Assembly (NCBI RefSeq): GCF_001708445.1
Contig: NZ_CP015637.1
Span: forward strand, 62,001-126,000
Direction of reading: 5' to 3'
Origin: Pseudomonas fluorescens
GTDB lineage: Bacteria; Pseudomonadota; Gammaproteobacteria; Pseudomonadales; Pseudomonadaceae
DNA: 64,000 nt
Shown: positions 1 through 64,000 of the stretch, one piece after another
Numbering within the stretch: position 1 is the stretch's first letter
Layout of the letters: each line of letters opens with the position of its first letter
Position numbers and translations under genes: made by a program
Notes under the pieces: model-generated
What the model saw: only the letters and a program-made list of their open reading frames with translations
The model's database searches: none
Told to the model about the DNA's origin: nothing

Positions 1-2
1 TG

Positions 3-590
3 CAAGTGGCTGAAAAACGCCTGGACGCCAACTTCTTCCAGCACCAGCCGTACCTTGATGAGTTCAACAAAGCCAAGGGCACTCAGCTGGTGAGCGTCGG
101 CGCCGTGCACCTGGAGCCCCTGGGTGCTTACTCGAGCAAGTACAAAAAGCTGGAAGACCTGCCGGACGGTGCCAACGTAGTGATCCCGAACGACGCCACC
201 AATGGCGGCCGCGCGCTGTTGCTGCTGGCCAAGCACAACCTGATCACCCTGAAGGACCCGACCAACATCCTGTCGACCATCAAGGACATCACCGGCAACC
301 CGAAAAAACTCAAGTTCCGTGAACTGGAAGCCGCCACCCTGCCGCGTGTGCTGACCCAGGTCGACCTGGCGCTGATCAACACCAACTACGCGCTGGAAGC
401 CAAGCTGGACCCATCCAAGGACGCCCTGGTGATCGAAGGCAATGACTCGCCTTACGTGAACATCCTGGTAACCCGCGAAGACAACAAGGATTCGGACGCC
501 GTGAAAAAGCTGGTTGCCGCCCTGCACACGCCTGAGGTGAAGCAGTTCATCCAAGAGAAGTACAAAGGCGCAATCCTGCCGGCGTTCTGA
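3..590 (+). CDS. metQ: Methionine ABC transporter substrate-binding lipoprotein MetQ (5' end missing)
   Basis: This is the C-terminal 195 residues of an NlpA/MetQ-family periplasmic lipoprotein, which captures D/L-methionine for the MetNI ABC importer. The reading frame is open to the left edge, so the signal peptide, lipobox and about 60 residues lie outside the window (family length is about 260). The family blocks are clear: FQHQPYLDEFN at the start, VHLEPLGAYSSKYK, then IPNDATNGGRALLLL, and INTNYALEAKLDP in the ligand-binding cleft. A GTG at position 6 is internal and is not a start. metN and metI would be expected upstream. A REPIN follows the stop codon. The family is certain; methionine as ligand is inferred from the family. 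Confidence 0.93.
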   Translation, partial: QVAEKRLDANFFQHQPYLDEFNKAKGTQLVSVGAVHLEPLGAYSSKYKKLEDLPDGANVVIPNDATNGGRALLLLAKHNLITLKDPTNILSTIKDITGNPKKLKFRELEAATLPRVLTQVDLALINTNYALEAKLDPSKDALVIEGNDSPYVNILVTREDNKDSDAVKKLVAALHTPEVKQFIQEKYKGAILPAF

Positions 591-625
591 TCCGACTCGG
601 TCTCCAACACTCTGGAGATCAAAAA

Positions 626-717
626 ATGTGGGAGGGGGCTTGCCCCCGATTGCGGAGTATCAGTCGCTGCATCAGCTGACTGATCTGCCGCCATCGGGGG
701 CAAGCCCCCTCCCACAT
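626..717. repeat. REPIN (two inverted REP sequences)
   Basis: Two 25-base REP sequences in inverted orientation (atgtgggagggggcttgccc at the left, its reverse complement at 693-717) flank about 42 bases. This is the standard Pseudomonas REPIN form. It sits between the convergent metQ and sco ends and may stabilise transcript ends. Close copies occur at 6422-6510 and 62994-63081. Confidence 0.9.
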
Positions 718-734
718 GTGTTTTGTATTACCTG

Positions 735-1370
735 TTACTTGCGCTGTAACAACCCCGGCAACTGCGCCACCAGCTTCTGGTTGTTCAGCGGCGCGCGGAT
801 AAAGCCACGCTGGGTGCCATCCGGCCCAATCAGCGCGAGGTTACCGCTGTGGTCGACGGTGTAGTTGGGCTTGCTGGTATCCGCCGGAATGAACGGAATG
901 CTCACCGCATTCGACACCTTCTGCACATCGTCCACATTCGCGCCGGTCAAGCCCTGGAACTGCGGGTCGAAGTAGCCCAAGTACTGTTTGAGCTGGGTCG
1001 GTGTATCGCGGTTCGGGTCGACACTGACCAGGATCACCTGCAACTTATCCACAGCCTCCTTGGGCAGCTCGCTCTTGATCTGGCGCAGTTGGGCGAGCGT
1101 GGTGGGGCAGATGTCCGGGCAGAAGGTGTAGCCGAAGAACAGCAGGCTCCACTTGCCTTTCAATTCATTGACCAGCACCGGCTGGCCTTCCTGGTTAGTC
1201 ATGCTCACTGACGGCAGCTGGCGGCTTTGCGGCAGCAGGATGATACCTGCGTCGATCAAGGCGGTGGGGTCACCCTGGCCCTTGCCCGAGAGCACCTTGT
1301 TGACGGTCAGGCCCATGATCAACGCGACAATGGCCACCAGAATGAAGACAGTTTTTTGAGTTCGAGTCAT
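735..1370 (-). CDS. Sco1/SenC copper chaperone for cytochrome c oxidase
   Basis: A 211-residue Sco1/SenC/PrrC-family protein that delivers copper to the CuA centre of cytochrome oxidase subunit II, anchored in the inner membrane with a periplasmic thioredoxin fold. One N-terminal membrane helix (about residues 7-25) precedes the fold. The copper ligands are present: CxxxC in FCPDICP (Cys84, Cys88) and the conserved His174 in VDHSGN. The start chosen is the ATG at 1370, which overlaps the cyoE stop as ATGA. The frame stays open upstream, but that would run into cyoE. It is the last gene of the oxidase assembly cluster. A second, degenerate Sco-like protein is encoded at 3344-3928. Confidence 0.93.
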
Positions 1371-2266
1371 AGGTTCAACAGTAAGTAGTGATCTACGAGC
1401 AGGGCGATAAACAGCAGGAACAAGTACCAGATAGAGTACTTGAAGGTGTTGATCGCCGCGTGCGGCTGAGCGCCACGGTACAGCACCCAGGCCCATTGCA
1501 GAAAGCGTGCGCCCAAAACCAGCGCGCACGCCAGGTAGAGCAGGCCACTCATATGGATCACATAGGGCATCAAGCTCACCGCCAGCAGCGCGAAGGTGTA
1601 GAGCAGGATATGCACCTTGGTGTAGTGCTCACCATGGGTAACCGGCAGCATCGGGATATCGGCCTTGGCGTACTCCTCTTTGCGATGAATGGCCAGGGCC
1701 CAGAAATGCGGCGGGGTCCAGGCAAAGATGATCAGCACCAGCAGCAACGGTTCGGCGCTGATATGGCCGGTGACCGCAACCCATCCCAACAGCGGCGGAG
1801 CGGCGCCGGCCAGGCCGCCAATCACGATATTCTGCGGGGTCGCACGCTTGAGAAAACCGGTGTAGATCACCGCGTAGCCGAGCAGAGAGGCCAGCGTCAA
1901 CCAGGCCGCCAGCGGGTTGGTGAAGGCCAGCAACAGCGCGAGCCCTGCAACCGCCAGAAACAACGCAAAAGCCAACGCCGCAATAGGCGACACGCGCCCT
2001 TCCGCCATCGGCCGCTTGTGGGTGCGAGCCATCACCGCATCAATCCGCCGATCCACCACATGGTTGACCGCCGCCGCACCGCCGGCACACAGGGCAATGC
2101 CCAGGTTGCCGAACACCAGCACCGTCCACGGCACCCCTGCACGGGTGGCGAGGAACATGCCCACCAGGGAGGTGATGAGCATCAGCACCACCACTTTCGG
2201 TTTGGTCAGCTCCAGGTAGTCGCGCCAGACTGCCTGGCCGTGACGCGCGCCGATCAAGGTCGCCAT
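1367..2266 (-). CDS. cyoE: Heme O synthase (protoheme IX farnesyltransferase)
   Basis: This 299-residue UbiA-superfamily membrane prenyltransferase (CyoE/CtaB) adds a farnesyl group to heme b to give heme O, the precursor of heme A. The prenyl-diphosphate and magnesium site NxxxDxxxD is seen at residues 68-76 (NHVVDRRID), followed by the THKRP block. Hydrophobic stretches suggest about nine membrane helices. Its start overlaps the 3' end of ctaA by 13 bases and its stop overlaps the sco start, so the three genes are translationally coupled. Heme O made here is the substrate of the neighbouring CtaA. Pseudomonads often carry a second cyoE in a cyo operon, so the gene symbol could also be ctaB. 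Confidence 0.96.
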
Positions 2267-3333
2267 GGCATCTCTCCTTTAAGGGTGGTGAGGCCGGATA
2301 CCGGCTTGCGCGGAAGGAAGCGCCAGCCGAACGGCAGTTGATGACGCACCCGAACCAGGCTGGTGCGGGCGTGGTAATTGACCAATACCAGGGTCAGCAA
2401 CAATGCTGCGCCGCCAGCATTGTGAGCGACTGCAACCGGCAGCGGCAGGTGGAAATACACGTTGCTCAGGCCCAGGCTGATTTGCGCCGCCAAAGCGATC
2501 AGCAACAGCCCCGCGAGCCGGGTCATGCCAACGACGCGCAACTGCCAGGCCAAGCCCAGCAGAACCAGGGTGACCAGCACCGCACCCACGCGGTGGGTCA
2601 GGTGAATGGCGGTGCGCGCGTCGCTGTCGAGCTGCCCGCCGAGATAATTGGGACCGATATGCTGGGTGAGGTGAAAACCATTGGCAAAGTCCGCCGCCGG
2701 CCACCACTGGCCATGGCAGGTGGGCAGGTCGATACAAGCCACCGCTGCGTAGTTGGAGCTGACCCAGCCGCCGAGCGCAATCTGCGCGATGACCAGCACC
2801 AACCCCGCGGTCGCCCAATATTGCAGGCGCCTGGGCACGATCAGCGCGGGCAGCACGCCGGACAGCCGCAGGGTCAGCAGGAACAACAGACTCAAGGTTG
2901 CGAAGCCGCCCAACAAATGTCCGGTCACGACTTGCGGCCAGAGTTTCAACGTGACCGTCCACATGCCAAACGCCGCCTGGGCAAACACCACCGCCAATAA
3001 AAACAGCGGCAACTTCACCGGCTGGCCCGGATCACGCCGATGGCTCCAGGCGCGCGCCGCCAGCAACACGATCAGCACGCCCAGGGTGCCAGCAAAGTAA
3101 CGGTGGACCATCTCGCTCCAGCCCTTTTCCGCCTCCACCGGCGTATCAGGGAAATGCAGTTCGGCATGGGCCAACTGGGCCTCGCTTTGCGGCACGCTGA
3201 TAAAGCCGTAGCAACCCGGCCAATCCGGACAACCCAGGCCGGCGTGTGTGAGGCGGGTATAGGCGCCGAGCAGCACAACGATCAGTGCCAGCAAGGTGGC
3301 AAACAACGCGAGGCGAAATCCAGGTTTGGCCAT
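2254..3333 (-). CDS. ctaA: Heme A synthase (COX15/CtaA family)
   Basis: A 359-residue polytopic membrane protein of the COX15/CtaA family, which oxidises the C8 methyl of heme O to a formyl group to make heme A for the aa3 oxidase. The N-terminal signature [19 protein letters not shown] covers the first helix and the extracytoplasmic cysteine pair. About eight helices are visible in two halves, with heme-ligand histidines in [15 protein letters not shown] and LTHRVGA. The length is normal for the proteobacterial type. It lies 10 bases downstream of the Sco-like gene and overlaps cyoE, so heme O and heme A synthesis are encoded in tandem. Confidence 0.95.
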
Positions 3334-3343
3334 GACGATGCCC

Positions 3344-3928
3344 TTATCCGATGTTCGACAGTTTCAACAGGTGGCGCAGGTCGTTGAGCAAGTCCTTGCC
3401 CTTGACCTTGGCGTCGTAGCGCAGCACCAGGTTGCCGTGGGGGTCGACGATCCACAGTTGCGCGTCGCCCGGTGCGGCGGCGTTTTTGGTGAACGTCGAG
3501 AGATCCAGCGAGTAGCGCTGCAATTGCGGGTATTCGACCTTCAACTTGGCGTCATAGTCGGCACCGACCGGCTGTGCACTGGCCAGGGCATGGCTGGCGC
3601 GCGACGCATCGCGCCCCAGGCCGATCTGCAATTGGCGCGCGAGGTACACCAGTTGCTGGCAATCGGCGGCGCAGGCGGCGGGCGCGGTCACCAGCAACTG
3701 CCAGCGCTGTTCATCGGCCTGCACGCCAATATCGGCGCGGGTCTGACCCTTACCGATCAGTTCTCCGTGATAGCTGCGACTGTCCGGCACCCAGAACTGC
3801 AGTTTGTACATAAAGGTGGCCAGCGCCATCGGGCCGATCACCATCAGCAGGATCAGCATCAGTTGCCAGCGGCCTTTGCGCCGATCAGGCACCTCAGACA
3901 TGTTGGGTGGATTCATGGCCGTTCCCAT
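3344..3928 (-). CDS. Sco-like membrane-anchored thioredoxin-fold protein, probable oxidase assembly factor
   Basis: A 194-residue protein with one membrane helix (about residues 22-43) and a C-terminal domain that resembles Sco proteins. It has a CxxxC pair (CAADC, Cys86 and Cys90) at the place of the Sco copper site and a closing WIVDPHGNLVLRY strand. The conserved Sco histidine is not found at the matching position, so copper binding would differ. The ATG at 3928 was chosen because AAGGAG lies seven bases upstream. This start overlaps the 3' end of the SURF1 gene. An unannotated gene at this place is usual in pseudomonad cox clusters, which supports an assembly role, but its biochemical function is inferred. 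Confidence 0.75.
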   Translation of the reverse strand: MGTAMNPPNMSEVPDRRKGRWQLMLILLMVIGPMALATFMYKLQFWVPDSRSYHGELIGKGQTRADIGVQADEQRWQLLVTAPAACAADCQQLVYLARQLQIGLGRDASRASHALASAQPVGADYDAKLKVEYPQLQRYSLDLSTFTKNAAAPGDAQLWIVDPHGNLVLRYDAKVKGKDLLNDLRHLLKLSNIG

Positions 3929-4658
3929 GGGGCTTCTCCTTTGTGGTGTGCCATCCGAGGTAGAGGTAAAGCGCCAGTAGCGCCAGCGCCATGGCGAACC
4001 ACTGCACCGCGTAGGCCAGGTGTTTCTCCGGGCCCATCGCAACGATGGGCCAGGTGGTTTCGTACGTACCGGGGCCGGCTTCGGTGCGCAGTTCGTAGGC
4101 AAAACCGCTGCGTCCGAGCTCAGCCCATAGCGCAGCGGGGTGCAGCGCGGTCAACAGGCGCGGCCATTGCGCGGTCGTGGGGTCTGCATGCAACTGGAAT
4201 GTTTCGCCGGGCGCGACATACACCCAGGCGTCGAGATTCAAAGGCTGGTCGGGTGTGGTGAAGGCGGGAAGGGTGCGCCGATCCGGCCACGGCAACCAAC
4301 CGCGATTGAGCAACAGCCACAGGCCGCTGGCCTGGTCATGAAAGGGTTGCAGTAACTCGACACCGGCCTTCCCGTCGCGCATGCGGTTATCCAGCAACAC
4401 ACTGTGCTCGGCATCGAATTGTCCGCGCAGATGCACGCGGCGAAAGGCCGGGTCCGCCATGTCAGCGAGCTGCACACTGCTGATCGGCTCAGCCGCGCGG
4501 CGTTCGGCATAGCTGTCCACCAGCAACTGCTTCTCATGGCCGCGCGACAGTTGCCAGAAACCCAAGCCCACCATCAACGGCAGCAGAACCATCACCACCA
4601 AGGTCGGCGCGATACCTGGACGAAAGCGTTTCATGGCGCTGGCTATACTTGTTTTCAT
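3894..4658 (-). CDS. SURF1-family cytochrome c oxidase assembly protein
   Basis: A 254-residue SURF1/Shy1 homologue. SURF1 proteins help insert heme A into subunit I. The two diagnostic membrane helices are present: an N-terminal one ending in GFWQLSRGHEKQ (about residues 18-38), and a C-terminal one beginning in the PEKHLAYAVQWF motif (about residues 210-235). The large loop between them lies in the periplasm (LLNRGW, TYETTWPI). The start could instead be the ATG eight codons downstream (4634); neither has a strong ribosome-binding site. The gene faces away from the DUF2909 gene, so it is probably the first gene of the SURF1/Sco-like/ctaA/cyoE/sco unit. Confidence 0.92.
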   Translation of the reverse strand: MKTSIASAMKRFRPGIAPTLVVMVLLPLMVGLGFWQLSRGHEKQLLVDSYAERRAAEPISSVQLADMADPAFRRVHLRGQFDAEHSVLLDNRMRDGKAGVELLQPFHDQASGLWLLLNRGWLPWPDRRTLPAFTTPDQPLNLDAWVYVAPGETFQLHADPTTAQWPRLLTALHPAALWAELGRSGFAYELRTEAGPGTYETTWPIVAMGPEKHLAYAVQWFAMALALLALYLYLGWHTTKEKPHGNGHESTQHV

Positions 4659-4708
4659 TGCCCGCCCATCCCCTCACCTCAATGCCCACCGAAGCCAGGA
4701 ACCAGACC

Positions 4709-4912
4709 ATGCTCAAAGCCGCCATTGCCCTGATGCTGATCGCGACCGTCGTGAGCCTGTTCAGTGGCTTGTTCTTCCTGGTCAAGGACGAGGGCAACTC
4801 CAACCGCCTCGTCACTGCCTTGACCGTGCGTGTCGTACTGGCCGTGATCACCGTGGCATTGATCGCCTGGGGCTTTTTCAGCGGCCAACTGGTGTCTCAC
4901 GCGCCTTGGTAA
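4709..4912 (+). CDS. DUF2909 twin-transmembrane protein
   Basis: A 67-residue protein made almost entirely of two membrane helices (about residues 3-23 and 38-58) joined by a short polar turn, VKDEGNSNRL, and ending in SGQLVSHAPW. This matches the DUF2909 family found in proteobacterial cox clusters, whose function is not established. Longer starts at 4649 and 4682 are open, but the ATG at 4709 has AGGA nine bases upstream and gives the usual family length. It is on the opposite strand to all the oxidase genes, convergent with subunit III and divergent from SURF1, so it splits the cluster into two transcription units. Confidence 0.82.
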   Translation: MLKAAIALMLIATVVSLFSGLFFLVKDEGNSNRLVTALTVRVVLAVITVALIAWGFFSGQLVSHAPW

Positions 4913-4918
4913 GTCGCC

Positions 4919-5806
4919 TCACAGCACATAGACGAAGAAAAACAGCCCGATCCACACCACATCCACAAAGTGCCAATACCAACTGGCCGCCTCGAAACCG
5001 AACTGATGCTCGGCATTGAAGTGCCCGCGCAGGATGCGCATCAGCATCACAAACAAAATGATGGTGCCGATGGTCACGTGGGCGCCGTGAAAGCCCGTGA
5101 GCATGAAGAAGGTCGCGCCGTACACGCCCGAGCCCAGGGTCAGGCCCAGCTCTTTATAGGCATGGATGTATTCCTCGGCCTGGAACCCGAGAAATCCCAA
5201 CCCCAACAGTACGGTGATCGCCAACCAGAGCTTCAGCGCGCCACGGTGCCCTTTACGCAAGGCATGGTGGGCAATGGTGATGGTCACGCTGGAGCTCACC
5301 AGCAGGATGGTGTTGACCAGCGGCAGGCCCCACGGGCTGATGGTGCCCTCGGGCGCGGGATACAGCTTGGGATCAGGGTTATTGAGCAACGGCCAGGTGA
5401 ACTCGAAGTTCGGCCACAGCATGTGCGCGATGCCCTTATGACCTTCGCCGCCCAACCAAGGCCCGGACATGTGCCGCACATAAAACAACGCGCCGAAGAA
5501 CGCGATAAAAAACATCACCTCGGAAAAGATGAACCAGGTCATGCCCCAACGAAACGAGCGATCCATCTGCGCGCTGTACAGCCCGGCACGGCTTTCCTTG
5601 ATCACTGCACCAAACCAGCCGAACAGCATGTAGGCCAGCAGCAGACCACCGACGAAAAAGATCCACGGGCCGTGGGATTCCGGGCGGGCGGCCTTCAGAT
5701 CGTTGAACCACACGGCCAGGCCATACACGGTGACCAGCATGCCAAGGGTGGCAATTATCGGCCATTTGCTTTGCGCCGGTACGTAGTACGTATCATGAGT
5801 CGACAT
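4919..5806 (-). CDS. Cytochrome c oxidase subunit III
   Basis: A 295-residue COX3/CtaE/CoxC-type subunit of the heme-copper oxidase, with seven predicted membrane helices and no redox cofactor of its own. Typical blocks are STHDTYYVPAQSKWP at the N terminus, the FFIAFFGALFYVRH helix, TILLVSSSVTITIAHHAL, and the C-terminal GFHGAHVTIGTI and SWYWHFVDVVWIGLF. The last is the most conserved part of the family. The enlarged loop (WLGGEGHKGIAHMLWPNFEF) is common in proteobacterial aa3 enzymes. It is 35 bases downstream of the Cox11 gene and is the last gene of the coxBA unit. Confidence 0.97.
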   Translation of the reverse strand: MSTHDTYYVPAQSKWPIIATLGMLVTVYGLAVWFNDLKAARPESHGPWIFFVGGLLLAYMLFGWFGAVIKESRAGLYSAQMDRSFRWGMTWFIFSEVMFFIAFFGALFYVRHMSGPWLGGEGHKGIAHMLWPNFEFTWPLLNNPDPKLYPAPEGTISPWGLPLVNTILLVSSSVTITIAHHALRKGHRGALKLWLAITVLLGLGFLGFQAEEYIHAYKELGLTLGSGVYGATFFMLTGFHGAHVTIGTIILFVMLMRILRGHFNAEHQFGFEAASWYWHFVDVVWIGLFFFVYVL

Positions 5807-5841
5807 GTATTCGTTCTCCTGATTAAGCGGGCAAACAGTAG

Positions 5842-6393
5842 CTAGCCGCCGCTATGGACAGCCACCGGTGGTTGGCGCGCAGTGATATCGAACAGCGTGT
5901 ACGCCAGGGTCAAATGCTTCACATCCTTGGGCATATCGCGATCGACGATAAAGCGTACTGGCATCTCGATGCGCTGGCCTGGCTGCAGCACTTGCTGGGT
6001 GAAGCAAAAACATTCGGTCTTGTGGAAGTACATCGCCGCTTCGGCCGGGGAAATACTCGGCACCGCCTGGGCCGTCATCGGTTTGTCAGTGGGGTTGTAG
6101 GCCACGAACAGCATCTCCGTCACAGCACCGGGATTGACCACCACCTCGTCTGCCTTGGAGTGGAACTCCCAGACCATGTCGATGGCATTGGTGGACAGGA
6201 ACTGCACCCGCACCTGCCGCGCAGGGTCGACAATCTGTTCGCCCTCGTACTGCCCGGCCGTCTTGCCGTTGATACCGAACGCCTTGCACATCACGTCGTA
6301 GATCGGCACCAGGGCAAAGCCGAAGGCAAACATCGCCACCACCAGGATCAGCAGGCGGGTGACCAGGCGCTTGAGCGGTACGGAGTCAGCCAT
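5842..6393 (-). CDS. Cytochrome c oxidase assembly protein CtaG/Cox11
   Basis: A 183-residue Cox11-family copper chaperone that supplies copper to the CuB site of subunit I. One N-terminal membrane helix (about residues 10-30) is followed by a periplasmic immunoglobulin-like domain. The copper-binding CFCF motif is present (HKTECFCFTQQ, Cys128 and Cys130), as is the conserved juxtamembrane cysteine in YDVMCKAFG. The ATG at 6393 was preferred to a GTG three codons upstream because it is preceded by GGGTGG at normal spacing. It lies between the subunit I and III genes, but a REPIN separates it from subunit I. Confidence 0.95.
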   Translation of the reverse strand: MADSVPLKRLVTRLLILVVAMFAFGFALVPIYDVMCKAFGINGKTAGQYEGEQIVDPARQVRVQFLSTNAIDMVWEFHSKADEVVVNPGAVTEMLFVAYNPTDKPMTAQAVPSISPAEAAMYFHKTECFCFTQQVLQPGQRIEMPVRFIVDRDMPKDVKHLTLAYTLFDITARQPPVAVHSGG

Positions 6394-6421
6394 GTCGCCC
6401 ACCCAGCGTGAATGAGGTCAA

Positions 6422-6510
6422 TGTGGGAAGGGGCTTGCCCCCAATGGCTGTTTTACAACCAAGGATGATGTCAGCGGACACACCGCCATCGGGGGCAAGC
6501 CCCCTCCCAC
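6422..6510. repeat. REPIN between the subunit I gene and cox11
   Basis: Two inverted REP sequences (tgtgggaaggggcttgcccc at the left, the matching arm at 6488-6510) separated by about 45 bases. The left arm has one base change from the usual agggggct core. It fills most of the 138-base gap inside the oxidase operon and could form a large hairpin in the mRNA. Confidence 0.88.
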
Positions 6511-6531
6511 AGGGGATCATCGGGGACCTGT

Positions 6532-8121
6532 TCATTTGACCTCCGGTGGCGTGGTGAAGGTGTGGTACGGCGCGGGCGAGGGCACGCTCCACTCCAGGCC
6601 TTCGGCGCCATCCCACGGCTTGGCCGGCGCCGGCGGGCCGCCGCGGATGCACTTGATCACGATAAACAGGAAGAAGATCTGCGTGGCGCCGAACATAAAG
6701 GCACCAATGGACGAAACCATGTTGAAGTCGGCAAATTGCAGGTTGTAGTCCGGCACCCGGCGCGGCATGCCGGCCAGTCCCACGAAGTGCATCGGGAAGA
6801 ACGCCATGTTCATGCCCACGAAAGACAACCAGAAATGCAGCTTGCCCAGGGTTTCGTCGTACATGTGGCCAGTCCATTTCGGCAGCCAGTAGTAGGCAGA
6901 GGCGAAGATGCCGAAGATCGCACCGGGCACCAGTACGTAATGGAAATGCGCCACCACGAAGTAGGTGTCGTGGTACTGGAAGTCCGCCGGGGCAATCGCC
7001 AGCATCAGCCCGGAGAAGCCGCCGATGGTGAACAGGATCACGAACGCCACCGCGAACAGCATCGGTGTTTCGAACGTCAGCGAGCCTTGCCACATGGTGC
7101 TGACCCAGTTGAACACCTTCACGCCCGTGGGCACCGCAATCAGCAACGTGGCGTACATGAAAAACAACTCGCCGACCAACGGAATGCCCACCACGAACAT
7201 ATGGTGCGCCCACACGATAAACGACAGGAACGCGATACTCGCCGTGGCGTACACCATCGATGTGTAGCCGAACAACGGCTTGCGCGAGAAGGTCGGGATG
7301 ATCGAGCTGACGGCACCGAACGCCGGCAGGATCATGATGTACACCTCGGGGTGGCCGAAGAACCAGAACACATGCTGGAACAGCACCGGATCACCACCGC
7401 CGGCCGCACTGAAGAAGCTGGTGCCGAAGTGAATATCCATCAGCATCATGGTCACACAGCCCGCCAGCACCGGCATCACCGCGATCAGCAGGAAGGCGGT
7501 GATCAGCCAGGTCCAGACGAACAACGGCATTTTCATCAGGGTCATGCCGGGTGCGCGCAGGTTGAGGATGGTGGCGACCACGTTGATCGCGCCCATGATC
7601 GAACTGATGCCCATCAAGTGGATGGCAAAGATGAAGAACGTCACGCTTTCTGGCGCGTAGGTGGTGGACAGCGGGGCGTAGAAGGTCCAGCCGAAGTTTG
7701 GCCCACCGCCCGGAGTGAACAGGGTCGAAACCAGCAGCAGGAATGCCGCCGGCAGCAGCCAGAAGCTGAAGTTGTTCATGCGCGGCAGGGCCATGTCCGG
7801 CGCACCGATCATCAGCGGGATCATCCAGTTGGCCAGGCCGACAAACGCCGGCATCACCGCACCGAACACCATGATCAAGCCGTGCATGGTGGTCATCTGG
7901 TTGAAGAACGCAGGCTCCACGATCTGCAGGCCGGGCTGGAACAGCTCGGCACGGATCACCATGGCGAACGAGCCGCCCAACAGGAACATGGTGAAGGCAA
8001 ACCACAGGTACATGGTGCCGATATCTTTGTGGTTGGTGGTCAGCACCCAGCGCATCAAACCCTTGGCGGGGCCGTGGGCATGGTCACCGGCGTGGCCATG
8101 GTCATCGATCACAGCGCTCAT
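6532..8121 (-). CDS. ctaD: Cytochrome c oxidase subunit I (aa3 type)
   Basis: A 529-residue catalytic heme-copper oxidase subunit with 12 membrane helices that binds low-spin heme a and the heme a3-CuB centre reducing oxygen to water. Visible ligands are His80 for heme a (TTMHG), the CuB/cross-linked tyrosine motif HPEVY at residues 257-261, the WAHHMF histidine pair near 306, and the AHFHYVL heme ligands in helix X. The D- and K-channel features and length match the A1-type mitochondrial-like oxidases. The N terminus is His-rich (DDHGHAGDHAHG). In pseudomonads this subunit is also called coxA. It is 58 bases downstream of the subunit II gene. Confidence 0.98.
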   Translation of the reverse strand: MSAVIDDHGHAGDHAHGPAKGLMRWVLTTNHKDIGTMYLWFAFTMFLLGGSFAMVIRAELFQPGLQIVEPAFFNQMTTMHGLIMVFGAVMPAFVGLANWMIPLMIGAPDMALPRMNNFSFWLLPAAFLLLVSTLFTPGGGPNFGWTFYAPLSTTYAPESVTFFIFAIHLMGISSIMGAINVVATILNLRAPGMTLMKMPLFVWTWLITAFLLIAVMPVLAGCVTMMLMDIHFGTSFFSAAGGGDPVLFQHVFWFFGHPEVYIMILPAFGAVSSIIPTFSRKPLFGYTSMVYATASIAFLSFIVWAHHMFVVGIPLVGELFFMYATLLIAVPTGVKVFNWVSTMWQGSLTFETPMLFAVAFVILFTIGGFSGLMLAIAPADFQYHDTYFVVAHFHYVLVPGAIFGIFASAYYWLPKWTGHMYDETLGKLHFWLSFVGMNMAFFPMHFVGLAGMPRRVPDYNLQFADFNMVSSIGAFMFGATQIFFLFIVIKCIRGGPPAPAKPWDGAEGLEWSVPSPAPYHTFTTPPEVK

Positions 8122-8179
8122 GGCCGTTCTCCTGCAAGCGAGTGGGCGGGGCGGTTCGGGGCATATGCAATGAATGAAG

Positions 8180-9307
8180 TCATTTGCTTTCCGCCTGCTT
8201 GATGGCCAGCACGTCTTTAGGCGTGACCATGTCGCCTTTGTTGTTACCCCAGGCGTTGCGCTCGTAGGTCACAACCGCAGCGATATCCACCTCGGACAGT
8301 TGCTTGCCGAACGCCGCCATGGCGGTGCCGGGCTTGCCGAAATAGACGCGGTGCAGGTGGTCTTCCTTGGTGCCGGTGGCAATCGGCGAGCCCTTGAGCG
8401 CCGGGAACATTGGCGGCAGGCCCTGGCCTTCGGCCTGGTGACAGGCCACGCAGGTGGTGTGGTAGACCTTATCGCCACGGGCCACCAGCTCTTCAAGCGT
8501 CCACTCCTTGGAGGTCAGCTCCTTGAGCTTGGCGGCTTCGGCCTTGCGTTCGCCGAGCCAGGTGTCGTAGTCGGCCTTGGACTTGACCTCGACCACGATC
8601 GGCATGAAACCGTGGTCCTTGCCGCACAGTTCAGCGCATTGGCCACGATAGATGCCGGGCTTCTCGATACGGGTCCAGGCCTCGTTGACGAACCCGGGGA
8701 TGGCGTCGCGCTTGACCGCAAAGGCCGGCACCCACCAGGAATGGATCACGTCGGCGGCCGTCACCAGGAAGCGCACCTTGGCCCCCACCGGCAGTACCAA
8801 CGGCTGATCGACCTCCAGCAGGTAGTGTTCGCCCTTGGTCGCCTGGTTGTGGATCTGCTCGGCGGGCGTGGCCAGGTTGCTGAAGAACTCCACGTCCTGG
8901 CCCAGGTATTTGTAATGCCACTTCCACTGGTAGCCAGTGACCTGGATATCGATATCCGATTCACTGCTGTCGTAGATGTTGATCAGCGTCTTGGTCGCCG
9001 GAATGGCCATGGCCACCAGGATCAGCAAGGGCACCACGGTCCAGAGGATTTCCACGGTCGTGCTTTCGTGGAATTTGGCCGCGACCTGGCCCGTAGAGCG
9101 GCGGTGGAGGATCATCGACCAGAACATTGCGCCAAACACAACAATGCCGATTACCACACAGATCCAGAAAATGGTCATGTGCAGGTCGAACACAGCGTGA
9201 CTGACTTCAGTCGCCCCTGGCGCCATATTCGTTGTCCAGGCGGCGTGCGCCTGACCGAATACTGACCACAACAGAAGGCCCATCCAAACGTGTGGATGTC
9301 GCGTCAT
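8180..9307 (-). CDS. ctaC: Cytochrome c oxidase subunit II with C-terminal cytochrome c domain
   Basis: A 375-residue subunit II (coxB/ctaC) with a signal sequence ending near QAHA, two membrane helices, a periplasmic CuA domain and a fused cytochrome c domain. The CuA ligands are present: His189 (VIHSWW), Cys224 and Cys228 (GQCAELCG), His232 and Met235. The aromatic electron-entry patch GYQWKWHY is at residues 125-132. The extra domain has one heme site CVACH at 286-290, with candidate distal Met ligands in TAMAAFG. Such caa3-like fusions are usual for the Pseudomonas aa3 enzyme. The ATG at 9307 follows AAGGGG at eight bases. It is the first gene of the oxidase operon. Confidence 0.97.
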   Translation of the reverse strand: MTRHPHVWMGLLLWSVFGQAHAAWTTNMAPGATEVSHAVFDLHMTIFWICVVIGIVVFGAMFWSMILHRRSTGQVAAKFHESTTVEILWTVVPLLILVAMAIPATKTLINIYDSSESDIDIQVTGYQWKWHYKYLGQDVEFFSNLATPAEQIHNQATKGEHYLLEVDQPLVLPVGAKVRFLVTAADVIHSWWVPAFAVKRDAIPGFVNEAWTRIEKPGIYRGQCAELCGKDHGFMPIVVEVKSKADYDTWLGERKAEAAKLKELTSKEWTLEELVARGDKVYHTTCVACHQAEGQGLPPMFPALKGSPIATGTKEDHLHRVYFGKPGTAMAAFGKQLSEVDIAAVVTYERNAWGNNKGDMVTPKDVLAIKQAESK

Positions 9308-9675
9308 TGCGGGTTCCCCTTATCGTTCTTGTTATCCCGCCGGTTTGCACCTGCGTCGAAGGGAGCGGCTTCCATACTGCTTACAACCGCTTAGCCTCAC
9401 CTGCTTATGCAGTCTGGCGTCATCAGCTAATTGCGTACAAACCCGAGTATAGACAGGGTCTGCAACCCCGCAATGTGTAGGGGCAAATGAGCGAAAATGA
9501 ACCGCCAAAGCCAATAAAACCGGGGGCGGAATCGTTTATCCGACAAACGATGGCAATTCGATATAACGTGGACGCATAACCATGAAATAATTATGACAAA
9601 TGCGTCTTAGGATCTCGTATAAACGAGCTACCTTATGCTCTCCCTATTCCCAACGCCTGCATCACTGGAGCTTTC
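9308..9675. other. Intergenic control region between coxB and a divergent gene
   Basis: About 370 bases without a convincing gene, between two divergently transcribed genes. It holds a candidate minus-strand promoter for the oxidase operon (9446-9473) and AT-rich sequence at 9540-9625 leading to the plus-strand gene. It also has a small dyad, ctcgt-ataa-acgag, at 9614-9627. Short open frames here lack start signals and family resemblance. Confidence 0.6.
9446..9473 (-). promoter_or_regulatory. Candidate sigma-70/RpoS-type promoter of the cox operon
   Basis: Read on the minus strand, TTGCGG and TATACT are spaced by 16 bases, and the -10 element is CTATACT, the form favoured by RpoS. It lies about 139 bases upstream of the coxB start. 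RpoS control of the aa3 oxidase is known in P. aeruginosa, which makes this placement plausible. It is a pattern match only. Confidence 0.4.
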
Positions 9676-10323
9676 ATGAACACCGCCGCATTGCGCGAGC
9701 AGATTTCCCATGCCCATCAACATGAAGCCCGCACTGGCCAGCTTGCCCAGCAGCTGGAAAAACAATTGCCGCACCTGCATTCGGCCATCTCCCTGGCTGA
9801 CGGCGATCGCAACATTGTCATGACCCGCTTTGTCACGGCTTACATCGAACTTGTCCCCGACTTGCTGGACGCCGCCAACGATGTGGCCCGCGAAGCCGGT
9901 ATCGAGAGCCAGATCAAGCCAGTATTGAAGATCGCCGAACAATTCTTCCTGCAACCGCCCGCGATCCTGGCTGGCCATGAAGGACTCGACGGCCTGTTGG
10001 ACGAGGCCTACCTGGCCCATCGCCTGGTTGAAGAAGTCAATGATCTGTATATCAAGCATTTTGGCCAGCCACTGATTCCGGCAGATACCACCGTGGCTAA
10101 CGTGATTGCCCATCAGTTGATCGGCGAAGCATTCGCCAACCAGCTGGACGAAGCGGTGCACCTGGCAGTGGATGAAATGCTCAACGAAGACAGCTTTGCG
10201 CTGGAGTCAGTCGAGGCGTATCGCGAACAGCTGAAAAGCCCATACACGGAAGCCGCGTGGAAACGCTGGCCGTGCCTGTCCCGCAAGCTGGGGGTTGAGT
10301 TGGCGTTGGATCAGCCGGCTTAA
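9676..10323 (+). CDS. Conserved protein of unknown function next to the cox operon
   Basis: A 215-residue soluble, acidic, mostly helical protein with no signal peptide, membrane helix or cofactor motif that I can recognise. The N-terminal 50 residues are His- and Gln-rich (ALREQISHAHQHEARTGQLA). The rest is a series of amphipathic helices with a VLKIAEQFFLQPP block. A homologue lies between coxB and the sulfate transporter in other pseudomonads (recollection: PA0104). The start is well supported by GGAG seven bases upstream. It is divergent from coxB and convergent with the SulP gene. No function is assigned. Confidence 0.8.
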   Translation: MNTAALREQISHAHQHEARTGQLAQQLEKQLPHLHSAISLADGDRNIVMTRFVTAYIELVPDLLDAANDVAREAGIESQIKPVLKIAEQFFLQPPAILAGHEGLDGLLDEAYLAHRLVEEVNDLYIKHFGQPLIPADTTVANVIAHQLIGEAFANQLDEAVHLAVDEMLNEDSFALESVEAYREQLKSPYTEAAWKRWPCLSRKLGVELALDQPA

Positions 10324-10357
10324 AGTTTCAGGCTGACGCTAAGCGTACATCGCCTTC

Positions 10358-10485
10358 TGTAGGAGCGAGGGGGACGCCTAGTTCTTGCTCGCGAAAAACG
10401 TCAACGATAACGCGTGTTGCCTGAATGAACGCGGCGCCTGTGAGTTCTTCGCGAGCAAGAACTAGGCGTCCCCCTCGCTCCTACA
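10358..10485. repeat. Long imperfect palindromic repeat with paired 14-base insertions
   Basis: The arms begin tgtaggagcgag and end ctcgctcctaca. The loop (gtcaacgataacgcgtgt and following) is nearly the same as that of the repeat at 23517-23622, in the opposite orientation. Compared with that copy, both arms here carry an extra 14 bases (ggggacgcctagtt at 10370-10383, its exact complement at 10460-10473). It follows a gene end and may act as a bidirectional terminator. Confidence 0.85.
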
Positions 10486-10511
10486 AAAAAGCCTTAACTG
10501 ACCGGCATTAG

Positions 10512-10528
10512 GACTTGCCCCCTCCCAC
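10512..10528. repeat. Solitary REP half
   Basis: A single REP arm (acttgccccctcccacg) with no partner nearby, between the long palindrome and the 3' end of the SulP gene. It looks like a decayed REPIN remnant. Confidence 0.6.
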
Positions 10529-10545
10529 GTTTTGATCCGGTTCCC

Positions 10546-12093
10546 TCAGCCGATCGATGGCGCCGAACCTATCCCCGTCGTCGTCCTGACCCGGCCTTCC
10601 AACCGGCGCTTCAACCCGCGAGCCTCGATCATCAGCTTCGAGCCCTTGGCCGCGTTGGCCCGACCCCATTCCTCCAGCAGCTCCAGGCAGGAATGGTCGA
10701 TATAGCTGAGGTTACTCAGCGGCACATGCAGCAGGGTCCCGGCAGGCACGGTCGACAGTACCTGGGTCAACGCCGGCACTTTCAGGAAGGTCGCCGCCCC
10801 CACCAGGCGCAGTTCCATTTCACCGTCCCGGGGCAGGTCGACCAAGCTGATTTTCAGGCGCGAAGCCTTGAATGCCAGCTTGACCAACGTCAGCCCGAAG
10901 CCCACCAGCACACCGGTCAGCAGGTCGGTGAAGATGATCGCCAACGCCGTGGCCGCATAGGTAAACATCGGCATACGCCCATAACGCCCCAGAGCCCGAA
11001 ATGCCTTGATATCCACCAGCTTGATCCCGGTGTACACCAGTACGCCCGCGAGGCTCGCCACAGGAATGCTCTGCAGCACGCTCGACAGCAGCAACACGAA
11101 CCCCAGCAGCCATACGCCATGGAGCATCGCCGACAGGCGTGTGGTGGCACCCGCCTGCACGTTCGCCGAACTGCGCACGATCACGCCAGTCATCGGCAGG
11201 GCGCCGACCAGGCCACAGAGCATGTTGCCCACGCCCTGGGCAGACAGCTCCTTATCGAAGTCAGAACGCTGGCCGCTGTGCATGCGGTCGACGGCTGCCG
11301 CAGAGAGCAGGGTCTCGGCACTGGCAATAAACGCAACGGCGAACGCAGCAATCAACAACTGCGGATCGGCCAGGTTCAGCAGGTCGCCGGGCCGCAGCCA
11401 GTCGATGGCGTCGGCGAGGTTTTCCGGCACTTCCACACGCTTGACTTGCAACGCCAGCACCAGGCTGGCGACCGTGGCCAGCCCCACGCCCAGCAAGGCC
11501 CCCGGCACAAACCGCAGCGTGTGCGGGCGGAATTTGTCCCACAGGTACATCACCAGCATGGTGGATAAACCGAGCAGGCCGGCCTGCCAGCCGAGCCCGC
11601 CACCCAGGGTTGGAATCGCCTCGCCCAAGGCTGCCGGGAAACCCACCAGGTTATCCAGCCCCGAGGGCTTGGGCGCGCCATCGAGCATCACATGAATCTG
11701 CGATAGCACAATCAGCACACCGATCCCCGCCAGCATGCCGTAGACCACCGCCGGCGCCGTGACACGGAACCAGCAGCCCAGGCGCAAGCGCCCGGCCACC
11801 AGTTGCAGGAAGCCCGCCAGCAACAGGATCGGCCCAAGCATCGCCATGCCGTGCTGGCGCACCAGTTCGAATACCAGCACCGCCAAGCCCGCTGCCGGGC
11901 CGCTGACCTGCAGCGGTGACCCCGCCATCCAGCCCACCACCAGGCCACCGATAATCCCGGTGATCAGGCCCTTGGCCGGTGGCATGCCGGAAGCGATCGC
12001 GATCCCCATGCACAAGGGCAGGGCAACCAGAAACACAACCACGGAGGCGAGGAGCTCCCGTGGCAATACAGCTTTCAATTGAGCAGCACGCAT
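10546..12093 (-). CDS. SulP-family anion transporter with STAS domain
   Basis: A 515-residue SLC26/SulP transporter with 10-14 membrane helices and a C-terminal cytoplasmic STAS domain (about residues 415-500; core LSNLSYIDHSCLELLEEW). The signature sequence near the N terminus (LPLCMGIAIASGMPPAKGL) is clear. The start is the ATG at 12093, preceded by GGGAG. The upstream extension to 12141 lacks a site. Although often annotated as sulfate permease, it directly follows a beta carbonic anhydrase gene on the same strand (85-base gap), a pairing that suggests bicarbonate as substrate, as in the BicA and DAUR groups. The substrate is inferred from context. Confidence 0.9.
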   Translation of the reverse strand: MRAAQLKAVLPRELLASVVVFLVALPLCMGIAIASGMPPAKGLITGIIGGLVVGWMAGSPLQVSGPAAGLAVLVFELVRQHGMAMLGPILLLAGFLQLVAGRLRLGCWFRVTAPAVVYGMLAGIGVLIVLSQIHVMLDGAPKPSGLDNLVGFPAALGEAIPTLGGGLGWQAGLLGLSTMLVMYLWDKFRPHTLRFVPGALLGVGLATVASLVLALQVKRVEVPENLADAIDWLRPGDLLNLADPQLLIAAFAVAFIASAETLLSAAAVDRMHSGQRSDFDKELSAQGVGNMLCGLVGALPMTGVIVRSSANVQAGATTRLSAMLHGVWLLGFVLLLSSVLQSIPVASLAGVLVYTGIKLVDIKAFRALGRYGRMPMFTYAATALAIIFTDLLTGVLVGFGLTLVKLAFKASRLKISLVDLPRDGEMELRLVGAATFLKVPALTQVLSTVPAGTLLHVPLSNLSYIDHSCLELLEEWGRANAAKGSKLMIEARGLKRRLEGRVRTTTGIGSAPSIG

Positions 12094-12178
12094 GATGACT
12101 CTCCCGAGGCATTCGCCGGGCGCGGCAAAGCCTGGCTGCATCCATGGCAGCCACCGCTTTACCCGGCAGGGAAGTGTG

Positions 12179-12910
12179 TTAGAAGCGCGCTTTAGGCGTC
12201 GCGGATGGAATCGGCTCGGTGCCGTTCAAGGGTCGGAATGCCGACTGTTCCGCATCGTAGGCCCGGATTTCGCTGGTCTCGATGTCGTAGATCCAGCCAT
12301 GGATAAACAAATGACCATTGGCCATGCGCGAAGCCACGGAAGGATGAGTACGCAAATGTTGCAACTGGGCGATGACGTTTTCTTCGGTCAGCACTTTCAT
12401 GCTCTCGCCTTCATTGGCGCAGTCGCAGTTGTCGTGGACCATGGCCTTGGCGACCTCGGCATGACGCAGCCAGGCCTTGACCGTCGGCATCTTCTCCAGG
12501 CTCTGGGGGTTGAGCACCGCGCGCATCGCGCCACAGTCGGAGTGCCCGCATACGATGATGTGCTGCACGCCCAGGGCAAGCACCGCGTACTCGATGGCGG
12601 TGGAAACGCCGCCGTTCATCTGCCCGTAGGGTGGCACCACGTTGCCGACGTTACGGGTCACGAACAGGTCGCCGGGGGAGCTTTGGGTGATCAGCTCGGG
12701 CACGATGCGCGAGTCGGCGCAGGTAATGAACATCGCCCGTGGGCTCTGGGCCGTGGCGAGTTTCTTGAAGAGTTCTTCCTGCTGGGGGAAGACGTCGTGA
12801 TGGAAATGCAAAAAGCCGTCAACGATATGCTTTAGCGCTGCATCGGCGGATTCCGCCACCTGAGGGGCTGAAGCCGACGCAGCCAACGGCTGTTTATCCT
12901 TGTCACTCAT
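12179..12910 (-). CDS. Beta-class carbonic anhydrase
   Basis: A 243-residue zinc enzyme that interconverts carbon dioxide and bicarbonate. The zinc ligands are all present: Cys64 with the Asp66-Arg68 dyad (ITCADSRIVPEL), His123 and Cys126 (CGHSDCGAM). The N-terminal 25 residues are low-complexity and alanine-rich, without a true signal peptide, so it is probably cytoplasmic. The gene precedes a SulP transporter on the same strand and the two are probably co-transcribed. This suggests coupled bicarbonate uptake or pH and CO2 homeostasis. Confidence 0.95.
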   Translation of the reverse strand: MSDKDKQPLAASASAPQVAESADAALKHIVDGFLHFHHDVFPQQEELFKKLATAQSPRAMFITCADSRIVPELITQSSPGDLFVTRNVGNVVPPYGQMNGGVSTAIEYAVLALGVQHIIVCGHSDCGAMRAVLNPQSLEKMPTVKAWLRHAEVAKAMVHDNCDCANEGESMKVLTEENVIAQLQHLRTHPSVASRMANGHLFIHGWIYDIETSEIRAYDAEQSAFRPLNGTEPIPSATPKARF

Positions 12911-13137
12911 GATTCATCCTCTTGATTAATGCAGGGGAGTTGTCAGGTCAGTTCGACGCGCGTTCAGTGGATTAGTTGAAAAATCCCACAATGATAGGCG
13001 CCGACTCATCAGTCACTCGCTGAACAAGGTAACCGCCAAAACTTAACTCAAACTGAATGAACCGCTCTAGATCGCGGGTTTCAGTGATGTCAAAACGCGA
13101 CTATTCCTACAGGAAGAGTGCATTCTTCTTTATCATT

Positions 13138-14196
13138 CTACAACAACACCATTTGTCTGCCCGGTGGGCAGAACGCCGTGCAATCGAGATTAAAGCCTTC
13201 CCGACGATTGAGGCCCAGGCGCTTGATCGCCTTGGCAAAACGTTGCGCCAGCAGATCGGCGAACGGCCCCTCGCCCCGCATGCGCACGCCGAACCGGCTG
13301 TCATACACCTCGCCGCCGCGCACTTGGCGCACCAGGCTCATCACATGGGCCGCGCGCTGCGGGTAATGCGCCGCCAACCATTCCTCGAACAAAGGCGCCA
13401 CCTCCAACGGCAAGCGCAACATCATGTAGGCCGCACTTTGCGCACCTGCGGCGTGGGCCTCGGCCAACAGGCTTTCGAGCTCGCTGTCATTGATCATCGG
13501 GATCATCGGCGAGCACAACACCCCCACCGGGATACCGGCCTCGCGCATCACCCGGATCGCCCGCAACCGCGCCTTGGGCGCTGCCGTGCGCGGCTCCAGG
13601 ATGCGCTTGAGCTCGTCATCCAGGCTGGTGAGGCTGATCATCACCGCCACCAACCGCTGCCGGGCCAGTTCGGTCAGCAGGTCAAGATCGCGCAGGATCA
13701 GCGAGCCCTTGGTGATGATGGTCACCGGATGCCGATAACGCAGCAGCACTTCAAGGGTTTGCCGGGTGATCTTGTATTCGCGCTCAATGGGTTGGTATGG
13801 ATCGGTATTGGAGCCCAGGTTGATCGGCGCGCATACGTAACCCGGTTTGGACAGTTGCTGCTCCAGCACCTCGGCCGCGTTGCTCTTGGCAATCAGCTTG
13901 GTCTCGAAATCCAGCCCTGGCGACAGGTCCCAATAGGCATGGCTGGGTCGCGCATAGCAGTAGATGCAGCCATGCTCGCAGCCACGATACGGGTTGATCG
14001 AGCGATCGAACGGCAGGTCTGGCGAGTTGTTGCGGGTGATGATGGTCTTGGCCGTCTCGATGCGCACTTCGGTGCCCTGGGTCGGCGGCACTTCCTGGTA
14101 CCAACCGTCGTCCTCGGCCACGCTGGCGGTGGGCGCAAAGCGGTTGTGCAGGTTGGTGGCCGTGCCCCGGCCACGGGGCGGTAGGGGGGAATTCAT
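13138..14196 (-). CDS. Radical SAM protein of the PA0069/Rv2578c family, SOS-regulated
   Basis: A 352-residue radical SAM enzyme with the 4Fe-4S/SAM motif CxxxCxxC at residues 73-80 (RGCEHGCIYC). The N-terminal PLPPRGRG and the SNTDPYQPIER block identify the PA0069/Rv2578c-like group, whose substrate is unknown. The start at 14196 is favoured over an ATG two codons upstream, because GAGG lies seven bases before it. A consensus LexA box (14212-14227) overlaps the promoter region just upstream. From memory, the P. aeruginosa homologue belongs to the LexA regulon, so a role in the DNA-damage response is likely, although the reaction is unknown. Confidence 0.9.
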   Translation of the reverse strand: MNSPLPPRGRGTATNLHNRFAPTASVAEDDGWYQEVPPTQGTEVRIETAKTIITRNNSPDLPFDRSINPYRGCEHGCIYCYARPSHAYWDLSPGLDFETKLIAKSNAAEVLEQQLSKPGYVCAPINLGSNTDPYQPIEREYKITRQTLEVLLRYRHPVTIITKGSLILRDLDLLTELARQRLVAVMISLTSLDDELKRILEPRTAAPKARLRAIRVMREAGIPVGVLCSPMIPMINDSELESLLAEAHAAGAQSAAYMMLRLPLEVAPLFEEWLAAHYPQRAAHVMSLVRQVRGGEVYDSRFGVRMRGEGPFADLLAQRFAKAIKRLGLNRREGFNLDCTAFCPPGRQMVLL

Positions 14197-14211
14197 GGGC
14201 ATACCTCAATA

Positions 14212-14227
14212 CTGTATCTACATACAG
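14212..14227 (-). promoter_or_regulatory. LexA (SOS) box upstream of the radical SAM gene
   Basis: CTGTATCTACATACAG matches the gamma-proteobacterial LexA operator CTG-N10-CAG with perfect CTGTAT/ATACAG half-sites. It is 15 bases upstream of the chosen start codon, so LexA binding would block initiation. Confidence 0.88.
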
Positions 14228-14418
14228 TATTTCAACCCGACGTTTCGCGCCAGCACCGTTGGGCAGGAAGTCGCCAGGCAATTTACTTACATGTGTAAGT
14301 GCAAGGTATTACATGTGAGCTTTCAAGTAACAAATCGCCACACTTAGTTCATGGATTAAGCTTTCAGCATGCACTTATGATCCTGTCCCAACTTAATAAA
14401 CACCAAAAGGATCCAAGT

Positions 14419-14676
14419 ATGTCTCAGGACGAAATACGTTTGACTTGTGAAGACTTTGAGAAAGATAACAGCCCGGAAATCTTACTCGAGCGTTTTACCA
14501 ATGGGGATCTTTCGTACGCTATGTATGCCTCTTCATCCAAGAAAGATGGGCATTACGACACGACCTCCAGCCCAACGGACCTGGACAATGACGGCGACTT
14601 CGATAACGAAGACAAGGCAATTTTCCTGACTATGGCCAATGCCTTCGCGAAGACCTGCCAGCGAAAGTCAAATTAA
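14419..14676 (+). CDS. Small acidic protein with an EF-hand/dockerin-like calcium loop
   Basis: An 85-residue acidic protein. The start is the ATG at 14419, preceded by AAAAGG at eight bases; an open extension upstream has no ribosome-binding site. Residues 54-65 (DLDNDGDFDNED) fit a calcium-binding loop with acidic side chains at positions 1, 3, 5, 9 and 12 and glycine at 6, as in EF-hands and dockerins. There is no signal peptide. The gene and its 220-base upstream region are AT-richer than the neighbours, and a dyad (acttac-atgt-gtaagt, 14285-14300) lies upstream. A strong hairpin follows the stop codon. I do not recognise a named family. Confidence 0.65.
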   Translation: MSQDEIRLTCEDFEKDNSPEILLERFTNGDLSYAMYASSSKKDGHYDTTSSPTDLDNDGDFDNEDKAIFLTMANAFAKTCQRKSN

Positions 14677-14701
14677 ACGAAGCGTTCCAAGAAATAGAAA
14701 A

Positions 14702-14739
14702 CGCCCAACTTATATAAATCACCCTATATAAGTTGGGCG
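14702..14739. terminator. Bidirectional hairpin terminator
   Basis: A 15-base stem (cgcccaacttatata paired with tatataagttgggcg) encloses an eight-base loop, between the convergent small EF-hand gene and the cytochrome c gene. Adenines just before it (14697-14701) give a short U-run for the minus-strand transcript. Confidence 0.75.
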
Positions 14740-14757
14740 CGCGACACCCGAACTTAT

Positions 14758-16017
14758 TTAGTTCTTATCGCCCTGTTTTTTACGCAACTCCGCAACTTGC
14801 GCAGCACTTGTTGCAACACCTTTATTACCCCAGCTACCCCGCACGAAACTGACCACATCCGCCACTTCCTGGTCCGACAGCCTCCAGGCGAACGCCGGCA
14901 TGGTGAAGGTGGACGGCGCTGTGTGCGTTGCCGGCAAGGTCCCACCGTTCAACACAATGTTGATCAGCGACGTGGCATCCGCCGTCTGCAACACCGGGTT
15001 ACCCGCCAGCGCCGGGAACACCCGCGTATAACCATGGCCGTCGGTACGGTGACAGGCCGCGCAGTTGTCGATGTACACAGACGCGCCCGGCTTGCTGTCA
15101 TCACCTTTCCATAGCGCTTCAGCCACCTGCTTGTCGTACTGGTGCGGTGCGTCGTTGGGATCTACCGCGGGCAGGCTCTTGAGATAGCGGGCGATAGCAG
15201 TCAGGTCGTCTTGCGACATGTACTGCATGCTGTGGACAACCACATCGCTCATGCCACCAAACACGGCGCTGCGATCACTGCGGCCAGTCTTGAGGAATTG
15301 CACCAGTTGCGCCTCGCTCCAGCTGCCGAGGCCGTCCTTGTGGTCGCCGCGCAGGCTCTTGGCGATCCAGCCTTCCAGCGGCGCACTGCCGGACAGGAAC
15401 GCGTTGCCGTCAGTGGCACTCAGGGCTTTTTCCTGCATGGTCAGGGCACGCGGCGTATGGCACGCGCCGCAGTGGCCAAGCCCTTCCACCAGATAGGCAC
15501 CCCGGCTGATCACCGGGTCAGCACCCGCCGCCTGGTCGTGCCCCACCTCAGGCGCGAACATCCAACGCCACGCCGCCAGCGGCCAGCGCATGCTCAGCGG
15601 CCAAGGAATGTCGCTGTCTTTGTTCTCCTGCGCGACGGGCTCCACGCCTTTCATGAAGTACGCATACAACGCCCGCATATCGCTCTCGCTGACACGGGCG
15701 TAAGACGGGTAGGGCATCGCCGGGTAAAGCGTACTACCACTCTTGGCGACGCCATGGCGCACGGCCTTGTCGAAGTCCTCGAAGCTGTAGCCACCCAGGC
15801 CGGTCTGGTCCGGGGTGATGTTGGTGGAATAGATCACACCAATGGGGGTCTCCATCGGCAGGCCACCCGCGAACGGTTTACCACCCTTGGCCGTGTGGCA
15901 GGCCACGCAGTCTCCGGCGCGGGCCAGGTATTCGCCCTGCTGGATCAGGTCGGTTTCGGCTGCGCTTACCGAACAGCTGCTGAGCAACGCCAGGGAGGCG
16001 ATAACAAGTGCTTTCAT
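14758..16017 (-). CDS. Gluconate 2-dehydrogenase cytochrome c subunit (triheme)
   Basis: A 419-residue membrane-associated cytochrome c that takes electrons from the flavoprotein subunit and passes them to ubiquinone. Three CxxCH heme sites are visible: CVACH (residues 37-41), CGACH and CAACH, each with downstream methionine candidates. The signal sequence reads MKALVIASLALLSSCSVSAAE. It could be cut at SAA, or processed as a lipoprotein at LSSC. The ATG at 16017 has AAGGAG eight bases upstream and is preferred to 16023. The gene is 12 bases downstream of the FAD subunit. The order and sizes match the membrane gluconate dehydrogenases of Pseudomonas and Erwinia. A related alcohol or sorbitol dehydrogenase subunit is less likely. 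Confidence 0.92.
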   Translation of the reverse strand: MKALVIASLALLSSCSVSAAETDLIQQGEYLARAGDCVACHTAKGGKPFAGGLPMETPIGVIYSTNITPDQTGLGGYSFEDFDKAVRHGVAKSGSTLYPAMPYPSYARVSESDMRALYAYFMKGVEPVAQENKDSDIPWPLSMRWPLAAWRWMFAPEVGHDQAAGADPVISRGAYLVEGLGHCGACHTPRALTMQEKALSATDGNAFLSGSAPLEGWIAKSLRGDHKDGLGSWSEAQLVQFLKTGRSDRSAVFGGMSDVVVHSMQYMSQDDLTAIARYLKSLPAVDPNDAPHQYDKQVAEALWKGDDSKPGASVYIDNCAACHRTDGHGYTRVFPALAGNPVLQTADATSLINIVLNGGTLPATHTAPSTFTMPAFAWRLSDQEVADVVSFVRGSWGNKGVATSAAQVAELRKKQGDKN

Positions 16018-16029
16018 GGTCATCGCTCC

Positions 16030-17814
16030 TTATGCCTGAACCATCGGGCCGGGGTTTTTCAGGTACTGCTCGCGGATCGCCCGGGCCGACCAATAGGTCA
16101 GCGCTGCCACCAGGCCTGTGGGGTTGTAACCCAGACCTTGTGGGAACGCGGACGCACCCGGGACAAATACGTTGTGGACATCCCAGCACTGCAGGTAGCG
16201 GTTCAAAGCGCTGGTTTTCGGGTCGGTGCCCATGATCGCGCCACCGTTAAGGTGGGTGGTCTGGTACGACGCGGTATTGAAATGCTCCCCGACCTTCTTG
16301 CCCAACACGGCAATGGCCTTGGGGTTCATCGCTTCGGCAATCTTGCCCATTTTCTCGACCATGAAGCGGTTCATCTTGATGTCGTTTTCCTGCCAGTCGA
16401 ACGTCATGCGCAGCAGCGGCAGGCCGTAGGCATCGCGGTACACCGGGTCCAGATCCAGGTAGTTACCCCGATAGGATTGATGGGCGCCGTGGGCGTCCAT
16501 CGACACCTGGTGGGTGTAGTAATCAGCCGTAGCGCGTTTCCAGGCGCTGCCCCAGGCCGGAGTGCCCGGAGGGTTGGAGGTGCCGGCAATCGGTCGGCTG
16601 CCGGCCTGGTTGACCCACATCGGCGAGCCCCCGACAAAGCCATGAGGCCCGTGGTCGAAGTTGTCCGCATTGAAGTCGTCGATGGCCACGCCATTGCCAC
16701 CAGCCCCGATGAAGTTGTTGGTGTGGGTGTCCTTGTCGAAGAACGCCTTGATGGTAGCCATGTTCTGATAGGCGAAGTTGCGACCCACCACGCCTTCGTT
16801 GGTCACCGGGTCGTAGGGCTTGCCGATACCGGACAACAGCATCAGGCGCACGTTGTGGAACTGGAACGCGCCGAGGATCACCAGGTCCGCCGGTTGCTCG
16901 CATTCCCGGCCCTGGGCGTCGATATAGGTCACGCCGGTGGCCTTGCTCTTGGTGCTGTCGAGGTTGACCTTGAGCACATGGGAGTTGGGCCGCAGTTCGA
17001 AGTTAGGCACCTGGCGCAGTGCCGGCAGGATGTTCACGTTCGGTGACGCCTTGGAATACATGTAGCACACGTAGCCACTGCAAAAACCGCAGAAGTTGCA
17101 CGGGCCCATCTGTGCGCCATAGGGGTTGGTGTAGGGCCCCGAAGTGTTGGCTGACGGCAGGTTGTAGGGTTTATAACCTACGCTGGTGGCGGCCTTCTGG
17201 AACAGTTGGGCCGACACGGTATTTTTTTGCGCTTCCAGCGGGAACGGGTTGGAGCGGTCGGGCGCGTAGGGGTTGCCGCCACGGCCTTCGCCGACCAACT
17301 GGCCTTTGACGGTCCAGGCCTGGCCAGAGGTGCCGAAGACTTTTTCCGCATAGTCGAAGAACGGTTCCAGCTCTTCGTAGCTGACGCCGAAGTCCTGGAT
17401 GGTCATGTCCTTGGGAATGAAGTTCTTCCCATAGCGCTCTTCGTAATGGCTGCGCATGCGCAACTCGATAGGGTCGACGCGAAAATGCACGCCTGACCAA
17501 TGCAGGCCGGCACCGCCCACGCCATTGCCCGGCAGGAATGCCCCCAATTGGCGGTTGGGCAGGGCGATGTCGTTCACGCTATGGCGAATCGTCACCGTCT
17601 CCTTGGAAATGTCCTGGAAGAGTTTTTTTCGCACGCTGTAGGTCAGTTCATCGATGACCTGGGGATAGTTGCCATCCGGATAGGTGTCCTGCATCGGGCC
17701 GCGCTCCAGCGCGACCACATTCAGGCCAGCTTCCGTCAGCTCCTTGGCCATGATCGCGCCGGTCCAGCCGAAGCCGACGATCACCGCATCCACTTTCTTC
17801 ATGATGGTCGCCAC
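16030..17814 (-). CDS. Gluconate 2-dehydrogenase flavoprotein subunit (GMC oxidoreductase)
   Basis: A 594-residue GMC-family FAD protein that oxidises D-gluconate to 2-ketogluconate on the periplasmic face. The FAD-binding motif VGFGWTGA is at the N terminus, and NGVGGAGLHWSG is the second GMC signature. A cysteine cluster, CNFCGFCSGYVC, matches the iron-sulfur site described for this enzyme class. The C terminus has the catalytic histidine region and NPTGLVAALTYW. There is no signal peptide, so it is probably exported by piggy-back on the Tat substrate encoded just upstream. The GTG start at 17814, with AGAGGG upstream, lies two bases after the stop of the small subunit. Confidence 0.93.
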   Translation of the reverse strand: MATIMKKVDAVIVGFGWTGAIMAKELTEAGLNVVALERGPMQDTYPDGNYPQVIDELTYSVRKKLFQDISKETVTIRHSVNDIALPNRQLGAFLPGNGVGGAGLHWSGVHFRVDPIELRMRSHYEERYGKNFIPKDMTIQDFGVSYEELEPFFDYAEKVFGTSGQAWTVKGQLVGEGRGGNPYAPDRSNPFPLEAQKNTVSAQLFQKAATSVGYKPYNLPSANTSGPYTNPYGAQMGPCNFCGFCSGYVCYMYSKASPNVNILPALRQVPNFELRPNSHVLKVNLDSTKSKATGVTYIDAQGRECEQPADLVILGAFQFHNVRLMLLSGIGKPYDPVTNEGVVGRNFAYQNMATIKAFFDKDTHTNNFIGAGGNGVAIDDFNADNFDHGPHGFVGGSPMWVNQAGSRPIAGTSNPPGTPAWGSAWKRATADYYTHQVSMDAHGAHQSYRGNYLDLDPVYRDAYGLPLLRMTFDWQENDIKMNRFMVEKMGKIAEAMNPKAIAVLGKKVGEHFNTASYQTTHLNGGAIMGTDPKTSALNRYLQCWDVHNVFVPGASAFPQGLGYNPTGLVAALTYWSARAIREQYLKNPGPMVQA

Positions 17815-17816
17815 GT

Positions 17817-18569
17817 TTATGCCCTCTCGCCGCGAATGGAAACAGCCGGGAAGGGGTATTGCTCGTTGCGTTCCACCCAATCCATGAAGTCGGCGCGCGC
17901 GCCGGGGAAGCCGATCATGGTCCAGCCGACCATGCCCTTGTTGCCGCCGTGGATCGGGTCGCAGAAGAACCCTTCCTTGGTGTTTTGCAGCAGCAGGTTG
18001 AAAAACATCTTCGGCGGTACCGCGTCGAAATGCGCGTTCACTTCGCTGCCGCCGGCTTCCAGACGGTGGAGCATATCGTCCTGGGTAGCGCTGTCTTGCG
18101 CGGCAAAAACCTTCCCGTTGAACGCTTTCGACCAGGCATCCGTGGCGGCAATACCCAGCCGGTAGATCTCTTTGGGCACCAATTTGCTTTGCCAGCCCAT
18201 CTCCGGCGCGGCGTCGGCGTTGAACGGCCCTTGCATGAACCACAGTGCGCCGCTGGCGTAAGGCGTGTTCATCTGACGGTCGATGTATTCCGGCGCGCCC
18301 GCTTCCAGGGCGCCCGGGCCTTGTGCATCGGCGGGAATCAGGCGCGCGACAGCAGCGTTGATAAACGCCCACTCTTCAGCGGTGAAATAGCTCGGCTCAT
18401 AGGCCTTGCCGCTGGCCGCAGGCTGGGCCGGCGCGGCCTGGGCAGGCTCGGGCGTAGCCATCAGCATCGAACCGCCAAGGCCGGTGCTGGCAACCGTGAC
18501 CACCGGGATCAAGGTCAAGGATTTGCGCAGGAAGTCACGCCGGGGGTTGTCTTGATCTTGATCAGACAT
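17817..18569 (-). CDS. Gluconate 2-dehydrogenase small (gamma) subunit, Tat-exported
   Basis: A 250-residue gluconate_2-dh3 family protein. The N terminus is a twin-arginine signal (NPRRDFLRKSLTLIPVVTVA followed by an AQAA-type cleavage site), consistent with folding in the cytoplasm and co-export of the signal-less FAD subunit. The mature part has the usual FTAEEWAFINAAVARLIP and YIDRQMNTPYASG blocks. The ATG at 18569 is preceded by GAGGT. It is the first gene of a three-gene operon and about 270 bases of non-coding sequence separate it from the divergent phosphatase gene. Confidence 0.93.
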   Translation of the reverse strand: MSDQDQDNPRRDFLRKSLTLIPVVTVASTGLGGSMLMATPEPAQAAPAQPAASGKAYEPSYFTAEEWAFINAAVARLIPADAQGPGALEAGAPEYIDRQMNTPYASGALWFMQGPFNADAAPEMGWQSKLVPKEIYRLGIAATDAWSKAFNGKVFAAQDSATQDDMLHRLEAGGSEVNAHFDAVPPKMFFNLLLQNTKEGFFCDPIHGGNKGMVGWTMIGFPGARADFMDWVERNEQYPFPAVSIRGERA

Positions 18570-18843
18570 GGGGCACCTCATCATGGGGTCACGGGTTTAT
18601 CAGCGGCTTCTAGGGAGCAGCTTGAAGTTAGCGGCAGCAAGTTGGATCCAACCGATCCAAGGAGATAGAACGCAGCGGCAATCAATAGTTACAAATGATA
18701 GCAGGCTAAGGATCAGGAGAATCGGTTCATCAAGAAAAGAACATTGCTTCACGATTCTTTGACAGCCGCCTCACGCCCTGTTGACCCCTGTTCATCGACT
18801 CTGGGCGCCATCAACCTACTTCCCCCATTCGGTCACGTCGCAC

Positions 18844-19500
18844 ATGTTCAAGCCACAATTACTGCCAGCCCTTGGTCTTGCATTCATGGCCTTGTTCGCC
18901 ACGGCTCACGCCCACGCCGATGAAAACTCGTCCATCCGTTCGCCGGAGTGGGCGCAACCCGTGGGCGACCAGTACAACCTGCACCAGATGACACCCACGC
19001 TCTACCGCAGCGCGCTGCCGGACAGCAACGCGGCGCCCCTGCTGGAAAAACTCAAGATCGGCACCGTGATCAACTTCCTGCCGGAATCCGACGCCAGCTG
19101 GCTCAAGGCCCCTGGCATCCGGCAGGTGCAGTTGGCTTATCGCACCAACCATGTCGATGACACCGACGTGCTGGCAGCGCTCCGCGCGATCCAGGAGGCC
19201 CAGGCCAATGGCCCGGTGCTCATGCACTGCAAGCACGGCTCGGACCGCACCGGCCTGATGGCGGCGATGTATCGCGTCGTGGTTCAGGGATGGAGCAAGG
19301 AAGAGGCGTTGAACGAAATGACCCTGGGCGGGTTCGGTACCAGCAACGGCTTCAAGGATGGCATTCGCTACATGATGAAAGCCGATATCGACAAGTTGCG
19401 CACAGCCTTGGCGAAGGGCGATTGCAGCACCAGCGCCTTTGCCCTGTGTTCGATGAAGGATTGGATTACGACCTCCGGCAAGCCAGAGGAAAAACTGTAG
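18844..19500 (+). CDS. Secreted protein-tyrosine/dual-specificity phosphatase
   Basis: A 218-residue protein with a Sec signal peptide (MFKPQLLPALGLAFMALF, cleavage near AHAHA) and a cysteine-dependent phosphatase domain. The P-loop HCKHGSDRTG carries the nucleophile Cys and the Arg of the CX5R motif. A general-acid Asp is plausible in HVDDTD. This fits the tyrosine phosphatase/DSP-like family with periplasmic location. The start at 18844 is chosen for its signal peptide; no strong ribosome-binding site is visible, and a longer TTG-initiated form from 18781 is possible. The stop codon lies inside the left arm of a palindromic repeat. The substrate is unknown. Confidence 0.82.
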   Translation: MFKPQLLPALGLAFMALFATAHAHADENSSIRSPEWAQPVGDQYNLHQMTPTLYRSALPDSNAAPLLEKLKIGTVINFLPESDASWLKAPGIRQVQLAYRTNHVDDTDVLAALRAIQEAQANGPVLMHCKHGSDRTGLMAAMYRVVVQGWSKEEALNEMTLGGFGTSNGFKDGIRYMMKADIDKLRTALAKGDCSTSAFALCSMKDWITTSGKPEEKL

Positions 19501-19592
19501 GCGCAAGCTCGCGAAGAGCCTCAACGACGCCGCGGGTATCCTGAATGCCCGCGGCGTCCTCGCGTTTTTTCGCGAGCAAGCTCGTTCCTACA
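19496..19592. repeat. Palindromic repeat overlapping the phosphatase stop codon
   Basis: The arms tgtaggcgcaagctcgcgaa and ttcgcgagcaagctcgttcctaca surround an inner hairpin (ccgcgggtatcctgaatgcccgcgg region, 19531-19554). It belongs to the same broad repeat type as 23517-23622. The TAG stop of the phosphatase gene (19498-19500) is part of the element. It lies between convergent genes and probably acts as a terminator. Confidence 0.8.
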
Positions 19593-19610
19593 GGGGCTTG
19601 CGTGGGTGCG

Positions 19611-19883
19611 TCAGTCTTTCTTCAGCTTCGGATTAGGAAAAAACTGTACCGCCTGCACCTTCGGATCCGGCGCTTTCAACGCCGACGTATTGACCCGCGT
19701 GCCCAACTCCTTGGGCACCGACAAACCTTGATCATTCAGCGTATCGGTATACCCGCAAGCCACGCATTCGCGGTGCGGGACGCTGTCCTCGGTCCACATC
19801 TTGAGCTTGTCCGGCTCGCTGCACGCCGGGCAGACCGCCCCGGCGATAAATTGCTTCTTGGTGATCACAGGCCCGTCACTCAT
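19611..19883 (-). CDS. YheV-family zinc-ribbon protein
   Basis: A 90-residue YheV-type protein with two CxxC knuckles (CPAC and CVAC, about residues 18-21 and 40-43) forming a putative zinc ribbon. The rest is a basic tail ending in NPKLKKD. Its ATG overlaps the prlC stop as ATGA, so translation is coupled. The prlC-yheV arrangement is conserved among gamma-proteobacteria. No biochemical role is established for the family. Confidence 0.88.
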   Translation of the reverse strand: MSDGPVITKKQFIAGAVCPACSEPDKLKMWTEDSVPHRECVACGYTDTLNDQGLSVPKELGTRVNTSALKAPDPKVQAVQFFPNPKLKKD

Positions 19884-21931
19884 GCTGCCGCGCCCTCACT
19901 CAGGCCGCTGTGGCGCAAGAGTGCGTCAATCGACGGCGCGCGTCCGCGGAAGTCGACGAACAGCACCATCGGCTCCTGGGAGCCGCCACGGGCCAGGATG
20001 GCTTCGCGGAATGCGCGGCCGGTCTCGGCATTGAGCACGCCTTCTTCTTCGAACTTGGAGAAGGCGTCGGCCGACAGCACCTCAGCCCACTTGTAGCTGT
20101 AGTAACCCGCGGCATAACCGCCAGCAAAAATGTGCGCAAAGCTGTTGGGGAAACGGTTGTAGGCGGGTGGACGCATCACCGAGACCTCGTCGCGCACCCC
20201 TTCGAGCACCTGCGCCACACTGCGTCCGTCGCCATGTGTCGCATGCAATTCGAAGTCGAACAACGAGAACTCCAACTGTCGCACCATCATCAGGCCGGAC
20301 TGGAAGTTCTTTGCCGCCAGCATTTTTTCCAGCAGGTCCTGGGGCAGCGGCTCACCGGTTTCATAGTGGCCGGAGATCAACGCCAAGCCTTCCGGCTCCC
20401 AGCACCAGTTTTCCATGAACTGGCTCGGTAACTCCACCGCATCCCAGGCCACGCCGTTGATGCCGGAAACGCCAGCGTGCTCAACGCGGGTCAGCAGGTG
20501 ATGCAGGCCGTGGCCGAATTCGTGGAACAGGGTGGTCACTTCATCGTGGGTCAGCAGGGCCGGCTTGCCGCTGTCGGCCGGGGTGAAGTTGCACACCAGG
20601 TTGGCCACCGGGCTCTGCAGCACACCGTCGATGGTACGACGGCGGTCACGCGCGCCGTCCATCCAGGCACCGCCACGCTTGTTGGCGCGGGCGTACAGGT
20701 CGAAGAAGAAGCGACCGACATGCTGGCCGTTCTCCTTGATTTCAAACAGGCGCACGTCCGGGTGCCAGGTGTCGAAGCCTTTCTGTTCGGCGATTTCAAT
20801 GCCGTACAGGCGCTGCACGATGGCGAACAGGCCGCTGAGCACTTTGTCGATCGGGAAGTAGGCGCGCAGGGCTTCCTGGGACACGCTGTAGCGTTGCTCA
20901 CGCAGTTTTTCGCCGTAGAACCCGCTGTCCCAGCTTTGCAAGTCAGCGCAGCCTTGTTCGGCGGCGTAGGCCTTGAGCTGTTGCAGGTCCTGGGCGGCAA
21001 ACGGCTTGCTGCGTTTGGCCAGGTCACGCAGGAAACTCAACACCTGGTCGCTGGACTCGGCCATCTTGGTGGCCAGGCTCAGTTCGGAGAACGAAGCGAA
21101 ACCCAGCAGCTTGGCCAGTTCCTGGCGCAGGTCGAGGATCTGTTCCATCACCGGGCCGTTATCGTTCTGACCGGCATTCGGGCCTTGGTCCGACGCCCGG
21201 GTGCAGTAGGCGGCGTAGACTTCTTCACGCAGGGCGCGGTCCTGGGCGTAGGTCATCACCGCGTAATAGCTGGGGAACTCCAGGGTGATCAACCAGCCGT
21301 CGAGGCCTTTGGCCTGGGCAGCGGCGGCCATCTGCGCCTTGGCCGAGTCGGTCAGGCCGGCGAGCGTGGCTTCATCGGTGATGTGCTTGGTCCAGGCCTG
21401 GGTGGCATCCAGCAGTTGGTTGGAAAATTTGCTGCCCAGTTCGGAGAGTTTGCTCTGCACTTCGGCGTAACGTTTTTGCTGCTCGGGCGGCAAATCGATA
21501 CCCGAGAGGCGGAAATCGCGCAGGGAGTGTTCCAGGATAGTTTTTTGCGCCACGTCGAAACCGGCGGCTTCCGGGCTGTTGGCCAGTGCTTCAAAAGCCT
21601 GGAACAGTTCACGGTTCTGGCCCATCTCGGTCGAATAGGCACTCAATGCCGGCAGGCATGCCTCGTAGGCTTCACGCAGTTCGGCGCTGTTGCATACGGC
21701 ATTCAAGTGGCTGACCGGGCTCCAGGCGGCGCCCAGGCGGTCGTTGAGTTCGTCCATGGCCAGGACCAGGCCGGCCCACGTCGGATTTTCCCCCTGGCTT
21801 TGCAGGATGCCTTCGATGGCAACACGGTTGTCCGCGAGGATCTGTTCAATGGCCGGCTGCACGTGCTCGGCACGGATCGCCGAGAACGGCGGCAGGTCGT
21901 AGGACTGCAAAAGAGGGTTGTTCGCGCTCAC
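19880..21931 (-). CDS. prlC: Oligopeptidase A
   Basis: A 683-residue M3-family zinc metallopeptidase of the cytoplasm that degrades oligopeptides and cleaved signal peptides. The active-site HExxH is in TTLFHEFGHGLHHLL, with the third zinc ligand Glu in the helix downstream. The N-terminal SANNPLLQSYDLPPFSAIR and the NFTPADSGKPALL block are typical. The GTG at 21931 has AAGG eight bases upstream and is preferred to the GTG three codons earlier. It is divergent from the gamma carbonic anhydrase gene with about 100 bases between the starts, and overlaps yheV downstream. Confidence 0.96.
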   Translation of the reverse strand: MSANNPLLQSYDLPPFSAIRAEHVQPAIEQILADNRVAIEGILQSQGENPTWAGLVLAMDELNDRLGAAWSPVSHLNAVCNSAELREAYEACLPALSAYSTEMGQNRELFQAFEALANSPEAAGFDVAQKTILEHSLRDFRLSGIDLPPEQQKRYAEVQSKLSELGSKFSNQLLDATQAWTKHITDEATLAGLTDSAKAQMAAAAQAKGLDGWLITLEFPSYYAVMTYAQDRALREEVYAAYCTRASDQGPNAGQNDNGPVMEQILDLRQELAKLLGFASFSELSLATKMAESSDQVLSFLRDLAKRSKPFAAQDLQQLKAYAAEQGCADLQSWDSGFYGEKLREQRYSVSQEALRAYFPIDKVLSGLFAIVQRLYGIEIAEQKGFDTWHPDVRLFEIKENGQHVGRFFFDLYARANKRGGAWMDGARDRRRTIDGVLQSPVANLVCNFTPADSGKPALLTHDEVTTLFHEFGHGLHHLLTRVEHAGVSGINGVAWDAVELPSQFMENWCWEPEGLALISGHYETGEPLPQDLLEKMLAAKNFQSGLMMVRQLEFSLFDFELHATHGDGRSVAQVLEGVRDEVSVMRPPAYNRFPNSFAHIFAGGYAAGYYSYKWAEVLSADAFSKFEEEGVLNAETGRAFREAILARGGSQEPMVLFVDFRGRAPSIDALLRHSGLSEGAAA

Positions 21932-22032
21932 GGTTGGCACCTTGGCTGAAGAAACGGGTAAGACAAAGATGGGGCCATCTTAATTACAATCAACGCCCAC
22001 CGCAGCTATCAGCAGAAGAGAGAGAGGCTATC

Positions 22033-22575
22033 GTGACCCTTCGCACCTATCAGAACCACACGCCAACCCTGGGCGCCGGGGCTTTTGTCGACGTTTCGGC
22101 AGTGGTGATCGGCGATGTCGAAATCGGCACCGACAGCTCCGTTTGGCCGCTGACCGTGATCCGTGGCGACATGCACCGCATCCGCATCGGTGCGCGCACC
22201 AGCGTGCAGGATGGTTGCGTACTGCACATCACGCACGCGGGGCCGTTCAACCCGGAGGGTTTCCCACTGCTGATCGGCGACGACGTGACCATCGCCCACA
22301 AAGTCATGCTGCATGGCTGCACCGTGGGCAGCCGTATCCTGATCGGCATGGGCAGCATCGTGATGGACGGCGCGGTAGTGGAGGACGATGTGATCATCGG
22401 CGCTGGCAGCCTGGTACCACCGGGCAAAAAACTGGACAGCGGTTTTTTGTATGTCGGCAGCCCGGTCAAGCAAATCCGCCCGCTAACGGACAAGGAGCGC
22501 GCCTTTTTTACCTACAGCGCCGCGAACTACGTAAAGCTCAAAGACCTGCACCTGGCAGAGGGGTTCGACCAGTGA
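22033..22575 (+). CDS. Gamma carbonic anhydrase-like hexapeptide-repeat protein
   Basis: A 180-residue left-handed beta-helix protein of the YrdA/CaiE/PaaY group. Hexapeptide repeats run from about residue 15 to 140 (VSAVVIGDVEIGTDSSVWP onward). The three zinc-binding histidines of gamma carbonic anhydrases have candidates in HITHAG and HKVMLHGC. Many members of this group lack proven activity. The start is the GTG at 22033 with GAGAGG upstream; the longer frame upstream overlaps the prlC promoter. Its stop overlaps the HAD gene start as GTGA, so the two are coupled. Confidence 0.88.
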   Translation: MTLRTYQNHTPTLGAGAFVDVSAVVIGDVEIGTDSSVWPLTVIRGDMHRIRIGARTSVQDGCVLHITHAGPFNPEGFPLLIGDDVTIAHKVMLHGCTVGSRILIGMGSIVMDGAVVEDDVIIGAGSLVPPGKKLDSGFLYVGSPVKQIRPLTDKERAFFTYSAANYVKLKDLHLAEGFDQ

Positions 22576-23231
22576 ACCTGCACTATCCGACCGTTTTATT
22601 CGACCTCGACGGCACCCTGACCGACCCACGCGAAGGCATCACCCGTTCGATCCAGTACGCCCTCGGCAAACTGGGGATCGATGAGCCTGACTTGACCAAA
22701 CTGGAACACTTTATCGGCCCGCCGTTGCTGCAAGCGTTCATGCAGTTCTATGGTTTCGACGAGGCGAAGGCGTGGGAGGCGGTGAATTTCTACCGTGAGC
22801 GCTTCAAGGCCACCGGGCTGTATGAAAACCGGGTGTTCGAGGGGGTTATGCCGTTGCTGGAAGAATTGAACGGCCAGGGACGCCAACTGTACGTGGCCAC
22901 GTCCAAGCCGTGGGTGTTTGCTCGCGAAATTGCGCGGCATTTCGATTTTGCCAAACATTTCAAGGTGATCTACGGCAGCGAGTTGGACGGCACGCGCACC
23001 AACAAGGTCGAGCTGATCGCCCACCTGATCAGCGAGGAGGGGCTGGACCCGGCCACCACCCTGATGATCGGTGATCGCAAGCATGATCTGATCGGCGCAC
23101 GCAGCAATGGGCTGGATTCGGCGGCCGTCGGTTATGGGTTTGGTAGTTTCGAAGAGTTGAATGCTGAGGCGCCGACCTGGCATTTTGAGACGTTGGCGCA
23201 GATGCATCAGGCGTTTTTGCAGCGGCCCTGA
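22572..23231 (+). CDS. HAD-superfamily phosphatase, phosphoglycolate phosphatase-like
   Basis: A 219-residue HAD subfamily IA hydrolase. Motif I FDLDGTLTD carries the nucleophilic Asp, motif II is in VATSKPW, motif III is the Lys in TNKVELIAHL, and motif IV is MIGDRKHDLIGA. An alpha-helical cap domain occupies about residues 20-85. Family members act on phosphoglycolate, 5'-nucleotides or similar small phosphates, and the substrate cannot be read from sequence. The GTG start overlaps the stop of the gamma carbonic anhydrase-like gene. A repeat-rich region follows. Confidence 0.9.
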   Translation: MNLHYPTVLFDLDGTLTDPREGITRSIQYALGKLGIDEPDLTKLEHFIGPPLLQAFMQFYGFDEAKAWEAVNFYRERFKATGLYENRVFEGVMPLLEELNGQGRQLYVATSKPWVFAREIARHFDFAKHFKVIYGSELDGTRTNKVELIAHLISEEGLDPATTLMIGDRKHDLIGARSNGLDSAAVGYGFGSFEELNAEAPTWHFETLAQMHQAFLQRP

Positions 23232-23238
23232 GACCGCC

Positions 23239-23287
23239 ATCGGGGGCAAGTTCGCCGATCAAATGTGGGAGGGGGCTTGCCCCCGAT
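23239..23287. repeat. REP pair with truncated left arm
   Basis: A shortened REP arm (atcgggggcaag) is followed 11 bases later by a full inverted REP (23262-23287). This is the order opposite to the other REPINs in the window, so it may be a fusion of two partial elements. Confidence 0.75.
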
Positions 23288-23331
23288 GAGCATGGGTATC
23301 TACGCAACTTTCAGACCTTGAGAACTCTCCC

Positions 23332-23465
23332 TGTGGCGAGCGGGCTTGCCCCGCGTTGGGCTGCGAAGCAGTCCTAAAACCTCAGTCCGCGGTCTATCTG
23401 AAACAGCGCGGTGATCTTAGTGGGGCTGCTTCGCAGCCCAACGCGGGGCAAGCCCGCTCGCCACA
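23332..23465. repeat. Long palindromic repeat (gcgagcgggcttgccccgcg type)
   Basis: The 38-base arms start tgtggcgagcgggcttgccc and end with the complement at 23465, around a loop of about 55 bases. It is a different repeat family from the REPINs. A half copy recurs at 23652-23670. Confidence 0.88.
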
Positions 23466-23516
23466 ACAGCCCTGTCTGCCGGGGGGGCAGCGTTGAGCCT
23501 AAGTTGTGTAGATACC

Positions 23517-23622
23517 TTTTGTAGGAGCGAGCTTGCTCGCGAAAAACTCACAGGCGCCGCGTTCATTCAGGAGACACGCGTTATCGTTGACGTTTTTCGC
23601 GAGCAAGCTCGCTCCTACAAAA
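23517..23622. repeat. Long palindromic repeat (taggagcgagcttgctcgcg type)
   Basis: The arms, about 30 bases, read ttttgtaggagcgagcttgc and its complement. The loop is the reverse complement of the loop in the element at 10358-10485. The right flank (aaggcgatgtacgcttaact, then ggcattagg) is also shared with the flanks of that element. Confidence 0.88.
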
Positions 23623-23710
23623 GGCGATGTACGCTTAACTGAATGGCATTAGGGCAAGCCCGCTCGCCACAGTTACAGTGTTGCTCCCCCCTTGGATCGG
23701 GTTGACAACA

Positions 23711-24193
23711 CTAGCCGGCGTCTTTGTTCTGGTCCTTGCCCGGCACCAGGGTCAACCCTGGTTTTTCCACGTCGCGGGAGACATGGGATTTCACTTCTTC
23801 CACGCCGCCGTCCTCGTCGTTGTGGATAACCAGCACACCCGGCCTGCGCAATTGCTCCAAGTCGCCCTCCCCCAGCTTGAAGCTTTCACTGAGGCTTTTA
23901 TCACTGAGCGCATTGGCCTCGGCACGGCGCTGGGCGAACTTGCGCCCCTTGCGTTGCTGGTAACGCGCCCAGCTGATCAGGATCACCGCGTTGAACAACG
24001 CGATCCATAGGTAGATCTGCAGGGTATTGAGCGCCGCGAAGATCGGCGCCTCGATACGCGGGCCGCCATGGGTCTCCAGCATCGATGTGATCCCGCGCGC
24101 CAGCAGCCAGATCAGCCCGGCCCAGGCCAGCAGGGTCAACAGCACATCGATGACCCACATCACCGGGTGTTGACGAGTTCGCACCAGTTTCAT
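23711..24193 (-). CDS. pgaD: PNAG biosynthesis protein PgaD
   Basis: A 160-residue PgaD-family inner-membrane protein. Two membrane helices (about residues 12-35 and 57-78) are followed by a charged cytoplasmic tail rich in Glu and Lys. PgaD binds PgaC and is needed for poly-beta-1,6-N-acetylglucosamine polymerisation; in E. coli the PgaC-PgaD pair is activated by cyclic di-GMP. It is the last gene of the pgaABCD operon and starts two bases after the pgaC stop. Confidence 0.93.
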   Translation of the reverse strand: MKLVRTRQHPVMWVIDVLLTLLAWAGLIWLLARGITSMLETHGGPRIEAPIFAALNTLQIYLWIALFNAVILISWARYQQRKGRKFAQRRAEANALSDKSLSESFKLGEGDLEQLRRPGVLVIHNDEDGGVEEVKSHVSRDVEKPGLTLVPGKDQNKDAG

Positions 24194-24195
24194 GA

Positions 24196-25536
24196 TTACG
24201 CGTCCTCATTGGCAGGTTTGATACCGCGATCCGGGCTGACCCAGCGCGCACGCTTCTGGTGCTGGTTGAACAGCACCTTGGGAAAGCTGACCAGCGTGGT
24301 GAACAGGCTGACCAGCCAGAACACCATCGGGTACCACACGGTCCAGAACAGGGTTTTCCACAGGTCCTTTTCGTAGCGCCGGTCAATCATGATGCTCACC
24401 GCAAACTGCACCAGGCACACCATCGCCAGGACCAGGCCGGTAAACGCCGGGGGCACCAGGGATTCCACCGCGATCGCCGGGGGCAGCACGATGAATTTAC
24501 CCACGACCCAGAAGACCACCGAGAGCAGGAAGGTGAAGGCCCAGCCAGTGGACAGGCAGTATTCGAACAACAGCGGCCACAGGTAGCGATGCCGCCACTG
24601 CCAGATGCCCCGGATGTTCTTGAACAGCACTTCGGCGCCGCCCTGAGCCCAGCGCAGACGCTGCTTCCACAGGCCACCGACGGTTTCGGGCATGAGGATC
24701 CAGCACAGTGCGCGCGGCTCGTAGAAGATGCTCCAGTGATCGAGTTGCAGCTTCCAACTGACATCGATGTCCTCGGTGATCATGTCGGTGCTCCAGTAGT
24801 CGATGCGGTCCAGGGCTTTCTTGCGAAACGCCACCACCACGCCGGACACCGTGAAGATCCGCCCGAACACCCGTTGCGTACGCTTGATCAAGCCGATGAT
24901 CGAGGAGAACTCGCCGACCTGCACGCGGCCGATCAAGGTCGAGCGCGTGCGGATACGCGGGTTGCCGGTCACCGCCCCCAGGCGCGGGTTGTCGAGCATC
25001 GGCGCGACCATATAGGCCGCCGCATTTTTATCGAGCAGCGCGTCGCCGTCGATGCACACCAGGTACTCGCTGCGCGCGGCCACCGCGCCCATGCGCAGGG
25101 CCACGGCCTTGCCTTGGTTCTGCGCCAGGTGCAGCACCCGCAGGCGGGGGTGCTCCAGCGCCAGGGCGTCAAGCACCGCGGCGGTGTTGTCCTTGGAGCC
25201 GTCGTTGACGGCGATCACTTCGATGTTCGGGTACAACTGGCCCAGCGCCGCATGGATGGTTTCGGCGGCGTTGTCGCCTTCGTTGTAGCAAGGAATGATG
25301 ATCGAGATCAGCGGGTTGCCGGCCAGGGTCGGCGCCGGTGTGTCTTCTTCCCACGGCCAGTGGCGCTCCCAGTGCAGCCAGAAATACAAGCCGCCGGCGA
25401 TCCACAGCGCCGACATGAACAGCGGGTAGAAAAATACGAAGTCCATCAGGAACTGCCCGGTGACCAGGAAGATCAGGCCCAGGGGCACACCCAACACCAG
25501 TGCCAGTACGAATAACGCCAGGATTCTGTCGAACAT
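24196..25536 (-). CDS. pgaC: Poly-N-acetylglucosamine synthase PgaC
   Basis: A 446-residue processive GT2 glycosyltransferase of the inner membrane that polymerises UDP-GlcNAc into poly-beta-1,6-GlcNAc. The catalytic residues are visible: Asp112 (NDGS), IDGD at residues 162-165, TED at 254-256 and QRLRW at 292-296. Two N-terminal helices and about three C-terminal helices flank the domain. The ATG at 25536 begins two bases after the pgaB stop; longer starts would overlap pgaB and have no better ribosome-binding site. Confidence 0.95.
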
Positions 25537-25538
25537 GG

Positions 25539-27536
25539 TCAAGGGTTCCATTGGTTGGAAAGGGCCGGACGCACGGTGTTCAGGTCCGGGGAGTTCTCCA
25601 GGAAGTTGTCCGGGTAGTAACCAAAACTCGTGACCCCCTGGCGTTTGAGCACACCCATCCATTCAGCCATCTGCGCCCCGTCGATATCGGGAGCAGCCTT
25701 GGTGCGCCAGTCTTTGGCTTGCAGTTCGAACACGGTGCGCTCCAGTGCTCCGGGGCGCGCCTTGACCGTGGCGACCAGTTTTTCCAGCCAGGCGTTGGAG
25801 TTCTTCAGCGTCTGGCCTTCCATCAGTGGCATGGCCATGGGCGCGGTCCAGTCGTAGGTCTGGAGGAAATCATCCAGGTTCTGCGCGAACCAGGCTTCGC
25901 TGCCGGGGTTGAGCATCGGCTCGGCGAAGATATTGCGCGCGGTCAGTACCTGCGGCCCACCGACGGCGCGGACCTTGGCGGTCAGTTCGTTGGTGAAGTC
26001 GATCAGGTAGCGGCTCTTGAAGCGCGTCCAGCGTTGCATCACTGCCGGGTCGGCCCGCAGCGCGGCGATGGTGCCGGGCAGGCCATTGGCGGCATAGGCC
26101 TTGAGCGCGGCGGGGCTGGCGTCTTCGAAGTCCGACAGCACCGCGTCGTCGTGGTACAGCACGCCGTCGATGGCATTGTTGCGCGCCAGGTCTTCATAGA
26201 GCTCGCCAATGATCTTGCGCACCTGCGGGTCGAACGGCGACAGGCGCTGGTATTGGTCCGGGTCTGTGCCCACCTTGCCGGTTTCCGGGTCCCAGCGCGT
26301 TACGCGGGGCAGCTTGGGATCGAGGGCAAAACTCAACACCGGCATCCACGCATACACGGCGGCATGGGCACGGGTGTGCAACTGCCAGGAGACGCGGTTG
26401 AACAGGTCGGCGCGCACCGGCAAGTGACGGTTGGGGAAATACAGCTCGTGCACCAGGCCATCACCCTTGGGGTCGGCGAAGGCTTGCAGGAACACCGTCC
26501 CCGCGCCCATGTCCACTACACGCTGCACCAACTGGTCGAGGTTGCGCGCCTGTTGGGCCGGGTCCGGGTCGTAGACGTTGTCCAGGTCCACATGCAGCAC
26601 CCGCAGCGGCGCAGGGGCCTGTACCGCGACGATGCTGTTGGCGAAATGTTCGCCGTCCGGGTCGGAGGCCACCAGGAAGCGCGGGCTGTTCATCAGCTTG
26701 CCGAGGTCGTCGAGGCCATCGTCCAGGGTCAGCGCCATCTGGTAACCCTGCTCGCCAACGACCGCCAGCGAGATGCCCTTGGCCGCACCATACGGCCATA
26801 CCCATACCCGTGGTTTCTTGCCGGTCACGGTCTGGATCTTGTTGGAGATCGCCACCACATCCGCCCGCATCCGCGCCTCGAACTGCGCTGGGGTTTCATA
26901 GCGGCCCGTGGCCGGGTCATAGCGTAGCGAGGTCGCCGCCGGTTCCAGGTTGCCCTGGGGGTTGGCCAGGATCCCGGTGTGACTGGCATCGGTATGCGCG
27001 GCGATTTCCACCAGGCCCGATTGCGACACTTCGCGGATCTGCTGCCAGGTGAGGAACTCGCCCCGTGGGCGTGGTGAGCCGGCGAAGTCCACCGGCTTGT
27101 TCATCGGTGTGTCGATCCAATAGCCCACCGGCGCCAGCAAGGCCGGCCAGCGATAGGCGCGCAGGATCGGCATCACGCGGGTGTAGAAGCTGGAATAGCC
27201 GTCATCGAAACTGAGCATGATGGCTTTGGGCGGCAACGGTGTTCCACCACGGCGGGCAGTCAGGATCTGGTCGACGCTGACCGCCTGGTAGCCGTTCTCG
27301 CGCAGCCAGGCCAACTGTTCGATCAAACGCTCGGTGCGCACCGCGACCACCGCCTGGTCGGGGTCGCGATCCTCGACGTCGTGGTAGGCGATGCCCAGGA
27401 AATGGTTTTTCGGCCACGGCGCTTCATTGGCCGGGGTCGGCCGCTCGGCGGGTGGAGTGAATGGCGCGGGTTGCTGGGCGCAGGCACTGGCCAGCAATAC
27501 ACCCAGGACCAACAAGCAACGGCTGAGGACGGTCAT
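25539..27536 (-). CDS. pgaB: PNAG N-deacetylase lipoprotein PgaB
   Basis: A 665-residue outer-membrane lipoprotein that partially de-N-acetylates PNAG before export. The lipobox LASAC places the lipidated Cys at residue 19. The CE4 deacetylase domain has the metal-site residues Asp112 (SFDDGYS), His181 and His186 (HTDASH). The C-terminal half (about residues 310-665) is the hydrolase-like PNAG-binding domain ([28 protein letters not shown]). It is 12 bases downstream of pgaA. Confidence 0.95.
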
Positions 27537-27548
27537 GGTCAGGCTCTT

Positions 27549-30029
27549 CTAGAAACGGTAAGTGAGGTCGACGAGCAGGCGCAGATCGCGTTCGCGCTCA
27601 CCGTCGTAAGGGCGGCTGATCAGGCTCAGGTTGGCGCCGGCTTCCAGGACATCGTTCCAGCGAAAGCGTTGGCCATAGCCCACCAGACCGATGCCACCGG
27701 TGGAATAATCCCGCTGGCTATACGTACCCGCACCGACCTGGAACTGCTGACTCCACTGGGTCTCGTAGCGGTGATAGAGCACATGGTTGATGTTGAGGAC
27801 GGGCAACACGGTGAAATCCGACTTCGGGTTGAAGTACACCGTGTCTTCCTTGCTGTTGCGGCTGGCGCCGACTTCCAGGCCCAGGTCCACTTGCACTTTT
27901 GGCGAGCTGTAGAGGCCTTCGCGGCCGCTGAGCAAGGCTTCGACCCGGTCGTTGCCGTCGCTGAAATGGGACGGGCTGAGGGTCAGTTTCCATTCGCGGC
28001 TTTCGTTGGCGCGCCAGCGGATAAACCCGCTGCCGCCATTGGCCGTGACCCCGTCATTCAACGCGCGCAACGGCGTGGTGCTCAGCAGGTAGCCGAGGCT
28101 GCCGCCGTATTGCCAATTGTCGTTGATGTCGCGGGCAATCGAGATCGCGGCGCCTTGTTTGGAACCATCGCCGTAGGAATGGTTGGAGACCTCGGCTTCG
28201 ATGGTCATGTCACGGGTACGCCGCTCTACCCCCACGCGCTGCCAACGGTGCTGGCCGGTGCCTTCGCTGAAGTCGGCGGTGGCATAGCCGGCGCCGGCGA
28301 ACAGGCGCCAGTCTTCGTCGATGGGCGGGGTGTAGATCACACTTTCAATGCCCCAGTCACGGCTGCCGGACACCGCGCCGGCGTCTTGGTTGTTGCCGCC
28401 GCCGTAGCTTTTCCCGGTGTAGGCCTCGACCCGCAGCTCAGCCATGTCGTGCACGTCCCGCAGGCGGCTGAGGCGTTGCACCTGGCGGCTGTCCGGGTTG
28501 CGGGCCAGCACGTCATCGGTCAGCACATCCATCTGCCGCCACTCTTGCAGGTCCATGGCGGTATAGGCCTGGGACACTTCCAGGCTGATATCTCGTGGCG
28601 CCTGGGACTCGGTTTCCTTGAGGGCACTCTCGGACCGGCGCGGCCAATCCCGGGCCCGGTACATATTGGCTTGGGCCAGTTGAAGGCTGACGTTGCCCGG
28701 GGCTTTTCGCACCAGCGCTTCAAGGCCGGCTTCGCTGCCAGGCAGATCATTGCTGTAGGTGCCCGCCTGGGCCGCCAGTTGCTGCGCGTCCATCCAGCTG
28801 TCGTTGGGGTTGCCGATGGGCAAGCCCTTGAGTTCTTCACGGGGGTTCTCGCTCTTGGCCAGATTGTCGGCGACTTCACGCGCATCCAGCGCTCTGTCGC
28901 TTTCCACCAGGGCATAGAACAGCGCCGTACTGTCTTCGACGCGGTCGGCCGGGTCAGCATCCGGCGCGGCCAGCGCCTGGCGATACAGCGGCTCGGCCTT
29001 TTCCGGCTGGCGCTGGTCAAGGTAAGAGGCGGCCACCCAACGCACGGCGTAGGTCGGCAATTGCACGCCTTCGCCTTTAAGGGTTTCGTATTCGCGAATT
29101 GCCTCGGCGGTGCGTGCCCGCGCCTTGAGTGCGCCCAGGCGGTCGATGCGCCAGCGCACCACGTCGTCGTGGGCAGTGGGGTCAGGGGTCCAGCGTGTGA
29201 GCAGCTTGTCGTAGTCCTGGAGCGCACGGTCTGCGATGACGTAGCGCTCTTGTTCGGAGCGAGTGGCGAACTCGGCCATGCGCACGCGTTCAGCGGCAAG
29301 GTCGCCCTCCAGGCGACGCTGGGTTACCGCGTCGAGCAGGCCGGGGCGTTGGGCCGACAGGCGTAAGGCGGGTTCAGGCAGACGGGCCTTTTGCAGGGCG
29401 ACGATGTACTCGCGGGCGACGTCAGGTTTGTCGCTGGCGCGGATAAAAGCCTGGTCGAACTCAAACAACGCGTCGTAATTCAGCCCCGCGCGAGCCAACG
29501 CATAACCCAGGGCCATGCGTCGGGTGGGGTCGTCGGGTTTGGCGGCCACCAGCGCGCGGATGCGTTGCACGGCCTCACTGGCTTGGCCGCCGTCGGCCTG
29601 GGCCAGGGCCAGGCCCAGTTGCAGGTCGATATTGTTCGGTTCACGCAGCAGCGCTTGGCGATACACCGCTTCGGCCCGTGCCCACTGCCGCTGGTTGCGA
29701 TAAGTGCGGGCGACGGTGGCGAGTGCCTGGGTGGTCAGGTTGCGATGTTGCCCCTGAGCCTCATACACCTGCAGCACTTCGGCGTCCTGGCCGGCCCAAC
29801 CGGCGATCACCAGGTGGTCGCTGACCTGGCCCGGCGTCTGGCGCTCGGAGGACAATTGACGCAGTTGGTTGAGGGCGGGGCTGAAGTTGCCGTTGCGCGC
29901 CTGGATGATCAGGGCGTCATAGGCCGGATCGGCCATGGCGAGGGTGGGCATCAGCAATTGGCTGCACAAGGCGACCCCGATGAGCAGTCGCAACCGGCCT
30001 GATGCACTGAGAGGGAGGTTTCGCAACAT
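27549..30029 (-). CDS. pgaA: PNAG export outer-membrane porin PgaA
   Basis: An 826-residue outer-membrane protein with an N-terminal signal peptide (cleavage near LAMA), a long periplasmic TPR superhelix (about residues 30-510) and a C-terminal beta-barrel (about 530-826, alternating hydrophobic strands ending in LLVDLTYRF). PgaA is the pore for PNAG. The terminal phenylalanine is typical for BAM recognition. The ATG at 30029 is preceded by AAGGA; the GTG at 30050 is less likely. It is the first gene of the operon. A near-perfect 26-base dyad lies about 135 bases upstream. Confidence 0.94.
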   Translation of the reverse strand: MLRNLPLSASGRLRLLIGVALCSQLLMPTLAMADPAYDALIIQARNGNFSPALNQLRQLSSERQTPGQVSDHLVIAGWAGQDAEVLQVYEAQGQHRNLTTQALATVARTYRNQRQWARAEAVYRQALLREPNNIDLQLGLALAQADGGQASEAVQRIRALVAAKPDDPTRRMALGYALARAGLNYDALFEFDQAFIRASDKPDVAREYIVALQKARLPEPALRLSAQRPGLLDAVTQRRLEGDLAAERVRMAEFATRSEQERYVIADRALQDYDKLLTRWTPDPTAHDDVVRWRIDRLGALKARARTAEAIREYETLKGEGVQLPTYAVRWVAASYLDQRQPEKAEPLYRQALAAPDADPADRVEDSTALFYALVESDRALDAREVADNLAKSENPREELKGLPIGNPNDSWMDAQQLAAQAGTYSNDLPGSEAGLEALVRKAPGNVSLQLAQANMYRARDWPRRSESALKETESQAPRDISLEVSQAYTAMDLQEWRQMDVLTDDVLARNPDSRQVQRLSRLRDVHDMAELRVEAYTGKSYGGGNNQDAGAVSGSRDWGIESVIYTPPIDEDWRLFAGAGYATADFSEGTGQHRWQRVGVERRTRDMTIEAEVSNHSYGDGSKQGAAISIARDINDNWQYGGSLGYLLSTTPLRALNDGVTANGGSGFIRWRANESREWKLTLSPSHFSDGNDRVEALLSGREGLYSSPKVQVDLGLEVGASRNSKEDTVYFNPKSDFTVLPVLNINHVLYHRYETQWSQQFQVGAGTYSQRDYSTGGIGLVGYGQRFRWNDVLEAGANLSLISRPYDGERERDLRLLVDLTYRF

Positions 30030-30162
30030 ATCGTGAGCTTCCTTACACACGGAAAGCTTTAACGATAGGTGGTCCTGAGCGATTTGCTTCAGGTTGTCGG
30101 CGTCTTATGACCCGGCCTAGCTTTCCTGTCGCAACTATCGCCGAGGTGCGTACGAAAAAGGT

Positions 30163-30188
30163 CAATTCAGAACAATTGTTCAGAATTG
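30163..30188. promoter_or_regulatory. Candidate operator: 26-base dyad upstream of pga
   Basis: Twelve of thirteen base pairs match around the perfect core gaacaattgttc, with caattc and gaattg outer arms. It lies about 135 bases upstream of the pgaA start, a normal place for a dimeric regulator. The identity of the regulator is unknown. Confidence 0.5.
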
Positions 30189-30210
30189 CCATGCCCGGCG
30201 TAAATGTGAA

Positions 30211-30301
30211 TGTGGGAGCGGACTTACCTGCGAAAAGGAGGTATCAACCGGCATCTACGCCGGCTGCTTGACTCCCTGCCGCGGGCACTCCCGCTCCCAC
30301 A
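30211..30301. repeat. Palindromic repeat (tgtgggagcgg type)
   Basis: Inverted ends tgtgggagcgg and ccgctcccaca enclose about 70 bases with an inner hairpin (gccggcatctacgccggc region). It is related in its ends to REP sequences and sits downstream of the DUF945 gene, between it and pgaA. Confidence 0.7.
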
Positions 30302-30331
30302 CTGTTTATTTCAGACTGGTGTAAAAAATAC

Positions 30332-31828
30332 TTACTGCGCGCCGCTCATCGCACCGACTTTTGCCATCACAAACCCGATGAATTGTTCGACGGTCATTTT
30401 CTGGCCGTTGAAGGTCACTTCATTGTTGGCGTAGTGCAGCTTGGACACCACGTCGCTGCCTACCAGGGTGGCGAGCTGAGTGCCAACCGCCATGCCGCTG
30501 ACCATCTCGGACGCCATCTGGGATTGCTGCTCGATGGCTTGAGGATCGGTCACGCCACCCAACTGCGCCTGCAACGCGGAAACGTCGGCGATCATCGGCT
30601 TGGACAAGGTCAGGTTGGCATCCAGCTGCGAGACCATCTGCTTGCCCAGCTCAACCGGTGGCAGCTCCATGGAGGAAGGCTTGGCCAGGTCCAGCACCAG
30701 GTTGAATTTGCTTTCGCCGTGGGTGGTTTTCAGGGACAGGTTTTCCAACGCGAGATGGGGCTTGGCGGCCAGTACCTGGTTGACGTTCGCCTCGGCCAGG
30801 GCCTGCTCGGCTTCGCTCAGTTGCAGCTCAGGTGTGGGTTGGCCCGCTGCGGCAGCGGCTTGCACCGGCTGCATCTTGTCCTGGTAGAGCTTGGTCAGCG
30901 CCAGCATGGCCGGGATGTCGACATTCTTCATGCTCAGGGCCATGGCCGCCGAGCCCACGGGTTTGCCCTGGTAACCGATCTCGTCGATCTTGTAGTCGAC
31001 ACGGCCGGCCAGGTTGTTGTCCTTGGTTTCGCTGGAGTCTTTCTGCTCGAAGCCTTTGACGGTCAGCACGGCTTTCTGCGGGCCGAAGGTGAACTTGCTG
31101 TCGGTCAGCTCAACGGTGTTTTGCCCGGTGTAGAAGCCAAAGGTGGATTTTTCCAGGTTGCTGGCGATGGTCAGGCCAGCCAGTTCGGCCTCGAAGGCGT
31201 CACCCTTGGCATCGACCGCTGCGATTTTGAGGCTGTTCATGAAGCCGTCGGCCTTGACCTTCTGGCCTTCGGCGGTGCTGTCGAAGTTCATGTTGGCGCC
31301 GGAGAAGCTCACCGAAGACTTGTCGTCCTTGAACGCCAGGGGCAGCAATTCGATGTTGCCGTTGACCGAGCGGCTGTAGCCGATATTGGCCACGCCTTTA
31401 AGCGGCGACACGTCTTTGGCGGCGGCGAACCATTTCTCGGTGGTGGCGTTCTTTTCCAGTTCGTAGTGACTGGTGGCCATGACCGGCAGCCATTTGAGCG
31501 TGACCAGGCGCGAGATCGGCAGCGGGCCGTGTTCGATATGGTCGACGAAGAGCAATTCGGGGTTGGGGTTTTCTTCGCCAAACACCGAGCCTTGGCCCTT
31601 CAGGCGGTAGTGCGCGGTGCTGCTGAACACGCCACGCTCCAGGGACACCAGCTCCAGGGCCACGGTGCCGTCGACGCCAGCCATGGAGCGCTGCAGTTCC
31701 TTGTTGGCGTCCTGCACCGCCGTTTGCAGCACCGGCTCCAACTGTTTACCGGTGTACCAGGCGCCGCCTGCACTGACGACGCCAACGGCGACCACAAAAC
31801 CCAAAAGAACGACTGCTGGCTTATTCAT
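30332..31828 (-). CDS. YdgA family protein (DUF945)
   Basis: A 498-residue DUF945/YdgA protein with one N-terminal membrane helix (MNKPAVVLLGFVVAVGVVSA) and a long periplasmic domain rich in beta strands. The segment GGAWYTGKQLEP is typical of the family's start, followed by LERGVFSSTAHYRL. Its role is not established; related proteins affect motility or surface properties. It ends inside the pga upstream region and is transcribed in the same direction as pga, but the repeat and 300 bases argue for a separate unit. Confidence 0.87.
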   Translation of the reverse strand: MNKPAVVLLGFVVAVGVVSAGGAWYTGKQLEPVLQTAVQDANKELQRSMAGVDGTVALELVSLERGVFSSTAHYRLKGQGSVFGEENPNPELLFVDHIEHGPLPISRLVTLKWLPVMATSHYELEKNATTEKWFAAAKDVSPLKGVANIGYSRSVNGNIELLPLAFKDDKSSVSFSGANMNFDSTAEGQKVKADGFMNSLKIAAVDAKGDAFEAELAGLTIASNLEKSTFGFYTGQNTVELTDSKFTFGPQKAVLTVKGFEQKDSSETKDNNLAGRVDYKIDEIGYQGKPVGSAAMALSMKNVDIPAMLALTKLYQDKMQPVQAAAAAGQPTPELQLSEAEQALAEANVNQVLAAKPHLALENLSLKTTHGESKFNLVLDLAKPSSMELPPVELGKQMVSQLDANLTLSKPMIADVSALQAQLGGVTDPQAIEQQSQMASEMVSGMAVGTQLATLVGSDVVSKLHYANNEVTFNGQKMTVEQFIGFVMAKVGAMSGAQ

Positions 31829-31978
31829 GAAGTGACCTGATCAAATCCTGTGAGAAGTGGGCTGTCTTCCTTGAACCCCGAGTGAGGTTGGCTCAAGCCC
31901 GCCGAAAAGCGGGGGGAAGATTAGCACTGGCGGCCGCGAACGGCCCAGCTTTTCAGAGGGGTAAGGTCGGCACTTGGT

Positions 31979-32611
31979 TCACGAGTACTCCAACTCGATT
32001 TCATCCAACTGGTGGTCAAAACTCTTCAGGCGCGCTGTCCAGGTGTACACCAGCACCTCGAATTCACGGTGAATCACCGCATTGCCGGGGGTGTCGGACT
32101 TGGGGTCGCAGAAGTCCAACTGATAGCGCTCCCGGGCCATCTGCGTGGCGACATCGGACAATTCCCGCGCGTTATTCAGCCAGTGCCTACCCTCGTCTAC
32201 CTGCCGGTCGAGCAGCACACATTGTTTCTTCAGGATTTCGAGGCTTTTTTCCAGAGGCGTGCCGGTGAGGTCTCCCATGACTTCCTGGAAAGTACGCCCG
32301 GGCTGCCAGTAGCTGCCCCAGAAATAGCGGTCGAACACGGTTTCGACACGGCGCAGGGCGACCTTGGTGTCCCAGATTGCAACCCGGGTCTTGCCCTGTT
32401 CGAGGAGTTTTTTCTTCACTCGTTGGTTCTGGTAGGACGCCCAGGCCACCACGCCGATGGACAAGGTGCCGATGACCAGGCAGGCACTGTCGAGAAACAC
32501 CATGGCCTTGTCGAGTTGATGGGCGAGCATGACGCCGTAGAAATACGCGGCCGATAACAACACCAGTGCGAAAAGCACGCACCAGAAAGCGGGAGCATAA
32601 GGGTTTTTCAT
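31979..32611 (-). CDS. Two-helix membrane protein of unknown function
   Basis: A 210-residue protein with two adjacent N-terminal membrane helices (about residues 8-28 and 40-61) and a cytoplasmic, charged, mainly helical tail (QNQRVKKKLLEQGKTRVAIW onward) ending in HQLDEIELEYS. No known domain was recognised. The helix-pair-plus-coiled-tail layout resembles small phage-type or stress-related membrane proteins, but this is not diagnostic. The ATG at 32611 has GGGGA upstream. It is isolated, about 80 bases from the OMF gene and 150 from the DUF945 gene, both on the same strand. Confidence 0.7.
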   Translation of the reverse strand: MKNPYAPAFWCVLFALVLLSAAYFYGVMLAHQLDKAMVFLDSACLVIGTLSIGVVAWASYQNQRVKKKLLEQGKTRVAIWDTKVALRRVETVFDRYFWGSYWQPGRTFQEVMGDLTGTPLEKSLEILKKQCVLLDRQVDEGRHWLNNARELSDVATQMARERYQLDFCDPKSDTPGNAVIHREFEVLVYTWTARLKSFDHQLDEIELEYS

Positions 32612-32691
32612 TATTGGAATCCCCATGAGCAAACGCGAGCAGTGTCAGGGGAGCGTCACCGCGCTCCACCTGACAAAGCATAGTCATTCGC

Positions 32692-34140
32692 TCAGGGTTT
32701 GCTGGCCTGTGAGGCTTGCGTTCGTCCGCTTTCCCAGCCGCCGCCCAGGGCCAGGAACAGATCGATCTGGCTCATGGCAACCTGGGTGTTCGCCGCCGCC
32801 AGTTGCGCGCGCATCGCGGTGTAGGTGCGGGTGGCTTGCAGGTCGGCGAGGAACGATTCGCGGCCGGCCTTGAAGAACCGGTGGGTCTGGTCCGCAGCCT
32901 CTTGGGCAGAGTGCTCGGCGTCAGCCAACGCCTCGCGCCGCTGCAAGACGGCGGTGTATTGCGCCAGGCCGGTCTGGGTTTCACGGATGGCGTTGAGCAC
33001 CACGCCGTCGAAATGCGCCAGGGCGCCCTGGGTCGCGGCTTCGGCCTCGTGGATGCGCGCACGGGCGCCGTTGGTCGGCACCGTCCAGCTGATCATCGGG
33101 CCGAAGCCCCAGCGGTTGGTCGCGGGCTGGCCGAGGTTGTCGAGCAGGCCCACGGTGCCCACCGTGGCGCCGATGGCGATGTCCGGGTACAACGCGCCGG
33201 TGGCCACGCCGATACGCGCGGTGGCGGCGGCCAGTTGGCGTTCGGCCTGGCGCACGTCGGGGCGACGCTTAAGCAGTGCCGCACCATCGCCCACCGGTAA
33301 CAATTGAGCGATGTGCGGCAGCTGGGCGCAGGTGCCGGTACCCGCCGGCAGTTGGTCCACGGGCTTGGCCAGCAGCATCGACAGGCGGAACAGCCCGGCC
33401 TGGCGCGCCGCTTCGTAGCGCGGCATGTCGGCGCGCAAGGATTTGTACTCGGTTTGCGAACGGGTGACCTGGGTTTCATCGCCACGGCCCGCGTCGCGCA
33501 GGCGTTGGGTCAGCTGGGTGCTCTGGGCTTGCAGGTCCAGGGACTCGTTGGCAATCGCCAGCTCTTCGTTGGCCGCGCAGACCTGGGTGTAGGAGCGCAC
33601 CACATCGGCCACCAGGGTGATGCGCGCAATATCCACGGCGGCCTGGGCCGCATCGGCGCTGGCCTGGGCGCTTTCGATGCCACGTTGCAAGGTGCCGAAC
33701 AGATCGAATTGATACGAGGTGGTAATGCCTACGCTGCCGATGTTATCCACCGGCACTTTGTCTGCCTGCAAAAACGCTTCGCCGGATTCCTGCAGGCGCT
33801 GCACCTCGGCCTTGGCGCCGGCACTCCAGCCGCCGGCGGACTCAGCCTGTTGGGTCTGATAACGCGAACGCTGCAGGTTGGCGGCAGCCACGCGCAGGTC
33901 GGTGTTGGAGGCCATGGCCTGGCGCACCAACTCATCCAGGCGCGGGTCTTGGTACAGCTTCCACCAGTCCGCCGGCACCGGCGCCGACACCACGTTGTTG
34001 CCCTCCCCCAACAGTTGCCCTTGCAGGTCACCACGGTTGATGGCGGCCTTGTCCGGCAGTTGGTAATCCGGGCCGACCACCTGGCACGCCGACAGCAATA
34101 CACCCAGCCCCGCGGTGGCCAACAGCGCCGCCGGTTTCAT
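32692..34140 (-). CDS. NodT-type outer-membrane efflux lipoprotein
   Basis: A 482-residue outer-membrane factor of the NodT/OprM lipoprotein family that forms the TolC-like exit duct of a tripartite pump. The lipobox LLSAC gives the lipidated Cys19, followed by QVVGPDY. Two OEP repeats are visible, with RRPDVRQAERQLAAATARIG in the second. It is the last gene of the marR-FUSC-DUF1656-HlyD-OMF operon and overlaps the adaptor gene by four bases. Confidence 0.94.
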   Translation of the reverse strand: MKPAALLATAGLGVLLSACQVVGPDYQLPDKAAINRGDLQGQLLGEGNNVVSAPVPADWWKLYQDPRLDELVRQAMASNTDLRVAAANLQRSRYQTQQAESAGGWSAGAKAEVQRLQESGEAFLQADKVPVDNIGSVGITTSYQFDLFGTLQRGIESAQASADAAQAAVDIARITLVADVVRSYTQVCAANEELAIANESLDLQAQSTQLTQRLRDAGRGDETQVTRSQTEYKSLRADMPRYEAARQAGLFRLSMLLAKPVDQLPAGTGTCAQLPHIAQLLPVGDGAALLKRRPDVRQAERQLAAATARIGVATGALYPDIAIGATVGTVGLLDNLGQPATNRWGFGPMISWTVPTNGARARIHEAEAATQGALAHFDGVVLNAIRETQTGLAQYTAVLQRREALADAEHSAQEAADQTHRFFKAGRESFLADLQATRTYTAMRAQLAAANTQVAMSQIDLFLALGGGWESGRTQASQASKP

Positions 34141-35039
34141 GGTTGTTCTCCCTGCTGCGCCTTGGCCGCGGGCTTGTCGCCGATGATCGACACCGTCGCC
34201 GTGCGCCCGGCGATCATGCGGAAGTCCGCCGGCACGTCATCGAACGCAATACGCACCGGAATCCGCTGGGCCAGGCGCACCCAGCTGAATGCCGGGTTGA
34301 CGTTAGGCAGCAGGTTGGAGCCGCTGCTGCGGTCTCGGTCCTCGATCCCGGCAACAATGCTCTGCACGTGGCCGTGCAGGCGCGCGTTATCGCCGATCAC
34401 GCGGATGTCGACGCCCATGCCGACGTGGATACCGTCGAGCTTGGTCTCTTCGAAATAGCCGTCGATATGGAACGAGTTACTGTCCACCACCGACAACACC
34501 GGGCGGCCGGCAGTGACGAACTCCTGGGTACGCGGCGCGCGGTCGTTGACGTAGCCGTCGACCGGGCTGCGGATCACCGAGCGGTCGAGGTTGAGTTGGG
34601 CCGAATCCACCGTGACTTGCGCCTCGGCCAGGGCCGATTGGGCACGGGCGACACGGGACTGGCTTTCTTCCAGCTGCTCGCTGGGCACCAGGTTGCCCAG
34701 GCCCCGGTTACGCTTGTACTCGCGCTGGGCCTGGGCCAGGGTTTCCTGGCGGTCGGCCACGGCAGCCTGGGCCTGGCGCAGCGCCAGCTTGAAACGGTCC
34801 TGGTCGACGGCGAACAGCACCTGGCCTTTGCTGACCAACTGGTTGTCACGCACGTCGACCCGCTGGATCAGCCCGGACACGTCCGGGGCGATCTGCACGA
34901 TGTCGGCGCGGATGTGGCCGTCACGGGTCCAGGGGGCAAACATGTAGTACATGACCATGCGCCACACGACGACGACCGCAAAGGTCACGATCAATAACGT
35001 CAGGACTACACGGCCGATGGTCAAAAAAGGTTTTTTCAT
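34137..35039 (-). CDS. HlyD/AaeA-type periplasmic adaptor
   Basis: A 300-residue membrane-fusion protein with one N-terminal helix (about residues 7-30), a split biotinyl-lipoyl domain (VDVRDNQLVSKGQVLFAVD and RSPVDGYV), a short helical hairpin and beta-barrel domains. It resembles AaeA, the partner of the AaeB aromatic-acid exporter. Its start and stop overlap DUF1656 and the OMF gene by four bases each, so the pump subunits are made in a fixed order. Confidence 0.93.
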   Translation of the reverse strand: MKKPFLTIGRVVLTLLIVTFAVVVVWRMVMYYMFAPWTRDGHIRADIVQIAPDVSGLIQRVDVRDNQLVSKGQVLFAVDQDRFKLALRQAQAAVADRQETLAQAQREYKRNRGLGNLVPSEQLEESQSRVARAQSALAEAQVTVDSAQLNLDRSVIRSPVDGYVNDRAPRTQEFVTAGRPVLSVVDSNSFHIDGYFEETKLDGIHVGMGVDIRVIGDNARLHGHVQSIVAGIEDRDRSSGSNLLPNVNPAFSWVRLAQRIPVRIAFDDVPADFRMIAGRTATVSIIGDKPAAKAQQGEQP

Positions 35040-35245
35040 GTCATCAGGTATCGACTGAGTGAGTCCACCGCGCCCAGCAACAGCGCGTAGAGCCCCACAT
35101 TGAATAATGCCCGGTGCCAGACCAGGCGATAAAAGTGAATGCGCGTCAGCAAACCGTGCACCACCAGGAACAACACGTAGGTAATGCCCATCAGCACCAG
35201 CAACGTGGGCAGGAACACCCCGCTGATATCCAGATCACCGATCAT
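35036..35245 (-). CDS. DUF1656 (AaeX-like) membrane protein
   Basis: A 69-residue protein with two membrane helices (about residues 12-30 and 46-65) and the family start IGDLDISGVFLPTLLVLMGI. DUF1656/AaeX proteins accompany FUSC/AaeB pumps; their exact role is not known. The gene overlaps both neighbours by four bases. Confidence 0.9.
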   Translation of the reverse strand: MIGDLDISGVFLPTLLVLMGITYVLFLVVHGLLTRIHFYRLVWHRALFNVGLYALLLGAVDSLSRYLMT

Positions 35246-37320
35246 AGAGGCGCTCCATCGGGCAACGGCGCTTCCATCTCCGTGCCGCCAATAAATTCCA
35301 CGCCGGGCAACAGCGCCAGGCGCAGGCCAGCCAGTGCATGCAACAGATGCAGGCGGGTGTCGTCTTCGTCTTGCAGGCCTTGCCCGTTGAGGGCACGACG
35401 TGTGCGGTCGAGGGTCATCAGCAGACCGCTGGGCGCGGGCAAGCGTTCACCCGCCTTGAGGCAGGCCTTGAAGTAACCACCCACGCCGTCCACCACCTGG
35501 TTGAGCAGCACCCGAGGCACGCCGAGGATGCGCGGCGAATAGGCCAGCAGGTCGAGCAGGTTCAGCGCCACGCGCAGATCACGCAGGGCGATGCCGGTGT
35601 CCTGGCCGATGATGGCCAGGCGCGGCAGGTGCTGCATCAGGCGGTCGAGCATTTGCGCGGCCAGGTAACGTTGCTCGTTCAGGGTCGAGGGCTTGGTCAT
35701 GCCGACGATGTCGTTCCAGCTGAAACGGGTCAGGCGCTTGGCCGCCAGTTCGGCGCCGAAGGGCCGGGAAACCAGGGTCCATACAAAGGCGAACAGCAGG
35801 CCCACGGGCCCGGCCAGGTTGACGTTGGCGAAGTTGAGGAAGTCCGCGTCGTAGGCACCCTGGATACTGATGAACGATGAGGTATTCACCAGCGTCAACA
35901 GCATGCCCAGGTAGAAACGTGGCTGTACCGTGAGTGTGCCGATGCAGATAAAGGGCACGGCGAACGCCAGCACCAGCATCGGGAAATCGTGCAGGTTGGG
36001 CAACACCAGGAACAGATACAGGCTGGCGAACAGCACCGACATGGCGGTCCAGAAAAAGAACCGGTAGATCTGCGGTGCCGGGTCGTCCATCGAGGCGAAG
36101 AAGCTGCAGGCGACGGCGGCCAGGATCACCGCACTGCCGCCGTCGGTCCAGCCCAGCAGTATCCACAGCACCGAGGCGACGATGATCGCGGTCACAGTGG
36201 AGAACGCCGAATAGAGCATCAGCCCACGGTCGAGGAACGGCGTCAGCCGGCCCAGGCGCCAGTGGCGGTAGACGGCGCGCCAGGTGTCCTGGCTTTCACA
36301 CTGGATGGCCGCTTGCAGGCTGCGACAGTCTTGCCACAGGTCGATCCACTCGCCCAGGCGGTACAGGGCGTTGGAAAACAGCAGCGTATGGCGGTCGTCC
36401 AGCGCTTCACCGTGGGGTTGCAGGGCGTCGACCTGGTCGCGCAGGGCACGCCAGCGGTCCAACGGCGCGGACTCGGTGGTACTTAGCAACCATTGTTCCG
36501 TCGCCTCCAGCAACGGCGCGAGCGCGGCGAGAAACTCCGGCGCTCGGTGCTCGATGGCGTACAGCGCATCGTCGAGCGCATCCACCACCGGCAGCAGATG
36601 AATCATCCGCCCGCGCAGTTCCTTGGTGTTGCGTACCGTCTGCGGGCGCGCGCCTTCATGGGGCAACTGGCCGATCATCAATTCGAGGGTGTTGAAGGTG
36701 GCGACCATGCCACCGCGCAAAGTGCTGACTTCTTCCGGCGTTATGTTGCGGGTGAGAAAGCGCTGGCTGTAGACCTGCGCATCGCTGAACCACTTGGCGA
36801 CCGAGCCATCGAACACCGGCATCAGGCGCCGGGGCCAGAACATCGCGCCGACCACCGCGGCGACCGCGATGCCGAGGAATATTTCCTCGGTGCGCGCTTC
36901 AGCCACGTCCCACACCGCGAGCGGGTTATCCACCACCGGCAGGGCGATCAGCGGCAAGGTGTAGCCGGCCAGCATCAGCGCGTAGTTGTTGGCGGTACGC
37001 AGGTGCATGGAGAGAAACAACAAGGTGCCCGTCCACAAGGCAATCACCACCACCAGCAGGTAGGGTGACTGTACGAACATCGGCACGAACACCACCGCCG
37101 CCGCCGCGCCCATGAAGGTACCAATGGCACGGTAAAGCGCCTTGGAACTGGTGGGGCCGACAAACGGGCTGGAGACGATATACACCGTGGCCATTGCCCA
37201 ATAGGGACGCGGCATTTGCATGAGCATGGCGATGTACAGCGCGATCATCGACGCCGCGAAAGTGCGTACGCCGTAGAACCAGTCCTTCGCCGGCGGCAGG
37301 CCGGTGAAAAAACCGCTCAA
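35242..37320 (-). CDS. FUSC-family inner-membrane efflux protein (AaeB/FusC type)
   Basis: A 692-residue member of the fusaric acid resistance/aromatic acid exporter family. Two blocks of membrane helices (about residues 18-170 and 360-510) alternate with two cytoplasmic domains. The family start GVRTFAASMIALYIAMLMQMP and the second-half helix with the FFASMDDPAP loop are clear. AaeB relatives export hydroxylated aromatic carboxylic acids. It is translationally coupled to the MarR gene upstream and DUF1656 downstream. The substrate is inferred by family only. Confidence 0.93.
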   Translation of the reverse strand: MSGFFTGLPPAKDWFYGVRTFAASMIALYIAMLMQMPRPYWAMATVYIVSSPFVGPTSSKALYRAIGTFMGAAAAVVFVPMFVQSPYLLVVVIALWTGTLLFLSMHLRTANNYALMLAGYTLPLIALPVVDNPLAVWDVAEARTEEIFLGIAVAAVVGAMFWPRRLMPVFDGSVAKWFSDAQVYSQRFLTRNITPEEVSTLRGGMVATFNTLELMIGQLPHEGARPQTVRNTKELRGRMIHLLPVVDALDDALYAIEHRAPEFLAALAPLLEATEQWLLSTTESAPLDRWRALRDQVDALQPHGEALDDRHTLLFSNALYRLGEWIDLWQDCRSLQAAIQCESQDTWRAVYRHWRLGRLTPFLDRGLMLYSAFSTVTAIIVASVLWILLGWTDGGSAVILAAVACSFFASMDDPAPQIYRFFFWTAMSVLFASLYLFLVLPNLHDFPMLVLAFAVPFICIGTLTVQPRFYLGMLLTLVNTSSFISIQGAYDADFLNFANVNLAGPVGLLFAFVWTLVSRPFGAELAAKRLTRFSWNDIVGMTKPSTLNEQRYLAAQMLDRLMQHLPRLAIIGQDTGIALRDLRVALNLLDLLAYSPRILGVPRVLLNQVVDGVGGYFKACLKAGERLPAPSGLLMTLDRTRRALNGQGLQDEDDTRLHLLHALAGLRLALLPGVEFIGGTEMEAPLPDGAPL

Positions 37321-37775
37321 GATGTCACACCGGCAGGGTGTTGATGGGCCGCTTCAAAAGCACGCAGTACACGCAACGCAGCCTCCATGTCCGCAGGGGC
37401 AATCTCGGCCAGCACTTCGCGCCGCAGGCGCACCAGTTGCACCTCCACCGCCTGCACCAGCTCGCGACCGCGCTCGGTCAGGCTCAGGGCCTTGGCACGG
37501 CGATCGTGGACGTCTTCGGTGCGGCACACATAGCCGCTGCTGCACAACTGATCGAGCAGGCGCACCAGCGACGGGCTTTCCATCCCTGACGCCTGGGCGA
37601 CTTTCACTTGGTGCACACCATCGCCCAGGCGACCGATCATCAGCAACGGCACGGCGCAGGCTTCTGAAATACCGTAGCTCACCAGCGTGTTCTGGCAGAT
37701 TTTGCGCCAGTTACGGGCGCCCACCACCATGCTGCTGCTGAGGTTCATCTGGAGTTGTTCGAGGGATTGAGGCAC
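37317..37775 (-). CDS. MarR-family transcriptional regulator
   Basis: A 152-residue winged-helix regulator of the MarR/SlyA group. The DNA-binding region (about residues 58-100) has VKVAQASGMESPSLVRLLDQL as the helix-turn-helix and the conserved wing DVHDRRAKALSLTERG. The start is uncertain: GTG at 37775 or ATG at 37748, neither with a clear ribosome-binding site. It is the first gene of the efflux operon and overlaps the FUSC gene by four bases. A SlyA-like dyad lies within 35 bases upstream of the start. Ligand-induced derepression of the pump is the likely mode. Confidence 0.9.
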   Translation of the reverse strand: MPQSLEQLQMNLSSSMVVGARNWRKICQNTLVSYGISEACAVPLLMIGRLGDGVHQVKVAQASGMESPSLVRLLDQLCSSGYVCRTEDVHDRRAKALSLTERGRELVQAVEVQLVRLRREVLAEIAPADMEAALRVLRAFEAAHQHPAGVTS

Positions 37776-37777
37776 TG

Positions 37778-37810
37778 GATAGTTCGCATACTGTTAGTTT
37801 GCTAACTATC
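37778..37810 (-). promoter_or_regulatory. Candidate MarR/SlyA operator
   Basis: Two nested dyads. The inner one reads TTAGCAAACTAA on the minus strand, one base from the SlyA consensus TTAGCAAGCTAA. The outer one has GATAGTT (37778-37784) and AACTATC (37804-37810). They lie immediately before the MarR start, as expected for autoregulation. Confidence 0.6.
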
Positions 37811-37901
37811 AATATGGCGGAGAGATCAAATTGCGTCAAGTTTTGAAACAATTTAGCGGATAGGTGGTGGGAGGGTTGGATGTTCAGCAATCGCATAAGC
37901 C

Positions 37902-37932
37902 ATGTGGGAGGGGGATTGCCCCCCTCCCACAT
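37902..37932. repeat. Compact REP-derived hairpin
   Basis: Two REP ends meet almost directly (atgtgggaggggg, then cccccctcccacat), giving a 31-base palindrome. It is between the DUF2789 gene and the divergent-side flank of the MarR gene. It looks like a collapsed REPIN. Confidence 0.75.
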
Positions 37933-37973
37933 TTGGATCGGTGTCGGCTTCAGACAACTTTCAAAAGATTTTT

Positions 37974-38219
37974 TTACCCCCCTCGCCCACTCCGCAACAT
38001 CAGATTCAACTCATCCACCACTTCCGCCCAATCCGCGTCCTCGCAGATTTCATCGCGCAAAAACGCTCTCTGGCTGTCCGTCCAAAAAAACGCATCCGCC
38101 AGATGCAGCTCCGGCTTAAGCGGTGAATGAGCCGCCACAAACTGTTCGATACTGACCCGGTCATCGGCCAGCCCAAGCTGTTTGAACAGTGACGGCAAGC
38201 TGTGCACAGGCGATTCCAT
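37974..38219 (-). CDS. DUF2789 family protein
   Basis: An 81-residue acidic protein with the DUF2789 pattern: LPSLFKQLGLADD at the start, DAFFWTDSQRAFLRDEICED, and the terminal DWAEVVDELNLMLR. No function is known for the family. It lies eight bases downstream of the cysC gene on the same strand and may be the last gene of that transcript. The AT-rich run before a REP-derived hairpin follows the stop. Confidence 0.85.
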   Translation of the reverse strand: MESPVHSLPSLFKQLGLADDRVSIEQFVAAHSPLKPELHLADAFFWTDSQRAFLRDEICEDADWAEVVDELNLMLRSGRGG

Positions 38220-38228
38220 GGCGGGCTC

Positions 38229-38840
38229 CTAAGAAGACAATTCCCCAGAGTCTAGTTCAGGCGCCAGCCACGCCAACAACCGTTCGACGCTCTGTTGTGT
38301 CGACAGCACGCCGGTGTCCAGTACCAGCGAAGCGTGGGGCGGTGGCTCGTAGGGCGAACCAATGCCGGTAAACCCCGGTAGCTCACCCCTGCGGGCGCGG
38401 GCGTAATGACCTTTGGGGTCGCGCCGCTCACAAACCGCCAACGAGGCACTGCACCACACTTCCCGATAATCGGCCCCCAGGCGTTGGGCGAAGACCGCGC
38501 GCAATTGCACCAGGGGCGCAATCATCGCCAGGATCACGATTTGCCCGTTGTCCACCAGCAGCGCCGCCAGTTCGCTGGCGCGGCGGATGTTTTCCAGACG
38601 GTCGCCGTCGGCAAAGCCCAGGTCTTTGTTGAGCCCGACGCGCAAGGCGTCGCCGTCGAGCACGATGCTCTGGCGGCCTTGTTCGAAGAACGCGGCCTGG
38701 AGGCCCTGGGCCAGGGTCGACTTGCCCGAGGCGGGCAGGCCGGTGAGCAGGATCGCCACACCCCGATGGCCATTGCGCGCCTCGCGTTGACGGCGGGTGA
38801 TGCTCGCCGTGGGCGCTACCAGGTTATTGGGCGACGGCAC
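38229..38840 (-). CDS. cysC: Stand-alone adenylylsulfate (APS) kinase
   Basis: A 203-residue APS kinase that phosphorylates APS to PAPS, the sulfuryl donor of sulfotransferases. The P-loop GLPASGKST is at residues 34-42, followed by LDGDALRVGLNKDLGF and DRLENIRR. The DPKGHYARARRGELPGFTGI block is typical. The serine that is phosphorylated in E. coli CysC (ISP motif) is replaced by Ala108 here (MIAP). The GTG at 38840 overlaps the TolC-like gene by 17 bases; an earlier start at 38885 would overlap more. Pseudomonads usually have a fused CysNC, so this extra copy beside an adhesin and a sulfotransferase suggests dedicated PAPS supply. Confidence 0.9.
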   Translation of the reverse strand: MPSPNNLVAPTASITRRQREARNGHRGVAILLTGLPASGKSTLAQGLQAAFFEQGRQSIVLDGDALRVGLNKDLGFADGDRLENIRRASELAALLVDNGQIVILAMIAPLVQLRAVFAQRLGADYREVWCSASLAVCERRDPKGHYARARRGELPGFTGIGSPYEPPPHASLVLDTGVLSTQQSVERLLAWLAPELDSGELSS

Positions 38841-40338
38841 GCGGCACCGGTGCGCTGATGTTGCCGGCGGCCCAGGCCGATTCACGGCTGGCCAGGGCGG
38901 TGGCGATGCTTTGCACGCGGTCGGAGTCCAGTTGCTCCGGCAGCGGGTCGAGACCGGCGCTGGCGAAGATCTGGCCGTAGGCGTTGCGCAGGTCGGCGTA
39001 AGCCAGGTCGCGGCGCAGGTCGGCTTGCAAGGTACTGAGCTCGCCCTGGATCAGGTCGAGTTCGCCCAGGCCAGCCGCTTCGTGTCGATTGCGCAGCTGG
39101 GTGAGGATTTGCCCGTCAATATTGGCCAGTTGCTCGCTGGTCTTGAACTGGCGCACGGCGTCCTGGAAGTTGGCGTTGGCCACATAGATCTGCGCCAGCA
39201 CCGCGATAGACATGGCCTGGCGCCTTGCGGTGGCGACTTCTTCACCGGCCTTGGCCACGTCGATGGCGGCGGGCGCGGACATCACGTTAAACAGGTTCCA
39301 GGTGATTTTGGCGCCGTAGTCGGCCCAGCGATTGTCCACCAGGAACGAGTTGCTGTCGTAGTGGCCACCGGCGGAGAACTCCAGGCCCGGCAGCAGGCGC
39401 AACATGGCCTTGCGGGTTTCGGCGGCGCTGATGCGGCTCTGGTAATCCTGCTCGCGCAATTCCGGCCGATTGGCCAGGGCTTCCTGTTCCAGGCTGGCCA
39501 GGTTGACCTTGAGCTGGGGCACGGTGTAGTCGTCCGGCGTGGCCAGCCTCAACTCAGTCCCCATGGGCAAGTTGATCAGGGTCGCCAGCTCGGTCTTGGC
39601 CAGGGACAAGGCACGGCGCTGTTCCTGTAATTGGCGTGTGGCTTCGATCAGCGAGCGTTGGTAGCCAAGGGCCTGGACCGGGTCGCCGATGCGCTGCTCG
39701 CTCATGCTTTGGCTATCGACCTGGGCTTTGTCGACCCGCGCCATCAGGCTATCGATCTGGGTCAGCAAGCGCTCGGCCGCCACGGCTCGCCAGTAGGCCG
39801 AGCGCACGTCCTGGACGATGGTGTTGATGACCTTGCGCCGACGTTCCTGGATGATCAGGCGCTGGTCACCTTGCTGCTTGGCGCTGATGTAGCTGACACC
39901 AAAGTCGAGTACGTTCCACACCATGGTCAGGTCCGCCACGCGACGATCGCGGTCCTGGGAGGTCGACGGTTCCAGGGACTGGGTACCGGTGAGCACGCTC
40001 TGGCTGCTGGAAGCGTTGGTGTTATTGCGTCCGGCATAGCCTGCGGACAAGGCCATGCGCGGCAGCATGTCGAAGCTGGAGAGATCCGATTGGCGTTTGG
40101 CCAGGGCCTCCTCCATCACCTTCAAACGACCTTCGAGGTTGTATTTGACGGCGCGGGCCATGGCCTGGTGCAGCGTCAACGCGCCGCTCAACGGCTCCTG
40201 ATCCTTGTACATGCCGTGCAGGTCGTTGCGGGCTCGCTGCTCGCTGACACTGCGCTCAATCGGTTCGCTGGTGACTGCACAACCGCTGATCGCCAGCGCC
40301 AGCACACTGGCACCGAACAACATATGACGTGTCTTCAT
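38824..40338 (-). CDS. TolC-like outer-membrane export lipoprotein
   Basis: A 504-residue TolC/OEP family protein with lipobox AISGC after a short signal (MKTRHMLFGASVLAL). The two OEP repeats are long coiled-coil segments (AMARAVKYNLEGRLKVMEEA; NRPELREQDYQSRISAAETR). It is not a NodT-type sequence and differs from the other two outer-membrane factors in this window. The ATG at 40338 was chosen for the signal peptide. It lies 41 bases downstream of the adhesin gene and overlaps cysC, so it is the likely outer-membrane exit for the adhesin. Confidence 0.88.
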   Translation of the reverse strand: MKTRHMLFGASVLALAISGCAVTSEPIERSVSEQRARNDLHGMYKDQEPLSGALTLHQAMARAVKYNLEGRLKVMEEALAKRQSDLSSFDMLPRMALSAGYAGRNNTNASSSQSVLTGTQSLEPSTSQDRDRRVADLTMVWNVLDFGVSYISAKQQGDQRLIIQERRRKVINTIVQDVRSAYWRAVAAERLLTQIDSLMARVDKAQVDSQSMSEQRIGDPVQALGYQRSLIEATRQLQEQRRALSLAKTELATLINLPMGTELRLATPDDYTVPQLKVNLASLEQEALANRPELREQDYQSRISAAETRKAMLRLLPGLEFSAGGHYDSNSFLVDNRWADYGAKITWNLFNVMSAPAAIDVAKAGEEVATARRQAMSIAVLAQIYVANANFQDAVRQFKTSEQLANIDGQILTQLRNRHEAAGLGELDLIQGELSTLQADLRRDLAYADLRNAYGQIFASAGLDPLPEQLDSDRVQSIATALASRESAWAAGNISAPVPRAVAQ

Positions 40339-40379
40339 CCTTGTAATGCCCCTGTTACTACGCCTGGAGTTAAGTGTGT

Positions 40380-43300
40380 TCAAGCCTGCATTTCGCTGAT
40401 GCCGACTTGTTGCAGTGCGTGCGCCAGGTCCATCACTTGGCGCTGTTCTGTGTCTTTGAGCTGCTGCAATTGCTGGCCGAGGCTCGGCGCGCCAAACATG
40501 CCGCGCGCCCCCTGGACCGGATCGCCCGGGCCTTTGATCGATTGGTTGTCGGACGCCTTGAGGGGGCTATCGTCACCGTGGGTTTCGCGATTGAACAGGC
40601 TCGACAAGGTGCTTGAACCAAACACCCCGCCATCGCCGCCGCCCAAGCCCAAAAAGCCGCTGGCGCTGCTGTCACCGGCCCTATCGGTGCCGAATACCTG
40701 GGCGATATAGCTGGGAGCCAAGGCACCGTTGCGCAGAAAGATGCTGCCCACCGGCGGCAAGCCCGCCCCCAGCTCACGTTGCTCGAACAACGGCGGGAAG
40801 CCGATGGGTGAACCGAGGACGCCCGTCGGCCGGCCAAACACGATCGGTTGCAAGGGTGGGTTCGGTGCGTCTTGAGGCGGTGCCGGATCGGTGACGCGGA
40901 ACAATGGGTCGCCGGTCAGCGCTACCGTGTTGATCGCATAATTGTTGGAGTTGGCATAGCCGCTGCCCGCGTTGCCCGACAGGTCATTCACCAAGCGGTT
41001 ATCGAGGGTGATGAAATTGCTCGGGTCATTGAGGTTGGCCGTTGGCGTCAAGGTCGCAGTCCAGGTCTTGCCACCGTCACCGGTGACCAGGTTGGACAAG
41101 CTGCCGTTGGCCACGCTCAGGGCATCCAGATTAAAGCCGCTGACTTTCTCGCTGAAGGTGAACGTCACGGTAGTCGTCTGGCCGACGGTCAAGTTCGGGT
41201 TGGCGATACTGATGGTCGCGGTAGGGCGCTCGCCATCGATCGCGTAGTTATTCGAGATCGCGATGCCGGTGCCAACGTTACCCGCCGTGTCGTTAACCTG
41301 GCCGGCATCCAGCACGATCAGGTTGGTCGCATCGGTGATGGCGGCGGTCGGCGTCAGGGTCGCGGTCCAGGTTTTGCCGCCATCATTGCTCGCCAGGTTG
41401 GACAGCACGGCATTGGCGACACTCAGGTCCGAAAGATCAAACCCGGTGACGGCCTCGCTGAAGGTGATGGTCACCAGCGAAGTGGCACCGATGTTCAGGC
41501 TGTCGTTGGTAACGACTATGGTTGCCGTCGGCCGCTGGGTATCGATGGCGTAGTTGTTGGAATCGGTGCTGCCGCTGCCGGTATTGCCCGAGCCGTTCTG
41601 AACGCCGCTGTTGTCGAGGGTAATCAGGTTGGTGGCGTCGGTGACGTTGCTGGTCGGCGTGAAAGTCGCCGTCCAGGTAACACCGCCGTCGCTGCTGCTC
41701 ACAGTCGTCAAGGTGCCGTTGGCGATAGTCAGGTCGGCGTTGGTGAAGCCGCTGACCGCTTCGCTGAACGTGATGGTGACCAATGAGGTCTCGCCGATAT
41801 TTAACGCATTGTCCGCCACCACGATGGTCGCGGTTGGGCGTACGGTGTCGACGGTGAAATTGACCGAGTTGGTGGTGCCTGTGCCGACGTTACCTGCCAG
41901 GTCGGCGATGCCCGTGTTGTTCAGGGTGATCAGGTTGGTGGTGTCCTTGATACCAGCGGTCGGAGTAAAGGTGGCGGTCCAGGTCACACCCCCATCGGCA
42001 CTGCTCACCGCCGTGAGGGTGCCATTGGGCACGTTCAGGTCACTGTTGGTGAAACCGGTGACCGCCTCGCTGAAAGTGATGGTCACCAGCGACGTTTCAC
42101 CGGCGACCAACGCCGTATCAGCGAGCACGATGGTCGCGGTCGGCCGCTGGCTGTCGACGGCGTAGTTGTTGGAGTCGGTGGTACCGCTGCCGGCATTGCC
42201 CGCCAAATCGGTGACGCCGGTGTTATCCAGGGTGATGACGTTGTTTGCATGAGTCACCCCGTTCACGGGGGTCAGCGTCGCGGTCCAGGTGATGCCACCA
42301 TCGTTGCTGCTCACCGCGCTCAATGTGCCGTTGGCAATCGTCAGGTCGGCATTGGTAAAGCCGGTGACCGCCTCGCTGAAGGTGATGGTCACCAGTGAGG
42401 TCTGGCCGATGCCGAGGGCTGAATCGGTAACCACAAGGGTGGCGGTTGGGCGCTGGGTATCGATGGCGTAGTTGTTCGAATCGGTAGTGCCCGTACCGAC
42501 GTTACCGGCCAGGTCGTTGACGCCCGTGTTGTTCAGCGTGATGAGGTTGGTGGCGTCGGTGACGTTGCTGGTCGGCGTGAAAGTCGCCGTCCAGGTGATA
42601 CCGCCGTCGTTGCTGCTCACCGCGCTCAACGTACCGTTGGCGACACTCAGGTCGGCGTTGGTGAAGCCGCTGACCGCTTCGCTGAACGTGATGGTGACCA
42701 GGGACGTGCCGCCGATGTTCAGCGCCGGGTCGGCAACGACGATGGTCGCGGTCGGCCGCGCGGTATCGATGGTGTAGTTGTTGGAGTCGGTCGTACCGCT
42801 GCCGGCGTTGCCCGCCAGGTCGGCGATGCCGGTGTTGTTCAAGGTGATGAGGTTGGTGGCGTCGGCGATGCTGGCACTCGGGGTGAACGTGCCTGTCCAG
42901 GTGATACCACCATCGTTGCTGGTCACCGCGCTCAACGTACCGTTGGCGACGCTCAGGTCGGCATTGGTGAAGCCGGTGACCGCTTCGCTGAACGTGAATG
43001 TCACCAGCGACGTGCCGCCGATGCTCAGCACAGGGTCGGCGACGACGATGGTCGCGGTGGGCCGCACGGTATCGATGGCGTAGTTGTTGGAGTCGGTCGT
43101 ACCGCTGCCGGCATTACCCGCCAGGTCGGCGATGCCGGTGTTATCCAGGGTGATGAGGTTGGTGGTGTCGGTGAGGCTGGCGCTCGGGGTGAACGTGCCT
43201 GTCCAGGTGATACCGCCATCGTTGCTATTCACCGCGCTCAATGTGCCGTTGGCAATCGTCAGGTCGGCATTGGTGAAGCCGGTGACCGCTTCGCTGAAGG

Positions 43301-46300
43301 TGAATGTCACCAGCGACGTCTCGCCGATTTTCAGCGCCGAGTCGGCAACGACGATGGTCGCGGTCGGCCGCGCGGTATCGATGGCGTAGTTGTTGGAATC
43401 GGTCGTACCGCTGCCGGCATTGCCCACCAGGTCGGCGATCCCGGTGTTGTTCAAAGTGATGAGGTTGGTGGCGTCGGTGAGGCTGGCGCTCGGGGTGAAT
43501 GTGCCTGTCCAGGTGATACCGCCATCGTTGCTGGTCACCGCGCTCAACGTACCGTTGGCGACGCTCAGGTCGGCGTTGGTAAAGCCGGTGACCGCTTCGC
43601 TGAACGTGAATGTCACCAGCGACGTGTCGCCGATTTTCAGCGCCGAGTCGGCAACGACGATGGTCGCGGTCGGCCGCGCGGTATCGATGGTGTAGTTGTT
43701 GGAGTCGGTCGTACCGCTGCCGGCGTTGCCCGCCAGGTCGGCGATGCCGGCGTTGTTCAAGGTGATGAGGTTGGTGGTGTCGGTGATGCTGGCGCTCGGG
43801 GTGAATGTGCCTGTCCAGGTGATACCTCCATCGTTGCTGGTCACCGATGTCAGGGTACCGTTGGCAATCGTCAGGTCGGCATTGGTGAAGCCGGTGACTG
43901 CTTCGCTGAACGTGATGGTGACCAGGGACGTGCCGCCGATGTTCAGCGCAGGGTTGGCTATTACCACGCTTGCGGTCGGGCGCACGGTGTCGATGGTGTA
44001 GTTATTGGACGTGGTAGTACCGGTGCCCACGTTGGTCGAGGTGTCGGTGTAGAGCGTGTTGTCCAGGGTAATGACGTTGGTGCCGCTGGTGACGCCAGCC
44101 GTCGGCGTGAAGGTGGCGGTCCAGTGGATGTTATCGCTGGTGGTCAGGCTGCTCAGGGTGCCGTTGGAGGCCGTCATGTCGGCCAGGCTGAATCCGGTCA
44201 CCGCTTCGCTGAAGGTGATGTTCACCACGGAGGAGCCACCGAGGTTCAGCCCGGGGCTGGCCACGGCGACTGTCGCCGTCGGCCGTACCGTATCGACGGC
44301 GTAGTTATTGGAGGTGGAGGTACCGCTGCCCGCCAGACCATTCGACACGCCGGTGACACCGGTATTGTCCAGCACAATATGGTTGCTCGCGCTGGTCACG
44401 CTCGCATCTGGGGTGAACGTCGCCGTCCAGGTGAGGCCGCCATCATTGGAGATGACGCTGCTCAAGGTGCCGTTGGAGACCGTCAGGTCGGCGTTGGTGA
44501 AACCGGTGACGGCCAGGTTGAAGGTAATGGTCACCTGCGAAGTGCTGCCAATGTGCTGGGCCGCGTTCGCCACTACGATGGTCGCGGACGGCGTCGGTGC
44601 GTAGGCGGTGTTCACTGTACCGCCGTCGTTGAAGATATTGTTCACGGCAGCCACGGAGGCACCCGTGCTGCCTCCACCCAACGCCGGGCCACCGGAACCG
44701 CTGCCACCGACGTTGCCGCTCATGGCCGCAAAGTTGGCGGCCGTCATCAACAGCGTGCCTTTGTTCCAGATCGCACCAACGCCTTTGCCCGCCGCGCCGC
44801 CCGAGTCTGCTGAACCCCCCAGGCCACCGCCACCACCGCCACCTCCGCCGGCCGCGATGTTATTGGAGATCACCGAAGTGCCGACGACCGTCAGGGTGCC
44901 GGAGCTGGCGTTGTAGATACCGCCACTGGCCGAAGCCCCTGCCCGGCCAGGCTTGTCCCACCCGGAACCGCCACCGCCGCCGCCAATGGAAATAGTGCCG
45001 TTGTTTGCGGTGCCGCCGGCACCGCCATTGCTGTAGTTGGCTGCCCCCATGCCACCCGCGCCGCCGCTGCTGCTGCCACCACGGCCGCCCATATAGTTCG
45101 GGTTGTAGCCGCCACCATTGCCACCGGTGTTGGCGCTACCGGACGTCCCACCATAAACGCCGGTACCGAAGCCCGAAGTGCCGCCATGGCCGCCGGCCTG
45201 GCCGCCAAGAGCACCGCCGCCGCCGCCGCCACCACCCACCGCGCCGCCAACGTAGGGCGCGGTGACCCCACCGCCCCCGCCACCGCCCGAGGCCGCGTTG
45301 CTGGTCACCCTGACATTGTTCAAGGTCAGGTTGCCGAGGTTGACAATACCGCCGCCCATTGCCGCTGTGCCGTCGACACCCGCCGCTGCGCCATTACCCG
45401 CCGCCAGGCCTTGGGTGATGACCAAGCCATCCAGCGTCGCCGTCACACCGCTCCCCACCCTCAGCACCTGAGTCTTGTACTGCCCGCTGAGGGTCACATC
45501 CGCCACACCGTCTTGGTTCAGATCACCGGCGATGGTGACGTTTTTGCTGATGACCAATTGCGAGTTGAGGTTAACCGTCATGGTGGTACTGAACGTGACG
45601 GTATCGCCGGACACCGAATCGCTCAGAGCCTGGCGCAATGAGCCGACGCCACTGTCACCGTTGTTGACCACCGTGATCGTGGCCAACCCGTACTGGTACG
45701 CCGACATCGCCTGGTACGACAACGCGGTATGGCTCTCGATGGAGCCGGTGGCAATTTCCAACGTCCAATCGCCACCCTCGCCGGTGCGGTTGCTGGACGC
45801 GGCAATATCACGGCCGGTCAATTGCGCCAGGGAGTCGACGAAGTTGAGCCCTTTGCTGTCCCCTGCCGTGTTGCACGCGTAGATCAGAATGTCGCCGCCC
45901 ACATTCATGTCCTGGCCGATCTGCGCCAGCACTTCGCTGCGGGCCGCGATGTTGTCGGCCGACAAATAGGTGCTGCCCAGCCACAAATCGCCGGTGTTGC
46001 CGTGGGCGAGGATCTGCACCGAGCTCACGCCCTGGTGGCTGCCCAGATAATCGGCAATCTGCTGCAGACCGTCTTTGCTGGCATCCAGCTGCACCACCTC
46101 GGTGCCGGGGGCGACGCCCTTGAGCAAGTTGGCGGAGTCTTTGACCCGGGCGTCGACGAACACTACGGTCTGCCCCGGAACGGTAACCGGCGCCGGTGTG
46201 GCCGGCGCGTCGGTTTGCCCATGGGTGTCTTTGCTGGCGGTGGCGTGCTCGGTCGTCGGCGCCTTGGCGGCCGCGTCGGCAGTAGCATGGCTGTCCGCCT

Positions 46301-46433
46301 GGGCGGCATCGGCCACAGTGGCGGCCACCGCGCCGTCAAACAACATGCGCGGTTCCAGGAACATGATCATCGGCGTCGCCAGAGGGTTGGCGCCTGTTGT
46401 TGTCTGCCGTGCCTTACCTTTGCTCCACCACAT
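40380..46433 (-). CDS. Large LEPR/DUF4347 adhesin with 12 Ig-like repeats
   Basis: A 2,017-residue surface protein. In order: a basic N terminus with no Sec signal (MWWSKGKARQ) and the LEPRMLFDGA motif (residues 26-35); an Ala/Thr-rich linker; a DUF4347 domain (about 90-245) with a caspase-like His144 (LAHGN) and Cys187 (YACNT) pair; a beta-helix-like stretch (250-370); a Gly-rich region (375-560) with runs of up to nine glycines; 12 Ig-like repeats of about 102 residues (about 615-1830); and a 150-residue C terminus. No RTX nonapeptides are visible. The ATG at 46433 has GGTGAG upstream; 46469 is less likely. It is preceded by a terminator and followed by the TolC-like gene. Adhesion is inferred. 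Confidence 0.9.
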   Translation of the reverse strand: MWWSKGKARQTTTGANPLATPMIMFLEPRMLFDGAVAATVADAAQADSHATADAAAKAPTTEHATASKDTHGQTDAPATPAPVTVPGQTVVFVDARVKDSANLLKGVAPGTEVVQLDASKDGLQQIADYLGSHQGVSSVQILAHGNTGDLWLGSTYLSADNIAARSEVLAQIGQDMNVGGDILIYACNTAGDSKGLNFVDSLAQLTGRDIAASSNRTGEGGDWTLEIATGSIESHTALSYQAMSAYQYGLATITVVNNGDSGVGSLRQALSDSVSGDTVTFSTTMTVNLNSQLVISKNVTIAGDLNQDGVADVTLSGQYKTQVLRVGSGVTATLDGLVITQGLAAGNGAAAGVDGTAAMGGGIVNLGNLTLNNVRVTSNAASGGGGGGGVTAPYVGGAVGGGGGGGGALGGQAGGHGGTSGFGTGVYGGTSGSANTGGNGGGYNPNYMGGRGGSSSGGAGGMGAANYSNGGAGGTANNGTISIGGGGGGSGWDKPGRAGASASGGIYNASSGTLTVVGTSVISNNIAAGGGGGGGGGLGGSADSGGAAGKGVGAIWNKGTLLMTAANFAAMSGNVGGSGSGGPALGGGSTGASVAAVNNIFNDGGTVNTAYAPTPSATIVVANAAQHIGSTSQVTITFNLAVTGFTNADLTVSNGTLSSVISNDGGLTWTATFTPDASVTSASNHIVLDNTGVTGVSNGLAGSGTSTSNNYAVDTVRPTATVAVASPGLNLGGSSVVNITFSEAVTGFSLADMTASNGTLSSLTTSDNIHWTATFTPTAGVTSGTNVITLDNTLYTDTSTNVGTGTTTSNNYTIDTVRPTASVVIANPALNIGGTSLVTITFSEAVTGFTNADLTIANGTLTSVTSNDGGITWTGTFTPSASITDTTNLITLNNAGIADLAGNAGSGTTDSNNYTIDTARPTATIVVADSALKIGDTSLVTFTFSEAVTGFTNADLSVANGTLSAVTSNDGGITWTGTFTPSASLTDATNLITLNNTGIADLVGNAGSGTTDSNNYAIDTARPTATIVVADSALKIGETSLVTFTFSEAVTGFTNADLTIANGTLSAVNSNDGGITWTGTFTPSASLTDTTNLITLDNTGIADLAGNAGSGTTDSNNYAIDTVRPTATIVVADPVLSIGGTSLVTFTFSEAVTGFTNADLSVANGTLSAVTSNDGGITWTGTFTPSASIADATNLITLNNTGIADLAGNAGSGTTDSNNYTIDTARPTATIVVADPALNIGGTSLVTITFSEAVSGFTNADLSVANGTLSAVSSNDGGITWTATFTPTSNVTDATNLITLNNTGVNDLAGNVGTGTTDSNNYAIDTQRPTATLVVTDSALGIGQTSLVTITFSEAVTGFTNADLTIANGTLSAVSSNDGGITWTATLTPVNGVTHANNVITLDNTGVTDLAGNAGSGTTDSNNYAVDSQRPTATIVLADTALVAGETSLVTITFSEAVTGFTNSDLNVPNGTLTAVSSADGGVTWTATFTPTAGIKDTTNLITLNNTGIADLAGNVGTGTTNSVNFTVDTVRPTATIVVADNALNIGETSLVTITFSEAVSGFTNADLTIANGTLTTVSSSDGGVTWTATFTPTSNVTDATNLITLDNSGVQNGSGNTGSGSTDSNNYAIDTQRPTATIVVTNDSLNIGATSLVTITFSEAVTGFDLSDLSVANAVLSNLASNDGGKTWTATLTPTAAITDATNLIVLDAGQVNDTAGNVGTGIAISNNYAIDGERPTATISIANPNLTVGQTTTVTFTFSEKVSGFNLDALSVANGSLSNLVTGDGGKTWTATLTPTANLNDPSNFITLDNRLVNDLSGNAGSGYANSNNYAINTVALTGDPLFRVTDPAPPQDAPNPPLQPIVFGRPTGVLGSPIGFPPLFEQRELGAGLPPVGSIFLRNGALAPSYIAQVFGTDRAGDSSASGFLGLGGGDGGVFGSSTLSSLFNRETHGDDSPLKASDNQSIKGPGDPVQGARGMFGAPSLGQQLQQLKDTEQRQVMDLAHALQQVGISEMQA
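40935..44597. repeat. Twelve tandem repeats of about 306 bp encoding Ig-like domains
   Basis: The period is 306 bases (102 codons). Each unit begins with RPTATIVVAD and contains SEAVTGFTNADL, NGTLSAV, SNDGGITWT and NNY. Units between about 42470 and 44000 are most alike at DNA level; the outer units are more diverged. Such arrays are prone to copy-number change. Confidence 0.93.
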
Positions 46434-46471
46434 GCTGCTCACCCGTTTGTCGAATGCTGATACCCGCAATG

Positions 46472-46498
46472 AAAAAAACCGCGATCAGCCGATCGCGG
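46472..46498 (-). terminator. Intrinsic terminator at the end of the sulfotransferase gene
   Basis: On the minus strand an eight-base GC-rich stem (ccgcgatc/gatcgcgg) with loop ggct is followed by seven thymines. The sulfotransferase stop codon lies in the hairpin. It falls only about 40 bases before the adhesin start, so it either ends the upstream transcript or acts as an attenuator. Confidence 0.85.
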
Positions 46499-47348
46499 CA
46501 TCGGCTTTGGTGCGAATTACATTGGCGGCGCTCAGGCTGCCATCCCGCCAGAAATCCATATGCGCAAACTGCTCGAAGAGGTCCGGCGGCAGGATCGTAC
46601 GCCGAGGCTGCAAAGCGACCTTGGGCTTGACCCGATGCAACCCGCTGACGCCCAGAGCCTCGTCGAAGTCCGGCGCGTCATAGCTGAGGTTGTCGAAGTC
46701 ATGCTCGAACCACGGCTGCTCGATAAATTCGTAGACCAGCCGCATCACGCGCTCGGGCGCCTGGGATAGCAGGTCGTAGTCGACGATCAACATGGACCCG
46801 GCGTTTTCACCGTAGTACGCCTCTTTGAGGGCCGACCAGGCATAGCCCACGAGGCGATTGCGCTGGCCCAGGGTTTCGACACGGCTGTATACGGTGTTGC
46901 GCTCGATGTCGTCGTTGAACAGCTTGGTGTTCTCGAACGGATTGGCGCGATAGAGGCGTTCCAGGCTGTCCATGATCCACGCCACGTTGCGCACACAGGC
47001 AATGACCTTGGCCTGGGGAAACAGGTCATGCAGGGCGGGCATGCGCGCGCACCACTGGCGGTTGGTGTCGAACACCACCGGGGTGGAGGGTTTGTCGCCG
47101 TAATAAGCATCGAACAAGCCGCGCAACAGGCGGCGGCGGGTGTCCGGATCAATGACCGAGCCAAACTCGCTGCCGGCGCTGCACTGCGCCAGCACACCAT
47201 TGAACAACGACCCTATGGGACTGCTCATGCCGGCGCGAAAGCGTGGGTTCTGCAACAGGATTGCAGAGAGCAAGGTCGAGCCGGAACGCGGCAGACCGGA
47301 GATAAAGTGATACTGCAATCCTTTCACCACTTTGTAGGACAAATCCAT
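46485..47348 (-). CDS. PAPS-dependent sulfotransferase
   Basis: A 287-residue sulfotransferase-family protein. The 5'-phosphosulfate loop is FISGLPRSGST (about residues 15-25) and the 3'-phosphate site is VIACVRNVAWIMDS (Arg120 and Ser128). There is no signal peptide, so it acts in the cytoplasm. Relatives transfer sulfate from PAPS to glycans, lipids or tyrosines, and the acceptor here cannot be read from sequence. It is directly upstream of the adhesin gene, and an APS kinase lies downstream of the adhesin and TolC-like genes. That context suggests sulfation of the adhesin or of a glycan on it. Confidence 0.9.
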   Translation of the reverse strand: MDLSYKVVKGLQYHFISGLPRSGSTLLSAILLQNPRFRAGMSSPIGSLFNGVLAQCSAGSEFGSVIDPDTRRRLLRGLFDAYYGDKPSTPVVFDTNRQWCARMPALHDLFPQAKVIACVRNVAWIMDSLERLYRANPFENTKLFNDDIERNTVYSRVETLGQRNRLVGYAWSALKEAYYGENAGSMLIVDYDLLSQAPERVMRLVYEFIEQPWFEHDFDNLSYDAPDFDEALGVSGLHRVKPKVALQPRRTILPPDLFEQFAHMDFWRDGSLSAANVIRTKADAAIG

Positions 47349-47434
47349 TTATGGTGGAAGCGTAGTAGAGGATTGCAGGGTCAACTAGTGTTCATTTGCC
47401 ACTATTTCGGCATTTTCTCAATGCCAATTCGCGA

Positions 47435-49048
47435 TTAGCGACAGCCCTCCGGCTGCGAAGGCTCTGGCCCGCGGCAAAGCACGAACAGGCGTGCCCTGGC
47501 TCCACCGCCATCCTGGCGCAAAAGTTCGCGCCAATCGGTGGGAATCGGCGCGAAATCGTCCGGCAAATCAGTGCTGCTGATCAGCCAGACGCGGCGCGTA
47601 TCCGCCGGTAAAGCCGACAGATTATCGAGGTAGATACGCCCGCCGTCCTGGTCCACCAGCGTACCGAAGCCATACGCGTTAGGCCGGGTCGACGTGCCAT
47701 CCGGTTTGGGCGGGGTATAGAGCTGCAATTGGGCGTCAGTCTGGTCGTAATACACGTAGCTCAAGTACCACAGCATGTCGCTAAGGACGATGCGGTCGCC
47801 TTCCTGATAGTTACGGTTGACGAACTCCACCGGCACGTTGAAATTATCGCGGTCGTCCACGGTTGCATTGCTCTTCAGCCCCAGCAGTTCCACGCTGATA
47901 AACAGCACCAGGAACGCGGCGCCCCAGCGTGACAGGCGTTTAGGCAGGCGGTCGATGGCCAGGGCCACCATGATCGGCAAGCCAAGGGCATACGCCGTGA
48001 GGTAGCGCTCGATGAACACCGGGGAAATAAACGATACCGCATACACCAGCAACAGCGGCAGCAGGAAGAATAGCGCCAGCAGGCCGGCCGGCCGATGGGC
48101 TTCGCGATCACGCCAGGCGGTCACCCCCACGACGGCGATCAGTAGCAGCGGGAACGACCAGAACAATGGTGCCCAGAAACCGATGCCCTCGTCCTGGAGC
48201 ATGAACTGCCAGATCATCGACGGGACGGAGATCAGCGTGACCGGGTCTTCCCAGCCGATATCCCCCCCGGTCTTGAGCTGTTCGACGTGCTGCACCAGGT
48301 CCACCAAGTTGGGCAACCAGGGCAAGTACAGCACTACAATCAGGACATTGGCGCACCACCACGCTGGGCGCAGGAGCAACCGTCGGCCAGGTGCCTGGGA
48401 CGAGTACAACAACCCCAGGTAGGCCCAATGCACCATTACACACAAGGCCATGAAGTAATGGGTATAGAAACCGGCCGCCATCAGCAGCACATAGGCCGCC
48501 AGGTAGCGCGTGCGCTCGGGGCGGCGTACCCAATACACCAGCGCCAGCGTCGCAGCCAGCAGCCACACGGCCAGCAGCGAGTACATACGCACTTCCTGGC
48601 TGTATCGCACGGCAGTGGGGTACAGCGCCAGCAGCACACCCGCCAGCACGGCGGCACGATAGGTGGACAGTAGCCGCGTCAGCCAGATACCCAGGCCCAC
48701 CGCGACCACGCCGGGAATCGCGCTCATGCCGCGAATCGACCAGATGCCGTCGCCAAACAGGCCGATCCAGCCGCGCAGCATGAAAAAATACAACGGGGGG
48801 TGCACATCATGGGCCGCGTGGAACCACAGGTCGTCTACCGCGTATTCGCTGAGCAGCAGGCTCGAACCTTCGTCACCCCAGATCGCCGCCGCTGTCAGGC
48901 CATAAAAACGTACGGCCATGGCCAGCGCCAGAATCGGCACCCACCATAGCCGGCTGAGCCAACCGGCACCCGCCCAGGCAGCCGAGAGGCGACTGACTGC
49001 GGGAAAAACCCCAACTTTGTCGTCTTGTTCTACCACGGACCGTCGCAC
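47435..49048 (-). CDS. GT39-like membrane glycosyltransferase
   Basis: A 537-residue polytopic protein of the ArnT/PMT (GT39/GT83) superfamily, with 10-12 membrane helices. The first periplasmic loop carries the catalytic-type acidic pair (IWGDEGSSLL) and the conserved DVHPPLYFFML segment. The C-terminal 120 residues form a soluble domain. These enzymes move sugars from polyprenyl-phosphate carriers to proteins or lipids. The GTG at 49048 has AGAGGA upstream; the longer frame to 49150 has no site. It is 86 bases upstream of the sulfotransferase on the same strand and may glycosylate the adhesin or another surface molecule. Confidence 0.85.
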   Translation of the reverse strand: MRRSVVEQDDKVGVFPAVSRLSAAWAGAGWLSRLWWVPILALAMAVRFYGLTAAAIWGDEGSSLLLSEYAVDDLWFHAAHDVHPPLYFFMLRGWIGLFGDGIWSIRGMSAIPGVVAVGLGIWLTRLLSTYRAAVLAGVLLALYPTAVRYSQEVRMYSLLAVWLLAATLALVYWVRRPERTRYLAAYVLLMAAGFYTHYFMALCVMVHWAYLGLLYSSQAPGRRLLLRPAWWCANVLIVVLYLPWLPNLVDLVQHVEQLKTGGDIGWEDPVTLISVPSMIWQFMLQDEGIGFWAPLFWSFPLLLIAVVGVTAWRDREAHRPAGLLALFFLLPLLLVYAVSFISPVFIERYLTAYALGLPIMVALAIDRLPKRLSRWGAAFLVLFISVELLGLKSNATVDDRDNFNVPVEFVNRNYQEGDRIVLSDMLWYLSYVYYDQTDAQLQLYTPPKPDGTSTRPNAYGFGTLVDQDGGRIYLDNLSALPADTRRVWLISSTDLPDDFAPIPTDWRELLRQDGGGARARLFVLCRGPEPSQPEGCR

Positions 49049-49298
49049 CTCAATTCCTCTGAAACTGCCTCTTTTCAAGGCAAACCCTGCGCATGCGCAA
49101 ACAAGCGCCACTCTAGGACAAAAGCCTCGGTTTCGCTTGCTGTTTTGCACCCGCCAGGCGTTGTGTTACCGGCTGGGGGTCACCTGACCATCCTGCCTGC
49201 CCACACTCTTCGGGATGTTGCGCAAAGGCCCGGCGCACACGGGGTTTCAACGGTTTATGCGGCTTACCGCTACGCGGCTGGCGTCCTCCTGACGCTTG

Positions 49299-51395
49299 TC
49301 AGAACCCACTTTCCCGTACCCCCAGCGCTGCCGCCCGTCGCCAGGCCACGCCCAGTACCGACTCACTGCGCCCTTGCAGCATCACCACTCCGCGCAGCGG
49401 TTGATGGGGGGTAGGGATCGTTTCAACGCTTTTCAGTCGCGCACCGTATTGAGCCTGTACCGGCTCCGGTCGCTGATTTTCGTCGCGGCGCACGGCAATT
49501 GGCCCATGGTGATCGGAGGTCAGTGCCTCCTGGTCCAGATAGGCCACGCCGTTGGCGTCGATGTCGGTCAATACCACAGGGATGGCCACGTGCATCGGGT
49601 CATCGGCGATAAACCGTCCAGTGGAGCCCGGCGCCACCCGCCACAGTTCGGCCTCGGCCAGGTAACCGCGCAGGCGTGCGCCCTCTTCCACCACCTGGGC
49701 CAGTGAGTCCTTGGGCGACAGCCAACGGCCCACGCTCAATTGCGGCAGTACATCGCGCACCCTGCCGGCATGGGGGGCGCGCAACAGCAGGCGTTCGCGC
49801 TGGGCGGCCAGCCCACGGTATTCGGCCAGGGCCTGGGACAGACGCTGATCGTTGATCCCGGCATCCGCAGCCGTTTCACTGCGCCCGGCCTGGCGGCGCA
49901 TCTGCAGCTGCAAAATCTCCACTTCACGGCGCACGATGCTTTGCCGCGCGTCCAAATCCGGTGACTCCAGTTCGTACAAGACCTGGCCCTGGGTGACGGT
50001 TTGCCCATCCGCCACCCGCAACTGCTTGACCCGCGCGGCCACCGGCGCGTGCAACGCGCTGGCGCGCCCGGCTTCGAGCATGGCCGGCAGCTCGACGGCG
50101 CTGCGCCACGGCACCACCAGCGCCAGCCCGATCAACACCAACCCCAGGCTGCTCAACAGCACACGCGGCGCATGGGCCTGGCTGCGACGACTCCACCATT
50201 CGCGCCATTCCTTGAAGATCGGCAGGAAGATGAACCAGACCAACTCCACCAGCATCAGGAAGATCCCGAGCAGTTTGAAGAACAGGTGATACACCGCCAG
50301 GGCAATCCCCAGAAACAGCGCCGCCCGCCACAGCCACGCCAGGTAGCCCCACGCCAACAAGCGTCGTTGCATCGTCGGCGACCACGGCTCCGGCGCCGGC
50401 TCGCCATACCCGAACAACAGTTCACGCAGGCGCCAACGGCACAGGGCAAAGGCGCGGCCTTGCAGGTTATCCACCCCCCATAAATCGCTGATCAAGAAGT
50501 AGCCATCAAAACGCATGAACGGGTTGAGGTTGATCGCCAACGTCGTCAGCCACGTGGCACTGGCCAACATGAACGCCGCGGTGCGCGCCGGGCCATCCGG
50601 CAGCAGCGCCCAGGCAAGCAAGGCGATACAAGCCAGCAGCAACTCGGCCATCACCCCGCCGGCACCGATCATCAACCGCGCACGGCGATCATTGACCCGC
50701 CAGGCGTCGCTCACATCGGTGTAGAACATCGGCAACAGCACCATGAACGCCACACCCATGCTCTGAACCCGACAGCCAGCGCGTTTGGCCATATAGGCAT
50801 GGCCGAACTCATGGCACAACTTGGCGAAGCACAACACCACACCAAACGCCAAGGCGCCGCCGAGGCTGAACAAGTGCGGGAACGTCGCCAGAAAGCGCTG
50901 CCAGTCGCGCGCGACCAAAAACACGCCCAGGCCCAGAACTGCCGGCAGGCCGTACCGCAGCAAGCCCGGACCGAAGCGCGCCAGCCAGGGCCATGTCCGG
51001 TTGAGAAAAGCGTCCGGACGCCACAGCGGAATGCGGAAAAACAGGTACTGATGCAGCAACACCTGCCACAGGCTCTGCTTTTGTGCGGCCGCTTTATAGA
51101 GGTAACTGGCGCGCTGCTGCGGATCAAGGCCGGTGATCAGGTCATGGGCGCGCAAAAAGCTCAGCAGCTCCTCCACTTCGCTGATGCCCAGGGGCAAACC
51201 CGGTTCACGGTTGGCGGCTTGCAGGACTTTCTCTGGATCGCCCAGGGACCAGTGGCGCAGCAAACGAATGGCGGTGGCGCCGAGTTTGAAATAGCGCCCG
51301 CGCACCGGGTCGGCCAGGGTCCAGCGTGGCGAACCGTCCAGCGCCGCGCCGGCACTGGACAGTTGCAGGTCTTCGCGCAGTGTGGGCAGGTTCAT
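49299..51395 (-). CDS. PqqD-like/M50 zinc protease/HlyD fusion protein
   Basis: A 698-residue fusion of the putative peptide zinc metalloprotease group. Residues 1-90 resemble a PqqD-like peptide-binding domain (WTLADPVRGRYFKL). Residues about 145-410 are an M50 site-2-protease-like membrane domain with HEFGH at 195-199 and NPFMRFDGY at 291-299 (third zinc ligand Asp297). Residues 440-698 are a HlyD-type adaptor with a lipoyl half-motif (VKQLRVADGQTVTQGQVLYE). All zinc ligands are intact. Its start overlaps the stop of the upstream adaptor gene by one base. It probably takes part in export of the adhesin, with or without proteolysis. Confidence 0.88.
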   Translation of the reverse strand: MNLPTLREDLQLSSAGAALDGSPRWTLADPVRGRYFKLGATAIRLLRHWSLGDPEKVLQAANREPGLPLGISEVEELLSFLRAHDLITGLDPQQRASYLYKAAAQKQSLWQVLLHQYLFFRIPLWRPDAFLNRTWPWLARFGPGLLRYGLPAVLGLGVFLVARDWQRFLATFPHLFSLGGALAFGVVLCFAKLCHEFGHAYMAKRAGCRVQSMGVAFMVLLPMFYTDVSDAWRVNDRRARLMIGAGGVMAELLLACIALLAWALLPDGPARTAAFMLASATWLTTLAINLNPFMRFDGYFLISDLWGVDNLQGRAFALCRWRLRELLFGYGEPAPEPWSPTMQRRLLAWGYLAWLWRAALFLGIALAVYHLFFKLLGIFLMLVELVWFIFLPIFKEWREWWSRRSQAHAPRVLLSSLGLVLIGLALVVPWRSAVELPAMLEAGRASALHAPVAARVKQLRVADGQTVTQGQVLYELESPDLDARQSIVRREVEILQLQMRRQAGRSETAADAGINDQRLSQALAEYRGLAAQRERLLLRAPHAGRVRDVLPQLSVGRWLSPKDSLAQVVEEGARLRGYLAEAELWRVAPGSTGRFIADDPMHVAIPVVLTDIDANGVAYLDQEALTSDHHGPIAVRRDENQRPEPVQAQYGARLKSVETIPTPHQPLRGVVMLQGRSESVLGVAWRRAAALGVRESGF

Positions 51396-52714
51396 CAGAG
51401 GCCGACGCTCTGGCGCAGGCCCGCCAACGGCCGACGCAGCAGGTACAGGGCCAGCGGCGCGCGGCCGCCATACAGCTTCGCCGTACCGCGCAGGCCGATA
51501 CGCGGTGGCGAGCCATCGAATTGTGCATCGAGGCGATAGGCCAATTGCCCGCCCGGCGTGGGCTGCGCTTCATAGGCGGCACGTTGCAGAGTGGCGAGAT
51601 GGCGTTGCAGTGGGTCACTGTCGAGGAACAGCGCTACCTGGGCATTGGGCGCCAAGGCAATGGCATCGCCCACCGCCAGCTCAATGCGCAATTCCGCCTG
51701 GGCAGGGTTGGCAATCTGCAACAAGCGCTCGCCGGTCTGCACCGGTTTTCCGGTCCAGCGGTCAGCATCAGCGAATACAGCGATACCGTCGCGCTCGGCA
51801 CGCACTTCGCTGCGTTTGAGCAGTTCACGCGCATAGTCGCGGTCGGCGCGTTTTTGCTCGACGCGGGCCGCCAGCAGGTCGATCTTCGAACTGGATTCGG
51901 CATCGGCAAAGGCGCGCTGGGAATTGGCCTTGAGCTCCGCTTCAGCGACACCCAGAGCACGCGCCGCCACATCGGCCTGCGCCGTTAGCGTGGTGCTTTC
52001 GAAGCGCAGCAACAGGTCGCCGGTTTTTACCGACTGATTGGGCTTGACCAAAAACTCGGCGATGACGCCATCCAGCGGCGCCGCCACCACTTGCCCGGCC
52101 TGCGGCACCACTTCGGCGGGCGCCAGCACCGATTGGCGCACCGGGATCAACAGCATCAGCAACAACGCCACCAGCACCGCTATCCAGCGTTTACGGGTCA
52201 GGCGCAGGCGCCACGGCTGGCGTGGCTGCAACGCGTGCCAGGCATGGCTGCAGGTGTCGCCAAAATGCGCCAGCAGCACTTGTTCGGCCGGGCTCCACGG
52301 GGTATCCCGCGCCAGCCACAGGCCGCCGAACACCCGGCCCTGGGGATCCATCAACGGCAGCCAGAACACGTGCCCGGCGGACAGGCTCTGCCAATCGGCT
52401 TGCACCGCGCCACTTAATTGCTCAGCCAGGACCACCCGCGCAGTCTGGCTCAACGCCAGTTTGTGCAACTGCGCCACCGCCTGCTCGACAAACGCCACGA
52501 ACGGCGCATTCGAATCGACGCTGCTCACCGCCGTCACCGCCCTCACTTTGCCGGCGATCAACAGCGCGGTGTGGCGATAGCCGAACAGGGGCTGGCTGTC
52601 GTTGACCAGGCTGTAGGCCAGTTGCTCGATAGTACGCGCGGCACGGGTCTGGCGTTCAAGGTCGAGAAACTGCGCAAATACGCGCTCAGCGTGGCCCGGC
52701 ATCGGTGCGTTCAT
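51395..52714 (-). CDS. GAF-like/HlyD adaptor protein
   Basis: A 439-residue protein with a cytoplasmic N-terminal domain (about residues 1-165) that resembles a GAF domain (HVFWLPLMDPQGRVFGGLWL). A membrane helix (about 175-195) and a periplasmic HlyD adaptor follow (APLDGVIAEFLVKPNQSVKTG, helical hairpin 245-310, barrel). GAF-adaptor fusions occur beside M50-HlyD proteins, where the GAF part may sense or gate. It overlaps the small adaptor gene upstream by four bases and the M50 fusion downstream by one. Confidence 0.83.
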   Translation of the reverse strand: MNAPMPGHAERVFAQFLDLERQTRAARTIEQLAYSLVNDSQPLFGYRHTALLIAGKVRAVTAVSSVDSNAPFVAFVEQAVAQLHKLALSQTARVVLAEQLSGAVQADWQSLSAGHVFWLPLMDPQGRVFGGLWLARDTPWSPAEQVLLAHFGDTCSHAWHALQPRQPWRLRLTRKRWIAVLVALLLMLLIPVRQSVLAPAEVVPQAGQVVAAPLDGVIAEFLVKPNQSVKTGDLLLRFESTTLTAQADVAARALGVAEAELKANSQRAFADAESSSKIDLLAARVEQKRADRDYARELLKRSEVRAERDGIAVFADADRWTGKPVQTGERLLQIANPAQAELRIELAVGDAIALAPNAQVALFLDSDPLQRHLATLQRAAYEAQPTPGGQLAYRLDAQFDGSPPRIGLRGTAKLYGGRAPLALYLLRRPLAGLRQSVGL

Positions 52715-53484
52715 TGCAATTGCGCAAAATGGGCCGTGCCACTCATGCCCGCCAGCAGCCCGCTGGCATTGGGTAAGGTGGCGACCAGCAGCAGCGTCTG
52801 GCTCCCCTCATCGATGCGCGCGCCGAGGCGTTTGACCGTGGCGGTGAACGCCTGGCCGGTTTCATCGGGGGTGAAATTGAACGTCTGGCCCGGCTTGAGT
52901 TTGCCCATCCAGCGCGACGGCACCAGCAGGTGAATTTCCAGGCTGTGGTTGTCGACGATTTCCAGCAACGGCGCCCCTGCCGAGACGCTTTCATAGCGTT
53001 GGACCTTGCGCTGCACCACTTGGCCATCATACGGCGCCAGCACGCTGCAGCGCTTGACCTGCACTTGGTAAACCTGGGATTGGGCCTGGGTTTCAGTGAG
53101 CTTGGCTTCGGCGCGGGCCACTTCAAAACGCCCGACGGAGTTGAGCGCCGCCAGTTGTTTGTTGTGGGCCAGTTCTTCACTGGCCCCCCGGCTGGCAGCC
53201 TGGGCGGCGTTCAATTGGGCCTGGTAGGCCGAGCAATCGAAACGCGCCAGGGTGTCGCCCTTCTTGAACGACTCGCCTTCGCTGAAAGGCAGTTCAACAA
53301 TGCGCCCCGACAATTCGCTGGCCAGCACCGCCTGGTCGCGAGCGCGCAGCACACCGCGGGCGTCACTGGAGGCGCTGGTCGACGCCGCAAGCGGGTGGTC
53401 CAACAACGGATCGTCCGCCATGACCATCGGCGCAACGCCCATCAGGCAGATAAAACTCAACGTCCCTCTTCGTAACCGCTCCAT
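52711..53484 (-). CDS. Small HlyD/RND-type periplasmic adaptor
   Basis: A 257-residue adaptor with a Sec signal (cleavage near MVMA), the lipoyl half-motifs LPFSEGESFKKGDTLARFD and APYDGQVVQRKV, and a short helical hairpin. It has no membrane helix after the signal, so it is a free or lipid-less periplasmic protein. The ATG at 53484 follows GGAGG at five bases. It is the first of three coupled adaptor genes and is divergent from the TPR gene. Confidence 0.87.
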   Translation of the reverse strand: MERLRRGTLSFICLMGVAPMVMADDPLLDHPLAASTSASSDARGVLRARDQAVLASELSGRIVELPFSEGESFKKGDTLARFDCSAYQAQLNAAQAASRGASEELAHNKQLAALNSVGRFEVARAEAKLTETQAQSQVYQVQVKRCSVLAPYDGQVVQRKVQRYESVSAGAPLLEIVDNHSLEIHLLVPSRWMGKLKPGQTFNFTPDETGQAFTATVKRLGARIDEGSQTLLLVATLPNASGLLAGMSGTAHFAQLQ

Positions 53485-53641
53485 ACGATCCTCCCTGACC
53501 ATGATTGCAGTCTATGTCAGCACGGTTAAATTGCCACCGCCCCAATCGGATAAGTCAGTAATTTGTGTAGGGCTTCACCGATGCTTTTGTCGGATCACGC
53601 TATGATTGCCACCCCCAAGGATTCAGGATCAAGGACACGTC

Positions 53642-55804
53642 ATGCGCATCGGTTTTCTGTCACCCCTGGCACTGGCTCTGCTGGCCGGTATTTCCCTACA
53701 GGCCCAGGCCAGCTCCGACGATTCGTGCTACCCCGACTGGCGGGTCTCGCGTGACAGCCTGGACCCGTGCAACAACCTGCCGTTCCTCAGCCCAGGCAAT
53801 GACAGCCGGGCCAACCTGCGCCTGCTGCTGGCTGACAAAAAGGCCGCGCCGTTGGCGCCCAAGGCGCTGAGCGAAGATGACCTGTCCCAGGGTTTCGGCC
53901 CGGTGCCGTTTCCGGTGTATCGCCTGGCCGCTGCCTCCAGCGCAGAGACTGAGCCCGACTCGGACGATTCGCCTACCGCCGAGCTCGACACCCTGCTGAC
54001 TTCCCTGGGGGTCAAGCGCGAGGAGTACAAAACCGCCGGCGAAGCGTTCCTCAGTGGCGAGGGCAGCCGCTGCCGCAGCAACGACGATGACAGCGCCACG
54101 GCGTTCATCCGCCAAGTGGTCAAGGCCGACATACCGGCGACCGAGCGCGCGCTGCTGGCCAAAGCGCGACTGCAACTGCTCACCACCTGCACCTGGGATG
54201 GCCCGGTGATCGCCGAGCCGCAGCAGATCCAGTCCGCCGACGGCCAACTGTTTCGCACCTACCTGCAAGCCGCCGCTGATTTCTACAGCGGCCGCTTCGC
54301 CGAGGCCGCGCAAGGCTTTGCTGGCGTCGGCAATGCCCAATCGCCGTGGTTGAAGGAAGCCGCGCTGTACATGACCGCCCGCACAGCGCTCAACCAGGCC
54401 CAGGCCGACACCTATGACGAAGACGGCGTGCCGCACCTGGACCGTGTGGATAAGCCCGCACTGGCCACGGCCGAGCAGGGCTTCAACGCCTACCTGAAGA
54501 CTTATCCACAGGGCGAATACGCGGCCTCGGCCCACGGGCTGCTGCGCCGGGTGTACTGGCTGGCCGACGACAACACCAAGCTCGCCGACGCGTTCGCCTG
54601 GGCACTGACGGCCACCGACGAGCAGCGCAATGTGTCTGAGGATGAGCTGGTAGAAGAAGCCGACCTCAAGCTGTTGATGGTCAACAGCGATACCGTCAAG
54701 ACCCCGATGATCCAGCTCGTCAGCGACCTGATGGTGATGCGCGGCGGCAACCAGCCGGCCCTCAGCCGCGCAGACCTCGAGAAGCAAAAGGCCGCGTTCG
54801 CCAGCGAGCCAGCGCTCTATGAGTACTTGCTGGCAGTGTGCGCGCTGTACATCGAGCATCAACCGGACGCCGCCTTGAAGCAGTTGCCGCAGAGCGTGCC
54901 GTCGAACCTGAACTACTTCGCCTTCAGCCAGCAGACCCTGCGCGCCCTGGCCCTGGAAGCCAAGCAAGACTGGAAAGGCGCCGAGGCCTTGTGGCTGCAA
55001 CTGTTGCCACTGGCAAAACTGCCGCTGCAACGCGACCAATTGGAGTTGGCACTGGCCATGAACTACGAGCGCAGCGGCCAGTTGGCCAAGGTGTTCGCCA
55101 GCGATTCGCCGATCAGTGCCAGGCAGGTGCGCTACATCCTGCTGCGCAACGTCGCCGGGCCTGAACTGCTGCGCCAGCAGATCGCCCAGGCCAGCGATCC
55201 GTTGGAACGCCAGACCGCGCAATTCGTGCTGCTCTACAAAGACCTGCTGCACGGCCAGTTCGCCACGTTCGCCGAGGACCTCAAGCAACTGCCGGCCCAG
55301 GCCCCCGAGGACAAGCTGGGCACCAGCCTGGGTTATGTCTACAGCGCCAGCCAGACGCTTAAGCTGTTCCAGTGGAACGGCGACAAGGCCGAATCCGGCT
55401 ACACCTGCCCGAGCATCGCGCAAACCGCAGCGACCTTGCAGACCGAGGCGAAGAACCCCCAGGCCCTGAACTGCTTCGGCGAATTCATCCTGCGCAACGG
55501 CCTGGACGGCATGCCTCTGGAGCAGGCCCGCGCGGCCGGCAGCCTGGGCAGCACCGCCTCAGACTTCAAGGGTGAAACCTTCTCGCGGCTCGACGGTTAC
55601 AAGCAGGTCATCGGCAACGCCAAGGCGCCCAAAAACGACAAGGCCTACGCGCTGTTCCGCGCCATCAACTGCTACGCGCCGGCCGGCTACAACAGCTGCG
55701 GCGGCCAGGACGTCGAACCCGCCGTGCGCAAAGCCTGGTTCCGCCAGCTGAAAAGTGGTTTCGCCGACACCCAGTGGGGCAAATCGCTGCAGTACTACTG
55801 GTGA
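53642..55804 (+). CDS. Exported TPR-like protein of unknown function
   Basis: A 720-residue protein with a Sec signal peptide (MRIGFLSPLALALLAGISLQ, cleavage near AQA). The mature part is mostly helical with tetratricopeptide-like repeats (for example AADFYSGRFAEAAQGFAGVG and the YLKTYPQGEYAASAHGLLRR stretch). Several conserved cysteines suggest disulfides in the periplasm. The ATG at 53642 has AAGGA upstream. It is divergent from the three adaptor genes and its stop overlaps the DUF3142 start. A role in assembly or scaffolding of the nearby export system is possible but only inferred from position. Confidence 0.8.
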   Translation: MRIGFLSPLALALLAGISLQAQASSDDSCYPDWRVSRDSLDPCNNLPFLSPGNDSRANLRLLLADKKAAPLAPKALSEDDLSQGFGPVPFPVYRLAAASSAETEPDSDDSPTAELDTLLTSLGVKREEYKTAGEAFLSGEGSRCRSNDDDSATAFIRQVVKADIPATERALLAKARLQLLTTCTWDGPVIAEPQQIQSADGQLFRTYLQAAADFYSGRFAEAAQGFAGVGNAQSPWLKEAALYMTARTALNQAQADTYDEDGVPHLDRVDKPALATAEQGFNAYLKTYPQGEYAASAHGLLRRVYWLADDNTKLADAFAWALTATDEQRNVSEDELVEEADLKLLMVNSDTVKTPMIQLVSDLMVMRGGNQPALSRADLEKQKAAFASEPALYEYLLAVCALYIEHQPDAALKQLPQSVPSNLNYFAFSQQTLRALALEAKQDWKGAEALWLQLLPLAKLPLQRDQLELALAMNYERSGQLAKVFASDSPISARQVRYILLRNVAGPELLRQQIAQASDPLERQTAQFVLLYKDLLHGQFATFAEDLKQLPAQAPEDKLGTSLGYVYSASQTLKLFQWNGDKAESGYTCPSIAQTAATLQTEAKNPQALNCFGEFILRNGLDGMPLEQARAAGSLGSTASDFKGETFSRLDGYKQVIGNAKAPKNDKAYALFRAINCYAPAGYNSCGGQDVEPAVRKAWFRQLKSGFADTQWGKSLQYYW

Positions 55805-56505
55805 AACACCTGTGGCTGGGCCTGCTGTTGCTGGCAAGCCCGGCATTCGGCGCCGTCGATGCCCGTGACTATGACGCCTTCTGGCTGTGGAGCGGCGTCA
55901 CGCCACAGCCGGTACTCAAGCAGGCCAAGACCCTGTACATCCTCCAGGGCCAGATCAACTCCACCCGCCGCGCGCCCCAGCGCGGTGTGCAACTGATCGC
56001 CCAAGGCATCAGCGTACCGCGCCTCACCCGCGGCGAAGTCTGGGTGGTCTACCGCGCCCACACCCTGCACTGGCCCGAACAGATCTACACCCAGCTGCTC
56101 GGCCAGGTACAACGTTGGCGCGACGCAGGCAACCCCGTGGTCGGCATCCAGATCGACTTCGACGCCCGCACCCAATACCTGCACGAATACGCCGACTTCC
56201 TGCGCGACCTGCGCCAACGCCTGCCCTTTGAGCTGCGCCTGAGCATCACCGGCCTGATGGACTGGAGCAGCAACGCCGACCCCGCCGCCATCGCCCAGCT
56301 CAAGGGCGTGGTGGACGAAGTGGTGGTGCAGACGTACCAGGGACGCCAGAGCATCCCGGATTACGCGGCGTATTTGCCACGGATGAACCGGATGGGGCTG
56401 CCGTTCAAGATCGGTTTGATCCAGGGTGGGGAGTGGGAGGCGCCTGGGTATTTGCAGGGGAGTGAGTGGTTTCGGGGGTATGTGGTGTTTTTGCAAAACC
56501 GTTGA
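55801..56505 (+). CDS. DUF3142 exported protein
   Basis: A 234-residue protein with a Sec signal peptide (cleavage near AFG) and a DUF3142 domain. The pattern resembles a TIM-barrel glycoside hydrolase-like fold: a strand with VVGIQIDFDART, LRLSITGLMDW, and VDEVVVQTYQGR. The Asp residues in QIDFDA could be catalytic or metal-binding. The GTG start overlaps the stop of the TPR gene as GTGA. The pair is divergent from the adaptor operon and may help to trim or bind a surface glycan. This role is inferred. Confidence 0.82.
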   Translation: MKHLWLGLLLLASPAFGAVDARDYDAFWLWSGVTPQPVLKQAKTLYILQGQINSTRRAPQRGVQLIAQGISVPRLTRGEVWVVYRAHTLHWPEQIYTQLLGQVQRWRDAGNPVVGIQIDFDARTQYLHEYADFLRDLRQRLPFELRLSITGLMDWSSNADPAAIAQLKGVVDEVVVQTYQGRQSIPDYAAYLPRMNRMGLPFKIGLIQGGEWEAPGYLQGSEWFRGYVVFLQNR

Positions 56506-56557
56506 CAGGGGTGTCAATTCTATGCAAGAAAGTGTCCTCTGTCCGCGGACAGAGGAC
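56502..56557. promoter_or_regulatory. Two dyads upstream of the three-gene cassette
   Basis: The first dyad is TTGACA-gggg-TGTCAA (56502-56517), overlapping the DUF3142 stop codon. The second is a perfect 24-base palindrome centred on ccgcgg (56534-56557) with arms gtcctctgtccg. It ends 18 bases before the first cassette start. They are candidate operators or a hairpin boundary. Confidence 0.55.
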
Positions 56558-56575
56558 ATTCGCTTTTGGAGCCCC

Positions 56576-57265
56576 ATGAAAAGTCAAGACATCGTCATCC
56601 TGTTCAAACTGATCAGCCTGGGACTACAGGCCAAAGGGGAGCGCGTAAAAAAACGAGTGTTCTCTGTGGAAAAAGAGAGCGCGAGCCTCGGGTTTCAAAA
56701 TCTTCCGGATTACATTCAAAACTTCGAAACTGTTCAACTTTCGTCAATTGATGACTGGCGGGGCTGGGATGGAATAGACGAAGACTTTGAAGGACACAGC
56801 TCACAAACCTATTCTGTGAGATCGCTGTCCTCAGCGTTGGGCCTAAGCAAAACAGAGGTTTCCTCATCCCTGAATCGTTGCAGGGAAATTGGCTTGATCT
56901 ATACGAGCCACACCGACGGAATTCCTCTGGTAAGAAGCAAGGCACTGCTTGATTTAGTCACGTACAGCATTCGCTATATTTTCCCGGTTAAACCAGGCCC
57001 TATCGTTCGCGGTATTCCGACAGCCTTCGCCGCGCCAGTCCTGGCGGGAAAAGTAATGAGCGGCGGCGACCTCATTCCCGTCTGGCCGGACGCATATGGA
57101 AAGAGCAAAGGCCAAGAAATAACGCCTTTGTATAAGACCGTCCCCGGCGCAGTGAAAAAAGATGAGCTGCTTTATCATTTCCTGGCACTCGTCGATGCCA
57201 TCCGCATTGGCGGGCCGCGCGAAGCCAAGGTGGCCGATGCCATGCTGCGGGAGTGGATCTTGTGA
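56576..57265 (+). CDS. Winged-helix DNA-binding protein, first gene of a three-gene cassette
   Basis: A 229-residue protein with a helix-turn-helix at about residues 79-110 (YSVRSLSSALGLSKTEVSSS and the following helix). The N-terminal helix SQDIVILFKLISLG looks like the first helix of the same winged-helix fold, separated from it by a charged stretch of about 50 residues. The C-terminal part has a conserved-looking KPGPIVRGIPTAFAAPVLAG block. The ATG at 56576 has GGAG upstream. The stop overlaps the next start as GTGA. Base composition is AT-richer than the flanks. It resembles unnamed regulators or antitoxins paired with nucleotidyltransferases. Confidence 0.72.
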   Translation: MKSQDIVILFKLISLGLQAKGERVKKRVFSVEKESASLGFQNLPDYIQNFETVQLSSIDDWRGWDGIDEDFEGHSSQTYSVRSLSSALGLSKTEVSSSLNRCREIGLIYTSHTDGIPLVRSKALLDLVTYSIRYIFPVKPGPIVRGIPTAFAAPVLAGKVMSGGDLIPVWPDAYGKSKGQEITPLYKTVPGAVKKDELLYHFLALVDAIRIGGPREAKVADAMLREWIL

Positions 57266-57966
57266 CGTCCAACAGAATCATGATGCTGCAAATGCTTGAA
57301 GAGGTCGCTGAGGCGTTGGGTGATGAGCTGCGTGAACAAGTCGCTTTTGTCGGCGGATGCACCACTGTTTTACTCATCACCGACGAATACACCCTTGAAT
57401 CAATTCGCGGCACGGATGACGTGGACCTGGTCATTCATCTGACAGGCACGCCTGACTGGTATCGGTTGGAAGAAAACCTGAAACCCAGAGGCTTCAAAAA
57501 TACCGGCCAGGACTCCGTCACCTGTCGTTTACGACTCGGCGGTTTGAAAGTGGATTTCATGCCGACCGATGCAAAAGTATTGGGGTTTTCCAATACGTGG
57601 TTTGTCGGCGGGCTAGAAAACTCCATCGACTACACACTCCCCAAAGGAACACGTATCAAGATATTTGCGGCACCATGGTTTCTCGCCGCAAAACTTCAGG
57701 CGTATCAGGGCCGAGGTCATGACGACGTACTGATGTCCAATGACATCGAAGACATCATCGCTTTGCTGGACGGCAGGGAAGAACTTATCGAAGAAGTGAA
57801 GCGAGCGCCTTTTGAGCTCCGACATTTCGTGAGCAATCAATTCACCGCATTGATAAGACTGTCAGCGTTTCAGGACGTCATCCAAAGCAGCGCTCAGGAC
57901 GCTGATCGGGAAACGTTGATTTACGAGCGCCTGAAGACGCTCGTGGGATTGGGAGTGACCGCTTGA
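57262..57966 (+). CDS. Nucleotidyltransferase-like protein (AbiEii/DUF6036-like)
   Basis: A 234-residue protein with the nucleotidyltransferase core: GG at residues 31-32 (FVGGCTTVLL), DxD at 53-55 (TDDVDLV) and a third acidic residue, Asp98, in LKVDFMPTD. A helical C-terminal region follows. Families of this kind include AbiEii-type toxins and other minimal nucleotidyltransferases. The GTG at 57262 has GGGAG eight bases upstream and overlaps the stop of the winged-helix gene. It overlaps the phosphatase gene downstream (TTGA). The catalytic residues look intact, so an active enzyme is plausible; the target is unknown. Confidence 0.75.
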   Translation: MTSNRIMMLQMLEEVAEALGDELREQVAFVGGCTTVLLITDEYTLESIRGTDDVDLVIHLTGTPDWYRLEENLKPRGFKNTGQDSVTCRLRLGGLKVDFMPTDAKVLGFSNTWFVGGLENSIDYTLPKGTRIKIFAAPWFLAAKLQAYQGRGHDDVLMSNDIEDIIALLDGREELIEEVKRAPFELRHFVSNQFTALIRLSAFQDVIQSSAQDADRETLIYERLKTLVGLGVTA

Positions 57967-58634
57967 TCCTACAGTTGAGCCTCAGTCAGCAAGGAACTGA
58001 AAGAACCGAAAACCGCGATGTCATCGGTTCGGCTCAAAGCACAGGAGCGTATCTCCACGTGATCGCTGATGGCACTTCCAAGCCAGCCAGTGGCGAATTG
58101 GCGCGAGCCTTGACTCATTATCTGCTTGAGTCGTTTTCTCGCGCAGAACCGACAGTTACATCATGCCCAGACAAAGCAACTGAATGGGTACTCCACGCAC
58201 TGGGAGAGGCGCACTCAAACCTTTGCCCAGGTTTTCCATTGGCCTCCACCAGCTACCTTGTGTTGCTGGTGATGGGTCAAACGGCCATTTCGATCCACGC
58301 TGGTGACTGTTGCCTTGGCTATCTGGGAAAAGATCAGAGCATGATTTGGCTAACTTCACCCCATTGCGGCCCCAACTGGAAAGGAGACCTGAGCCACGCA
58401 GTCATCGCCGAAAGCTCCTCCCGCAAAACACTGCTCAACTGCATGAGTTATCGCAGGCCCCATGAGCCAGCGGTTAACTCCGTGGAAACGGTTAGGGGGA
58501 CGACTTGGATTCTGGCAACAGATGGATTTTGGGCCGAACTGTCAGCCGCAGACCAGCTCAAAGCCATTGCAGGGCAAACCCTGGACGGTTGCTCAAAAGA
58601 AGATGATGTCACTTTCATGCTTTTGCAGTCTTAG
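57963..58634 (+). CDS. PP2C-like protein phosphatase
   Basis: A 223-residue PPM/PP2C-type phosphatase without extra domains. Metal-binding positions are present: Asp19 in TENRD, Asp36 in IADGT, Asp187 in ATDGFW and Asp214/Asp215 in KEDDVTF, with HAGDC in the place of the usual GDS motif. The usual DGMGG sequence is replaced by DGTSKPASG. The TTG start overlaps the nucleotidyltransferase stop, with GGGAG seven bases upstream. It is the third gene of the cassette and would counter a Ser/Thr kinase or reverse a modification; no kinase gene lies in the window. Confidence 0.78.
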   Translation: MILQLSLSQQGTERTENRDVIGSAQSTGAYLHVIADGTSKPASGELARALTHYLLESFSRAEPTVTSCPDKATEWVLHALGEAHSNLCPGFPLASTSYLVLLVMGQTAISIHAGDCCLGYLGKDQSMIWLTSPHCGPNWKGDLSHAVIAESSSRKTLLNCMSYRRPHEPAVNSVETVRGTTWILATDGFWAELSAADQLKAIAGQTLDGCSKEDDVTFMLLQS

Positions 58635-58819
58635 AAGAAACAGGTACGCAAGGCAAGAAGGCGCAGAGGATCAGCCCTGGGGCTAGGCTTCGCGGATTTT
58701 CGATACCGACATCAGAAAAGCTCACAGGAAATAATCGGCCTGAAAGCTTAACGATCATGGCTTACCAAAGATGATTGCAGCAAAAATCAAGAACAGTCCT
58801 ACATCGGATAGTCCAATTT

Positions 58820-60265
58820 TCAGCGCTGAGCCTGCACCAGCGGATACACCGACTCCCAGCCCCCACCCAGCGCTTTATACAACCCCACCATCGCCAACGA
58901 CACCCCGGTAGAACTCTCCACCCACTGCTCCTGCGTGGCCAGCAGTGCACTTTGCACCGTGAGTACGTTGACGAAATCCACCACGCCCTCGACGTACTGA
59001 TGCTGCGCGGTGGTCAGGGCGATCTGGTTCTGGCGCACGGCTTCGGCCAGGCTGTCGCGGCGTAGTTGGCTGGCGTTGTAGCGGGTCAGTTGATCGTCGA
59101 TCTCATGCCAGGCGCGCAGCACCGTTTGCTGATAAGCCAGCGCCGCTTCCTGTTGCTGGGCTTCGCGCAGGTTCAACATGCCTTGCAGGCGCCCGCCGTT
59201 GAACAGCGGCAGGCTCAATTGCGGGCCGAAGGCAAACGCACGGGAACCCCAGGAGCCGAAATCCGACAGTTGCATGGCCTGGGAGCCGAGGCTGCCGGAC
59301 AAGGTGATGCGCGGGTAAAAGTCGCCCTTGGCCACACCGATGCTGGCGGTCGCGGCGTGCAGGCGGGCCTCGGCCTGGCGGATGTCCGGGCGGCGCTCGG
59401 CGAGTTCCGAGGGCAGGCCGATGGCGACCTGGCGTTGGGTCTGCGGCACCGCAGCATCCTTGGACAATTGCGCATGCAGGGCTTGCGGCGGCTCACCCAT
59501 CAACAGGCTGAGGGCGTTGATCAACTGGTCCTGGCGCTGTTGCAAATCCGGCAGGCGCGCTTCGATGGCCGCGACCTGGGCGGCGGCTTCGGCCACGTCC
59601 AGGTCGGTGGCCACGCCGTCGGCCAGGCGCAGTTGCGAGAGCTTGAGGCTGTGGCGAGCGACGTCGAGGTTTTGCTCGGTGACAGCACGGGTATTTTGCA
59701 CGCCGCGCAGTTGGATGTAGTCCTGGGCGGTCTCGGCCAGCACCGACAGCAAGACGGCGCGACGGTCGTTTTCGGCGACTTGCAGGGTGGCGTCGGCGGC
59801 TTCGGTTTCGCGTTTGACCCGCCCCCAGAAATCCAGCTCCCAGGAGGCGGAGAAGCCTGCGTCCCATTGGTTGAACGCCGAACGGCCGTTCTCGCCGGAG
59901 GGGTCGTTCAAACCTTCGCCGCTATTGCGTTTGCGCTGGTAAGCCCCTGTTGCATCGACACGGGGGTAACGCTCGGCGGTCGTCACCTGGCGCACCGCGC
60001 GACTTTGTTGCAAGCGACTGCTGGCCAGTTTCAGGTCGAGGTTATCGGTGAGGGCACAACGCGTCAGGGCAGAGAGTTGCTCGTCGTGGAACACGTCCCA
60101 CCAGCGCTCCTCCAGCGGGCCGGTGACTGCGCGGCTGGCGGCCTGACGACCTTGGGGCTCATTCCATTGCGTGACGTGAGGGCCCTGGGGCCGTTGGAAA
60201 TCCGGGCCGACGGTGCAGGCGCCCAGGCTGAGCAGGCTTAAGGTGAGCCAGGCAAACGATCTCAT
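58820..60265 (-). CDS. NodT-type outer-membrane efflux lipoprotein
   Basis: A 481-residue outer-membrane factor with lipobox LGAC (Cys17) followed by TVGPDFQRP. The two OEP repeats are seen, including ERRPDIRQAEARLHAATASIG in the second. It forms the outer-membrane duct of the EmrAB-type pump encoded upstream and overlaps the adaptor gene by four bases (ATGA). It is similar in family to the OMF at 32692-34140 but a distinct sequence. Confidence 0.94.
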   Translation of the reverse strand: MRSFAWLTLSLLSLGACTVGPDFQRPQGPHVTQWNEPQGRQAASRAVTGPLEERWWDVFHDEQLSALTRCALTDNLDLKLASSRLQQSRAVRQVTTAERYPRVDATGAYQRKRNSGEGLNDPSGENGRSAFNQWDAGFSASWELDFWGRVKRETEAADATLQVAENDRRAVLLSVLAETAQDYIQLRGVQNTRAVTEQNLDVARHSLKLSQLRLADGVATDLDVAEAAAQVAAIEARLPDLQQRQDQLINALSLLMGEPPQALHAQLSKDAAVPQTQRQVAIGLPSELAERRPDIRQAEARLHAATASIGVAKGDFYPRITLSGSLGSQAMQLSDFGSWGSRAFAFGPQLSLPLFNGGRLQGMLNLREAQQQEAALAYQQTVLRAWHEIDDQLTRYNASQLRRDSLAEAVRQNQIALTTAQHQYVEGVVDFVNVLTVQSALLATQEQWVESSTGVSLAMVGLYKALGGGWESVYPLVQAQR

Positions 60266-61320
60266 TGCTGGGCCACCTCACGCGGCTGCGTGACCGGCTG
60301 GGTGTCGACGCTGGCTTCCACCGACATGCCGACCCGCAGGCGCTCGGTCAGCGGCTGATTCGGTTCGAGGACGATCTTCACCGGGATGCGCTGCACCACC
60401 TTGGTGAAGTTACCGGTGGCGTTATCCGGTTTGACCGAGGCGAACGTCACCCCGGTCGCAGGCGCCAGGCTTTCCAGGTGGCCGTTGAGCAACTCGCCGT
60501 CGAGGCTGTCGACACGTACCTGCACGGCTTGGCCAGCGTGCATATGGTAAAGCTGGGTTTCCTGGAAGTTGGCCACCACGTAGGCCTCGGCCAACGGCAC
60601 CACCGCGAGGATCTTGCTGCCCGGCGTCACATAGGCGCCCACCCGCACCGCGCGCTCGCCGACCATGCCATCCACCGGCGCGACGATGCGCGTGTAGGAC
60701 AGCTGATAGCTGGCCATTTCCAATGCGGCCTGGGCGCGCTTGAGCCCCCCCTCGGCGGCGTCGCGCTGGGCCGTGAGGATTTCCACCTGCTTGCGTTCGG
60801 CCGCCAGCACCGCCGTGGCACTGGCCAGGCGTGCGTTGGCCTGGTCAATACGGGTCTTGGCTTGCTGGGCGTTCTGCACAGTACCCGCGCCCACGCCGGC
60901 GAGGTGGTTGTAGCGGTTCAGTTCGTGTTCGGCGAAGGCCACTTCGGCACGGTCTGCCGCCACGGTGGCCTGGGCCTGGGCGATCACCGAGCTTTGACGT
61001 TCCAGGGTCGCACTGGCGTTTTTCAGCTGGGCCTGGGCGACCAAAGTGTCGGCATCGGCGGCCTGGGCGGCGGCGCGAAAATCACGGTCGTCGATCAGCG
61101 CCAGCAACTGGCCGGCCTTGACGCGCTGGTTGTCTTCCACCAGCACCTCCTTGATAAAGCCGGCCACGCGCGGCGCCACCAGGGTGAAGTCGGCGGCAAC
61201 GAAGGCGTCGTTGGTGGCCTGGCGCTTGTTGCCCAGTAGCCCCGGCGCGACCAGGTACACCAACACGCCGACGGCGAATACGGCGATGACAGAGACGGCT
61301 ATTTTGTCTTTGCGTTTCAT
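60262..61320 (-). CDS. EmrA-type HlyD adaptor
   Basis: A 352-residue membrane-fusion protein with one N-terminal helix (about residues 8-28), lipoyl half-motifs (LVEDNQRVKAGQLLALIDD and APVDGMVGERAV), a long alpha-hairpin (about 85-200) and a beta-barrel. It matches EmrA partners of DHA2 transporters. It is 15 bases downstream of the transporter gene and overlaps the OMF gene. Confidence 0.94.
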   Translation of the reverse strand: MKRKDKIAVSVIAVFAVGVLVYLVAPGLLGNKRQATNDAFVAADFTLVAPRVAGFIKEVLVEDNQRVKAGQLLALIDDRDFRAAAQAADADTLVAQAQLKNASATLERQSSVIAQAQATVAADRAEVAFAEHELNRYNHLAGVGAGTVQNAQQAKTRIDQANARLASATAVLAAERKQVEILTAQRDAAEGGLKRAQAALEMASYQLSYTRIVAPVDGMVGERAVRVGAYVTPGSKILAVVPLAEAYVVANFQETQLYHMHAGQAVQVRVDSLDGELLNGHLESLAPATGVTFASVKPDNATGNFTKVVQRIPVKIVLEPNQPLTERLRVGMSVEASVDTQPVTQPREVAQQ

Positions 61321-61335
61321 GAGAAGTCCTTGTGG

Positions 61336-62871
61336 CTAGGTCGGTGCGCGAGGCGGAAAAATCCGCGTGGGCATCCAGAAAATCAGCAGGATCAACGCCG
61401 CCGCAACAGCGGCCATGACGTAATAGAGATCCGAAGACGTGAGCACTACGGCCTGCTCGTGCAGGCGGTGGGCAAGCCCCGACGCGTCGCCCTCGGCCAG
61501 GGGCGAGTTGCCCAGGCGGTCCACCAGCATGGTCGAGTGAAAGTGCAGGCGCTGGGTGGTCAGTGCATCCAGCACGCCGGTGGCAATCACGGCGGCCAGG
61601 CCTTTGACGGTGTTGAACCAGGCCGAGGCAAACGGCCCATCCGCCGGTTGGATGCTGCCGGTGGAGAGCATCAGCAACGGCAACACCGCCATGGGCTGCC
61701 CGAAGATTTGCAGCAGGTACAGGCCGTAGAAGTCGTCGCGAATCCACGCCGAGGTCAAGTGCGTGCTGCCCAGGCAGGACAGCACCAACATGCCCAGCCC
61801 GATGCCCAGCACCCAGCGGCAATCGACCCAACGCAGGTTGCACAACGCCGCCACCAGCGGCAGCGCAATCAATTGTGGCAGCGCCATCAGCAGCATCAGC
61901 GGCGCGGTTTGCAGGGGCCGATAACCCTGGACCTGGGCGAGGAAACTCGACGGGATGATGATCACCGAGGTCAGCACCATCAACACCCCGGCCAGCACGA
62001 TCAGGGCAAACGACAGGTTGCGCAGGCCAAGCATCTGCAATTTGAAGAACGGTATTGGCTGCGACCATTCATTGAGCAGGAACAGCACCAGCAACACCGT
62101 GCCGCCACACAGCAGGAAGGTGATCAGGCCCGACTCGAACCAGTCCAGGCGATTGCCCTGCAACAGGCCGATCACCAGCATGCAGATCGCCGGGAACCCC
62201 AGCAGCAGGCCGCGCCAGTTGAACTGCTTGAGGCGCTCCAGGCGCAGCGGGTCTTGTGGCAGGCCGTAGGCCACGGCGGCCATCGCCAGCAGGCACGGCC
62301 CGACGATCTGCCAGAACGCCCACTGCCAGCCGACATACTCGGTCCACAGCGCCGCCAACGGCGTGCCCAGGCTCGGGCCGAACGTGGCGGTGAGCGCGTA
62401 ACCGGCCAAGCCATACAGCTTGACGTTGGCCGGCAGGAAGCGCAGCGCCACGGTCATCAGCATCGGCGGCAACGCCCCACCCGCCAGGCCCTGGACGGTG
62501 CGCAGCAGCAGCAGGCTTTCGTAGTTCGGCGCGAAGGGGCACAGGATGCCCAGCACAGTGAACAGAGCGATCGCGCACAGGGTGAAACGGCGCAGGGAAA
62601 ACGTCACCGAACACCAAGGCGCGAAGGCCATGGCCGACACGGAAGTGGCGGTGTAGGCGGCGACCAGCCAGGTGCCTTCATCAAAACCGATGTACAGCGC
62701 ACCGCGAATATCCGCGAGGGCCACCTTGGTGACCATCTCGTTGAGACCGGACACCAGCACCGCCAGCAACACGCCGACCAGGCCGATGATGATGCGCGGG
62801 CCAAATACAGGCGGGGTGATGGCCGTGGGTTTGGCTGCGGCCGCAAGGGAGGGGGCAGCGAGGGAAGTCAT
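61336..62871 (-). CDS. DHA2-family MFS drug transporter (EmrB type)
   Basis: A 511-residue major facilitator with 14 predicted membrane helices, the EmrB/QacA length and arrangement. Family features include VSGLNEMVTKVALADI near the start and the VQGLAGGALPPML segment in the fifth helix region. It uses the proton gradient to export hydrophobic drugs through the EmrA-like adaptor and the OMF. It is the first gene of the pump operon. A LysR gene lies upstream on the same strand, with a REPIN between them. Confidence 0.94.
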   Translation of the reverse strand: MTSLAAPSLAAAAKPTAITPPVFGPRIIIGLVGVLLAVLVSGLNEMVTKVALADIRGALYIGFDEGTWLVAAYTATSVSAMAFAPWCSVTFSLRRFTLCAIALFTVLGILCPFAPNYESLLLLRTVQGLAGGALPPMLMTVALRFLPANVKLYGLAGYALTATFGPSLGTPLAALWTEYVGWQWAFWQIVGPCLLAMAAVAYGLPQDPLRLERLKQFNWRGLLLGFPAICMLVIGLLQGNRLDWFESGLITFLLCGGTVLLVLFLLNEWSQPIPFFKLQMLGLRNLSFALIVLAGVLMVLTSVIIIPSSFLAQVQGYRPLQTAPLMLLMALPQLIALPLVAALCNLRWVDCRWVLGIGLGMLVLSCLGSTHLTSAWIRDDFYGLYLLQIFGQPMAVLPLLMLSTGSIQPADGPFASAWFNTVKGLAAVIATGVLDALTTQRLHFHSTMLVDRLGNSPLAEGDASGLAHRLHEQAVVLTSSDLYYVMAAVAAALILLIFWMPTRIFPPRAPT

Positions 62872-62881
62872 GTACAGGTAA

Positions 62882-62903
62882 CTCGGGATTAGAAATACCC
62901 GAG
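62882..62903. promoter_or_regulatory. Candidate operator before the EmrB-type gene
   Basis: A six-base inverted repeat, ctcggg (62882-62887) and cccgag (62898-62903), with a ten-base AT-rich spacer lies 11 bases upstream of the transporter start. It could be a regulator site or a leader hairpin. Only the symmetry supports it. Confidence 0.35.
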
Positions 62904-62993
62904 CAGTTTAATCAGGCACATCCATGACAAAAAGTTACATGTTGGCAGGGTATAAGTGCACCAGGCGCAATCCTGAATTCACCACAGAATCCT

Positions 62994-63081
62994 TGTGGGA
63001 GGGGGCTTGCCCCCGATTGCTGTGCCAGATACAGATTTTCTATCTGATCCACCGCAATCGGGGGCAAGCCCCCTCCCACAT
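62994..63081. repeat. REPIN
   Basis: Two inverted REP sequences with extended arms (tgtgggagggggcttgcccc, then gattgc, at the left) separated by about 33 bases. It lies between the LysR stop and the efflux operon and may act as a transcription boundary. Confidence 0.9.
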
Positions 63082-63103
63082 TTGACTGTGCATGACGTAC
63101 AAA

Positions 63104-64000
63104 TCAGGTCGGCTGCGCTTCCAACCAAGTGGCGTGGCAACTTTCGCGCATCGTCTCGCGCAGCCATTTATGGGCCGGGTCTTTGTCGAAGCGCGGATGC
63201 CAGGATTGAGCCAGGACCAGGGTCGGCAACGAAATCGGCAAGGCGAATGCACGCAGCGGCAATTTCAAGCGATTGGCGCTGTAGAGCGCTTCCTTGGGCA
63301 CCGGCAGGATCAGGTCGGAGTCGGGCAGCATGAACATCGCACCATGAAAGCCTGGGGCGATCATCGCCACGCGGCGCTCCAGGCCCTGGGCATTCAGGGC
63401 GGTGTCGATCGGCCCGCGAGCGATGCCGCGCCGGGAAATGCTGATATGGGAATAACTGGCGAAACGCGCAGCGGTGATGTCTTCATCGAACAACGGGTGG
63501 TCTTCCCGCGCCAGGCCGACGAAGGTGGTGGAGAACAGGTTCTGCACCTTGACCTCGGGGCTGGAGGGCATGGTATTGCTCACCCGCAGGTCCAGGCGCC
63601 CTTCGCGCAGCGCCTCGTCGTCGGTGTCGCCTTCCGGCACGAAGCACAGCTCGCACAGGGGCGCCATGCGCTCCATGGTGTCGAACAGGCGTCCGCCGTA
63701 TACGCCGATGAAGAAGTCATTGGCACGCACGCTGAAACGGCGGCGCAGGGTGCTCAAGTCCACTTGGTCCGCCGAACGAAACAACAGCGCCGCCTGCTCC
63801 ACCACATTGCGCACTTGGCCTTGCAGTTCCAGCGCCTTGGGCGTCGGCACCAGGCCGCGCCCGGCACGCACCAGGATCGGATCACCCACTGCCTCGCGAA
63901 TGCGCGTGAGCGTGCGACTCATGGCCGCCGGGCTGAGGTTCATCCGCCGCGCGGCGCCCACCACGCTGCCCTCGTCGAGCAAAGCGTCGAGGGCGACCAG
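63104..64000 (-). CDS. LysR-family transcriptional regulator (5' end missing)
   Basis: The C-terminal 298 residues of a LysR regulator. The frame is open to the window edge (LVALDALLDEGSVVGAARRM), so about 10-20 N-terminal residues lie outside. The helix-turn-helix runs SVVGAARRMNLSPAAMSRTL, and the inducer-binding domain follows from about residue 90. The NodD/PcpR-like phrase RFSVRANDFF and the acidic EGDTDDEALREGRLDL stretch are seen. It is upstream of the EmrB-type gene on the same strand and may regulate the pump, although the REPIN and gap suggest separate transcription. Confidence 0.9.
   Translation of the reverse strand: MVALDALLDEGSVVGAARRMNLSPAAMSRTLTRIREAVGDPILVRAGRGLVPTPKALELQGQVRNVVEQAALLFRSADQVDLSTLRRRFSVRANDFFIGVYGGRLFDTMERMAPLCELCFVPEGDTDDEALREGRLDLRVSNTMPSSPEVKVQNLFSTTFVGLAREDHPLFDEDITAARFASYSHISISRRGIARGPIDTALNAQGLERRVAMIAPGFHGAMFMLPDSDLILPVPKEALYSANRLKLPLRAFALPISLPTLVLAQSWHPRFDKDPAHKWLRETMRESCHATWLEAQPT

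Follow-up and report, generated by a model that had tools for sequence, protein, structure and literature searches.

To our knowledge, protein sulfation has so far been known chiefly in animals and plants and, among bacteria, for a single peptide. In rhizobia, NodH and NoeE, together with NodPQ, sulfate Nod factors, the acceptor being a lipo-oligosaccharide. LapA is a giant repetitive adhesin secreted by the type I route. Sulfated Nod factors are mentioned in PMC4216712. In the literature found, tyrosine sulfation of bacterial protein is documented for one peptide, RaxX, in PMC6637879 and PMC4216712, which also describe a requirement of the Rax system for the PAPS genes raxP and raxQ. RaxST homologues of about 40% identity, in diverse contexts and with presumed other substrates, are noted in PMC6637879 (2019).

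The window, 64,000 nucleotides of Pseudomonas fluorescens DNA, contains an operon in which a sulfotransferase gene stands beside the gene of a giant adhesin. The original prediction had listed four genes, for the sulfotransferase, the adhesin, a TolC-like protein and CysC; an ORF check found their places, their order and the minus strand all as claimed. The sulfotransferase (ST1, 46485..47348) is a Sulfotransfer_3 protein of 287 residues (Pfam E-value 7.7e-16). The adhesin (40380..46433) has 2,017 residues, as given earlier, when counted from the MWWSK start at 46433, and 2,029 when counted from an upstream TTG. It has an LEPRxLFDG N-terminal motif recognized by eye, a DUF4347 domain, a glycine-rich region and 12 Big_12 stretches. 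The TolC-like outer membrane efflux protein (OEP, 38824..40383; Pfam, lipobox by eye) is followed by CysC, an APS kinase (38229..38840), the two genes sharing the claimed 17 bases if CysC starts at GTG 38840. A PMT_2/GT39-like membrane protein (47435..49150, minus strand; Pfam), which is not always present in the module, is encoded 86 bases upstream of ST1, again as described.

Three presumed export genes lie further upstream, also on the minus strand, and were absent from the original prediction. They encode an M50 metalloprotease-like protein with an HlyD region (49299..51395; Pfam/NCBIfam and conserved linkage), an HlyD-type adaptor (51395..52714; Pfam) and an HlyD/RND-type adaptor (52711..53502; Pfam/NCBIfam). 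The M50-HlyD gene keeps its upstream place in 49 of 58 named loci. In grouping a giant repetitive protein with HlyD adaptors and TolC, the operon resembles those of type I-secreted adhesins such as LapA. It differs from them in the DUF4347/LEPRxLFDG N-terminus, in its sulfation genes and in the M50-HlyD protein, which stands in place of an ABC transporter. Of the type I secretion parts, the membrane fusion and outer membrane components are present in the operon, and no ABC transporter family was found among the ten ORFs scanned with Pfam, eight of which are the operon genes.

The Rax locus of Xanthomonas oryzae provides a second comparison. As described in PMC6637879 and PMC4216712, RaxST and RaxX operate with RaxAB and TolC, so that a sulfotransferase gene adjoins exporter genes and exit is through TolC, as we propose here. 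The proposed substrate is a giant adhesin, whereas RaxX is a peptide of 60 residues. Further, no ABC/C39 transporter was found in the Pseudomonas operon, cysC is located inside the operon, and the system is spread over several families. The PAPS-site residues R21 and S128 of ST1 are 107 residues apart, the same spacing as that of Arg-11 and Ser-118 of RaxST, judged from the motif positions published in PMC6637879.

Both residues are invariant across 36 aligned ST1 sequences. The 5'-PSB and 3'-PB motif residues and the overall fold place ST1 among the PAPS-dependent sulfotransferases. The nearest solved folds are those of tyrosylprotein sulfotransferases, which also give the best PDB profile match, and the 5'-PSB has the form GxPRSGxTL, as in animal TPST1/2. 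Identity to TPST1/2 is only about 20%, and the animal enzymes are Golgi-lumenal, while ST1 is bacterial; no signal peptide was seen in ST1, which therefore should be cytosolic. The catalytic glutamate of TPST, which we take to lie between the two PAPS motifs, is not found at the aligned column, where ST1 reads GMSSP and TPST1 has GEETR in the sequence alignment. Another ST1 residue may serve as base. As modelled, the fold of ST1 points to a protein acceptor rather than a glycan.

A glycan, either attached to the adhesin or part of a surface polysaccharide, could nevertheless be the acceptor, the operon then only co-expressing components of the coat. We regard this as unlikely. It would agree with the breadth of the Sulfotransfer_3 family, and NoeE is a weak NCBIfam match to ST1 (19.3 bits, cut-off 500). 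In Nod-factor sulfation, too, a bacterial sulfotransferase has PAPS supplied by dedicated genes; our proposal departs from it in the nature of the acceptor. The PMT/GT39-like gene between the M50 and ST1 genes also fits a glycan, and had been proposed to add a glycosylation step. A homologue is present upstream in only 25 of the 61 named loci with enough flank. As it is missing in the other 36, we dropped glycosylation as a core step. In Rhodanobacteraceae, ST1 copies adjoin carbohydrate-use genes (GH2, TonB plug, LacI). These copies belong to the 46 of 135 ST1 loci which, by our own rule, have no Gly-rich neighbour, a number that counts against a Gly-rich acceptor as well. In that locus survey ORFs were picked longest first, and not as curated genes.

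CysC is an APS kinase according to curated family models (TIGR00455, 187.8 bits with a cut-off of 138.7; PRK03846, 192.2 with a cut-off of 163). The genome encodes two further strong APS kinase matches, in open frames of 205 and 665 residues, and two weak ones. In Pseudomonas, CysC lies within 20 kb of at least 35 of the 80 ST1-adhesin pairs, a lower bound for which 104 typed CysC entries were counted. Among the loci listed from the search of the Massilia family, several (L200, L203–L205) have CysC directly upstream of ST1. Since CysC is found near ST1 in many loci, the local PAPS pool proposed originally is a fair reading.

Co-occurrence in related genomes, named earlier as a check of the idea, was found. 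Of the 85 Pseudomonas matches to ST1, 80 lie next to the gene of a DUF4347 adhesin (of 87 ST1 entries, the second fragment of a gene split over two frames in G286 and a 64-residue partial match in G061 were left out). Among named loci, 65 of 77 have a DUF4347 adhesin next to ST1. Of the DUF4347 entries 144 of 149 were used, five being partial or weak. These counts are not independent events, as many of the loci come from near relatives, or from one species that entered the set in two ways. By the conservation counts, the arrangement is more than chance.

Outside Pseudomonas, at an E-value of 1e-50 or better, ST1 was found in 56 of 117 genomes from the family of L106 and in 16 of 215 from the family of L091. 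The order of L099 gave 2 of 120 genomes (starting genome included) and the class of L100 gave 1 of 148, which is the starting genome. The genome newly found in the order of L099, L215, has no Gly-rich partner for ST1. The autotransporter barrel was confirmed by Pfam in L228, but not in L233 (ESPR alone) or L227 (no match); the L233 set is therefore referred to as 'type V-like exoproteins'.

Linkage of this kind could also arise if ST1 and CysC made a sulfated small molecule or lipid within a co-inherited surface island, with no substrate shared with the adhesin. This we consider very improbable, given that ST1 is close to, and often overlaps, one giant exoprotein gene, and that the exoproteins linked to ST1 are unrelated across different phyla. 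A second sulfotransferase, ST2, which occurs at the same loci as ST1, also speaks against it. Fourteen of 15 ST2 members match PF13469 (Sulfotransfer_3; best E-value 2e-9), the first member when taken alone remaining below the Pfam cut-off (23.9, cut-off 27). In a Foldseek search with the ST2 model, the top 17 matches are sulfotransferases (best E-value 5.4e-5).

The proposed region of sulfation is the glycine-rich, Tyr-bearing domain of the adhesin, approximately residues 390–612 of the 2,029-residue frame (44634..45302, minus strand). Tyr-479 (codon 45033..45035, minus strand) is a candidate acceptor within the Gly-rich stretch, and its position is Tyr in 66 of 72 Gly-rich adhesins in an alignment that leaves out L065. 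The Tyr to Phe ratio is 726:448 in the Gly-rich segments, compared with 2,202:4,297 outside them in the same proteins. We rejected this enrichment as evidence of sulfation, since it is not specific: in Rhodanobacteraceae, type V-like exoproteins that have no ST1 next to them show about the same richness in Gly, and almost the same share of Tyr, as those linked to ST1 (143 Tyr in 7,293 Gly-rich residues and Tyr to Phe 143:134, n = 10, versus 255 Tyr in 11,768 Gly-rich residues and 255:206, n = 15), the genomes of these controls carrying ST1 copies elsewhere. Acidic context is typical of TPST sites. By inspection, the Gly-rich tyrosines of this adhesin mostly have no such context, which counts against our proposal.

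ST1 might instead modify other parts of the adhesin, such as the acidic-flanked Tyr of Big_12 (DSNNYAIDT), Ser/Thr, or DUF4347. In about ten Big_12 repeats of this adhesin Tyr has Asp nearby, and three or more NNYxID-like repeats occur in 54 of 75 ST1-linked Gly-rich adhesins versus 10 of 63 ST1-less ones (mostly partial sequences). The 46 loci without a Gly-rich neighbour also include DUF4347 adhesins that lack the domain, from Massilia, Acidovorax, Magnetococcales and a gammaproteobacterial bin. As the tree set includes 14 such ST1-linked proteins, the Gly-rich domain is not the universal acceptor. NNYxID-like repeats are found in none of these 14, and the ST1-linked autotransporters and PGRS-like proteins show no DUF4347 by Pfam. 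We rate sites outside the Gly-rich tyrosines as quite unlikely.

Sixty-four ST1-less DUF4347 entries served for comparison, of which three (L181, L182, L184) have fewer than 400 residues after DUF4347. Within the DUF4347 tree, only three changes are needed to explain the Gly trait; the co-distribution of ST1 and the Gly-rich domain in this tree therefore amounts to few events. Independent contrasts, one on the starred branches and three on the best tree, were too few for a test and were given up. A Pseudomonas autotransporter homologue, 64% identical, is encoded in a genome without ST1 and counts against the association.

On balance, we think it somewhat probable that the operon makes, sulfates and exports the giant adhesin, ST1 using PAPS made by CysC and the Gly-rich tyrosines being the most likely acceptors. 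By its family, CysC would convert APS to PAPS. Inside the cell and before export, ST1 would transfer sulfate from PAPS to the adhesin, most likely to tyrosines of the glycine-rich domain after DUF4347, as suggested by co-distribution and by the TPST fold. Conserved linkage suggests that the adhesin would then leave through the M50-HlyD/HlyD/TolC machinery. Sulfotyrosines would put negative charge on a glycine-rich surface and thereby alter the binding of the adhesin.

Related gene pairs in other bacteria suggest that sulfation of glycine-rich surface proteins may occur in bacteria. More tentatively, and with some doubt on our part, there could be a widespread form of bacterial protein sulfation, in which a RaxST-like enzyme of TPST fold, often with a local APS kinase, sulfates Gly-rich tyrosines of giant surface proteins whatever their exit route (M50/HlyD/TolC, type V, RTX or PGRS-like), the ST2 family serving the same adhesins. 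In open-licence papers, nothing was found linking a sulfotransferase with a giant bacterial adhesin, or on glycine-rich autotransporters and tyrosine sulfation, in agreement with the earlier statement that sulfated adhesins are undescribed in Pseudomonas. On sulfotransferases together with adhesins and HlyD genes in P. fluorescens, the one paper found was a review on Xanthomonas. If true, the proposal would provide the RaxST homologues reported in 2019 with a class of substrates, and sulfation of adhesins could alter bacterial attachment. Sulfation would then be a frequent feature of the cell surface in soil- and plant-associated Pseudomonas, and likewise in relatives belonging to other families.

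The sulfotransferase gene of the window lies in a run of eight genes on the minus strand, encoding an HlyD adaptor (52711–53502), a second HlyD adaptor (51395–52714), an M50-HlyD protein (49299–51395), a PMT_2/GT39-like protein (47435–49150), the Sulfotransfer_3 protein ST1 (287 aa, 46485–47348), an adhesin of 2,017 residues (40380–46433), a TolC-like OEP protein (38824–40383) and the APS kinase CysC (38229–38840). Because the gaps between neighbours run from −17 to 148 bases (in this order −4, −1, 148, 86, 51, −4 and −17), the genes likely form one operon. The adhesin carries a DUF4347 domain, twelve Big_12 stretches and, as read from the sequence, an LEPRxLFDG motif. CysC scores above the curated APS-kinase cut-offs; two more strong APS-kinase matches occur elsewhere in the genome, indicating that the operon gene is an additional copy. 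The M50-HlyD, both HlyD and the TolC-like proteins (49299–53502 and 38824–40383) are the presumed export set, in a cluster without an ABC transporter: this family was not found among ten scanned ORFs of the window. The M50 gene upstream of the adhesin is kept in 49 of 58 named loci. Small proteins recur between the two genes (L113 3754–4341, L048 9110–9697, L062 7755–8342, L094 6759–8394), namely phage tail collar-like proteins (PF07484; one tested) and GNAT-type acetyltransferases.

ST1 homologues are present in 82 of 298 Pseudomonas genomes searched. A DUF4347 adhesin lies within 3 kb of 80 of the 85 Pseudomonas ST1 matches used, the remaining five being distant copies (45–49% identity); for 64 of the 144 Pseudomonas DUF4347 matches used there is no ST1 within 3 kb. 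Among named genomes, 65 of 77 ST1 loci have a same-strand adhesin match that begins no more than 1 kb downstream, and ST1–adhesin loci include Cupriavidus, Pandoraea, Chitiniphilus, Massilia, Acidovorax and a Magnetococcales bin. ST1 is seemingly split across two frames in genome G286 (C107) and truncated in P. cyclaminis (L102); this reflects either possible loss of the gene or a faulty assembly. One locus (L199 3641–5706) has a tandem pair of sulfotransferase genes upstream of one DUF4347 protein.

The adhesin of the window contains a region of about 220 residues after DUF4347 (approximately 390–612 in the 2,029-residue frame) which is up to half glycine and has several tyrosines. A Gly-rich stretch, defined as at least 42 Gly in some 100 residues within 500 residues past DUF4347, was found in 66 of 72 scorable ST1-linked adhesins and in none of 64 ST1-less proteins of the Pseudomonas set, the highest two of which (32 Gly per 100) resemble RTX nonapeptide runs. 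Among 72 aligned Gly-rich adhesins, the tyrosines Tyr479, Tyr519 and Tyr623 of the window's adhesin are kept in 66, 65 and 65 proteins. On the DUF4347 tree just three changes account for the Gly-rich trait and six for ST1, so that the contrast reflects few evolutionary events.

The weight of the co-distribution evidence therefore comes from unrelated partner families, as ST1 also adjoins unrelated exoproteins that have the glycine-rich trait in common. Such large proteins are found in Pseudomonas (L120–L122) and Rhodanobacteraceae (L194, L226–L231, L233, L235). Pfam recognizes an ESPR signal in L121, L122, L228 and L233, in the first three together with an autotransporter barrel and in L233 by itself; L227 has no Pfam match. 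In an Actinomycetes bin (L100 281–5968) the neighbour is a PGRS-like protein of 1,895 residues, 51% glycine, with Tyr clusters; that of Asticcacaulis (L099) is an RTX protein bearing Gly/Tyr patches. At a cut-off of 40 Gly per 100, a same-strand Gly-rich neighbour within 1.5 kb was found in 89 of 135 ST1 loci, compared with three of 718 other ORFs of at least 250 residues at these loci. In the family of L233, 18 of 117 genomes carry between them 31 genes homologous to that of the L233 protein, several of which match its C-terminal part only; 22 of the 31 have ST1 within 13 kb. At L198 (3–7035), the genes of a two-partner-secretion-like pair, a 558-aa ShlB/FhaC-type transporter and a 1,494-residue protein of YDG/MBG repeats, are immediately followed by an ST1-like gene that is very diverged.

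These data make a protein acceptor in or near the Gly-rich domain somewhat probable. Sulfation elsewhere on the protein is unlikely. Six ST1-linked adhesins (two Massilia, two Acidovorax, a Magnetococcales and a gammaproteobacterial bin) have no Gly-rich stretch. Several results count against the favoured reading: type V-like exoproteins lacking a neighbouring ST1 have about the same Gly content and nearly the same Tyr content, although their genomes carry ST1 copies elsewhere; a Pseudomonas autotransporter homologue (G067, L173) sits in a genome without ST1; and 46 of 135 loci lack a Gly-rich neighbour. One such group, in Rhodanobacteraceae (L104–L111, L222, L224, L237; some tested), has ST1 beside genes for a LacI regulator, a GH2 exo-glucosaminidase-like protein and a TonB plug. 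Here, a glycan acceptor is possible and the PAPS link still holds: APS-kinase homologues are near ST1 in L219, L221 and L224, the last an ATP-sulfurylase/APS-kinase fusion 2 bases downstream. For ST1 as a whole, a glycan acceptor is doubtful, if less so than the other alternatives, and a small molecule quite improbable.

PAPS supply is linked to ST1 in Pseudomonas as well. Among the 80 adhesin-linked cases, at least 35 have cysC within 20 kb, at least 33 of these on the strand of ST1 and 7–12.5 kb downstream; these are lower bounds, as some contigs end between the genes. In L200 and L203–L205 (family of Massilia L091), cysC is directly upstream of ST1. Its order varies yet it stays with ST1, which argues for function and not inherited order.

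Seven DUF4347 loci without ST1 (L113–L119) have cysC about 9–10 kb from DUF4347. They also encode ST2, a protein of some 331 residues whose gene separates M50 from the adhesin (for example, L113 2047–3027 and L117 1858–2838). Sulfotransfer_3 hits in 14 of 15 family members (best E 2e-9), together with a Foldseek search of its model whose first 17 rows are all sulfotransferases, identify ST2 as a diverged sulfotransferase. Of 80 chosen genomes, 24 have ST2, and none of the 18 that lack DUF4347 does. Its distance from DUF4347 is 2.2–3.1 kb where ST1 is missing (eleven loci) and 8.4–9.8 kb where ST1 is present (eleven loci); two cases are on contigs without DUF4347. Two unlike sulfotransferases thus attach to the same adhesin family. 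ST2 is tied to Pseudomonas DUF4347 loci (a further example is L048 19556–20515) and has relatives outside Pseudomonas, among them those in L205 and L207. Where at least 2 kb of sequence follows TolC (24 named loci), it holds cysC alone in five, ST2 alone in 15, both in three and neither in one (L083), which has an upstream cysC instead.

Among close ST1 homologues (120 of 7,999 matches), database names are ‘sulfotransferase’, ‘sulfotransferase family protein’ or ‘hypothetical protein’. A 2019 survey describes RaxST homologues from both Proteobacteria and Cyanobacteria, lying ‘in diverse genetic contexts’, and presumes other substrates for them (PMC6637879). Searches of the open-licence literature, largely at the level of titles and opening lines of abstracts, turned up no report of the ST1–adhesin pairing. 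From the observed gene order, families, fold and co-distribution we infer that CysC would supply PAPS, that cytosolic ST1 would sulfate the adhesin prior to export, and that the adhesin would exit via M50-HlyD/HlyD/TolC; the identity of the acceptor and the role of the sulfate are inferred likewise. The closest known system is RaxST/RaxX/RaxAB of Xanthomonas oryzae with the PAPS genes raxP and raxQ (PMC4216712).
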